Origin: JAYKJB01 sp035284745 [NCBI: Candidatus Sericytochromatia bacterium]
GTDB lineage: Bacteria > Cyanobacteriota > Sericytochromatia > S15B-MN24
Length of the DNA stretch: 38,248 nt
Direction of reading: 5' to 3'
Assembly (NCBI GenBank): GCA_035284745.1
Contig: JAYKIL010000038.1
Location: 1-38,248 of the forward strand
A program made the translations under genes and the position numbers. Numbering within the stretch: the first letter of the stretch is position 1; each line of letters opens with the position of its first letter. Below, piece by piece: positions 1-38,248 of this stretch. The notes below the pieces were generated by a model. It did no database searches. It was not told where the DNA came from and saw only the letters and a list, made by a program, of their open reading frames with translations.

Positions 1-32
1 GTGCGTCACTCTTAACTTGTCAGCCACCGGAC

Positions 33-282
33 CTGCCGCGAACCTTGATGCCGCAAGGCGTTGACCACTAGCCGAGCGCCTCCAGGCGTTTACGCTCACG
101 CTTCTGCCGCGAACCTTGATGCCGCAAGGCGTTGACCACCCCGGAGGGACCCTCGCTTCGACCTGGGTAACGCGCTGCCGCGAACCTTGATGCCGCAAGG
201 CGTTGACCACGGCGCGCGGCCAATTTCACTTACCAGGCCGGTGGCACTGCCGCGAACCTTGATGCCGCAAGGCGTTGACTGC
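33..282 (+). CRISPR. CRISPR array, four 36-base repeats and three spacers
   Basis: Repeats lie at 33-68, 104-139, 175-210 and 247-282. The first three are identical; the last matches over about 31 bases and then diverges (it ends GACTGC instead of GACCAC). Spacers are 69-103 (35), 140-174 (35) and 211-246 (36) and do not resemble each other. Each repeat contains a short hairpin, CCTTG-ATGCCG-CAAGG. Bases 1-32 have the length of most of another spacer, so the array probably continues left of the window. A decayed last repeat normally marks the leader-distal end, so transcription is inferred left to right, with the leader and any cas genes outside the window. The flank from 283 is not AT-rich, which fits a trailer end. 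The CRISPR type cannot be assigned from the repeat alone. Confidence 0.87.
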
Positions 283-582
283 AGAAAGTGGCCCAGGCCG
301 TTACCCGCAGCATAATTTGTCACGAACATTACCTCCCTAAATCGAACCTTCATCCGCCAGGAGTTCGCTCGCCTGCTCACCTCGTTGCGCAACAGGTGGT
401 CGATCTCACCGGAATCAGCTTTGGCTGTACGGGTGGTCCGTCCGCTTTGGCTTCGACCTAGATAAGAGACGCAAGCACAAAGTCTGACGTACACCTCCAC
501 CAATAACTTCCAAACCCTGGTGGCGAAAGGCCGCAACGGCCATAACGAAACCTCTACACTGTAAAACCAGACGAAGACGCAG
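283..582. other. Gap after the CRISPR array, no gene recognised
   Basis: The 300 bases between the last repeat and the next open frame show no gene I can support. Minus-strand frames exist, but they run into the CRISPR repeats and translate them, so they are treated as chance. No leader-like AT-rich tract, tRNA or terminator was seen. Confidence 0.5.
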
Positions 583-948
583 ATGGCCACCACCCGCAAA
601 TTCACCCCCCTCGATACAGTCGGTCAGCCCACGCCCGCGCGTGGGGTGATGATTGACCCCACGCACCATCAACACGGCGGTGCAAGGCCTGCGCCAGGCC
701 AGCCCACGCTTTCTGGGCTTCTGGACCATGCGTGCGCCTGCGCGGTCTACCAGATTGACCGCGAGGAGCTGGGCTTTGGCGCCAAGGGCGCGGGGGAGGC
801 CGGGGGGCTGGCGGATGGCAACAACAGCGGCACGATGCCCCACAGCGTAAGCAAGGGCCTGTGGCCGCTCATGACCCTGATTGAAACAGGTATCAACGAA
901 GCCATTTTACGGCGCCTGCCAAACGCTGAGGCCTTCATTAATGAGTAG
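583..948 (+). CDS. Doubtful ORF of 121 residues, unknown
   Basis: An open frame of 121 residues starts with ATG and ends TAG, with only a weak purine stretch before the start. I recognise no family. The first half is rich in Gly, Pro, Ala and His with little predicted structure. The last 30 residues (ending LPNAEAFINE) look more protein-like. Open frames also exist on the other strand (415-843 and 747-956), so coding on either strand is uncertain. It lies in the sparsely coding DNA beside the CRISPR array, where decayed genes are common, and it could be a remnant of a longer gene. Confidence 0.22.
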   Translation: MATTRKFTPLDTVGQPTPARGVMIDPTHHQHGGARPAPGQPTLSGLLDHACACAVYQIDREELGFGAKGAGEAGGLADGNNSGTMPHSVSKGLWPLMTLIETGINEAILRRLPNAEAFINE

Positions 949-996
949 CCCCCCACACGAGACCGACCTGGATAGAAACCGACTTAACGTGGCCAA

Positions 997-1012
997 GATA
1001 ATACCAATTATC
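997..1012. promoter_or_regulatory. Inverted repeat GATAAT-ACCA-ATTATC
   Basis: A perfect 6-4-6 palindrome in AT-rich DNA. The half-sites resemble those of Fur-family metal regulators, but the spacing does not match the classical 19-base Fur box and no regulator gene is nearby. A looser relative (AGATAA-6-TTATCT) lies at 31178-31195. Operator function is inference only. Confidence 0.25.
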
Positions 1013-1270
1013 ACGAAAAAACCAGAATAAACCCCAAAACCCCCAAGAACAAGCAATGACAAACCTTACGGGGATCCCCGACAAGCCCGCTATTCCAGAT
1101 AATACGCACTTTGATATCACCCCACGAATTCCCTGCAATATACGCTCCAGATAATCCGATCAGAGAAAGAAGGGGGCAAGAGGGAGGTGCGATGAATACT
1201 CTCGGGTTCCCTGGCATCAATCTCCTTCTGTTACATAACGTATCGCTGGTTGCTTCAAAGCTTTCAGGGA

Positions 1271-1299
1271 TTGTAGGTGACAAGCGCCTGGGATACAAT
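1271..1299 (+). promoter_or_regulatory. Sigma70-like promoter of the GNAT gene
   Basis: TTGTAG at 1271-1276 and TACAAT at 1294-1299 are separated by 17 bases, close to the bacterial housekeeping consensus. Transcription would begin near 1306, which favours the ATG at 1324 as the start of the next gene and gives a very short leader. Confidence 0.5.
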
Positions 1300-1323
1300 C
1301 AACAGGAAAGGTGCCCTACTGCC

Positions 1324-2247
1324 ATGCCCTCGGTTCGGATCCGGCGCTATATTCCGACAGACTTCCCCGCCCTCGCGCAACTGGCAGTCCATGCTGGCTC
1401 TTCGCCCGAAACAGCGTGCGGTCAACCGGACGTGGCGAGCACAGATGAATTCCACTCCGATTACGGGCATCGGAACCTCGAACGGGAATCGTGGGTTCTC
1501 GAGGATGACCTCGGGAACGTGGTGGGTTTTGTAGCAGCCCAAGAACGTCGCGGAGTCTTCGTGGTAGACGGCCCCATTGTGGCCCCCTCGCACCGTCGTC
1601 AAGGATACGGTCGGCGACTCATGCTCCATATACAGCAGGATGCATTGGCCTCCGGAGCCCACGAGGTTGAAGTCGGCGTCCGCTCAACCAATGTCGCAGG
1701 GGCAGAATTTCTCGCGTCGCTGGGAGTGACCCCTTCGCGAGAAATCTTTGTTTATGAAGCCCACACACGCCATTCGCCAGATGTCACCCTCGCCTCCGGC
1801 TATGTGCTCGCGGATCTCAAACCCCGTCACTTACTCCCGTTCTTGATGGTCATGCACGAATGTTTCCCCGGGTATCGCTTGCCAAGCAATCCACAGAGGC
1901 TGTTTGAACCTGATCGGATGAAGATTGTGTTGGTCTTGGACGCTGAAAGCAAAATGGCCGGAGCGGTCACCGCATTTTTCTATCCGGAAGACGGACACGG
2001 CTATTTGTATCATCTCGGCGTCAGCGAGGCCCACCGAGGGAAGGGCTTGGCTCACGCCCTGCTAAAGACAGCCACGGATTGGCTGTGGGACACCCACCAC
2101 CCCCGCCTCATAGGGGTGTCAACCAGCGACGACCTCGGCGCGAGAGAGCGTCTGTTTATTCCTTTGGGATTTACGCTGCAGTACTCATTGCGTTACGGAC
2201 GCAAAACATTGTTCGAAGCCAACGCATTGAACGACGTCGCCACCTGA
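1324..2247 (+). CDS. Tandem GNAT-family N-acetyltransferase
   Basis: A 307-residue protein with two GNAT folds in a row, predicted to move an acetyl group from acetyl-CoA to an amine; the substrate is unknown. The first fold covers about residues 3-150 and has the CoA-binding motif A, RRQGYG, at 91-96. The second covers about 155-300 with HRGKGLAHAL at 237-246. In many tandem GNATs only one half is catalytic; both motifs look intact here. The ATG at 1324 is chosen because the GNAT fold begins right after it (VRIRRY), a promoter lies just upstream, and AGGAAAG precedes it. An in-frame ATG at 1192 has a stronger ribosome binding site and would add 44 residues that do not look like GNAT. The gene converges on kynU with a 7-base gap. 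Confidence 0.85.
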   Translation: MPSVRIRRYIPTDFPALAQLAVHAGSSPETACGQPDVASTDEFHSDYGHRNLERESWVLEDDLGNVVGFVAAQERRGVFVVDGPIVAPSHRRQGYGRRLMLHIQQDALASGAHEVEVGVRSTNVAGAEFLASLGVTPSREIFVYEAHTRHSPDVTLASGYVLADLKPRHLLPFLMVMHECFPGYRLPSNPQRLFEPDRMKIVLVLDAESKMAGAVTAFFYPEDGHGYLYHLGVSEAHRGKGLAHALLKTATDWLWDTHHPRLIGVSTSDDLGARERLFIPLGFTLQYSLRYGRKTLFEANALNDVAT

Positions 2248-2254
2248 GGCCACC

Positions 2255-3427
2255 TCAAGCGTCGCGCAACTCATCCCTCAACGATACAACCGCGGCGACA
2301 AAACGCTCTACCTCCTCATCGGTGTTGTAAAAATGGGGAGACACCCGAATGCCGCACGCGGGGCGGTGGTCAATCTGAAAATTGTGCCGTAGCAAGGCCT
2401 GGCTGACGGCCTGTGATCCCGGAAAGTCAATGCACACCGTGCCACCGCGCATCTGATCGTTCTGAGGGTTCTTGATCTGCAAATTGGCTGCTTGGGCCAA
2501 CGCCATGAGTTTGCGCGTCTGACGAAGGCTCTTCGCGCGAATGGCTTCAACGCCCACCTCAGCGATAATGCGGTAACCTTCGCGCGCGGAATAGAGAGAA
2601 GCAACCCCCGGACTCCCCCCCAGAAAACGCAACACATCATCGGCGTATTCCATGTCCATTCGGAAGGCAAAAGGCGCCTTGTGACTCAACCAGCCTGTCT
2701 GACGCGGCGCAAAATGCGGCACCAAGTCCGGCCGCACGTACAAGTAGGCCGCCCCGGGCCCCCCGCACAACCATTTCACGGATCCCCCCACCACAAAATC
2801 CACCCCGAGAGCCTGAACATCGAGCGGCACAATCCCCAGCGACTGGTACGTATCCAGAACCACGTGGGCACCATGGTGGTGAGCCTTTTCGATGATCGCC
2901 TTGGCGTCTTGCACATAATTGCTCTGAAACAATACGTGCGAGATGGGCACCACCAAGGTGGTGTCGTCGATCGCATCAAGCACCTTTTCCGTGGGCACGT
3001 GGATGCCATCCGGACTCTCGACCAAACGAACTTTTGCCCCGATTCGCTGCTGTTCCTGCCACAGGTAATGCACCGTGGTGAAGTTCATCGCTTCGTAGAC
3101 CACCCCATTTTTGGAGCCCGAAAAATCAAAGCAGCTGGCCAGAATGCTCTGCAAGGTCGACACATTTTGATGCATCATCACACTGCCCGCAGGGGCGTTC
3201 ATCAATCGCCCAAGCATATCTCCCGTGGCTTGAATCAGGGGAAACCATGTCTCCCAAGCCTCGATGCCATCACATTCCCAGCGCTCGGCAAAGGCCAAGA
3301 GCGACTCTTTTACTCCGCGGGGCATCGCCCCCAATGAGTGGTTCACCAAGTATGTTTTGTGAGCCAGAATAGGAAATTCGGACCGCCAGGCCAACAAAGG
3401 ATCCAAGGTCGTTTCAGCAGCGCTCAT
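2255..3427 (-). CDS. kynU: Kynureninase
   Basis: A 390-residue PLP enzyme of the class V aminotransferase fold, predicted to cleave L-kynurenine to anthranilate and alanine in the cytoplasm. The family pattern is clear: NHSLGAMP near residue 30, the PLP-contacting Asp in VVLDTYQSLG at about 192, the Schiff-base Lys in GGSVKWLCGGPG at about 218, then a Gly-Trp and a SHKAPFAF segment. It is slightly shorter than typical kynureninases (about 400-420). The ATG at 3427 is chosen because GAGGAG sits seven bases upstream; a TTG six codons earlier has no such site. It follows the tryptophan 2,3-dioxygenase gene by 26 bases in the same direction. Kynurenine formamidase, needed between the two steps, is not in this window. 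Confidence 0.93.
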   Translation of the reverse strand: MSAAETTLDPLLAWRSEFPILAHKTYLVNHSLGAMPRGVKESLLAFAERWECDGIEAWETWFPLIQATGDMLGRLMNAPAGSVMMHQNVSTLQSILASCFDFSGSKNGVVYEAMNFTTVHYLWQEQQRIGAKVRLVESPDGIHVPTEKVLDAIDDTTLVVPISHVLFQSNYVQDAKAIIEKAHHHGAHVVLDTYQSLGIVPLDVQALGVDFVVGGSVKWLCGGPGAAYLYVRPDLVPHFAPRQTGWLSHKAPFAFRMDMEYADDVLRFLGGSPGVASLYSAREGYRIIAEVGVEAIRAKSLRQTRKLMALAQAANLQIKNPQNDQMRGGTVCIDFPGSQAVSQALLRHNFQIDHRPACGIRVSPHFYNTDEEVERFVAAVVSLRDELRDA

Positions 3428-3453
3428 TGATTGAACTCCTCGCAACTATACTT

Positions 3454-4335
3454 TTACGGGTGAAAGGGACACCCGCGGGACGGAGACACGGTGGTTCCGC
3501 CGTAACCCGGCGTGCCCCCACCCCCTAATCGTGTTCTTGCTTCCAAAAGCATGGGGAAACAGCGTTTCTGTAGCGTAGAACGCAGGTAACCCGCCCCACT
3601 CGACCCCCCGGTCCCCACCCGGGCACCGATCACCCGCTCGACGACGCTGACGTGATGGAACCGCCACAACCCGAGTTGGGTATCAAAGTCGACCAAGGCC
3701 TCTGCCAACATATACAAGTCCATATGGGCTTCGGGATGCTCATAAAGCGCAACCAACACTTGCAAAAGGCGTTCACGCTCGGGGCCCGGCGCAGGGTCAT
3801 TCGACAGCACAGGCGCTTGCAAGTGATCGAGATCGATCAACAAGGCTTGAAAACACGCCCAGAGACCAGGTTGGGTGGCACGCTGCCTCAGGCTGGACAG
3901 CCCAGACTGCTCAACGAAGTGATCATAATAGGATTCGTCGACCAAGCCCGCGAGAAATTCGAGCTCTCTAAACTGAAACGACTGAAAGCCACTCGCTGGA
4001 TTCAGGTGTCCACGGAACCCCAGAAACTCAATCGGAGTCATTGTTTCAAGAATATGAATCTGAGATACCAGAAGTTTTTGTATCTCGACGACCCGCCGCA
4101 TAAAGTGATGAGCCCTGAGAACTTGGCGTTGCGCCATATAACTCATCGCGTTTTCTAATTCAAACAAAATCAACTTAAACCACAGCTCGTAGGCCTGGTG
4201 AATCACAATAAAGAGCATTTCGTCGTGATGAGGAGGCTGTGACTGCAACTGCTGCAACGACAAAAGTTCGGGAACCTTGAGATAGCTCCCGTATGTCAGG
4301 TCAGTAGGCTGGAATGTATTGGGTTGATCAGTCAC
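3454..4335 (-). CDS. kynA: Tryptophan 2,3-dioxygenase
   Basis: A 293-residue heme dioxygenase that opens the indole ring of L-tryptophan with O2 to give N-formylkynurenine. Family signatures: DEMLFIVIHQAYELWFK with the distal-pocket His at about 46, the heme-ligand His in RFHHVSVVERVIG at about 228, and the GTGGSSG substrate loop at about 241-247. The GTG at 4335 is chosen for the AAGGAG about seven bases upstream; a TTG 12 codons earlier lacks one. An unusual feature is a tail of about 23 residues after the normal family end (LLEARTRL), rich in Gly, Thr and Pro and closing with GCPFHP. First gene of an operon with kynU. Its presence implies an aerobic or oxygen-tolerant host. Confidence 0.94.
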   Translation of the reverse strand: MTDQPNTFQPTDLTYGSYLKVPELLSLQQLQSQPPHHDEMLFIVIHQAYELWFKLILFELENAMSYMAQRQVLRAHHFMRRVVEIQKLLVSQIHILETMTPIEFLGFRGHLNPASGFQSFQFRELEFLAGLVDESYYDHFVEQSGLSSLRQRATQPGLWACFQALLIDLDHLQAPVLSNDPAPGPERERLLQVLVALYEHPEAHMDLYMLAEALVDFDTQLGLWRFHHVSVVERVIGARVGTGGSSGAGYLRSTLQKRCFPMLLEARTRLGGGGTPGYGGTTVSPSRGCPFHP

Positions 4336-4514
4336 AAGCAGACTCCTTGCATCCTTTAAGGATACCGCCAAGGACGCGTTCCTTGTAGCGGCAGCGCGAA
4401 GAAAAAGTCCGATCGATAACCCTCAACAGATTGACGCAATTGCGGTACACTGAGGGCGTCGTGCGGTATGGTTTGCCGCACCCGTGATACAGAAACAGGA
4501 TATTCCCCGCCTCC

Positions 4515-7500
4515 ATGTCAGACTCTCTCTCCACGGCGGAATTTGAGCAAGTCGTCGTCAAGGTTTCAGAAAAACTGGATGACCTTCGTGGCAAAGCTCG
4601 GTTCGCAACTGCTAACGGCGCATTGCCCTATTCAGGGCTCGACATCACAGAACATCTCGGGGAACTCGCTCCAATTTTGGCGACACTGATTCGCCAGGAT
4701 CCAGAGGAGCCCGTCACCACGAACGCCCGCCTCGAAGTGGGGGGACGTCGTTTGGCCTTGACAGCCATCAGCGCTCTTTTGTTGCAGGGGGATGGCCTCG
4801 CCGATTTCCCTGCCCGGTACAAAAACCTGATGGGTTGCGAGCCGGAATGGGACCTGTTCAGCAAATTACTTCCGACAGCGATGCGTGAGGCCGGCTTGGC
4901 GGTGCCACCCCGCGGTGGGTCTGGTGCGATGCTGGAAGCCCTGTTGTTATCCGCGGGGTTACCCCACGGCTTGATGAGCGCCGTTGCAGAATATTTCGTG
5001 ATTTATTGGCGCTACTTTCACCCGTGCGAAAGTGCGATGGCTCCTTTGGAGTCCGCGCAACAATTCGCAAGCATCCCTGCCCCTGAACAGACCACCCTGA
5101 AAGACCTCAGGGGACGCCTTTTGCCCAACGCGGGTGTGGTCAAACCAGTTTTGGATGAACTGGCGATTTTGTTTGAAGAAATGCGCAGTTCCCCTCAGTG
5201 GCGCGTGGGTGATTTGTTCAATCAGTCGGAAAATATTAAGGCACACACCGGGATTGACCCGAAACGTTTGCTGCAGAGCAATGAGGCAGCGCTCGAAATT
5301 TTAATCAGCGGCTTGAGCAAGGCTTGGCACCCCAGCCAATTCCAGTGCGTGCTTGCCAGTCACCCGCGGGGCAGCGAGGTTCGTCTTCCTTCGGGTTCTC
5401 TGGCCATGGTGGACAAGGCGTTCAGAGTGCCTCAGTGGGGCCTGTACCGCATTGAGCACAAAACCTATATGGTCACTCCCAACGAAGGCCTGGACCTTTC
5501 AGATCTTCTCACCATCAACGAGGTGGGTTTTCTGGGCGCCCGAGTTTTTTGGCGTGGGGAGGCTGAACCGGCCATCACGCTGGACGGCCTTCCGGGCCTG
5601 GAGGAAGCCAGGGCTGTTTTCGATGACGACCGGCAACCGCGGGGCTACGTGTGGATGGCGCGCGCCGTTCCGGGCCAGGTCCTCGGTACGGACGGCACCC
5701 CTTGGCTCACTCTTTCGGGGGTGCATTGGGGTGCAACCCTGGTCGTTCAGCCTCTTGCAGACGGAGAACCTCGCCTGAGTATCGCGTTACAAGACTTCAG
5801 GGTGTCGCTCCCCGCGCACAAGGGCGCCAGTCTGCAACTGAGCTGTGCGGCAGTGACCTCGGGTGCGGTCGCGCAATTCGACCTGGATGAAGCGGGCAAT
5901 GCTCACCTGCCGAACATTTGTGTTCCGCTGGACGCACCCGAGCCTGGAAGTATGGAACTCCGCCTCCAGGATGGCAGCACCGGTGAGGATATAAAACTGG
6001 ACGGTCAGTCTTTGGTGCACCCAATGACGTTGCCGGACATGATGCTAATTTCGCAAAATACGCAAGAAAAGGTGGCACCTCGCGACAGCCATCGTCGTTT
6101 TGGTGCGCCTTCCTATTGGCTGTTTGCCACTCGGCCTGTGAACACAGGGGCGCTGCAAATGCGCGATATTGGCGTACAAACCTGCGCCAAGCACGGCGCA
6201 TTTGATATCCATAGTTTGAGTTGGACCGACCCGGCCTCCGCCCTCGAGATCTATGTCGATGGGCGTTTCCAATGGAACTTTGACTATCGCATCGATAACG
6301 CGTTCCAAGCGGCAGACCTTCCGGAAGCCCCAGTGCCTTTGGTATTCGCGCCGCACACACCGCGCACCTTTACGGTTGCCTCGGTCGATTCGCTGTACAT
6401 CGACGACGTGTCGATGCTCGAGAATACCTGGGTATCGCTGGAGCGCGACCATCACGAACTGTTCCGCCTGAGTTGGAACGAGCTGAACTGGCTGATGAAC
6501 TTCCCTGTTGAGAATCGGCGGCTTTCGGGCGCCATGGTTCGCCGGATCCTCGATGTCGCTCCAGAGGCAGATCTGGCGGGCCGTTATATCTTGCGGCTGC
6601 ACGCCGCGGGAAGCGTTCTTGGTTCCCGCGAACTGCTGATTTTGCCGACACTGGATGTCGTGGTAGCCCCGCAGGGCCTCGTGGATGAAGATGCTGTCTT
6701 CACGCTGACTGCCCGCGGATCACTGCCCTGTTTTCCGGGGCACGCGACGGAAAGTCAGTTGATATTGGGTCGACCCGTCGTCGATCGGGACGCGATGGAG
6801 AATCCGCCCTTCGCCCCCAAGCCCTTAGAGGGAAAACTTGTTTTCGCTCATCCGCCGGTTGAAATTGGCGTGTCTGTGGTCCCGGATGTGGGCGGTTTCC
6901 GTCTCCTCGACGACAACGAAGGAACGTGGGTACGTAAAACCGTCTTGGGCTTTGAAGAGCTGGATCACCTCACGCTGGTTTTGTTTGCCGCCCAAGGAGT
7001 GAGCGGTGTACTGCGGGCTGGCCTCTCCGCTCCACTGGTTGAAGAGTTTTACGAAGGCTTTGCCACATTCGCATTAGGCAGTGTACAAACGGCCCTCAAC
7101 GAGCACGAAACCGAGATGGAAGTCGAAATCGACGGCAGGTCGTTCGGGACGCTTACCGTCGTTTGGCACCCGCGAATTACGCGCTTTGAGGTGGGCAGTG
7201 AGTACCTGCTGGATGGTGTCGCCTTGGTTGATCTGGCGGCAGTGGGCCCGGGGGATGTTCCCATTCGCCTGGAGGCATTCAGCCCCTCCGGTGAACGCTT
7301 GGCAAAACTGGAAGTAGAAACAGACGGCAACATCGACCGCGTGGTCATGTTTCCAATTCCCGGAAGCAAAGAACACCCTGTCGTGACCATCAAGGCCTTT
7401 GTGCCCTCAATTCAGGGGGGCATGGCAGCGGGCACCATCGAAGTTCGTAACGCGACATTCGAGCCCGAAATTGAAGCGTTAAACACTCAGATCGCAGCGG

Positions 7501-7739
7501 AGCCTCGCTCGGCGGAACTTCGCTACGAGCGGGCCCAACTGTTGTTGGTTCGTGGCTTGCGAAAAGCGGCGGCGCGCGATTTTCAGGCCGCCATCGACCT
7601 TGGGATGTCGGAACTGATCGATTCCCCTCAATATCAACAATTCCTCAGTCAACGGCGTGCGGAAGGCTTCCACGAGGACATCAAAGCCCTGGCAAGTTTC
7701 TTTGTGCCGTTCGCCCGGAAGGAGCTCTCCATTGGCTAA
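4515..7739 (+). CDS. Large beta-rich protein of unknown function (1074 residues)
   Basis: I recognise no named family. There is no signal peptide or membrane segment, so it should be cytoplasmic. Residues 1 to about 300 look mostly helical, including a segment similar in style to a small helical repeat domain. About 300-980 is a long series of beta-rich segments with many short Val/Leu strands, reminiscent of Ig-like or carbohydrate-binding sandwiches (for example LEIYVDGRFQWNF). The last 90 residues are helical with a TPR-like pair near 1000-1050 (RYERAQLLLVRGLRKAAARD). No ATPase, nuclease or protease motif was seen. It overlaps the next gene by eight bases, so the two are very likely translated together and act together. 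The ribosome binding site before ATG 4515 is weak. Confidence 0.8.
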   Translation: MSDSLSTAEFEQVVVKVSEKLDDLRGKARFATANGALPYSGLDITEHLGELAPILATLIRQDPEEPVTTNARLEVGGRRLALTAISALLLQGDGLADFPARYKNLMGCEPEWDLFSKLLPTAMREAGLAVPPRGGSGAMLEALLLSAGLPHGLMSAVAEYFVIYWRYFHPCESAMAPLESAQQFASIPAPEQTTLKDLRGRLLPNAGVVKPVLDELAILFEEMRSSPQWRVGDLFNQSENIKAHTGIDPKRLLQSNEAALEILISGLSKAWHPSQFQCVLASHPRGSEVRLPSGSLAMVDKAFRVPQWGLYRIEHKTYMVTPNEGLDLSDLLTINEVGFLGARVFWRGEAEPAITLDGLPGLEEARAVFDDDRQPRGYVWMARAVPGQVLGTDGTPWLTLSGVHWGATLVVQPLADGEPRLSIALQDFRVSLPAHKGASLQLSCAAVTSGAVAQFDLDEAGNAHLPNICVPLDAPEPGSMELRLQDGSTGEDIKLDGQSLVHPMTLPDMMLISQNTQEKVAPRDSHRRFGAPSYWLFATRPVNTGALQMRDIGVQTCAKHGAFDIHSLSWTDPASALEIYVDGRFQWNFDYRIDNAFQAADLPEAPVPLVFAPHTPRTFTVASVDSLYIDDVSMLENTWVSLERDHHELFRLSWNELNWLMNFPVENRRLSGAMVRRILDVAPEADLAGRYILRLHAAGSVLGSRELLILPTLDVVVAPQGLVDEDAVFTLTARGSLPCFPGHATESQLILGRPVVDRDAMENPPFAPKPLEGKLVFAHPPVEIGVSVVPDVGGFRLLDDNEGTWVRKTVLGFEELDHLTLVLFAAQGVSGVLRAGLSAPLVEEFYEGFATFALGSVQTALNEHETEMEVEIDGRSFGTLTVVWHPRITRFEVGSEYLLDGVALVDLAAVGPGDVPIRLEAFSPSGERLAKLEVETDGNIDRVVMFPIPGSKEHPVVTIKAFVPSIQGGMAAGTIEVRNATFEPEIEALNTQIAAEPRSAELRYERAQLLLVRGLRKAAARDFQAAIDLGMSELIDSPQYQQFLSQRRAEGFHEDIKALASFFVPFARKELSIG
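7719..7724 (+). promoter_or_regulatory. Ribosome binding site that sets a TTG start
   Basis: AAGGAG lies seven bases before TTG 7732, inside the end of the upstream gene. The next in-frame ATG (7762) has no comparable site. The start codon overlaps the upstream stop in the string TTGGCTAA, a translational coupling arrangement. Confidence 0.65.
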
Positions 7740-9135
7740 GTCTGAAACAGAAGCCCAAGCAATGAATCAAGCGGTAGAAACAGTTCTCGGAGGACTGGGC
7801 CTGAAGCGCAAGCAAGAGCTCATCGAGCGGAACGATCGGTTGCGCCCGCAGTTTTTGGGGACCCAAAAAATAGCGGTGGGTAAAGCACGCGAGGGACAGA
7901 TCAACACCTTCCTGTCTCCATTGGTGGCTGCCGACAAGAAGATTAGAGCGCTCGTTTTCAGTGCGTGGCTCAAGGATAACTTAACGTCTTTGGGTGATGT
8001 CCCTGAATTCTCGGAAGTGTTCAAGCGCGACTCGGACGCAGCCACTTCCCCGGATGAGGCAACACTGGAAGCGGCCACCAAAGAGGCGACCCAAGCCGTC
8101 AAAAAATGGTTGAAGGCCACGGATTATGAACTCGTCAACGCCTTCGTTCGCCTCGGCCCCTACGATTTCCCAACCAAGGTCACGACCGGCGTGAAGCCGC
8201 CCAAGGCGAAAGCAGGGGCGGAAGCCTCGCCGGATGGGGGTCAAGACGCCGGATCATCGGCGGAGGTCGCTGGAGGGGTACCGGAAAGCGTGGTGGAGGA
8301 CTTACGGCGCGAAATGGAATCGCAACGGATCGCGGCCGAGGCGAAACTCGCGAAAGCGGAAGAAGAAATCAGCAAATTTAAGCGTCTGCTCGAAGAAAAT
8401 AAAGAGAAGCGAAAACAAGAACTGAGTGAAGCAACAGAAAAGTCCAAAAGTGAGTTGCAAGGAAAACAGCAGGACTGGCAGCGCACAGAAGTTCAGTTGC
8501 GGCGGGAGATTGGTGAGTTACAAAAGTCCCGCCAAGATATGGCGGACAAGACCAGCAAGGCTCGCGACGAGATATTCCCGCTCAAACAGCAAATTGAGCG
8601 TTTGGAAAAAGAGGCGCGGCGGGGCACTTCTCAGTCACAAGAAGCGCGTGCTGAGGTTTCGCGTCTCGTTGATGAAAATCAACGCTTGACGGAACGCATC
8701 AAGGGCCTTGAAAGCCTCCAGCAACAATTGGTTCAAAAAGACCGTCAACTTCAGATTATGCGCCAGAAAGGTGCGTCAGTGATGTTGACGACCTCTGACA
8801 ATCTCAAAATTTGGGAGGAAGCCCTCAACGAGCAAGAAGTCAAAGAGGCCTTCCGTCGCACGTTCAATCTGGATACCATTCGCGTCAATCACTTTGAACA
8901 CGACGAAAGAGATCTTCACGAGGTGTGGAAAAAGCTGATCGCACACGAGCAAGGTCTTGTCGACAGATTCTTTGCGTTGCCCTTCGAAGAACTGACGACG
9001 CCGAGCGATGATTTCCGGGAACTGGTCACGAATTTCATCGAACTGAAAGACACCCTCGTGGCGCGGGAGCAATTGGCTCACATGTTAAATTTTGTGGGTG
9101 ATCGCTTCTTGAACACCTTGAAGCAAAAAGTATAG
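7732..9135 (+). CDS. Coiled-coil protein of unknown function, partner of the 1074-residue protein
   Basis: A 467-residue soluble protein from the TTG at 7732 (457 from ATG 7762). Three parts can be seen: an N-terminal globular region (about 1-150) with KWLKATDYELVNAFVRLGPY; a low-complexity Pro/Ala/Gly linker (about 152-184); a long highly charged coiled coil (about 185-345) rich in Glu, Lys, Arg and Gln; and a C-terminal globular helical region (about 355-467). It lacks Walker motifs, so it is not a complete SMC or Rad50 ATPase despite the similar coiled coil. The overlapping start with the upstream gene makes this a two-gene unit. A structural or scaffolding role beside the larger protein is inference; the function is not known to me. 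Confidence 0.8.
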   Translation: MAKSETEAQAMNQAVETVLGGLGLKRKQELIERNDRLRPQFLGTQKIAVGKAREGQINTFLSPLVAADKKIRALVFSAWLKDNLTSLGDVPEFSEVFKRDSDAATSPDEATLEAATKEATQAVKKWLKATDYELVNAFVRLGPYDFPTKVTTGVKPPKAKAGAEASPDGGQDAGSSAEVAGGVPESVVEDLRREMESQRIAAEAKLAKAEEEISKFKRLLEENKEKRKQELSEATEKSKSELQGKQQDWQRTEVQLRREIGELQKSRQDMADKTSKARDEIFPLKQQIERLEKEARRGTSQSQEARAEVSRLVDENQRLTERIKGLESLQQQLVQKDRQLQIMRQKGASVMLTTSDNLKIWEEALNEQEVKEAFRRTFNLDTIRVNHFEHDERDLHEVWKKLIAHEQGLVDRFFALPFEELTTPSDDFRELVTNFIELKDTLVAREQLAHMLNFVGDRFLNTLKQKV

Positions 9136-9147
9136 GCGAGATGCGCC

Positions 9148-9166
9148 CCGCGGGTTAATCCCGCGG
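9148..9166. terminator. Perfect hairpin between two convergent genes
   Basis: CCGCGGG (9148-9154) and CCCGCGG (9160-9166) pair around a TTAAT loop that contains the lysS stop codon. It sits between convergent genes ending at 9135 and 9155. Neither side has a T tract, so it is at best a weak or rho-assisted bidirectional terminator. Confidence 0.35.
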
Positions 9167-10639
9167 ACGCATGTGCGGGAACAGAATGACGTCGCGAATT
9201 GATGCGGTGTCCGCGACCAACATCACCAGGCGGTCGATCCCAATTCCCAATCCCCCCGTGGGGGGCAAGCCCAGTTCTAGCGCGTTGAGGTAGTCTTCAT
9301 CAATCGTGTGGGCCTCATCGTTGCCCGCTTCCCGTTCCTTGAGTTGCGCCTCGAAACGCTCCCTTTGATCCAATGGATCATTCAACTCAGTGAAGGCATT
9401 GCCCAATTCACGCCCTGCCACAAAAATCTCAAAGCGTTCGGTCAAATGAGGCATTTCTGGTTTTCGTTTGGCAAGGGGCGAAATTTCAACCGGGTGGTCG
9501 ATCACGAAAGTGGGCTGTATCAGGTGGGCTTCACAAACGGCTTCAAATATTTCATTCACCGTGTGCCCACGCGTGGGCATCGCAGGTTTCTTCGCGTTCA
9601 CACGTTCGGCCAAGGCCTGCAGTTCGGGCAACTCAAGGCTCTCTAAGTCAACACCAAGGCGTTCTTGGACCAACTCCGTCATCGTGGCACGTCGCCAAGG
9701 TCGGGCGAAGTCAAGCGTTCCTCCTTGGTAAGGAATTTGAAGCGTGCCACAAGCCGCCTCGATCGCACCGCAGATAAGCTCTTCGGCCAGTTCCATGATG
9801 TCTCGATAATCGGCGTACGCTTGATACAGTTCCAACATGGTGAATTCGGGATTATGACGGGTTGAAATCCCCTCATTCCGAAAATTCTTATTCAGGTCGA
9901 ACACCTTCTCAAAGCCACCCACCACCAGACGTTTCAAGTACAATTCCGGGCTGATTCGCAAGTGCAGTGCCATATCCAGGGCGTTGTGGTGAGTGTGAAA
10001 CGGACGGGCAGCCGCTCCCCCGGGTATCACCTGCAGCATCGGGGTTTCAACCTCAATATAACCCCGCTCTTCCAACATATGCCTCAGGGTTCTTATCACC
10101 AATGAACGCCTACGAAACACATCCCGAGTCTCCGGGTTCACCAACAGATCCAGGTACCGCTGCCGGTAGCGCAATTCAATGTCAGCCAGGCCGTGCCACT
10201 TTTCCGGGAGTGGATTTAGGCATTTGGACAAAAAGGTCCAGTCGGAAGCGGCCACCGAGAGTTCCCCCCGTTTCGTACGACGAACGGTCCCTTCAACCCC
10301 AATGATATCGCCCAAATCGAGCAATTCCAGGCGTTGCATCCGCTCCGGGCCCAATTTGTCCAGCGAGAAAGTGGCCTGCACCTTACCCGAATCATCCACC
10401 AAATCTGCGAAAACCAGTTTCCCCTGCCCGCGCCTTGCCATCAGACGCCCCGCAACACGAACCTCCACGTCGGTTTCAGCCCCTGACTCCAGGTCTGCAA
10501 AACGCGAATGCAGGGCTTGAGCCACGGCCGTGCGGTCGTAACGTGTGGGGTAGACGTCTATGCCCTGCTCCCGCAAGGCAGCCAATTTTTGCCTGCGGAC
10601 GCGGGCTTGTTCAGGTAAGTTCTCAAGTTCAATCGACAC
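9155..10639 (-). CDS. lysS: Lysyl-tRNA synthetase, class II
   Basis: A 494-residue enzyme that charges tRNA-Lys with lysine in the cytoplasm. It has an N-terminal OB-fold anticodon-binding domain (about 50-150; VRVAGRLMARRGQGKLVFADL) and the class II catalytic core. Motif 2 is visible in KVFDLNKNFRNEG and motif 3 in GLGIGIDRLVML near the C-terminus, which ends in the usual FPHMRP. Length matches the bacterial family (about 490-505). The GTG at 10639 is preferred because GGAGAG lies about six bases upstream; another GTG seven codons earlier is possible. It is divergent from the small HTH gene at 10791 across about 150 bases. Confidence 0.97.
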   Translation of the reverse strand: MSIELENLPEQARVRRQKLAALREQGIDVYPTRYDRTAVAQALHSRFADLESGAETDVEVRVAGRLMARRGQGKLVFADLVDDSGKVQATFSLDKLGPERMQRLELLDLGDIIGVEGTVRRTKRGELSVAASDWTFLSKCLNPLPEKWHGLADIELRYRQRYLDLLVNPETRDVFRRRSLVIRTLRHMLEERGYIEVETPMLQVIPGGAAARPFHTHHNALDMALHLRISPELYLKRLVVGGFEKVFDLNKNFRNEGISTRHNPEFTMLELYQAYADYRDIMELAEELICGAIEAACGTLQIPYQGGTLDFARPWRRATMTELVQERLGVDLESLELPELQALAERVNAKKPAMPTRGHTVNEIFEAVCEAHLIQPTFVIDHPVEISPLAKRKPEMPHLTERFEIFVAGRELGNAFTELNDPLDQRERFEAQLKEREAGNDEAHTIDEDYLNALELGLPPTGGLGIGIDRLVMLVADTASIRDVILFPHMRPRD

Positions 10640-10790
10640 GACGCTCTCCAGGTGAACCACGAATTTTCATGCTACCAGGCACCCGCACAAGCCGCCAGAA
10701 GCTGGCGTTTCATCATTCCTTCTATCTTTTCTCTGAGTGAGTTATTATGTTAAACTTTAGGGCTTTTGGAGAAGTGAGGGAGCCGAGCCG

Positions 10791-11024
10791 ATGTGGCTTG
10801 ATACAGACGAATTAATGACACCACGCCACGCTGCAACGCTTGCTGGCGTGACACCGTCGGCTTTCCAAGACCATCAGCGCTGGGGACAGATCAAGCCCTT
10901 TGTCGTCATTGACGGCCTTATTTTCTACCACCGGCGAGAGGTGCTTGCCCTCAAGACCTACGTCGACACGCTGGCGGGACGTCGCGCGCAAAAAGTTTTG
11001 CCAAAACTTCAAGAACTCTTCTAA
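10791..11024 (+). CDS. Small helix-turn-helix protein
   Basis: A 77-residue protein with a good ribosome binding site (GAGGGAG, about eight bases before ATG). The first 55 residues resemble the winged helix of MerR-type or excisionase-like DNA-binding domains: MTPRHAATLAGVTPSAFQDH followed by a short wing and FYHRREVLALK. The rest is a charged helix that may serve for dimerisation. It could be a small transcription factor or an excisionase-like accessory protein. No integrase or phage gene is nearby, so a regulatory role is more likely. The next gene starts 19 bases downstream in the same direction and may share its transcript. Confidence 0.65.
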   Translation: MWLDTDELMTPRHAATLAGVTPSAFQDHQRWGQIKPFVVIDGLIFYHRREVLALKTYVDTLAGRRAQKVLPKLQELF

Positions 11025-11043
11025 CGCCACAGCACGCACGGGT

Positions 11044-11460
11044 ATGATGGCCCTGGTGCCCCTTCTGCGGAAAGACGGAACGCGCGTGTCAAGCTCACCC
11101 CCTCCCAATCCTCTGGAACTCATTACCAACCTTATGCTGGGCCGGGCCAAAGAGGTGGGGGTCACCGAGCAGCAAATCTTTCAACTTTTTGGTATCAAGG
11201 GCGCCGTCGGTCCGCTGGAAGCTTTGCTGTCGGGGCGCACAGCGGCTGAGACCATTCCAGAAATTGCGACCGGTTTGGTGCAAGGGACAGACGTTGTCGC
11301 GAAAGCCGCTCGTGCTCAGGTCGAACAAGCGCTTCCCGTGGTGGTGCCCGACGCGATCAAGCCGCTGCTGAAAAAGCTCAGCATGCTAAACCCAGAAGGT
11401 CTGAAACAACTAGAGACTTATCTCAATTTTCTCATTGCGCAGGGCGGACTGTGCAAATAA
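11044..11460 (+). CDS. Small helical protein of unknown function
   Basis: A frame of 138 residues from ATG 11044; the ATG at 11047 or a GTG at 11087 are alternatives, none with a strong ribosome binding site. I recognise no family. Most of it looks helical, with a patterned middle (LFGIKGAVGPLEALLSGRTA, then a run of amphipathic helices) and no signal peptide or membrane segment. It follows the small HTH protein by 19 bases and converges on the LysM gene with a 3-base gap, so it is probably cotranscribed with the HTH gene. Possible roles such as an antirepressor or partner of that protein are guesses from position only. Confidence 0.5.
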   Translation: MMALVPLLRKDGTRVSSSPPPNPLELITNLMLGRAKEVGVTEQQIFQLFGIKGAVGPLEALLSGRTAAETIPEIATGLVQGTDVVAKAARAQVEQALPVVVPDAIKPLLKKLSMLNPEGLKQLETYLNFLIAQGGLCK

Positions 11461-11463
11461 GAC

Positions 11464-12528
11464 TCAATTCAAGTCGCTCATCCAACTGAAACGACGGACG
11501 CCCCACAAACCGTTTCCAGCCCCCAGATATTTTTGGTACTCTTTGCTGCCCGGCTCTAAGACCACCGTCGTAATGGGCTGGAGGTCGAGGTTTTGCCACT
11601 GTACGTGTCCGTCCCCCGCCAGGTTGTCATAAGTGCCATAGGCCACCGTCACCATACCGTCTTCCGCAACGGCCAAAACTTTGACCGTGTGATTCACGCG
11701 GCCATCGGCGTCCCAATCGTAAAACAAAATATCCCCCGCTTGAAGATCAGCCACATCCACAGCGCCGGTGGCCCGGTCGTAACCTGCAATTCGGTTGTTG
11801 TTCACATCTCGAACATCGCGAGTCAACGTTTTGGCGGTGTTGTCGGCGCCGAGACGCGGCAGAAAATAGTTAGGACCGTGTACATTCGGTAACCCCCCGG
11901 TACGCTCAGGGGTGTACACGCTCCAGCGTTCGCCCGACGGACCAATGGGGTTGGGCAGTCCCACCATTTTGCAGAAATCGCTGAGCAACTTCAGTGCGTA
12001 ATCTGCGCAATCAATTTCTACGCCCAACAGTTGCATTTTGTGGGTGCGAGTCGCAACAAAAGACGCATATTCGCGCGTGGCCGTCTTGCTCCAACGTCGA
12101 TTGCGAGCATCATCCGGTGCCGCGTCATAACGATCAATCACGCCATCTTGATCGCGATCAGCGCGCGGATTGACACGGGGCGGTTGCGGCGCGGGCGATG
12201 GAGGCGGAGCCCCATGAGACATCGGAGGAACAGAATGACCTGTCTGGGCGCGAGGCGTAGGGGGTTCCGGCGCCGGGGTCTCGCGCGCCACGCGAGGAAC
12301 GGAAGCGGCAGGGTGAGAAGGCACACGCAATTGCAGGCCCGCGCGAATAAAACCGGGGTCACGCCCAATCAGAGCCTTGTTGGCTTCATACAGTTCCCGC
12401 CATCGGTTCGCATGCCCCAAGGTACGTGCAGCAATCGCACTCAGGGTATCACCGGGTCGAACGGTGACGGTTTTGCCTCGAGGGTTTGTCGAAGATACAG
12501 CCGTGCGAGCAACAACAGGGTCAGGCAC
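11464..12528 (-). CDS. LysM protein with a C-terminal cysteine-hydrolase-like domain
   Basis: A 354-residue protein. A LysM domain (about 20-68; VRPGDTLSAIAARTLG) should bind peptidoglycan glycan chains. A Pro-rich linker follows (about 72-120), then a calcium-loop-like segment, DRDQDGVIDRYD (about 124-135), of the type found in thrombospondin-3 and EF-hand repeats. The C-terminal domain (about 145-354) has a candidate nucleophile in EIDCADYALKLL (Cys about 173) and a candidate His in GRVNHTVKV (about 279), an order seen in NlpC/P60, CHAP and related amidase folds. The GTG start at 12528 is chosen for AAGGAG seven bases upstream. Oddly, neither this start nor an ATG 25 codons earlier gives a signal peptide, so export would need another route. 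Confidence 0.75.
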   Translation of the reverse strand: MPDPVVARTAVSSTNPRGKTVTVRPGDTLSAIAARTLGHANRWRELYEANKALIGRDPGFIRAGLQLRVPSHPAASVPRVARETPAPEPPTPRAQTGHSVPPMSHGAPPPSPAPQPPRVNPRADRDQDGVIDRYDAAPDDARNRRWSKTATREYASFVATRTHKMQLLGVEIDCADYALKLLSDFCKMVGLPNPIGPSGERWSVYTPERTGGLPNVHGPNYFLPRLGADNTAKTLTRDVRDVNNNRIAGYDRATGAVDVADLQAGDILFYDWDADGRVNHTVKVLAVAEDGMVTVAYGTYDNLAGDGHVQWQNLDLQPITTVVLEPGSKEYQKYLGAGNGLWGVRRFSWMSDLN

Positions 12529-12675
12529 CAAAAAACTCCTTATTACAAACCGTGGTGACGGGCGGCTGTATGTGTTGTCCGCTCTCATCGACAGCATGCG
12601 CATTATATTTAGGTAAAATTAAGAATAAGAAACTTTCAATTTTGGCAGGCTTCACCCAATGCGAGAGAAAGGTGA

Positions 12676-14136
12676 ATGCGCTATGATCGGGGTATGCCAA
12701 GTGCCTCGATGCCCGCGTATCTGGACGCCTTACAGGCGGCTTTGCCCCCCGATGCCGTACTGACCACGTATGCCCAACGACTGGTCTACGATTGCGACGC
12801 TTACACCATCGACAAGGGACTGCCAGATGTGGTTGTGCTGCCTCGAACCACGGCAGAGGTACAAGCCGTGATGCGGGTCGCCGAAAAGTTTAACGTACCA
12901 GTGACCCCGCGTGGTGCGGGAACAGGGCTGAGCGGAGGCAGCACAGCCCCTGGCGGAGGACTGATGATCAGCTTGGCTCGAATGAACCAGATAGTGGCCA
13001 TCGATGTAGACAATCGACGAGCCACCGTTCAAGCCGGGGTGGTCAATTTACAACTGAGCCAAGCCGTTGCACCTTACGGCCTTCATTTCGCGCCTGACCC
13101 AAGTTCGCAAAGTGCGTGCACCATCGGCGGCAACGTGGCAGAGAATTCGGGCGGGCCGCACACGCTCAAACAAGGCGTCACGGTCAACCACGTTTTGGCG
13201 GTTGAAATGGTCTTGGCCGACGGAGAAATCATTTGGTTGGGAAGCGAGTTTGATGAAAACCCAGGTTACGACTTGCTTGGAGCAGCCATCGGAACCGAAG
13301 GAATGTTAGGGGTCGTCACACAGGCTATCGTTCGCTTAACCCCGCTTCCCCCCGCTGTACGAACCTTTTTGGCCATTTTTCCAAGCGTGCGCACAGCCAG
13401 TGAGGCGGTGTCAGCCATCATCGGAGCCGGACTGCTGCCCGCGGCGCTTGAAATGCTCGATCAACCGATGATAAGAGCCGTGGAAGCTGCTTTCGCGTTA
13501 GGTTTGCCGCTCGATGCCGGCGCGGCCCTGATTATTGAACTCGACGGACTCGAAGAAAGCCTCAACGAGGAGGCAGAACAGGTTACCGTGTTGCTGTCTC
13601 GCTGCGGCGCAACTACCGTCACATTGGCAGCAAACGCGGCGGAGCGGGAAAAATTGTGGCTCGCACGAAAAAAAGCCATTGGGGCCGTGGGCCGCTTGGC
13701 CCCCAGCAAAGTGACCATGGATGGAGTGATTCCCCGCACGCGTTTACCAGAAGTTCTCGAAGCCATTGATGCCATCGCGACAGCCCACCAATTGCGAGTC
13801 GCCAACGTGTTTCATGCGGGCGATGGTAATCTGCACCCCATCCTCCTGTTTGATGAACGCAACCCTGACGAGGTGGAACGGGTCAGAGTGGCGGGCGCCG
13901 CCATTCTTAAAGCTTGCGTGGATGCCGGTGGCAGTATTACCGGGGAACACGGGGTGGGAATGGAGAAACGAGAAGCGGTGGGCTTTATGTTCACAGATGC
14001 AGACCTGTTCGCGATGGCCCAATGGCGGCGAGTGTTCGATCCCACGGGCCGCATGAACCCCCACAAAGTTTTTCCGGTGCGGCGCGGCTGCGGGGAAGGC
14101 GGCCCGCGGAACACAGGAAAAGGCGGTTCCCGATGA
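12676..14136 (+). CDS. glcD: Glycolate oxidase FAD subunit
   Basis: A 486-residue flavoprotein of the FAD-binding type 4 / VAO family, the catalytic subunit of the glycolate oxidase complex (glycolate to glyoxylate). Seen: the FAD-binding PP-loop region VTPRGAGTGLSGGS, SACTIGGNVAENSGGPHTLKQGVT, GAAIGTEGMLGVVTQA, and the C-terminal metal or substrate site HAGDGNLHP with GEHGVGMEKRE. Length fits the family (about 470-500). The start at 12676 is not certain; ATGs at 12694 and 12709 are in frame and the family usually begins near the latter. A D-lactate dehydrogenase is the main alternative, but glcE and glcF follow directly. It overlaps glcE by four bases (ATGA). Confidence 0.93.
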   Translation: MRYDRGMPSASMPAYLDALQAALPPDAVLTTYAQRLVYDCDAYTIDKGLPDVVVLPRTTAEVQAVMRVAEKFNVPVTPRGAGTGLSGGSTAPGGGLMISLARMNQIVAIDVDNRRATVQAGVVNLQLSQAVAPYGLHFAPDPSSQSACTIGGNVAENSGGPHTLKQGVTVNHVLAVEMVLADGEIIWLGSEFDENPGYDLLGAAIGTEGMLGVVTQAIVRLTPLPPAVRTFLAIFPSVRTASEAVSAIIGAGLLPAALEMLDQPMIRAVEAAFALGLPLDAGAALIIELDGLEESLNEEAEQVTVLLSRCGATTVTLAANAAEREKLWLARKKAIGAVGRLAPSKVTMDGVIPRTRLPEVLEAIDAIATAHQLRVANVFHAGDGNLHPILLFDERNPDEVERVRVAGAAILKACVDAGGSITGEHGVGMEKREAVGFMFTDADLFAMAQWRRVFDPTGRMNPHKVFPVRRGCGEGGPRNTGKGGSR

Positions 14137-15371
14137 ATCTTGACACCCCGCGGTCAAAAACGTTCGAGGTGGATGGAATCCCGCCAGAAAGGGTCGTATG
14201 CCCTGAGGATGTGGATGAGGTGGTCTCCCTCGTAGGCCATGCAAGTCAAAACGGTTACAGCGTCATCCCTTGGGGCCTGGGAGCCAATATGTCTTTGGGC
14301 AATATCCCAAAGGCATACCATACAGCACTGGTGTGCCACGGATTGCGTCGCACCTTTGACCATGCCCCCGGAGACCTGACCCTCACCGTCTCCGCAGGCT
14401 ACACGCTGTCGGAGGTGAATCAGCGCCTGGCACCTAGCCTTCAACACCTGCCGCTTCAGGCGGCCGATCCCACGCAAGTCACCATTGGCGGTGCCCTGGC
14501 CAGCGGCTTGTCAGGCCCTTCGCGTCTCGGACACGGAACCCTTCGCGATCGGCTGCTGTGGTGTCAGGTGGTCACAGCCGATGGCCAACGGGTTGAGTCA
14601 GGGGCTCGGGTGGTAAAAAGTGTCGCTGGTTTCGACCTTGGGAAACTGCACATCGGAGCGGTGGGATCGTTAGGAATCATCACTGCCGCCTGCTTCAAAC
14701 TGGCCCCGCGCCCACAGGTCCGCTTTCTGGCATTGGCAACGTTTCCCTCGTGGAATGCCTGCGCACGCTTGCGGGCCATCCTGCGCGAGGCACGACTGAC
14801 ACCGACCATTTTCACGCTCGGTGTGCAAGGCCCGGGGCACGGGCCACACTTAGGTGTTCTGTATTTTGGGGTGGAGGGCACCCCTGCGGGCTGCCAGTAC
14901 CAACTGACACAACTCGCCAAGGCGTGCGCGAACGCCGGGTGTCACGAGCCTCAAATCTTTGCATCAGAACGCGCGGACGCCGTCCTACAAGATCATCTGA
15001 GCCTGAGACAGCAGGGCAATTTCTGCCTGCGAGTTATCGTGCTGCCCGATCGCGTAGCGCCGACCATCGAGGCATTGATGGGCCTCGCCGTTCCGCCCCA
15101 ATACATCGCCGCTGAAATGGAAAATGGAATCATCACAGTCACCTGGGCCGACACCACGACCACGAGTCTCGCCATGCTACCAGCCGTTCAAAAAATGATT
15201 CACGACGCCAAAGGGACCTGGCGACTTGATGCGTGTCCAACGGCCTGGAAACACACGGGCCTTGATGTATGGGGCCCCCCACGCCCAGAACGTGCTCTTA
15301 TGAGAAAACTCAAAACGCTTTGGGACCCTCAAGGCATCCTGGCCCCCGGCCGCAGCGCAGGAGATGAGTAA
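14133..15371 (+). CDS. glcE: Glycolate oxidase FAD-binding subunit
   Basis: A 412-residue protein of the same FAD-binding fold as GlcD but more diverged, as usual for GlcE. Seen: VIPWGLGANMSLGN in place of the GlcD PP-loop, TIGGALASGLSGPSRLGHG, and the conserved RVVKSVAGFDLGKLHIGAVG segment that is a good marker of GlcE. The start ATG overlaps the glcD stop in ATGA, and glcF begins at the base after its stop, so the three are made from one message. It is thought to act as a second subunit in the membrane-associated complex passing electrons to quinone. Length is slightly above the typical 350-410. Confidence 0.92.
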   Translation: MNLDTPRSKTFEVDGIPPERVVCPEDVDEVVSLVGHASQNGYSVIPWGLGANMSLGNIPKAYHTALVCHGLRRTFDHAPGDLTLTVSAGYTLSEVNQRLAPSLQHLPLQAADPTQVTIGGALASGLSGPSRLGHGTLRDRLLWCQVVTADGQRVESGARVVKSVAGFDLGKLHIGAVGSLGIITAACFKLAPRPQVRFLALATFPSWNACARLRAILREARLTPTIFTLGVQGPGHGPHLGVLYFGVEGTPAGCQYQLTQLAKACANAGCHEPQIFASERADAVLQDHLSLRQQGNFCLRVIVLPDRVAPTIEALMGLAVPPQYIAAEMENGIITVTWADTTTTSLAMLPAVQKMIHDAKGTWRLDACPTAWKHTGLDVWGPPRPERALMRKLKTLWDPQGILAPGRSAGDE

Positions 15372-16625
15372 GTGACCATTCCGAGCACCCAAGACCTTTT
15401 AAGTGCTTGCATCCACTGCGGCTTGTGCTTGCCCCGATGTCCCACCTACCGCGAAACCGGTGATGAGGCCGCCTCGCCCCGGGGCCGAATCTACCTGATG
15501 CGAGCACTCGAAGAAGCTCGCATTGCGCCGACACCAGAGGTTCATGCGCACCTCGACAGTTGCGTCGGGTGTCGCGCGTGTGAGACAGCCTGCCCGGCCG
15601 GCGTTCGCTACGGAAATCTTCTCGAACGGGCGAGGGCCACACACGTGGAGCCAAACAGAAAATCATCGTTCCTTCTCAGCGGCTGGCGCAAAGTAGCGAG
15701 GCACATTCTGCCTCACCCCGATCGCCTTGTTCTTGCAAGCCTTCCAGGTCGCCTGACAAAGTCGCTCTTGGTTCGGAGTGGCTATGCGCCAAGATGGCTG
15801 CCTCAACGGGTCAGGCGTGCGTTGGAACTGCTGCCCACGGGATCCCCGGCGCTGCCTGCTCGCCTGCCCGAATGGACGCCCGCTCAAGGGGCAGAACGAG
15901 GGGTCGTGGCCTTTCTTCCAGGTTGTGCCGGCCACGCGCTGTATTCAAACGCATCCGCCGCGTCGGTTCGCCTGCTTTCGCGCGCGGGCTTTCGAGTGTG
16001 GGTGCCAAAGTCTGCCGGATGCTGTGGGGCTTTGCATCTACACGAGGGCGATCAGCAGGGTGCGGAAGCGGCTGCAAAAAAGATTGTAGAAGCCTTCGCG
16101 GGCGAGTCATTCGAGGCCCTGATCACGGCAGCAGGAGGCTGTTCAGCCACGCTGCACGAATACGGGGATCTTCTTCCCAACGTGCCGGGCAGCCAGCCTC
16201 TCGCCGAGCGGGTCGTCGACTTGGCGTCTTTTTTAACCCGTGTGGGACTCCCCCTGCCAGGGCATACGCAGGAAATTCGCGTGTCGTGGCACGACCCTTG
16301 TCACCTGGCACACGGGCTAGGAGTTCGTGAAGCACCGCGTGCACTTTTAGCAAGCCTCCCAGGACTCACCTTCGTCGAATTGCCGGAAGCCGACTGGTGT
16401 TGCGGTGGCGCCGGTACCTATACGCTCAAACAGCCAGACCTGAGCGACCGCTTGCTGGCTCGAAAACTGACAGCGATAGAATCGACCGGGGCGGAGGTGC
16501 TTCTGACGGCGAACCCCCCGTGCTTAATGCAAATTGAACGGGGTCTAAAACAGGCCAACTCGCCCACGCGCCTGCTTCACCTGGCCGAATTTCTCGACAG
16601 CCTCTACACTGCGAAGCCGTCCTGA
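15372..16625 (+). CDS. glcF: Glycolate oxidase iron-sulfur subunit
   Basis: A 417-residue protein with two ferredoxin-type 4Fe-4S motifs: CIHCGLCLPRCP (Cys 13, 16, 19, 23) and CVGCRACETACP (Cys 64, 67, 70, 74). Two cysteine-rich CCG domains follow, with GCCGALHLHEG and later DPCHLAHG and DWCCGGAGTY. It carries electrons from the flavin subunits to the quinone pool. It starts with GTG immediately after the glcE stop, with AGGAGATGA as ribosome binding site inside glcE. Length matches GlcF (about 405-440). Related heterodisulfide reductase-like or lactate oxidation (LutA) subunits are less likely given glcD and glcE. Confidence 0.94.
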   Translation: MTIPSTQDLLSACIHCGLCLPRCPTYRETGDEAASPRGRIYLMRALEEARIAPTPEVHAHLDSCVGCRACETACPAGVRYGNLLERARATHVEPNRKSSFLLSGWRKVARHILPHPDRLVLASLPGRLTKSLLVRSGYAPRWLPQRVRRALELLPTGSPALPARLPEWTPAQGAERGVVAFLPGCAGHALYSNASAASVRLLSRAGFRVWVPKSAGCCGALHLHEGDQQGAEAAAKKIVEAFAGESFEALITAAGGCSATLHEYGDLLPNVPGSQPLAERVVDLASFLTRVGLPLPGHTQEIRVSWHDPCHLAHGLGVREAPRALLASLPGLTFVELPEADWCCGGAGTYTLKQPDLSDRLLARKLTAIESTGAEVLLTANPPCLMQIERGLKQANSPTRLLHLAEFLDSLYTAKPS

Positions 16626-16677
16626 GATTCCTGCGCCAAGCATGACGGGCCGCCCGGTGGGAATCACTCGCTGAATG

Positions 16678-17679
16678 TTATTCGTCAACTCGAGGAGATA
16701 TGCGGGGAGGGCGAGGGACGGTCGTTCGCTTCGGGTCTCGCAATCCGGTGAGCAAGTAGTTGCACGCCGTGTAAAGGCGATCGATCTCTTTGGAGATGTC
16801 TGGTTCTCGGTTGGCGATCTCATCCAGCATACGCAGGGCCCCATCGCGTCGATCCGAATCAGCAGACCACGGCCCCCGTGGACGGTTGACCTCCATAATG
16901 TCCTCCGACACCCGGGCAGGCAGACCCTCCTGAAACAGTCTGCGCAGGCGAAACAGCAGAGGCTCCACATCTGCAGGTTTGATTTGCCGAAAACTTACCG
17001 TATAGTCGCTGCGCTGCCAAAACCGCAGAATTTCTCGAACGACCAAGGTGGACGCCACATCGATGACGATTTCATCATCACGGCTGCCACCGGTTCGTGT
17101 GAATCCGAAAAGTCTTAGCGTTTTTCCGCCAATTAAAGCCCTTATTTCAAGAAACGGAGCCTCAAACGCATCGATTCCTTGCAAGCGGAAGCGACCATCG
17201 GCATCCGTATAGGCAGCGGCCTGGGTTCCGGTCCACAAAATTCCGGGCCCCAGGGGCAGTACCAACGCCGCCTTAAGCGGAATCTCAAGCGGGCTTTGTA
17301 GCACACGATAGCTCGCCTGGCCCAATCGCGCCTCAATCAGATCGAAACGTTCTCCTTCAGCGATGCCATTTTCATTGCCGAAAATCGGAGCAGCCACCAC
17401 TCGCCCCGTCAGGCTCCGCGCGGGAGTACGAACACTCACGACCCTTTCTGGCACATTGCGCAGGGTGACAGCACCGCCTGAAGCGGGGATTGCCACATCA
17501 GCCACCGCCGCCGAGGGGGCGGCGAAAGAATCTGAGCGAATGTCGCCCGGATCGACCTCGGGCATCACCGGAACACACGCTTGCGTCAGCAGCAGGGCGT
17601 GCAAACCCAAGATTCGAACACAAATGCGCCCCCTCGCCACGAGAGAAGATCGCTGAAATGGAAAAGAACCAACCAACAT
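16678..17679 (-). CDS. Predicted exported protein or lipoprotein, unknown
   Basis: A 333-residue protein whose N-terminus has basic residues followed by a hydrophobic stretch (ILGLHALLLTQACVP). The Cys could be lipidated, but TQAC is a poor lipobox; a GTG start 14 codons in would give a more compact signal. The rest looks beta-rich in the middle, including a segment like a carboxypeptidase-type regulatory domain (TDADGRFRLQGIDAFEAPFLE), then helical near the C-terminus with many charged residues. I recognise no full-length family. Its style matches the larger lipoprotein at 31459-33603. ATG 17679 has GAGGG about seven bases upstream. It converges on glcF and follows leuS divergently oriented neighbours only by chance, with no operon evident. 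Confidence 0.7.
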   Translation of the reverse strand: MLVGSFPFQRSSLVARGRICVRILGLHALLLTQACVPVMPEVDPGDIRSDSFAAPSAAVADVAIPASGGAVTLRNVPERVVSVRTPARSLTGRVVAAPIFGNENGIAEGERFDLIEARLGQASYRVLQSPLEIPLKAALVLPLGPGILWTGTQAAAYTDADGRFRLQGIDAFEAPFLEIRALIGGKTLRLFGFTRTGGSRDDEIVIDVASTLVVREILRFWQRSDYTVSFRQIKPADVEPLLFRLRRLFQEGLPARVSEDIMEVNRPRGPWSADSDRRDGALRMLDEIANREPDISKEIDRLYTACNYLLTGLRDPKRTTVPRPPRISPRVDE

Positions 17680-17780
17680 GGCGTGCCCTCAAGCCGCAGC
17701 ACGCACCCCCATCCTAAGGTATACCCGTTACGCCTTGCCGCGCGACGATCACGGTCACGCGGGCCAGAAAACCTTACAGG

Positions 17781-20183
17781 TCAAGCCTCATCCTTCACCA
17801 CGAAATTCACCAACCGGCCCGGAACAACCACCTCTTTGACGACTGTTTTTCCTGACAAATACTCCGCAGCGGCCGCTTGCGCGACCGCGAGCACAGAGGC
17901 TTTCTGCGCGTTTGTATCCACCACAATACGCGCCCGCAACTTGCCGTTCACCTGAACAGCCAATTCAACCTCGGCGTCTACGGTCAATGCCTCGTCGTAC
18001 ACAGGCCACGGGGCATAGGCCAATGACGAGGGATGTCCAAGGCGGTGCCACAGCTCTTCTGCCACGTGGGGCGCAAAGGGCGCCAAAAGCAACACAAACT
18101 GCTCCATTTCCGCACGAGGCAGGCGCTCGAGTTTATTCGCTTCATTCACAAGAATCATCATCTGGGAGATGGCGGTATTGAAACGCAAGCCTTCAATATC
18201 TGCCCCCACTTTTTTAATACTCTTGTGCATCAAGCGCTTATAGTCAGGAACGTCAATGTCTTGAATGCAGGGATTGAGGCCGCCATTTTCACTGACGAAC
18301 AAGCGCCACACACGCTGCAGAAAACGGTATAGCCCCTCTACCCCCGTGTTACTCCAGGGTTTTGTCGCTTCCAAAGGGCCCATAAACATTTCATAAAGAC
18401 GCAAAGTGTCCGCCCCATAGCGGGCCACGATGTGATCCGGGTTCACCACATTGCCGCGCGACTTCGACATCTTCTCATTGTTTTCACCGAGGATCATGCC
18501 CTGATTGAACAACTTCTGGAATGGCTCCTCCGTGGGCAGTAAGTCGCAGTCGAACAAGACTTTGTGCCAAAAACGCGCGTACAACAAATGCATCACCGCA
18601 TGCTCTGCCCCGCCAATGTAGAGGTCCACAGGCAGCCACGCAGCGAGTTTGGCAGGGTCTGCGAAGGCGGTATTGTTTTTGGGGTCAATAAAACGCAGGT
18701 AATACCAACAGCTGCCAGCCCATTGCGGCATCGTATTGGTTTCACGCCGGGCCCCGCCTGCGTCGAGCCACTCCCCCGCATTGACCAGGGGACTTTCACC
18801 CGTCCCCGAGGGTACAATCGCGTCGAGGTGGGGCAAGGTCAAAGGCAGTTCGTCATCTGCCAACGGCGCAATGTGGCCATCCGGGAAGTGCAACACCGGA
18901 ATGGGCTCGCCCCAATACCGCTGCCGGCTAAAAATCCAGTCTCGCAGACGGTAAGTAATTTTTCCACACCCTGCTTGATTCAATTCAAGCCATTCCACCA
19001 TGCGCCGTTTCGCTTGAGAATTGTTCAATCCATCGAGCGGGCCCGAGTGGATGTGCCGCCCATCGCCGGTGAAGGCAGCCTCGGAGACGTTCCCCCCCTC
19101 AATAACGCTGCGAACAGGCAAATTCATAGCCCGCGCGAATTCCCAATCCCTTTGGTCGTGAGCCGGAACCGCCATGACGGCGCCCGTCCCATAGGATGCC
19201 AGAACATAATCTGAAATCCAAATAGGTATTGACTCCCCATTGACAGGATTAATGGCCATCGCGCCGGTAAATGCCCCCGACTTTTCCTTGGCGAGGTCCG
19301 TGCGTTCAAGATCGCTCTTGCGAGCGGCTTGCTGGCGGTACGCCACGACAGCCTCCGCCTGCTCTGGGGTGGTCAGCGTTTCGACCAATGGATGTTCTGG
19401 CGCCAGAACGCAGTAGGTGGCACCGAACAGGGTGTCTGGCCGCGTCGTGAAAACAGTAAACGTTTCCTCTGAGTTAAACACCTGAAAAATAATTTCGGCG
19501 CCCTCGGAGCGACCTATCCAATGGCGTTGCATTTCCTTGATGTTTTCAGGCCAATCCAAACCCTCGAGCCCAGAAAGCAAACGTTCGGCATACGCCGTAA
19601 TTCGCAGAACCCACTGGCGTATCATCCGCCGTTCAACAGGATGCCCTCCCACCTCGCTTTTTCCATCGACTATCTCTTCATTGGCGAGCACCGTTCCAAG
19701 CGCAGGACACCAATTCACAGGCATCTCCGCCTCGTAGGCGAGGCCTTTCTCAAAAAGACGCAAAAATATCCACTGTGTCCACCGGTAATAATCCGGATCA
19801 GAGGTGGATACTTCGCGCTCCCAGTCGTATGACAATCCCAAAGACTTAATCTGTCTCCGAAAATTATCAATATTTTTTTGGGTGATCACCGCCGGATGAG
19901 TGCCCGTTTTAATGGCGTACTGCTCTGCCGGAAGTCCAAAGGCGTCCCATCCCATCGGATGCAGCACATCGAAACCCTTCATCCGTTTGTATCGAGCCAC
20001 GATATCAGTGGCCGTGTACCCTTCCGGGTGACCGACGTGCAGACCATCGCCACTGGGATAGGGGAACATGTCAAGCACGTAATACTTTGGTTTCGTCGGA
20101 AGATCGGGGGTCCTAAACGTTTGGTGGGCATCCCAAAATTGCTGCCACTTCGGTTCGATAGAGGAAGGATCGTACTTGGCCAT
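17781..20183 (-). CDS. leuS: Leucyl-tRNA synthetase
   Basis: An 800-residue class I synthetase that charges tRNA-Leu. Seen: the HIGH motif as HVGH (about 49-52), KMSKS at 571-575, and the CP1 editing domain between them with the [12 protein letters not shown] segment near 245-255 and the [15 protein letters not shown] site near 332-346 (the conserved editing Asp). The C-terminal anticodon-binding and Leu-specific domains are present ([11 protein letters not shown]). Length is at the short end of bacterial LeuS (about 800-870). ATG 20183 is preceded by GGAG. The gene is divergent from the thiolase at 20350. Confidence 0.98.
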
Positions 20184-20349
20184 GTGTGGTCTCCAATTTG
20201 GCTATGATGCTACATCCTAGCAGGTTTCCGGCCGGCCCCATCCAAATCGCAAGAGAATTTTTATTATCTTGATTATTAGGCAATAAACTCGCTCTCGACT
20301 GACAGAAGCTGGTAGGCTGTAGCGAGCCTGTTACAAAGGAGTTGCTGGT

Positions 20350-21546
20350 ATGATCGACGCCGTCATTGTTTCTGCCGTTCGAACGCCTATCGGACGCTAC
20401 GGTGGCGCCCTCAAGGATGTCCGCCCCGATGATCTTGCAGCGTTGGTGATAAAAGAGGCTGTCGCGCGCGCAGGAATTGCGCCCGATGCCATCGAAGATG
20501 TCATTTTTGGCTGCAGCAATCAAGCAGGAGAGGACAACCGGAACGTCGCGCGGATGGCCGCCCTGCTTGCGGGCTTGCCAATCACTGTTCCAGGCCAGAC
20601 GGTCAACCGGTTGTGCGGCAGCGGCCTTCAAGCCATCATCACTGCGGCCCACGCCATTCGGGCGGGGGAGGGTGAGATATTCGTCGCCGGAGGCGTTGAG
20701 TCAATGACCCGAGCGCCCCTTGTCGCTCTCAAGCCCTCGATGGGATTTCCCCGGGGGGGCATGGAATTGGTCGATACAACCATTGGGTGGCGCTTTACGA
20801 ACCAAGCCCTCGCGGCCTTACACCCTCCGTTGAGTATGGGAGAAACTGCGGAGGAGGTCGCGAAACGTTGGGGCATTACGCGGGAGGAACAAGATGCTTT
20901 TGCCCTCGAGAGCCAACGCCGCGCCCAGGTGGCCATTGAAACAGGGCGTATGCAGGCAGAGATTGTTCCTGTAGAGGTGCCTGCAGGGAAAGGCGCAACC
21001 CAGACTTTCTCGACGGACGAACATCCGCGGGCCACCACCCTCGAAAAACTGGCCTCCCTAAAGCCTGCCTTTGTTAAACAAAACGGAAGCGTCACAGCGG
21101 GCAATGCCAGTGGCGTCAATGACGGCGCAGCCGCTGTGGTCATTATGAGCGGTGCGAGGGCTGAAAAATTGGGAATTAAGCCCTTGGCCAGGGTCGTCTC
21201 CAGCGCCGTCACGGGTGTAGACCCTGCGATTATGGGTATCGGGCCGGTGTCGGCGACCCGCAAGGCACTCGCGCGGGCACACCTACGGGTGGACGACCTC
21301 GACATTATCGAATTAAACGAGGCCTTTGCCGCACAAGGAATTGCCTGCATCCGCGAACTAGGGCTGGACACCGCACGCGTGAACGTGAACGGGGGTGCCA
21401 TTGCCTTGGGACACCCACTCGGGGCCTCCGGCGCCCGCCTTGTGACCACCTTGCTCCACACCCTCAATCATCAGGATAAGCGCTGGGGACTCGCCACGAT
21501 GTGTGTCGGGGTGGGGCAAGGGATCGCCGCAATTTTTGAACGCTGA
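20350..21546 (+). CDS. Acetyl-CoA C-acyltransferase (thiolase)
   Basis: A 398-residue thiolase. The catalytic residues are present: the acyl-accepting Cys89 in NRLCGSG, His355 in [16 protein letters not shown] and Cys385 in CVGVGQG (family more often CxGGGQG). The N-terminal third ([20 protein letters not shown], then [17 protein letters not shown]) and DTTIGWRF resemble 3-oxoadipyl-CoA thiolases (PcaF/PaaJ) more than typical acetoacetyl-CoA thiolases. No other aromatic-degradation genes are present here, so substrate specificity is open between 3-oxoadipyl-CoA, 3-oxoacyl-CoA and acetoacetyl-CoA. The start is firm: AAAGGAG lies eight bases before ATG. It stands alone, with leuS divergent and the ligase cluster convergent. 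Confidence 0.94.
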
Positions 21547-21601
21547 GACCATTGAGAGAATAGCGGGTTTCGCGCGTAAAATGCCCCCCGCAGACCGCAT
21601 T

Positions 21602-21637
21602 AAAAAAGGAGCCGTTCAGGTCCCCCTGTCCGGCTCC
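21602..21637 (-). terminator. Rho-independent terminator of the ligase cluster
   Basis: On the minus strand, GGAGCCG (21637-21631) pairs with CGGCTCC (21614-21608), followed by six T (21607-21602); an inner CAGG/CCTG pairing extends the stem. It lies 25 bases beyond the stop of the last ligase gene and ends that transcript. Confidence 0.8.
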
Positions 21638-21661
21638 GGTTTCTGGTGAGAGGGTGACGGC

Positions 21662-22621
21662 CTAGTTAGCCGCCGCAGCCATCTTGGCGTCTTCGAGCGC
21701 AAACTGCCACGCGTGGCGTTTCGGCATCTTGCGGCCCTCACGCACGTAGCGCACACACATTTCAGCCATCGCATTGACCACCCACTCGAAGTTTTCCGGG
21801 CGAATCGAGTGGTAGTCCATGTCGGGCGCAGGATTCATAAAGTCGATGGCATAAGGCACGCCATCTTTGCACGCGAACTCCACTGAATTCATGTCGTAAC
21901 CCAATGCGTGGCAGATGGTTCGCGCATCGCGTATCACCCGTGCCACGAGCGGATCATTCGTGTCAGCCAAGCCCGGAACGTAGCGTTCATGGAAGTAGGC
22001 GCGAGGATTATAACGAATGGGCAGCACATTATCCTTCCCGATGCACAGGCAACGGAAGTAGTCATCGAAGTCAATGCACTCTTGGGCAATCATCACCAAA
22101 TTGCCAGTCTCTTCATACGCTTTGAAGAATTCTTGGATGTTGTTGACTTTATAAACATTCCGCCAACCGCCCCCGTCGTAAGGCTTCAGGATGGCAGGAA
22201 AACCAATGTATTCAAAGACTTCCTTCCAATCCACCAACGCCTGATTGCGGTAGGACATCTCTGTGGTCCGCGGAAAGCGACGCTTGGCTGGCAACACCGT
22301 CGTCCGGGGATGCGTGACGCCAAGTTGAGTGACCAAAGCGCCATCAAAGAACTTGTCATCCGCCATCCACCAGAATGGATCATTCACGACGTACGTGCCC
22401 GTCAAAACAGCGTTCTTGAGGAACGGTTTGTAGGTCATAATCTCGTGAGAGATACGATCGACAATGAGGTCATAACCTGAAGGCTCGCCCATCTTGGGTG
22501 CTGAAAGACGAACGAACTCACCAATGATCTCGCCACCCCCCAGTTCATTGACCTTGTTAATGAAGGCGTGGGGGAAGCTGTCTTCAAAACCCACGAGAAT
22601 TCCGATTTTCTTTGGTGCCAT
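21662..22621 (-). CDS. ATP-grasp ligase (RimK or D-Ala-D-Ala ligase-like)
   Basis: A 319-residue protein with an ATP-grasp fold. The N-terminal pre-ATP-grasp domain begins KKIGILVGFEDSFPHAFI. The ATP-binding core shows the first lysine segment FPAILKPYDGGGWRNVYKV (about 162-180), the hinge region LVMIAQECIDFDDYFRCL, and the metal-binding end NSVEFACKDGVPYAIDFMNPAPD (acidic residues and Asn, about 260-282). Such enzymes activate a carboxylate as acyl phosphate and join it to an amine. The start ATG 22621 follows CAGGAG. It is the last gene of the cluster, 60 bases after the GCS2-type ligase, and is closed by a terminator. The substrate is unknown. Confidence 0.85.
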   Translation of the reverse strand: MAPKKIGILVGFEDSFPHAFINKVNELGGGEIIGEFVRLSAPKMGEPSGYDLIVDRISHEIMTYKPFLKNAVLTGTYVVNDPFWWMADDKFFDGALVTQLGVTHPRTTVLPAKRRFPRTTEMSYRNQALVDWKEVFEYIGFPAILKPYDGGGWRNVYKVNNIQEFFKAYEETGNLVMIAQECIDFDDYFRCLCIGKDNVLPIRYNPRAYFHERYVPGLADTNDPLVARVIRDARTICHALGYDMNSVEFACKDGVPYAIDFMNPAPDMDYHSIRPENFEWVVNAMAEMCVRYVREGRKMPKRHAWQFALEDAKMAAAAN

Positions 22622-22681
22622 GATCTCCTGCTGTTCTCCATCGAATAAGCCCGGCGCCGGCGCCAAGCGTGCCCTCTAACC

Positions 22682-23827
22682 TTATTCGCCCGTGCCCGAA
22701 CCCGTCGCAACCGGCGTTTCAATGCCAGCGACTGTTTCAGCCACGACCCAGTCAACGACCGCTTTGAGGTCGTTCGTTTCCCTGTAAATCTCAAGTTGCT
22801 TGTCCGCGCTTGTGCCCCGCTTCATGATGGTCCGAATATGTTCCACTTCTTTGCGACTGCCCAATTCGTCCAAGACATCGTCGACGAAAGCCAATAATTC
22901 TTCAATCAACTCCGTTGCCGGTTTTTCAGATTTCAAACCAAAGTCAATTAATTTTCCACCCAATCCGTACCGATACGCGCGCCACTTGTTCTCTTCCAAC
23001 AAGGCACTCGAATACACGCGAAAACCCATATTCTGAGAACGAAGAATATACAACTTGGCAACAATGGCTTGAATCAAGGCGACAATCGCCACCGTATCAT
23101 CCAGTGAGGTCGGTAAGTCGCAAATTCGGAACTCTATCGTGTTGAAGAATGAGTGCGGACGCAGATCCCACCAAATTCGCTTGCCATCATCGATGCACTG
23201 CGTCTTCACGAGGGTATCGACGTAGCTTTCAAATTCGCCCCAGCTTCTGAATGTCTCGGGAATTCCCGTGCGCGGGAATCGCTTGAACACAATGCAGCGA
23301 ACAGACTTCAGGCCGGTCACCCGCCCGAGCCAAAAAGGACTGCTGGTCGACAGCAACAAAATGTGGGGCAGAAAATAACGGGCTTCGTTGAAAATCTCGA
23401 TCGCCAAGTCGCGATCTGGGATGCCTATGTGACAATGCAACCCAAAGACCAGGTTACCCCGCGCAACATCCTGAAGATCCTCGACAATCGTATGGTAGCG
23501 TTCACGGTCAGTAATGGCCTGATGACGCCAGTCGCTGAATGGATGTGAACTGGCCGCCGCAATTCGCATTCCGCCTTTGCGTGCCGCCGAGGACACCGCA
23601 GAGCGCAAGCGCGCAACATCTGCCCGGGCCTCTTGGATGTTTTTGCAAATTCCAGTTCCAACCTCAATGACCGATTGGTGCATCTCTGGCTTGAGTGCCT
23701 CAATCAGGTTCGCTTCCGCGTTCTCCAGTAACGTTGAGATGTGGCTCTGCAATTCCCGCGTTTCGGGATCAATGATCTGATATTCTTCCTCGACCCCGAT
23801 AGTAAATTGTTGCAGGTTGAGTGGCAT
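22682..23827 (-). CDS. Carboxylate-amine ligase, GCS2/YbdK family
   Basis: A 381-residue protein of the glutamate-cysteine ligase family 2 (YbdK-like), with the glutamine synthetase-type fold. Markers: the N-terminal TIGVEEEYQIIDPETREL, FGLHCHIGIPD in the middle, RRPHS-like WWDLRPHSFFNTIEFRICD with the metal and substrate residues, and ENKWRAYRYG. The E. coli homologue makes a weak gamma-glutamyl-cysteine bond, but the family is used for many carboxylate-amine couplings. ATG 23827 lies seven bases after the stop of the upstream ATP-grasp gene, so the two are one operon. With ATP-grasp genes on both sides, stepwise assembly of a small peptide-like metabolite is a natural inference. Confidence 0.92.
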   Translation of the reverse strand: MPLNLQQFTIGVEEEYQIIDPETRELQSHISTLLENAEANLIEALKPEMHQSVIEVGTGICKNIQEARADVARLRSAVSSAARKGGMRIAAASSHPFSDWRHQAITDRERYHTIVEDLQDVARGNLVFGLHCHIGIPDRDLAIEIFNEARYFLPHILLLSTSSPFWLGRVTGLKSVRCIVFKRFPRTGIPETFRSWGEFESYVDTLVKTQCIDDGKRIWWDLRPHSFFNTIEFRICDLPTSLDDTVAIVALIQAIVAKLYILRSQNMGFRVYSSALLEENKWRAYRYGLGGKLIDFGLKSEKPATELIEELLAFVDDVLDELGSRKEVEHIRTIMKRGTSADKQLEIYRETNDLKAVVDWVVAETVAGIETPVATGSGTGE

Positions 23828-23834
23828 GAAGGGC

Positions 23835-25223
23835 CTATTTCTCCGATACAACGAAGGTGGGGACTATCCCACCACCGGCCGTGACATTGCACAACGCAGT
23901 GGTCGAAAGGCGCGTGAGGAAGCCGTGGGCCTCGCCAAAAAACATATAGGGGTCGATATCGATGGTCTGCGGTTCCCAAACCAAGCCGGCTTCACCCCAC
24001 ACCGGGAAAGTGACCTGCGGAGCTTCAACTTTCCACTGAACCACATAGGGTGACCTTTGGGCCTCATCCAAGGCTGCGCGCCACTCGTCCGGGGTTGACG
24101 TCCAGCCGATGTAAATCCCCTTGCCCCCATACTCATCGTTGGGTTTCAGCACCAAATTCTGCTGGTTATCCAAAATCCAGGGCAGCAAGTCAATGGTCTC
24201 GCCTGAGAAGGTTTGAGTGTGACCTGGTTGGACCAAACGGGTCCAGGGCACCGCGCTTTTCACCGCCTCCCGCTCCTCTGGAGTAAACCCGGCCATCACT
24301 CTTTCGTCCGTCACCACCGCAAAAATTGACTTTTTATGCAGCAACTTCGAGCGGAACGGGTTCACAACACACGCAGCCCCCGTCCGGTAGGCGTCCCAGA
24401 AAGCGTGTAGTTGGTCGAACCGTTCCAAAAACTCATTGGTCAACAATCTCCGGTACACCAAGTCAATCTCAAAGCCTTCTTTGGTCAGCAACCGACCATT
24501 TTCAAAGCGTAGATCGCGGGGATCCGCCACCTCGACCGCATATCCCTGCGCTCGAAAGTAATCCCGACACAAATAAAACTCTTCAAGCGTTGGCACGTCC
24601 AAATAATCGACGATCGCAATTTGCGGTTTTTCTCGCCGGTCTGTATGCCCATTTCCTCGCCAATGGGAATACACGTCGACCAGCATCTGCAGCAGTGGTA
24701 CCCGCACATCAAACGTCTCCACATTGAAGCGCTCCTGGAACCTTTTCATCACCGGTTCTTCGAGCCATAGGTTGGCGAGAACAGTGGTGAATGCGGGGCC
24801 TGCCGGACACTCTGCGTTCAATTCCACGTATGCGTAGTGATGGTCGCTGATAAATGAATCGTAGCGGCACGTGGGGGTCAGCCAGGGATAGCCGGGGTCC
24901 GGCGCGATCAGGCGTTCCTCTTCAGGGGTCAGACGCAACAAATCTCTGATGGTGGCGTCCGCTTGAATGACCGACGCCGCCTTCTCCATCGCCTCGTTCA
25001 CGCGCTTGCTGACGGCCTGCACGTGATCCCACTGTTGGGCACTGATAAACTGGGGACGCATGTAAGGGCAGCTCGAGCGACCGCCAAAGGTAATTTTGGC
25101 ACCGATCACCCGCTGTTGAAAAGCGTTGTAGTCGGCCTGGGTGAGGGCTGACTCCCGCAGGAGATCGTCATAGTGGGCGATGGCAGACTGAACCAGCGAC
25201 GTTTGACGCGTGACCTGAGCCAT
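23835..25223 (-). CDS. Circularly permuted ATP-grasp protein
   Basis: A 462-residue protein related to the circularly permuted ATP-grasp families (glutathionylspermidine synthase-like and relatives). Visible blocks: an N-terminal helical part with GGRSSCPYMRPQFI; DSFISDHHYAYVELNAECPAG, resembling the acidic metal site; RRLLTNEFLERF; and late ATP-binding blocks NLVLKPNDEYGGKGIYIGW (about 360-378) and YVVQWKVEAP. The ATP-binding lysine therefore lies near the C-terminus, as expected for a permuted fold. It likely forms an amide bond using ATP. It is cotranscribed with the GCS2-type ligase (7-base gap) and is preceded by a small Cys-rich ORF 24 bases upstream. ATG 25223 has GAGGA about ten bases before it. 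Confidence 0.85.
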   Translation of the reverse strand: MAQVTRQTSLVQSAIAHYDDLLRESALTQADYNAFQQRVIGAKITFGGRSSCPYMRPQFISAQQWDHVQAVSKRVNEAMEKAASVIQADATIRDLLRLTPEEERLIAPDPGYPWLTPTCRYDSFISDHHYAYVELNAECPAGPAFTTVLANLWLEEPVMKRFQERFNVETFDVRVPLLQMLVDVYSHWRGNGHTDRREKPQIAIVDYLDVPTLEEFYLCRDYFRAQGYAVEVADPRDLRFENGRLLTKEGFEIDLVYRRLLTNEFLERFDQLHAFWDAYRTGAACVVNPFRSKLLHKKSIFAVVTDERVMAGFTPEEREAVKSAVPWTRLVQPGHTQTFSGETIDLLPWILDNQQNLVLKPNDEYGGKGIYIGWTSTPDEWRAALDEAQRSPYVVQWKVEAPQVTFPVWGEAGLVWEPQTIDIDPYMFFGEAHGFLTRLSTTALCNVTAGGGIVPTFVVSEK

Positions 25224-25247
25224 AGCGAGCGGATCCTCAACAGGTTC

Positions 25248-25370
25248 CTAAGCCAATGAAAAACACTCATCCAGCAAAGGACAACGAACACAGCATCGCC
25301 ATTCTACCAACTCACGGCCAAAGCAACCAGAGTGCAGGCCAAGACGCTTGCGGTTGATCGTGGTCGCCAT
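25248..25370 (-). CDS. Possible 40-residue cysteine-rich small protein
   Basis: A short frame just upstream of the permuted ATP-grasp gene, same strand, 24-base gap. It starts MATTINRKRLG and carries four cysteines in a pattern that looks like a small zinc ribbon: GCFGRELVEW, then CCVRCPLLDEC. The CFG(K/R)E ... CxxCPxxxEC arrangement occurs in many small metal-binding proteins, which is why I report it although it is short. The ribosome binding site before ATG 25370 is weak, and the frame stays open upstream to about 25457, so the start is uncertain. It could be a zinc-ribbon regulator, a peptide acted on by the ligases, or chance. Confidence 0.4.
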   Translation of the reverse strand: MATTINRKRLGLHSGCFGRELVEWRCCVRCPLLDECFSLA

Positions 25371-25511
25371 TTTGGCGAACCCAGACGAGCCAACAATTCC
25401 AGAAACCACAGACCGCGTGAGCCCAGGCACAGCCTGCAGGTGATGGAGCGGTTGCAATAGTTGCTAAGCGATGCCACGCGGTGGCTGCGCCTTTTCACGA
25501 GGAGCCATCGG

Positions 25512-25811
25512 TTGCGACGTGTCTTGATCACGGGCGGTTTGCTCATCACACTCCTGACCCAAAGCCCGCAAGCACAAGCAGCAGCATGGCTCCCAGTGCC
25601 TACGGACAAGGCCGCGCACTTTGGGGTTTCCTACGTCCTGACCGATCAACTGATGCGGATGGGGTTGCGCCCAGAACACGCCATCATGGTGACGCTGGTG
25701 CTGGGGTGGGTGAAGGAAATCACGGATGACCACATCGACGCTGGCGATCTCGGAGCTGACGCGGCGGGAAGCCTTGCGGCAGCATATCTCAACTGGCAAT
25801 TCAACTGGTAA
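25512..25811 (+). CDS. Small exported YfiM/DUF2279-like protein
   Basis: A 99-residue protein from a TTG start at 25512, chosen because AGGAG lies seven bases upstream; a TTG 17 codons earlier lacks such a site. It begins with a Sec signal peptide (LRRVLITGGLLITLLTQSP, likely cleaved after AQA). The mature part has the family pattern DKAAHFGVSYVLTDQL, a hydrophobic stretch with VKEITDDHIDAGDLGADAAG and a final Trp-rich end. Proteins of this type are found in the periplasm or inner membrane; their biochemical role is not established. It stands between the ligase cluster and the HD-GYP gene, in the same direction as the latter. Confidence 0.75.
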   Translation: MRRVLITGGLLITLLTQSPQAQAAAWLPVPTDKAAHFGVSYVLTDQLMRMGLRPEHAIMVTLVLGWVKEITDDHIDAGDLGADAAGSLAAAYLNWQFNW

Positions 25812-25933
25812 AATAGAAAGTTCTGAGAAATTTTAGTTGAAATTAGCAACCTCAGACCTTAAGCTTACTATAACCATTTTCGGGTGCAGTTTGGGGAATG
25901 TTAGAAGCAGCGGTTTCAACGCGGGGAGGTTGC

Positions 25934-26947
25934 GTGGACGAACACGTCCTGTTACTCGAAAGCGAAACAGTGGTTCGGGGTACCGTTGCGAAGATCCTGA
26001 CCAATGCCGGCTATCACGTTCACACCGCCCAAACAGCCGAGGAAGCTGCGCGGATGGCCGCGACGCTCCCGTCCCTGTCCGTTTTGGTGTCTGACGGCCG
26101 TCTGGGTCGCGGTGACGGCCCTGCCCAACTCCAAGAACTGCGCCGTTTGCATCCGAAAATGAGCACCGTCATCGTCGCGGGCGAGAGCGTCGCGCTGACT
26201 GATACTGCAGCCCGGTTAGCCCCTGACGAGGCGGCGAAGCTGTGGAGAGTGTCACCCATCCAATCGATGTCCCGTCCTTTCGAGGTTCACGCGTTAGCAG
26301 GCCGCATCGCGCAGACCATCGCTGAAACCTCTCGGCAACGGCATTTTGGAACTCGGCGCGAGCAACTGCACCAAGATGTGCTGAGGATGGTCGATTCTTT
26401 GGCTGAAGCACTCGAATCGCGGGACCCGTACACACACGGCCATTCCTTGCGCGTAGCAGATTACGCGGTCGCTATCGCGGAAGGGCTTGGGCTTTCTGCC
26501 AGGGAGCAGCAAATTCTCAAACACGGAGCGGCCTTGCACGACATCGGCAAGATTGCGGTGCGTCAAGAGGTGCTCCACAAGCCAGGGCGACTCAATGACG
26601 ATGAGTTTGAGCACATCAAAATCCACCCTGTGGTGGGTCGGGAAATTTTAGAACCTCTCGACGATTTCAAAATGATGTTGGACATCGTCTATCACCATCA
26701 CGAACGCATCGATGGGCGGGGTTACCCGGAGAATCTAAAGGGTGACAAAATCCCCTACATGGCTCAGATCGTGGCTGTCGCAGACACCTATGATGCGATG
26801 ACCAGCGATCGGCCATATCGGCAAGGGATGGCGCCGGAACGCGCCATCCGTGTGATGCGGGAAGTCAGCGGCGTGCAGTTGAACGGAGAATTCGTGGAAC
26901 GCTTGGCCTCTCACGTGTTACAACCGCCCGCGGCTGCCATCGCCTAG
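25934..26947 (+). CDS. Response regulator with HD-GYP domain (c-di-GMP phosphodiesterase)
   Basis: A 337-residue protein. An N-terminal receiver-like domain (about 4-130) has a possible phospho-acceptor Asp at about 54 (VLVSDGRLG), but the usual acidic pair is ESE and the conserved Lys is replaced (SMSRPF), so phosphorylation may be weak or lost. The C-terminal HD-GYP domain (about 150-330) is complete: HGHSLRVADYA, the HD pair in LHDIGKIA (about 202-203), HKPGRLNDDEFEHIKIHP and HHHERIDGRGYP with the GYP triplet at about 263-265. It should degrade cyclic di-GMP. GTG 25934 has GGGGAGG close upstream and places the receiver correctly; ATG 25898 is an alternative adding 12 residues. No sensor kinase is adjacent. 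Confidence 0.9.
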   Translation: MDEHVLLLESETVVRGTVAKILTNAGYHVHTAQTAEEAARMAATLPSLSVLVSDGRLGRGDGPAQLQELRRLHPKMSTVIVAGESVALTDTAARLAPDEAAKLWRVSPIQSMSRPFEVHALAGRIAQTIAETSRQRHFGTRREQLHQDVLRMVDSLAEALESRDPYTHGHSLRVADYAVAIAEGLGLSAREQQILKHGAALHDIGKIAVRQEVLHKPGRLNDDEFEHIKIHPVVGREILEPLDDFKMMLDIVYHHHERIDGRGYPENLKGDKIPYMAQIVAVADTYDAMTSDRPYRQGMAPERAIRVMREVSGVQLNGEFVERLASHVLQPPAAAIA

Positions 26948-26975
26948 ACGATTCCTCGCTCCATAAACCCTATGC

Positions 26976-27011
26976 AAAAAGACAGCCTCTCCGGGTGGCG
27001 GAGAGGCTGTC
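26976..27011 (-). terminator. Strong rho-independent terminator downstream of hutU
   Basis: A perfect 13-base stem, GACAGCCTCTCCG (26981-26993) with its complement (26999-27011), around a five-base loop. On the minus strand it is followed by five T (26980-26976). It lies about 190 bases beyond the hutU stop and also separates hutU from the convergent HD-GYP gene. The 187 bases between it and hutU show no supported gene. Confidence 0.8.
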
Positions 27012-27198
27012 CAACAAGTGGCATCGCTCAATTTGGAAACCGACCCCCGCACATCCGTGCGCTCGCGACGCCGTTCCGGTGGGCCCTCCTTGGCAGGACC
27101 GTTCCGAGGGATCACCATCAATTTATCGACAACGAGACGGAAAACTTAAGGCGAGCCCCCACCCTGCACAAAAGGTTGCAGGGAAGCCTTTCTCCACG

Positions 27199-28905
27199 TC
27201 ACGCCTCCCACATTGGGATACGAACCCCTTTGCTCCGCGCAGTCTCCTCAGCCTCCGCGTAGCCGGCATCCACGTGGCGAATGACACCCAACCCCGGGTC
27301 CGTGGTGAGCACGCGTTCGAGGCGAAGATGCGCTTCGGGTGTCCCGTCGGCCACAATGACCATCCCTGAGTGTAAGGAGTAGCCGATACCCACGCCACCG
27401 CCGTGGTGCAATGAGACCCAAGACGCGCCTCCCACGGCATTGAGCAAAGCATTCAGATACACCCAATCGGCCACCGCATCGGAACCATCCTTCATGGCTT
27501 CGGTCTCGCGATTCGGGGACGCCACGGAACCGCAATCCAAATGGTCACGCCCAATGACAATGGGGGCGGAGAGTTCACCCGAAGCCACCATTTGGTTGAT
27601 CAGACGACCTAACCGGGCACGTTCTCCGTAGCCCACCCAGCAGATGCGCGCAGGCAAGCCCTGGAAATGGACCTGCTCCGCTGCCATCGATATCCAATGA
27701 CACAGGGCCTCGTCCCCGGAAAATTCGCGCAGAATCATACGATCAATGGCCGCAATATCTGCGGGGTCGCCCGACAACGCCGCCCAACGAAAAGGGCCGC
27801 GTCCTTCGCAAAATTGAGGACGAATATAAGCGGGGACAAAGCCTGGATAATCGAACGCCTGCACCACGCCGTAATCCTTGGCAACCTGCCGCAAGTTGTT
27901 ACCGTAATCGAAGGCAATGGCCCCACGATCCTTCATCGCGAGAATACTTTGAACGTGAATCGCACACGCCTGTCCAACCGCTGCGGTGTAGGCCTCGGGT
28001 TGCGAGCGCCTCAAATGGCGAGCCTCGTCCACACTGAGGCCTGGAGGAATATATCCTGTCATTAAGTCGTGGGCACTCGTTTGATCCGTAACAACATCCG
28101 GAATCATCCCCAAACGAAGCATTTCCGGCAAAACAGCTGCCACATTCCCGGCCAAAGCAATCGACAATGGACGGCCTTCCCGCGCGGCCGCTTGGGCCTC
28201 TGCCCACGCCACCGACAGATCATCGTGCCGGACCTGCACATACCCTGTCTCGAGACGTCTTTGAATCCGTGTTTCATCCACCTCAATCGCCAGCACGACA
28301 CCGCCAGCCATCGTGACCGCCAGCGGCTGAGCGCCTCCCATACCGCCTAAACCGGCCGTCAGCGTAATGCGCCCTTTCAAGCTGCCGCCGAAATGCTGCC
28401 GGCCCACCGCGGCAAACGTTTCATAAGTGCCCTGCAGGATGCCCTGGGTCCCGATATAGATCCACGACCCCGCCGTCATTTGACCAAACATCATCAGGCC
28501 TTCTTTTTCCAACCGCCGAAATTCCTCCCAATGGGCCCAGTGAGGCACCAGGTTAGAATTCGCGATCAGCACCCGAGGGGCATCGGCGTGCGACAAAAAT
28601 CGCCCCACGGGCTTGCCTGACTGTATCAGCAAGGTCTCATCATTTTCGAGCGTCAGCAGCGCCTTCACGATGGCCCGCAAAGAGGGCCAGTTGCGGGCGG
28701 CTCGCCCACTGCCACCATACACCACCAGTTCCTCGGGGTGTTCCGCCACCTCAGGGTCCAAATTATTGAGCAGCATCCGCAAAGCCGCTTCTTGCACCCA
28801 GCCCTTGCAGTTCAGCGTGCGTCCCCGAGGGGCACGCAGCGGAATACGTTCCTCCCCCGCCAATAATTGCGGGATTCCCGTATCAGGCGTAAGGGCCGTG
28901 GTCAT
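27199..28905 (-). CDS. hutU: Urocanate hydratase
   Basis: A 568-residue NAD-dependent enzyme that hydrates urocanate to imidazolone propionate, the second step of histidine breakdown. Seen: [16 protein letters not shown], the NAD-binding glycine-rich block [22 protein letters not shown] region (about 175-196), [10 protein letters not shown], the active-site Cys block [15 protein letters not shown], and GREHLD-like [18 protein letters not shown]. Length matches the family (about 550-570). ATG 28905 has GGAGG eight bases upstream; an ORF extension to 28983 is not needed. No other hut gene (hutH, hutI, hutG) is in the window, so the pathway is dispersed. A possible promoter is at 28951-28979. 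Confidence 0.97.
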
Positions 28906-28950
28906 TGCAAAACCTCCAAACTTTTCTAGCCGTGACGACCATCGGGTACC

Positions 28951-28979
28951 ATCATAACCCTTCCCGACCCCAGAAAAAA
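28951..28979 (-). promoter_or_regulatory. Possible hutU promoter
   Basis: On the minus strand TATGAT (28956-28951) is a good -10 box, 17 bases after a poor TTTTTT -35 (28979-28974). It lies about 45 bases before the hutU start. The weak -35 suggests dependence on an activator, if it is used at all. Confidence 0.3.
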
Positions 28980-29188
28980 CCACGAAAACCGACCTCCAGA
29001 CAGAAAGAGAAGGGACCGAAGGAAAGCCAAGACAGCCCCCCAGCTATTGCGTTTCGCTATATCTATGGCATGATCATAGGGACAACCCTGTGATGGGTTG
29101 GCGGCCCTCTGAAAGGGTGTGCCCGTCGAAGGTCATCGGAGACCCCGCGGAGGCCCCCTACCTCTCAATGTTGAAGGAGCTCGAAGCG

Positions 29189-29968
29189 ATGAAGATCGTC
29201 GTGTCTCTCAAGGTTGTGCCTGATTACGAGCAGGTGCGCATGGCCCCTGGGGCCACCACGCTGGACGTCAGCAGTGTTCCTCGCGTCCCCTACACGTTCG
29301 ACGAGTTGGCCCTCGAAGCAGCTTTGCGTTTAAAGGATGCGGATTCCTCGTTGGAATTGGTTGTTGTTTCGCTCACGGCCGATGCCTCGAAGTCGCGCGA
29401 CGTGGTGAAAAAAGCGTTAGCGATGGGTGCTGACAAAGCCATCTTGGTGGAAGATGCGGCCCTGGCCGACGCAGACAGTCTGGCTCAGGCACAAGTCCTC
29501 GAGGCGGTGACGAATAAGCTGGGGGACGTAGGAGTTCTTACTTTTGGCATCCCTGGCATACAGGGAGAGGCGTTTTCTTCGGGTGCCGAAGTGGCAGGCC
29601 TGTTGGGCTGGCCGTTGGTGTCTTACGTCAGCGAGTACAAACTCTCAGGGACCCAGGCCGAGGCCGTGCGTCACGTTGAGAAGGGCAAGCAAACGGTGGA
29701 AGTGCCCACCCCTGCGGTCATCACGGTGGGCAAGTTCCAGTGGGATCCGCGCCTGCCAACCTTCAAGGGCATCATGGGCGCCAAGAACAAGCCGATGGAC
29801 ACCTGGTCGCTGGCCGATCTGGGTGTCGCGCTCGATGGGCACGCCGAGGTGAAAACCGCCGCGCTCGCAGCACCGGCCGCGCGGGGCGCGGGACGTCGCA
29901 TCGAAGGTGAAGCGGCAGACACGGCCAAAGAAGCCATTGCAGCCCTCAAGGGGCGGCAGTTCATTTAA
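29189..29968 (+). CDS. etfB: Electron transfer flavoprotein, beta subunit
   Basis: A 259-residue subunit of ETF, which takes electrons from acyl-CoA and other dehydrogenases. It begins MKIVVSLKVVPDYEQVRM as usual for EtfB, has the family segments PYTFDELALEAALRLKD and KKALAMGADKAILVED, and the AMP-binding region VLTFGIPGIQGEAFSSGAEVAG (families usually GxQ.xD). The C-terminal part contains the recognition-loop-like KNKPMDTWSLADLGV. Length fits (about 250-260). AAGGAG lies nine bases before ATG 29189, clearly favouring this start over an in-frame ATG at 29090. The etfA gene follows after 14 bases and the pair ends in a strong terminator. Confidence 0.95.
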   Translation: MKIVVSLKVVPDYEQVRMAPGATTLDVSSVPRVPYTFDELALEAALRLKDADSSLELVVVSLTADASKSRDVVKKALAMGADKAILVEDAALADADSLAQAQVLEAVTNKLGDVGVLTFGIPGIQGEAFSSGAEVAGLLGWPLVSYVSEYKLSGTQAEAVRHVEKGKQTVEVPTPAVITVGKFQWDPRLPTFKGIMGAKNKPMDTWSLADLGVALDGHAEVKTAALAAPAARGAGRRIEGEAADTAKEAIAALKGRQFI

Positions 29969-29982
29969 GAGAGGGAGAACCC

Positions 29983-30981
29983 ATGAGCAATTCAGGTATT
30001 TGGGTGGTTGCGGAACAACAGGGCAACGCCATCGACGGTACGACCCTCGAACTGCTGGGCAAAGCCTACGAACTCGGCCGTGCATCGGGGCAACCCGTTC
30101 ACGTATTTTTGCTGGGTCATGGCTTCACCTCTGCCGCCGCGAGCCTCGGCGATCGGGGAGCAGACCAGGTGTGGGCCCTTGACCACGCGGAGTTAGCGAC
30201 CTATCGGGCGGAATCTTTTGGGGCTGCGGTTGCCCATACATTGGGCGAACAAAAACCCTCATTGGCGCTCTTTTCTGCCACCAGCTCGGGACGAGATATG
30301 TCTGCCTATGCGGCAGCGGCGCTGAAGTCAGCGGTGGCGCCCGACGCGACGGGCATTATCGCAAACGAAGGACAGTTCAACATCACGCGGCCCATTTATG
30401 GCGGTAACGTACTGGCCACGCTCAGCACCGCGGGCACCACCGCGCTGGTTACTGTTTTGCCCAAGGCCTTCGAGGCCGCAGCCACCGGGGCCGGACGGGC
30501 GGGTACGCTCCAATCCGTAAACCTCGACCCCGCATTGCTGGCCGCGCGGGCGCAGGTGAAGAGCTTCGTGGAAGAAGTGGCATCTGGAAAAATTAACCTG
30601 ACAGATGCGGAGGTGGTTGTGGCCGGGGGCCGCGGCGTCGGTGGCGCCGACAAATTTGGCATCATTGAAGACCTGGCCCGCGCGTTGGGTGCGGCTGTGG
30701 GTGCCTCGCGTGCCGTAACAGACGCCGGCTGGCGGCCAGCCAACGAGCAAATCGGCCAGACAGGCGTCACCGTCAAGCCCAAGCTGTACATTGCCGCCGG
30801 CATCTCGGGCGCGGTCCAACACTGGGTGGGTATGAAAGAGGCCGGGTATATCGTCGCCATCAACACCGATGCTGACGCGCCCATTATGAAACAGGCGGAC
30901 CTTGCCATCGTGGGCGACCTTTTCAAGGTGATTCCTGAAATGGTGAAGGAAATTAATGCCGCCAAGGGTGTGGCTGCGTAA
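29983..30981 (+). CDS. etfA: Electron transfer flavoprotein, alpha subunit
   Basis: A 332-residue FAD-binding subunit of ETF. The N-terminal domain starts GIWVVAEQQGNAIDGTTLELLGKA and includes FSATSSGRDMSAYAAAAL. The C-terminal FAD domain has AGGRGVGGADKFGIIEDLA, GASRAVTDAGWRPANEQIGQ and TGVTVKPKLYIAAGISGAVQH, then AINTDADAPIMKQADLAIVGD, all diagnostic of EtfA. Length fits (about 310-335). GAGGGAG lies just before ATG 29983. With etfB 14 bases upstream it forms the heterodimer; electrons usually go on to ETF-ubiquinone oxidoreductase, not found here. A partner dehydrogenase is also not encoded nearby. Confidence 0.96.
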   Translation: MSNSGIWVVAEQQGNAIDGTTLELLGKAYELGRASGQPVHVFLLGHGFTSAAASLGDRGADQVWALDHAELATYRAESFGAAVAHTLGEQKPSLALFSATSSGRDMSAYAAAALKSAVAPDATGIIANEGQFNITRPIYGGNVLATLSTAGTTALVTVLPKAFEAAATGAGRAGTLQSVNLDPALLAARAQVKSFVEEVASGKINLTDAEVVVAGGRGVGGADKFGIIEDLARALGAAVGASRAVTDAGWRPANEQIGQTGVTVKPKLYIAAGISGAVQHWVGMKEAGYIVAINTDADAPIMKQADLAIVGDLFKVIPEMVKEINAAKGVAA

Positions 30982-30993
30982 ACCGAACCGTTG

Positions 30994-31028
30994 AAACGCC
31001 CGGGCCGTGTGGCTCGGGCGTTTTTTTT
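30994..31028 (+). terminator. Rho-independent terminator of etfBA
   Basis: A 13-base stem with one G-T pair (30994-31006 with 31011-31023), loop GTGT, followed by a run of eight T (31021-31028). It starts 12 bases beyond the etfA stop. Confidence 0.9.
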
Positions 31029-31177
31029 AATGGCGCCTGGCTGCAGAGCACGCTTCTGAATAGCATGGCCAGCTTGTTTCGCGTTCCAAGGGTCTTACGT
31101 GTTTGCCTCACAGAGCGCGAGGAATACAGGGAGCCAGTGTAAACCCTCATCATTAGTTGCTTCTAGGAATCGGTCCA

Positions 31178-31195
31178 GATAAGAACGATTATCTT
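31178..31195. promoter_or_regulatory. Inverted repeat AGATAA-6-TTATCT
   Basis: An 18-base palindrome overlapping the possible -10 box of the candidate small RNA. The half-sites resemble those at 997-1012. If it is an operator it would block that promoter; this is inference. Confidence 0.25.
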
Positions 31196-31363
31196 GCCAT
31201 CTTGGTGGCCCCAAGCACATCCGCAGGCTGAAGCCCGCCGATCGCGGGTTTTGTTGGCGCTCTCAGGGCGCGTGCTGTGCCAAAGCTTCAGGCCTTGGCA
31301 GAGCCACCCGCCGGCCAAACTGGCGCATGATGATCGTCAAGAACTCCGTACGGCCCTCGGCCA

Positions 31364-31387
31364 GACCCGCTTCCCGGGTTTCTTTTT
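31364..31387 (+). terminator. Rho-independent terminator without an upstream gene
   Basis: GACCCG (31364-31369) pairs with CGGGTT (31375-31380), with one G-T pair, and is followed by TCTTTTT. On the plus strand there is no supported gene between it and the etfA terminator, so it suggests an independent short transcript. Confidence 0.5.
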
Positions 31388-31458
31388 AAATGCAGAGCAG
31401 GCTGCGACTGCGAGTTGAAGTCGCAGTCACAAAGAGGCCCAGCGAGCACCCCTTCGCG

Positions 31459-33603
31459 CTATTGCGGTGTGGGAAGGCGGATAACCGAGGGCACCAAGCT
31501 GTTCAAGACAGTAAAAACCACGCTTCCCGGCCGGGACAAGGCACCACCACGGAACTGCGGTGACACTGTCGGGTCCGCAGGGATGGAGGCAAAGGCCTGG
31601 GGCGCCACCGTCGCCCCACTGGCGGGATAATCTACGTAGTACGCTGTGCCGTCAGTCGACACATACAGGCGATTGCCATCAGGCGCCAAAGCCACGGCGC
31701 CGTAAGTATCCCCGTTGGCGATCGTAGCGATGACGGTGGCCGCGGCGGTCGTGCCATCATCCGAGTAGCGTAACAGCCTGCCGCTTCGCGACATCCAATA
31801 CACGCGGGTCGCTGTTCCGTTCGCGTCCACAGCCAGGTTCCACGCACCCCGCGGCGCCTCATTCCCCGGTATGCTTGACAGTTGCAAGGGACTGCCTCCC
31901 ACGGCCATGGTTTGCGAGGCCGCATCGTCCAAGTCTCCCGTCAAAGGCCACGAACGAATAAAGCCGTCGCCAGGGTTTCCAGAAGCGTTGCTGAGTTGCC
32001 AAAAGCGTCCTCCTGAGACCACACCACCAGCGGCGCGCAGACCCACCGCGCCCGAGGCCTCCAGCGTGTAGGTGGCGAGGCTGTTGTCCCAAGCAAAGCG
32101 GGCCACGCAAGGCTGTTGTAGGCCGCCCCAATTGTCCACACTCACCAGGATGGTGGTTGTGCTGTCGTCGACGGCCGCCACCCCCACGAGATAGGCCGTG
32201 ACTCCCGGCAGGGCAAAGCTGACCGGCTCGGAATCGCCACGCGCAGACAGGCGAAAAAGCCTGGTACTCGAAGAAGCAGTGTCCGTCACCAAGATGGCAT
32301 CCCGCAGACCGGGTGGGATGTCAACGCGGTTTCCATAAAAGCCGACGCCAAGTGCGCTGTTGATCCCGCCCCAGCTACGCAGAGAATCCAATCCTGGTGG
32401 GGGTGCAGGCGGGGGGCCACCCCCGCTGCCGCCTGGGCTGGAGGGCACGAAATGGCTGGTCACCACGCCGCCCAGCTTGATGGGGTTGCGTTGCCCGCTG
32501 AAGCCCAGCAGGCCACTGGGGCTGATCACCACGCGGTCTAAAGGGAAATCCCGCGCCACGATAGGCGCCAGGCCCTCCCGAGCCACCAAGGTCTGGGCCG
32601 CCAGCGCCAAAAGCTCCGCCTGCACAGCCTTGAAGAGGCTATCAAACACGCCCAGGTTCGTCACCGCTGTGCGGAAGTTCTCCAACTGGCTGGTCTCGCC
32701 TGCGCTGTTGACGGCCCCTACCAGGCGCGCCGCAGCATCCGACTTGTCCAGGGATGGACTGATCCCGCGGAGGCCAGGGATGGCCGAGAGCGGGGACTTG
32801 TCCAGGGATGGACTGATCCCGCGGAGGCCAGGGATGGCCGAGAGCGGGGACTTATCCAGGGCTTCTTCCACTTCCTGTGCTGCCTTGCGCGCGGCTTCCA
32901 GCACCGCGGCCTGCCGCTCGGCACTGGCAACCTCCGGCAACTGGAAGGTCAACTTCAAAGCCCCTTCAAAGGCCTGGGTCGCCGCCGTGGTGGCAGGCGA
33001 CAGCCGCAGCCGGATGGTCACCGTCACCGCTGTGCCCTGCTGCAACTGGTAGCTCGCCGTCGTAGGCGTGTCAGCGCCAATGGCCTGACCACGGTTGTTG
33101 AACAGAGCCGTGAAGGTCTGATTGCCCTTGGTGGCCACCAGTTTTACAACCTGACCCTCGTTCAACTTGGGAAATTCAAGAGGTTGTCCAGGGATGGACT
33201 GATCTTGCAAAGGCCAAGGATGGCCGAGAGCAAGATCGAAGGCACCCTTGGCGTCAGTCTTGTGGGTGGAGAGCAGCTTCAAGCCCGTGGGAACATCACT
33301 CCAGGGCGTCAGTACAATCGCCTTGCCGGTCGCCACGTCCACCGCAGTCAGACTGGCGTCTGTCACCGGCGTGTCGTTGAACAGCACCACGCCCGTCAGG
33401 CGCAAACGCGCATCGTTGGAGATGGGCGGAGCAGCAGGCAATTCAGGTGCGGGCGCGGGTTTCACGCTGGCAGGCGCCGGAGTGCCCGGCGGGGCCGTTG
33501 CCACCGGGGTGCCTGCGGGCGCGGGGCTCGTTACGGGGGCAACGCAACTCGAAAGCGCGGCCATCAGAGCCGTAGAAGCCAACAGTTTACGACGCACGGA
33601 CAC
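31459..33603 (-). CDS. Large predicted lipoprotein, unknown
   Basis: A 714-residue protein. Residues 1-20 (MSVRRKLLASTALMAALSSC) form a lipoprotein signal with a good lipobox LSSC, Cys20 being the lipid site. A Pro/Ala-rich linker follows (to about 60), then a beta domain like a carboxypeptidase regulatory domain (about 65-130), a helical region (about 205-330), a Gly/Pro linker (about 390-405), and a C-terminal half with repeated beta segments resembling a beta-propeller (NRLYVSTDGTAYYVDYP). I recognise no full-length family. Two tandem 54-base repeats encode residues about 252-287, and a diverged copy encodes about 122-140 in another frame. GTG 33603 is chosen for AAAGGA nine bases upstream; GTG seven codons earlier is also possible. 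Confidence 0.8.
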   Translation of the reverse strand: MSVRRKLLASTALMAALSSCVAPVTSPAPAGTPVATAPPGTPAPASVKPAPAPELPAAPPISNDARLRLTGVVLFNDTPVTDASLTAVDVATGKAIVLTPWSDVPTGLKLLSTHKTDAKGAFDLALGHPWPLQDQSIPGQPLEFPKLNEGQVVKLVATKGNQTFTALFNNRGQAIGADTPTTASYQLQQGTAVTVTIRLRLSPATTAATQAFEGALKLTFQLPEVASAERQAAVLEAARKAAQEVEEALDKSPLSAIPGLRGISPSLDKSPLSAIPGLRGISPSLDKSDAAARLVGAVNSAGETSQLENFRTAVTNLGVFDSLFKAVQAELLALAAQTLVAREGLAPIVARDFPLDRVVISPSGLLGFSGQRNPIKLGGVVTSHFVPSSPGGSGGGPPPAPPPGLDSLRSWGGINSALGVGFYGNRVDIPPGLRDAILVTDTASSSTRLFRLSARGDSEPVSFALPGVTAYLVGVAAVDDSTTTILVSVDNWGGLQQPCVARFAWDNSLATYTLEASGAVGLRAAGGVVSGGRFWQLSNASGNPGDGFIRSWPLTGDLDDAASQTMAVGGSPLQLSSIPGNEAPRGAWNLAVDANGTATRVYWMSRSGRLLRYSDDGTTAAATVIATIANGDTYGAVALAPDGNRLYVSTDGTAYYVDYPASGATVAPQAFASIPADPTVSPQFRGGALSRPGSVVFTVLNSLVPSVIRLPTPQ
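32741..32848. repeat. Tandem pair of a 54-base structured repeat
   Basis: Two exact 54-base copies (32741-32794, 32795-32848), followed by the first bases of a third. Each contains hairpins GTCCA-GGGA-TGGAC and GGCCA-GGGA-TGGCC, the second enclosed by an outer stem CCCGC/GCGGG. Being 18 codons long, the units keep the lipoprotein gene in frame and add DKSPLSAIPGLRGISPSL twice. Confidence 0.9.
33184..33237. repeat. Diverged third copy of the structured repeat
   Basis: Matches the tandem copies over GTCCAGGGATGGACTGAT and in the second hairpin, but the outer stem is GATCTTGC/GCAAGATC instead of CCCGC/GCGGG: both sides have changed so that pairing is kept. It is read in a different frame of the same gene (GHPWPL instead of SAIPGL). 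Confidence 0.85.
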
Positions 33604-33651
33604 TGGGCAAGGTCCTTTCCACACGGAGGGCTCCAGCTAACCCTGAGGAAA

Positions 33652-34539
33652 TCAGTACCCTTCGAGCGCGCGGCGATCCGCTTCCAGCGCCGCGCGCAGG
33701 GCCTCGACACACACCGTGCCATCCTCGGCGCGCTGGTTCATAAACAGTACAAAGGTCTGCAGCGAGTCCGCCGCCACGCGCCGCGACGAGGTGCCCAGAG
33801 CAGCCGTCTTGCGACGCACCGGCCGGCCCGCAGGCGCAGCGGCCTTCACCAGGGCCTTCACGCGCGCATCGACGTGCGCCACCGACACGCCTTCACGCAA
33901 AATCTCGTCAATCAACCCAGCCTGCGCTTCTTCCGGCGCTTGAATCACCACACTGGCGTGCCGCGGCGTGAAGGGCCGGTGGGTCTTGCCCTCTGCACCG
34001 GCCACCTGTTGTTCCAACGCATCTTGGAACACGGCCGGCAACCTCAGCAAGCGCACGCGATGATCCACCCACGCCTTGTTCTTGCCAAGTCGTTCTCCCA
34101 GCGTCGCATACGACCACCCCGTGGCATCGAGCAGGGCCTTGAGCGCCCGCGCTTCTTCCATCGGCGTGATGTCCTCGCGCAGCACATTCTCCACCAGCCC
34201 CAATTCCAGGGCCGCCTGGTCGTCCAGTTCCCGCACCAGCACGGGAACCTCGAGCAGGCCAGCCTGATTGGCCGCCAGCCAGCGACGTTCGCCCGCCACA
34301 ATCTGCCAGTGCCCGGTGTCTTTGGGATGGGGGCGCACCAGCAGGGGCTGCAACACCCCGTGGGTCTTGATGCTGGTCGCCAACTCCTCAAGTGCTGTCG
34401 CTTCGAAAAACTTACGAGGCTGCCCCGGATTAGGCACCAGCCTGTCTAACGGCAACTTCCGCTTCTCCGCCCCGGCCCCCGCTTGCAGGCGCGCTTGGGT
34501 GATATTCAACAGTTGATCCCAGGTTCCTGGATCAGGCAT
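33652..34539 (-). CDS. ParB/Spo0J-family DNA-binding protein
   Basis: A 295-residue protein of the ParB superfamily. The N-terminal ParB/Srx fold has RLVPNPGQPRKFFEATALEE-type sequence, LLVRPHP and the nucleotide-contacting GERR (83-86). LVENVLREDITPMEEARALK (about 115-134) and a helix-turn-helix (about 141-168, YATLGERLGKNKAWVDHR) follow, matching proteins that bind parS-like sites and CTP. The C-terminal part is Ala/Arg-rich and could dimerise. The start ATG 34539 overlaps the upstream ATPase stop by eight bases, so translation is coupled. No ParA is in view. It may act in chromosome or plasmid segregation or as a nucleoid-occlusion-type regulator. Confidence 0.9.
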   Translation of the reverse strand: MPDPGTWDQLLNITQARLQAGAGAEKRKLPLDRLVPNPGQPRKFFEATALEELATSIKTHGVLQPLLVRPHPKDTGHWQIVAGERRWLAANQAGLLEVPVLVRELDDQAALELGLVENVLREDITPMEEARALKALLDATGWSYATLGERLGKNKAWVDHRVRLLRLPAVFQDALEQQVAGAEGKTHRPFTPRHASVVIQAPEEAQAGLIDEILREGVSVAHVDARVKALVKAAAPAGRPVRRKTAALGTSSRRVAADSLQTFVLFMNQRAEDGTVCVEALRAALEADRRALEGY

Positions 34540-35383
34540 GGGCCACTTCTTTCACTTCGGTCATCAGGGGGTCTAGCATCAAGCCCCCCAAAGCCGCCTC
34601 GTGCACGGCTTCCACACCCACGATATTTTCTCCGCGTCCGTAGGCAACGGGCAAAGCATTCCAGCAAATTTGATTGATGCGGCGAGGTAAGCCCCCCGAA
34701 AGTGCGTGCACAAGGTCCCCTGCCGCTTCGCTAAATAACGGATCCTCACGTCCCGCAACCTGGGCACGATGCGCAATCAAACGCCGCGTATCACCGGGAT
34801 CAAGGGGGGAAAGAATCGCCCTTATCGCGACACGATTTTCCAAGGCGGGATTACAGGCTAACCGGGTAAGCAACTCTGGTTGCCCCACCAAAACGCTGGT
34901 AATGAGCTTACGGCCCGCGTCCAAGTTAGAAAATTCCCGCAACAGTTCCAAGTGGTTGCGACTGGCATTTTTTCCTAAATTCTGACTTTCATCAATGATG
35001 AGAACCACGTGGCGATCGTCAGCAGCCAGTTGAATCAAATGTCCCAGCAAGTCGGTCATCTGTTTGCCCTTGCCCCGCCGCAGTGGCAAACCCAGTTCCA
35101 GCGCAACCTTTTGCAGCAATGCGCTTTCCGTTGGATAGGACGCCGGATTCTGAATATGAACGATTTGAAAACGGCCGTCCGCCCGTAGGACGTGATTCAA
35201 TTGCGACAGCATCAGGCTTTTGCCTGTACCCAGCGGCCCCACCAGCAGCGCCAATGGCTGCCTTTCGGTGATGGCATAAAGTAATTTTGCCAGAGTCGCA
35301 CGATGCTGTGACGACATGTACAACATCCGCACATCGACCGCGTCGATGAACGGTGATTCGTTCAGCCCAAAAAATTCCAGCAC
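34532..35383 (-). CDS. ExeA/GspA-like AAA ATPase
   Basis: A 283-residue AAA+ ATPase starting MLEFFGLNESPFIDAVDVRMLY, the typical opening of ExeA/GspA-type proteins and the related TniB-like ATPases. Walker A is GPLGTGKS (49-56); Walker B is VVLIIDES (about 125-132). A sensor-like segment with RVAIRAILSPLDPGDTRRLIAHR and a C-terminal lid with GGLPRRINQICWNAL are present. ExeA itself has a transmembrane and peptidoglycan-binding part after this core; here the protein ends, so it is cytoplasmic. GTG 35383 has GAGGGT about six bases upstream. Its gene overlaps that of a ParB-like protein, suggesting a shared DNA-related function rather than secretion. Confidence 0.88.
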   Translation of the reverse strand: MLEFFGLNESPFIDAVDVRMLYMSSQHRATLAKLLYAITERQPLALLVGPLGTGKSLMLSQLNHVLRADGRFQIVHIQNPASYPTESALLQKVALELGLPLRRGKGKQMTDLLGHLIQLAADDRHVVLIIDESQNLGKNASRNHLELLREFSNLDAGRKLITSVLVGQPELLTRLACNPALENRVAIRAILSPLDPGDTRRLIAHRAQVAGREDPLFSEAAGDLVHALSGGLPRRINQICWNALPVAYGRGENIVGVEAVHEAALGGLMLDPLMTEVKEVAHA

Positions 35384-35470
35384 GATGCACCCTCACGAAA
35401 CCCAATCAGTCCCATTGGGTGACAGAATACCACTGTGCCGAAGCGGGTCGGTGTGATCGCGGGCACGACC

Positions 35471-36184
35471 TCAGTGCAGCGAGCCCCCCGGATCAAGGCG
35501 CAGCACGTGGACTCCCAATGGATCCACCAAGGCCTGCAAAGCCTCGGGCGTGCCCGCCAACACGGGAAAGGTTCCGTAGTGCATCGGCACCACCGTTTTC
35601 ACCCGCAACAACTCCACGGCCTTTGCGGCCTCACGCGGGCCCATGACGTAGTGGCCCCCAATTGGCAAAAATGCCACGTCGGGCTGATACAGCTCGCCAA
35701 TCAAGGCCATATCACCAAAGACGTTGGTATCACCGGCGAAGTAAAATTTAAAGTCGTTTTCCAGCTCCACCACGTACCCGACAGCCTCACCGCCATAAAT
35801 AATGGAGCCGTCCGTGTCTTCAATGCCGCACGAATGGTCGGCGTGCACCATCGTGATGCGCACCCCGGCCACCTCGACGGTGCCCCCTTTGTTCATATCC
35901 ACCGTTTTTTTCACTCCCTGGCGTCCGAGCCAGTGGCACAGTTCAAAGATCCCAACCACCGGGCAGTGGGCCTGCTGGGCCAGAGGGACGGCGTCAGCAA
36001 TGTGATCGAAATGTCCGTGGGTGATGAGCATCGCATCCAGCGCGCCCACGTCTTTCAGGGCATCGGGACAGGCCGGGTTACTTTGCACCCAAGGGTCCAA
36101 CAGCACACGCTTGCCGCCAGGCGTTTGCACCAGAAACGTCGAGTGCCCCAGCCAGGTGAAAGTGGTATCACGTCCCAGTGTCAT
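35471..36184 (-). CDS. UPF0173-type metal-dependent hydrolase
   Basis: A 237-residue metallo-beta-lactamase-fold protein. Zinc-binding residues: WLGHSTFLV near the N-terminus, HGHFDH (His56, His58, Asp60, His61), a His in MVHADHSCG, Asp in FAGDTNVFGDM, and the final His in VPMHYGTFP. This set is typical of the UPF0173 family (YtkL-like), and the length fits (about 225-240). The physiological substrate of the family is not established. AAAGGAG lies close before ATG 36184. It stands between the SLH porin and the ExeA-like ATPase, all on the minus strand, without clear functional connection. Confidence 0.92.
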   Translation of the reverse strand: MTLGRDTTFTWLGHSTFLVQTPGGKRVLLDPWVQSNPACPDALKDVGALDAMLITHGHFDHIADAVPLAQQAHCPVVGIFELCHWLGRQGVKKTVDMNKGGTVEVAGVRITMVHADHSCGIEDTDGSIIYGGEAVGYVVELENDFKFYFAGDTNVFGDMALIGELYQPDVAFLPIGGHYVMGPREAAKAVELLRVKTVVPMHYGTFPVLAGTPEALQALVDPLGVHVLRLDPGGSLH

Positions 36185-36212
36185 GGCAAGCGCTCCTTTC
36201 AGCAGCGAAAAA

Positions 36213-37649
36213 CTAAAAGCCGCGGGTGACGCTCAGAGCAAAGGTGGCATCATAGATTGAATAAAACAACACGGGCTGCTGTAAATTGTACTCAAATGCA
36301 ATGCTCGGCAAACCCTGGGCGCCCAGATCCCAATTCAAGTCAACTGACAACCCCGCCTGCTCACCCAACAAAGAGCCCGGTCCGGGAACGATTTGGGGGT
36401 CCTGCGCGAACAAAATTTGCGGCTCCTTCACGCCAACGATCAAAGAGGGTACCCACGTGGGACCTTGGGTAGGGATAAAGAGAGACAGGCCCGGCGTGAG
36501 CTCTGTGATGGCTTTTTCCGATTCCGAGTAAACAGCTCCGGCATTCAATCGCATATTGTTCCAGAATGCCCAAGAGAACTGTAGCGATCCTCTCATCAGG
36601 TTGCGAGCAATGTTGCCCTCCGCAGCCACCGCCCAGTTGCCCGCATTGGCATCCACCACCACCGTGTAGTTACTCGCTGTCGTCCGATTCGGCGTAATGC
36701 CCCACCAATCCGGTTGGTCTACATCTGCCGCCGCTTTCACCGACAGCCATTTAGTAATCTCGGCAGACAGCCCCGCCAGCAAAACGGTAGGGGTTATGGC
36801 ACCAGCCAGCGTGACGGGACCGAATTGGCGCCGCGCCCCCAGGGCTGCGGCACGGGGCCCCCAGCGCACTGTGTTCACATCAGGAGAAATGAACCCCTTC
36901 CCAAGCACCCCCCACCAGCGCGCAGGAATGACAGACGAGGGATAAAAAACCTTCGCAGGTGAGAACTGTCCCACCACGACACGGGTATCGGCCACATTGG
37001 TCGTCACATCGGCCCCGCCAAACCGCCAATTATTTTCCGGCGGCTTCGCGCCCCCGACCGTGCCCGGCATGTTCCCCGTGGTCGTTCCAGGAACCGAGCC
37101 AAACATCGCCGCCGAAAGATCGAAACCATTGCTGCTGGACCCAACGCTCAGATTCAGGTTGCTCTTAGAATAAGGGGCCTGATCGTCTTGGGTATTATCC
37201 ATCCAATTGGAGCTGATGGCACCGCCTAAACGGATCGAAGCGGGCCCTTGGTTCTTCACTTTCTCGATTTCAGCCAGCAGTTTCTCAACCTGGGGGATCA
37301 CCTTGGCGAGTTCCAGGCTGTGATTCACAGCCTTGATCGCATCCACCTCCACTTGGGGTGGGGGCGCACTGACTGGAACCCGCATTTGCTCCATCACCTT
37401 GGTGAGGGCTGCGGCCAACTCATAACGACTCACCCGGCGATCGCCCCGGAAAGTCCCTTCTGGAAATCCGGCCATCACCTTGTATTTGCGAACAAGCGTC
37501 TCGACCGTCAAAAACGCCCAGTGTTCCACCTCAACGTCACCGAAGGTGCCGAACTCTGCCTCAAACTGGGCCATGGCCATGCGAGGGTACAGGCAGTCCC
37601 CAAATAGAAACAAAAGCGCTGCACAAGCAAGCAGAAACTTAGACTTCAC
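36213..37649 (-). CDS. SLH-domain outer-membrane porin-like protein
   Basis: A 478-residue exported protein. It begins with a signal peptide (KSKFLLACAALLFLFGD, cleaved probably after AMA). One SLH domain follows (about 35-90; DVEVEHWAFLTVETLVRKYK, then GFPEGTFRGDRRVSRYELA), which binds the pyruvylated secondary cell-wall polymer or peptidoglycan. A short coiled-coil helix (about 105-135) leads into a long beta-strand region to the end, closing with Phe (SVTRGF), as usual for outer-membrane barrels. This plan resembles cyanobacterial SomA/OprB-type porins. The GTG at 37649 is preferred over a TTG two codons earlier; neither has a strong ribosome binding site. The porin supports a Gram-negative envelope with SLH anchoring. 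Confidence 0.85.
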   Translation of the reverse strand: MKSKFLLACAALLFLFGDCLYPRMAMAQFEAEFGTFGDVEVEHWAFLTVETLVRKYKVMAGFPEGTFRGDRRVSRYELAAALTKVMEQMRVPVSAPPPQVEVDAIKAVNHSLELAKVIPQVEKLLAEIEKVKNQGPASIRLGGAISSNWMDNTQDDQAPYSKSNLNLSVGSSSNGFDLSAAMFGSVPGTTTGNMPGTVGGAKPPENNWRFGGADVTTNVADTRVVVGQFSPAKVFYPSSVIPARWWGVLGKGFISPDVNTVRWGPRAAALGARRQFGPVTLAGAITPTVLLAGLSAEITKWLSVKAAADVDQPDWWGITPNRTTASNYTVVVDANAGNWAVAAEGNIARNLMRGSLQFSWAFWNNMRLNAGAVYSESEKAITELTPGLSLFIPTQGPTWVPSLIVGVKEPQILFAQDPQIVPGPGSLLGEQAGLSVDLNWDLGAQGLPSIAFEYNLQQPVLFYSIYDATFALSVTRGF

Positions 37650-37708
37650 GGTCAAGGGACTTTGCCGCCAGTCACGCCATCAGTCACGCCCTGCCCCAGC
37701 GCCTGAGC

Positions 37709-38248
37709 TCACAGCAAGCGCGCCTCGGTGTCAGGATCGAACAGGTGAATTTTGTCCGACGCAACCCCCAGTTGCAGGGTGGATCCCACCTCAGGCAATG
37801 CAATATCTCCGACGCGAGCCACGACGTGGCCTTCAGCCGCCCGCAAGTATACAAAGGCCTCCGACCCCATCGGCTCAACCACATCCACTTCGGCGTGGTA
37901 CGTCCCATCGCCCTGGCTATGCGGCAGTAAATGCTCGGGGCGGAACCCCACCACCACGGCCCCCGGGCGCACATCACGGGCCGCGGGAACGGTGAACGAA
38001 AAATTCTCGCCGCTCACGGTTGTTGTGGTCGCCCGGTGCTCTAGTGTGCCGCGCAAGAGGTTCATCTGAGGCGAGCCGATAAACGTCGCAACAAAGAGAT
38101 TGGCAGGCCGTTGGTAGACCTCTTGCGGCGTGCCCACTTGCTGCAAGTGTCCCGCATTGAAAATGGCGATGCGATCGCCCATCGTGAGGGCCTCCGTTTG
38201 GTCGTGCGTCACGTAGACGAACGTGGTTTTGAGGTCGCGATGAAGCTT
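37709..38248 (-). CDS. ABC transporter ATPase, C-terminal part (UgpC/MalK-like), cut by the window end
   Basis: 179 residues of an ATP-binding subunit of a sugar- or glycerol phosphate-type importer; the N-terminal half with Walker A, signature and Walker B lies beyond the window. Present are the D-loop follow-up LHRDLKTTFVYVTHDQTEAL with the H-loop His, MGDRIAIFNAGHLQQVGTPQEVY, FIGSPQMNLLRG, and a regulatory TOBE-type OB domain (VVGFRPEHL, then VEPMGSEAFVYL). These are standard for MalK/UgpC/MsmX proteins, about half their usual 350-370 residues. It should power uptake across the inner membrane with permease and binding protein genes elsewhere. Confidence 0.93.
   Translation of the reverse strand, partial: KLHRDLKTTFVYVTHDQTEALTMGDRIAIFNAGHLQQVGTPQEVYQRPANLFVATFIGSPQMNLLRGTLEHRATTTTVSGENFSFTVPAARDVRPGAVVVGFRPEHLLPHSQGDGTYHAEVDVVEPMGSEAFVYLRAAEGHVVARVGDIALPEVGSTLQLGVASDKIHLFDPDTEARLL

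What the first reader, a model, noticed from the sequence alone, without database searches (positions are those of the whole stretch)
21602..25370. Uncharacterised amide-ligase cluster: permuted ATP-grasp, GCS2-type ligase, ATP-grasp, and a possible Cys-rich mini-protein
Three different ATP-dependent ligase folds that form carboxylate-amine bonds lie in one minus-strand operon (gaps 7 and 60 bases) closed by a terminator. Clusters mixing ATP-grasp and glutamine synthetase-like amidoligases have been described as makers of peptide-like metabolites, but this exact set, preceded by a 40-residue protein with a CFGRE / CxxC pattern, matches no pathway I know. The product could be a small peptide, a glutathione-like thiol, or a modification of the mini-protein.
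Basis: partly seen in the sequence, partly recalled or inferred. Interest (0 to 1): 0.68.

Follow-up and report, generated by a model that had tools for sequence, protein, structure and literature searches.

The report
Widespread uncharacterised three-ligase peptide pathway
Three neighbouring genes encode enzymes that each forge an amide bond, and the same trio recurs in distant bacterial phyla, so they probably build one small, still unknown peptide-like molecule; the tiny cysteine-rich protein suspected beside them does not look real.

Summary
The three-gene minus-strand operon is real: permuted ATP-grasp 23835-25223, GCS2 22682-23827, ATP-grasp 21662-22621; gaps 7 and 60 bases; hairpin terminator. 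In the class of the nearest named relative, 8 of 18 genomes carry GCS2 and the same 8 carry both partners, together in 7 and cut by contig ends in one. In 247 Bacteroidota genomes the ATP-grasp occurs in 86, GCS2 in 79 and a remote permuted ligase in 73; 65 have all three, 39 in one cluster. Acidobacteriota carry trios with either permuted ligase. Hydrolases (M29 peptidase, amidotransferase-like, esterase) accompany many relatives; none was found beside the window genes.
Best reading: one pathway making a short non-ribosomal gamma-glutamyl-type peptide, perhaps polyamine-capped, because the remote permuted ligase folds like YgiC/YjfC and glutathione(yl-spermidine) synthetases (Z up to 24.7). 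Substrates and product are inferred.
The 40-residue frame is rejected: absent even from the closest relative. A replacement thiol is unlikely in Bacteroidota: BshC is in 242 of 247 genomes. Novelty is uncertain because Iyer et al. 2009 could not be read.

The parts
23835..25223 (-). permuted ATP-grasp ligase (462 aa), first gene
   Evidence: PF14403/PF04174 over cut-off; PDB 3n6x 'putative glutathionylspermidine synthase' E 3.6e-7 with the family profile; 48 invariant columns in 13 sequences, one of them a fragment, including K360-P-N-D363
22682..23827 (-). GCS2 / YbdK-type carboxylate-amine ligase (381 aa), second gene
   Evidence: NF010039 540.9 bits against cut-off 371; PF04107 193.5 bits; PDB 1tt4 and 1r8g (YbdK) E 2.6e-50 and 4.7e-48; GhExE motif G11-V-E-E-E15, with G and all three E invariant in 18 sequences
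21662..22621 (-). ATP-grasp ligase (319 aa), third gene; RimK/LysX/ArgX-like fold
   Evidence: fold search Z 21.8 to RimK; invariant K146-P-Y-D-G-G-G-W-R154 and D260-F-x-N263 in 22 sequences
21602..21637 (-). intrinsic terminator-like hairpin and T run after the third gene
   Evidence: fold of 21590-21665 minus: -31.6 kcal/mol, z -2.95; not in the list of the short-loop scan
25301..25310 (-). extended -10-like element (TTGGTAGAAT), putative promoter of the operon
   Evidence: 28 of 40 identical in the best ungapped 40-mer shared with the upstream region of G008 (best of 100 shuffles 26); the sigma-70 scan, which asks for both hexamers, did not list it
25248..25370 (-). 40-codon Cys-rich frame proposed as mini-protein: judged not a gene
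   Evidence: no homologue in the loci held, no family; its ATG lies about 60 bases upstream of the putative -10

Best explanation
The operon encodes three amide-forming steps of one cytosolic, ribosome-independent pathway. Proposed order (inferred): GCS2 phosphorylates the gamma-carboxylate of glutamate and joins it to an amine or amino acid; the RimK/LysX-like ATP-grasp adds a further residue to a free carboxylate; the permuted ATP-grasp, of the glutathione synthetase / glutathionylspermidine synthetase / YgiC type, adds the last amino acid or caps the C-terminal carboxylate with a polyamine. In relatives an M29 peptidase, a class-I amidotransferase-like protein and an alpha/beta esterase probably trim or recycle the product. 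Shown here: the three genes, their folds or families, their conservation, clustering and co-occurrence, and no small precursor gene shared across the lineages compared. Inferred: substrates, order of steps, product. Sub-confidences: one pathway 0.9; small gamma-glutamyl-type peptide product 0.55; polyamine or amine cap 0.3.
For: Class of G001, 18 genomes: GCS2 in 8, and those same 8 have the permuted ligase at 45% identity or more and the ATP-grasp at 53% or more; 7 on one contig, G001 cut at contig ends within GCS2. Bacteroidota, 247 genomes: ATP-grasp 86, GCS2 79, third ligase 73; all three 65; 39 in one cluster, 26 with all three but not within 6 kb (some may be contig breaks), so co-occurrence seems to outlast linkage. 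Acidobacteriota, 199 genomes: ATP-grasp 59, GCS2 57 (strict E), window-type permuted ligase 38, all three 25, one cluster in 8. The Bacteroidota third ligase is itself a permuted ATP-grasp: pLDDT 82.5; Foldseek E 5e-13; Z 24.7 YgiC, 23.7 YjfC, 23.0 human glutathione synthetase, 22.8 glutathionylspermidine synthetase, then a drop from 18.7 to 6.9. YgiC/YjfC have peptide-spermidine ligase activity (title of Pederick et al. 2023, seen only as a reference in PMC12568646). No precursor ORF shared across lineages.
Against: No activity or metabolite is known to me for any member found here. The structure that resembles YgiC is that of the Bacteroidota/Acidobacteriota partner, not of the window's own permuted ligase, which was not folded; the two are linked only weakly by profile comparison (E 1.1e-5, probability 82, but E 0.003-0.01 and probability 4-11 with other alignments). 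The window ligase has no PF03738 (GSP_synth) match. The window and its two nearest relatives lack the M29 gene between GCS2 and ATP-grasp. 9 of 79 Bacteroidota genomes with GCS2 lack the ATP-grasp and 16 of 86 with the ATP-grasp lack GCS2; where both occur they lie within 6 kb in 46 of 70 Bacteroidota and 26 of 44 Acidobacteriota genomes. The 7 Myxococcota homologues among the 63 loci (31-34%) have no GCS2 in the stretch held. Fisher tests ignore shared descent.
Confidence: 0.55

Rival explanations
1. Protein modification: the RimK/LysX-like ATP-grasp adds amino acids to a carrier or cellular protein, with GCS2 and the permuted ligase priming or ending the tag and the hydrolases removing it.
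For: Nearest folds of the third gene are RimK and the LysX/ArgX enzymes, solved with a carrier protein. Hydrolases accompany the ligases in many relatives.
Against: No small protein shared across lineages in or beside the clusters; the target could lie elsewhere. RimK-family NCBIfam score is far below cut-off (30.2 against 143.4 bits).
Confidence: 0.15
2. A glutathione-like low-molecular-weight thiol: GCS2 makes gamma-Glu-Cys, an ATP-grasp completes a tripeptide.
For: GCS2 belongs to the YbdK family, which NCBIfam also calls related to cyanobacterial GshA (TIGR02050, 290.3 bits against 176.4; YbdK structures); the remote permuted partners fold like eukaryotic glutathione synthetase.
Against: BshC of bacillithiol synthesis is in 242 of 247 Bacteroidota, including 84 of 86 with the ATP-grasp, so a replacement thiol is not needed there; the cyanobacterial GshA equivalog scores 66.9 against cut-off 249. 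Not tested for the window's own lineage.
Confidence: 0.12
3. A ribosomal peptide (the 40-residue Cys-rich protein) modified by the ligases.
For: ATP-grasp fold neighbours include the graspetide ligases PsnB and AMdnB.
Against: The frame is not found in G008 or in any of 238 loci. Other recurrent small ORFs are confined to close relatives or lie antisense in a flanking gene.
Confidence: 0.03
4. Three unrelated genes that happen to lie together.
For: Each belongs to a large family with other contexts; some genomes have only one or two of them.
Against: Conserved clustering and co-occurrence in the class of G001, in Bacteroidota and in Acidobacteriota.
Confidence: 0.05

Closest known systems
Glutathionylspermidine / trypanothione pathway (GCL, glutathione synthetase, GspS; YgiC/YjfC peptide-spermidine ligases)
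   Same: Similar logic of a GCL-type ligase and ATP-grasp ligases of the permuted glutathione-synthetase fold; the third ligase of other phyla superposes on YgiC at Z 24.7 and on GspS at 22.8; hydrolases accompany the ligases in many relatives.
   Different: GCS2 is the YbdK-like PRK13515 type, not a GshA equivalog; there is an additional RimK-like ATP-grasp; the window ligase matches CP_ATPgrasp, not GSP_synth; no fused amidase domain was matched; substrates unknown.
E-64 biosynthesis ATP-grasp Cp1B (PMC12568646, abstract start and passages seen)
   Same: Permuted ATP-grasp of the same fold (9cjn, Z 20.6 for the Bacteroidota-type partner) making a small pseudopeptide without ribosome or NRPS.
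   Different: Fungal, works with an amide bond synthetase and an oxygenase; no GCS2 in the passages seen; about 11% identity.
Amidoligase neighbourhoods of Iyer et al. 2009 (recalled; not held)
   Same: Predicted peptide-making gene clusters that mix ATP-grasp, GS-fold and permuted ATP-grasp ligases with peptidases (recalled).
   Different: Could not be read; whether this exact set is listed there is unknown. Recalled: its flagship system has permuted ATP-grasp with an alpha-E domain and an NTN peptidase, which were not matched among the window genes scanned.
RimK / LysX / ArgX ATP-grasp ligases
   Same: Fold of the third gene (Z 20-22).
   Different: 13-19% identity, far below the family cut-off; different gene partners.

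Membership tests
YbdK/GCS2 carboxylate-amine ligase (NF010039, PF04107) | curated family score | tested here: met
   540.9 bits against 371; 193.5 against 21
YbdK/GCS2 carboxylate-amine ligase (NF010039, PF04107) | GhExE ATP/Mg signature (PMC2588565, passages seen) | tested here: met
   G11-V-E-E-E15 in the window protein; G11, E13, E14, E15 invariant in 18 sequences
cyanobacterial glutamate-cysteine ligase GshA (TIGR02048) | equivalog cut-off | tested here: not met
   66.9 bits against 249.05
circularly permuted ATP-grasp (PF14403/PF04174) | curated score | tested here: met
   33.5 against 32 and 27.9 against 23.1; 13 of 13 members of A4 match PF14403 at E up to 0.1
glutathionylspermidine synthetase (PF03738) | GSP_synth domain match of the window ligase | tested here: not met
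   not listed at E up to 0.1 for any of 13 A4 members
glutathionylspermidine synthetase (PF03738) | spermidine ligation to a peptide carboxylate | not testable with these tools
   needs an enzyme assay
RimK family (TIGR00768) | curated score | tested here: not met
   30.2 bits against 143.4
RimK family (TIGR00768) | ATP-grasp fold of RimK type | tested here: met
   Z 21.8, 264 residues, rmsd 2.9 to 5zct
graspetide (ATP-grasp RiPP) cluster | small precursor gene beside the ligase | tested here: not met
   the 40-residue frame is not conserved; no small ORF shared across lineages in 8 class clusters and 18 other clusters; a 52-residue ORF recurs only in Pedobacter-type loci
permuted ATP-grasp / alpha-E peptide-tagging system (recalled from Iyer 2009) | alpha-E domain or NTN peptidase partner in the neighbourhood | tested here: inconclusive
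   not matched among the three operon genes and three flanking genes scanned (thiolase, HD-domain response regulator, small protein without family); genes further away and those of relatives were not scanned for it

The most novel reading that the evidence does not exclude
A widespread, undescribed class of bacterial metabolite: a gamma-glutamyl peptide-polyamine conjugate, a bacterial counterpart of glutathionylspermidine or trypanothione, made by GCS2, a RimK-like ATP-grasp and a YgiC-type permuted ligase and turned over by dedicated hydrolases, in about a quarter of sampled Bacteroidota (all three ligases in 65 of 247), which nearly all also carry bacillithiol BshC, and in part of the Acidobacteriota and the window's lineage.
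Probability: 0.2. Interest if true: 0.8.

Novelty: new variant of a known kind. Interest (0 to 1): 0.5.

Why it matters
The trio is common (ATP-grasp in 59 of 199 Acidobacteriota and 86 of 247 Bacteroidota genomes sampled), conserved across phyla, and I know of no assigned product. Pedobacter carry it as a five-gene set (esterase, ATP-grasp, GCS2, amidotransferase-like, permuted ligase), so the pathway can be tested by deletion and untargeted metabolomics in cultivable strains. It also gives a function lead to a protein family of which the two members first scanned had no Pfam match.

Tried and rejected
Mini-protein: rejected. Small ORFs: of the recurrent ones, one set (G014, G004, G015) lies antisense inside a conserved, divergently transcribed flanking gene (coordinates); pairs between the window and G008 lie in the upstream flank, away from the 40-codon frame; a 52-residue Cys-bearing ORF lies just beyond the permuted ligase in 19 of the 63 loci, Pedobacter or the related L015, and in no other of 239 sources. 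It is unlike the window frame and I count it as lineage-specific.

Single-protein scan of genome contigs with the permuted ligase found nothing; plasmid search with the ATP-grasp found nothing and with the permuted ligase gave 44 records at under 60% identity, 40 listed and three opened: other contexts with ectB, ThiF, CapA or argE, two of them with other annotated ATP-grasp genes nearby, none with GCS2 or ATP-grasp of this kind by tblastn. Viral contigs gave no relatives (the 9 pattern hits were not relatives; one search found 0). More distant homologues in the class (permuted ligase 27-30%, ATP-grasp mostly 28-35%, in G016-G022) lie on different contigs and without GCS2; left out of the trio count.

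Profile link between the two kinds of permuted ligase: alignment-dependent (E 1.1e-5; 0.0028 and 0.0099; unrelated pairs 0.09-0.59, five column shuffles 0.083-0.45). I therefore rest it on the fold. Fisher p values (1e-7 to 1e-42) are not corrected for phylogeny. GCS2 counts in Acidobacteriota dropped matches weaker than E 1e-140 (64 genomes at 1e-60, 57 kept). Of the 38 Acidobacteriota genomes with a window-type permuted ligase, 8 have only weak matches (E above 1e-70) and neither partner.

Literature: searches listed no paper that I recognised as describing this set; Iyer et al. 2009 is not held, so prior listing there cannot be excluded. PMC8939145, PMC2588565, PMC12568646, PMC12506659 and PMC6282198 were seen as passages only; others as search listings.
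Full report
Observation. On the minus strand the window holds three adjacent genes: 23835-25223, 22682-23827 and 21662-22621, with gaps of 7 and 60 bases. A hairpin with a T run closes the set (21602-21637; -31.6 kcal/mol, z -2.95). The first is a permuted ATP-grasp, the second a YbdK-type GCS2 ligase well above its curated cut-offs, the third an ATP-grasp below Pfam cut-offs whose AlphaFold model (pLDDT 86.3) superposes on RimK, ArgX and LysX (Z 20-22).

Mini-protein. The 40-codon frame (ATG 25370) has no family. Against the 238 loci held at the end tblastn gave a best E of 1.8 (1.1 against the smaller set). In G008, whose enzymes are 84, 88 and 92% identical to the window's, the aligned region shows nothing like it. 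What is shared there is a promoter-like block, TTGGTAGAAT in the window and TTGCTAAAAT in G008, inside the best matching 40-mer (28 of 40; best of 100 shuffles 26). The consensus scan did not list it, so it is a suggestion. Small ORFs outside the main genes were compared all against all, 197 in 8 clusters of the class and 439 in 18 other clusters. Hits fell between close relatives or in flanking genes; one set in three class genomes lies antisense in a conserved neighbour gene. A 52-residue Cys-bearing ORF downstream of the Pedobacter cluster recurs in 19 of 63 loci and nowhere else among 239 sources. No small ORF spans the lineages.

Relatives in the class. No genome is held for the window. 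A DNA pattern for the ATP-grasp motif PYDGGGWR[DN]V found 63 loci, all 63 with this ATP-grasp and 53 with GCS2; of the other 10, three are Pedobacter stretches that end in or just past the ATP-grasp gene and seven are Myxococcota. Among them are L029 (Cyanobacteria bacterium RYN_339; unclassified Cyanobacteriota) and L075 (a bacterium without named phylum). In the class of L029's genome, 18 genomes, 8 carry GCS2 of this kind and the same 8 carry both partners. Order is permuted ligase, GCS2, (M29 peptidase), ATP-grasp. The M29 gene is present in 6 of 8; it is absent from the cluster in G008 and G001, as in the window. The class name is not told by the tools; I think it is Sericytochromatia (inference).

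Other phyla. In the Bacteroidota and Acidobacteriota loci that reach far enough, ATP-grasp and GCS2 are neighbours, with one extra frame between them in L063. Bacteroidota typically have esterase, ATP-grasp, GCS2, class-I amidotransferase-like protein and a 395-residue protein; two examples of the latter had no Pfam match and no NCBIfam match near a cut-off. Acidobacteriota have either that protein with M29 (for example L063, L066) or the window-type permuted ligase (L219, L222, L223, L238). Among the 30 best-scoring ATP-grasp loci of each phylum, GCS2 lies within about 1.5 kb in 29 of 30 Bacteroidota and 17 of 30 Acidobacteriota. In the 63 loci, tblastn finds an esterase of either seed type in 51, the amidotransferase-like protein in 39, the remote permuted ligase in 33 and M29 in 5, many stretches being cut short.

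Co-occurrence. In 247 Bacteroidota genomes: ATP-grasp 86, GCS2 79, remote permuted ligase 73; all three 65; one cluster (starts within 6 kb) 39; ATP-grasp and GCS2 within 6 kb in 46 of the 70 that have both. In 199 Acidobacteriota genomes: ATP-grasp 59, GCS2 57, window-type permuted ligase 38; all three 25; one cluster 8; five more have GCS2 and the permuted ligase together with the ATP-grasp elsewhere; ATP-grasp and GCS2 within 6 kb in 26 of 44. Genomes with only part of the set exist (16 with ATP-grasp and no GCS2, 9 the reverse, in Bacteroidota). In the phylum of G001 the ATP-grasp was found in 15 of 244 genomes, 8 of them the trio genomes. Shared descent inflates these associations and was not corrected for; some separations may be contig breaks.

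The third ligase in other phyla. Its model (pLDDT 82.5) matches permuted ATP-grasp ligases: all 26 Foldseek matches at E 0.001 or better are of this kind, led by 3n6x (E 5e-13), human glutathione synthetase and YgiC. VIA-align gives Z 24.7 YgiC, 23.7 YjfC, 23.0 human glutathione synthetase, 22.8 glutathionylspermidine synthetase, 21.3 trypanothione synthetase, 20.6 Cp1B, down to 18.7, with the next family at 6.9. Sequence support is weak: one of 13 members reaches CP_ATPgrasp_2 (E 0.0013) and one GSP_synth (E 0.024); profile comparison with the window-type ligase is alignment-dependent. So the trios seen contain one GS-fold ligase, one RimK-like ATP-grasp and one permuted ATP-grasp, of one of two kinds.

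Mechanism. From family knowledge, all three kinds of enzyme activate a carboxylate as acyl phosphate and join an amine. YbdK has gamma-glutamyl:cysteine ligase activity (title of Lehmann 2004 seen as a reference). YgiC and YjfC have peptide-spermidine ligase activity (title of Pederick 2023, reference). I infer a short gamma-glutamyl-type peptide, perhaps capped with a polyamine. A replacement thiol is unlikely in Bacteroidota because BshC is found in 242 of 247 genomes, including 84 of 86 with the ATP-grasp. Product, substrates and step order are not shown.

Novelty and score. Searches of the open library listed no paper that I recognised as describing this set, but the most relevant study of amidoligase clusters (Iyer et al. 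2009) is not held. I file it as a new variant of a known kind, interest 0.5: common, well supported as a unit, easily testable, product unknown.

Noticed in passing
2255-4371: A class-V aminotransferase with a kynureninase C-terminal domain next to tryptophan 2,3-dioxygenase: a tryptophan-to-kynurenine breakdown pair.
   Followed up: partly
4515-7739: 1074-residue open frame with no Pfam match at E 0.001, followed by a long coiled-coil-like frame 7657-9135 that was not scanned.
   Followed up: no
31459-33624: 721-residue proline/alanine-rich frame without Pfam match at E 0.001, starting like a lipoprotein and holding a tandem duplication of 18 residues (LDKSPLSAIPGLRGISPS).
   Followed up: no
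96-605: Frame with the peptide STPCGIKVRGSA appearing twice; the DNA may hold a short repeat near the window's left end.
   Followed up: no
36213-37655: Envelope-type protein with an S-layer homology domain, of the kind I recall from Cyanobacteriota; fits the inferred kinship of the window.
   Followed up: partly
L016, L024, L071: Myxococcota homologues of the third gene (31-34% identical) sit beside a different esterase but without GCS2 in the stretch held: a possibly older ATP-grasp plus esterase pair.
   Followed up: partly
L014:1308-1463 (minus) and 18 other loci of the 63: A 52-residue membrane-type ORF ending in a CGGNCKCG-like motif, 73-100% identical in 19 loci of Pedobacter or close kin, just downstream of the permuted ligase.
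   Followed up: partly
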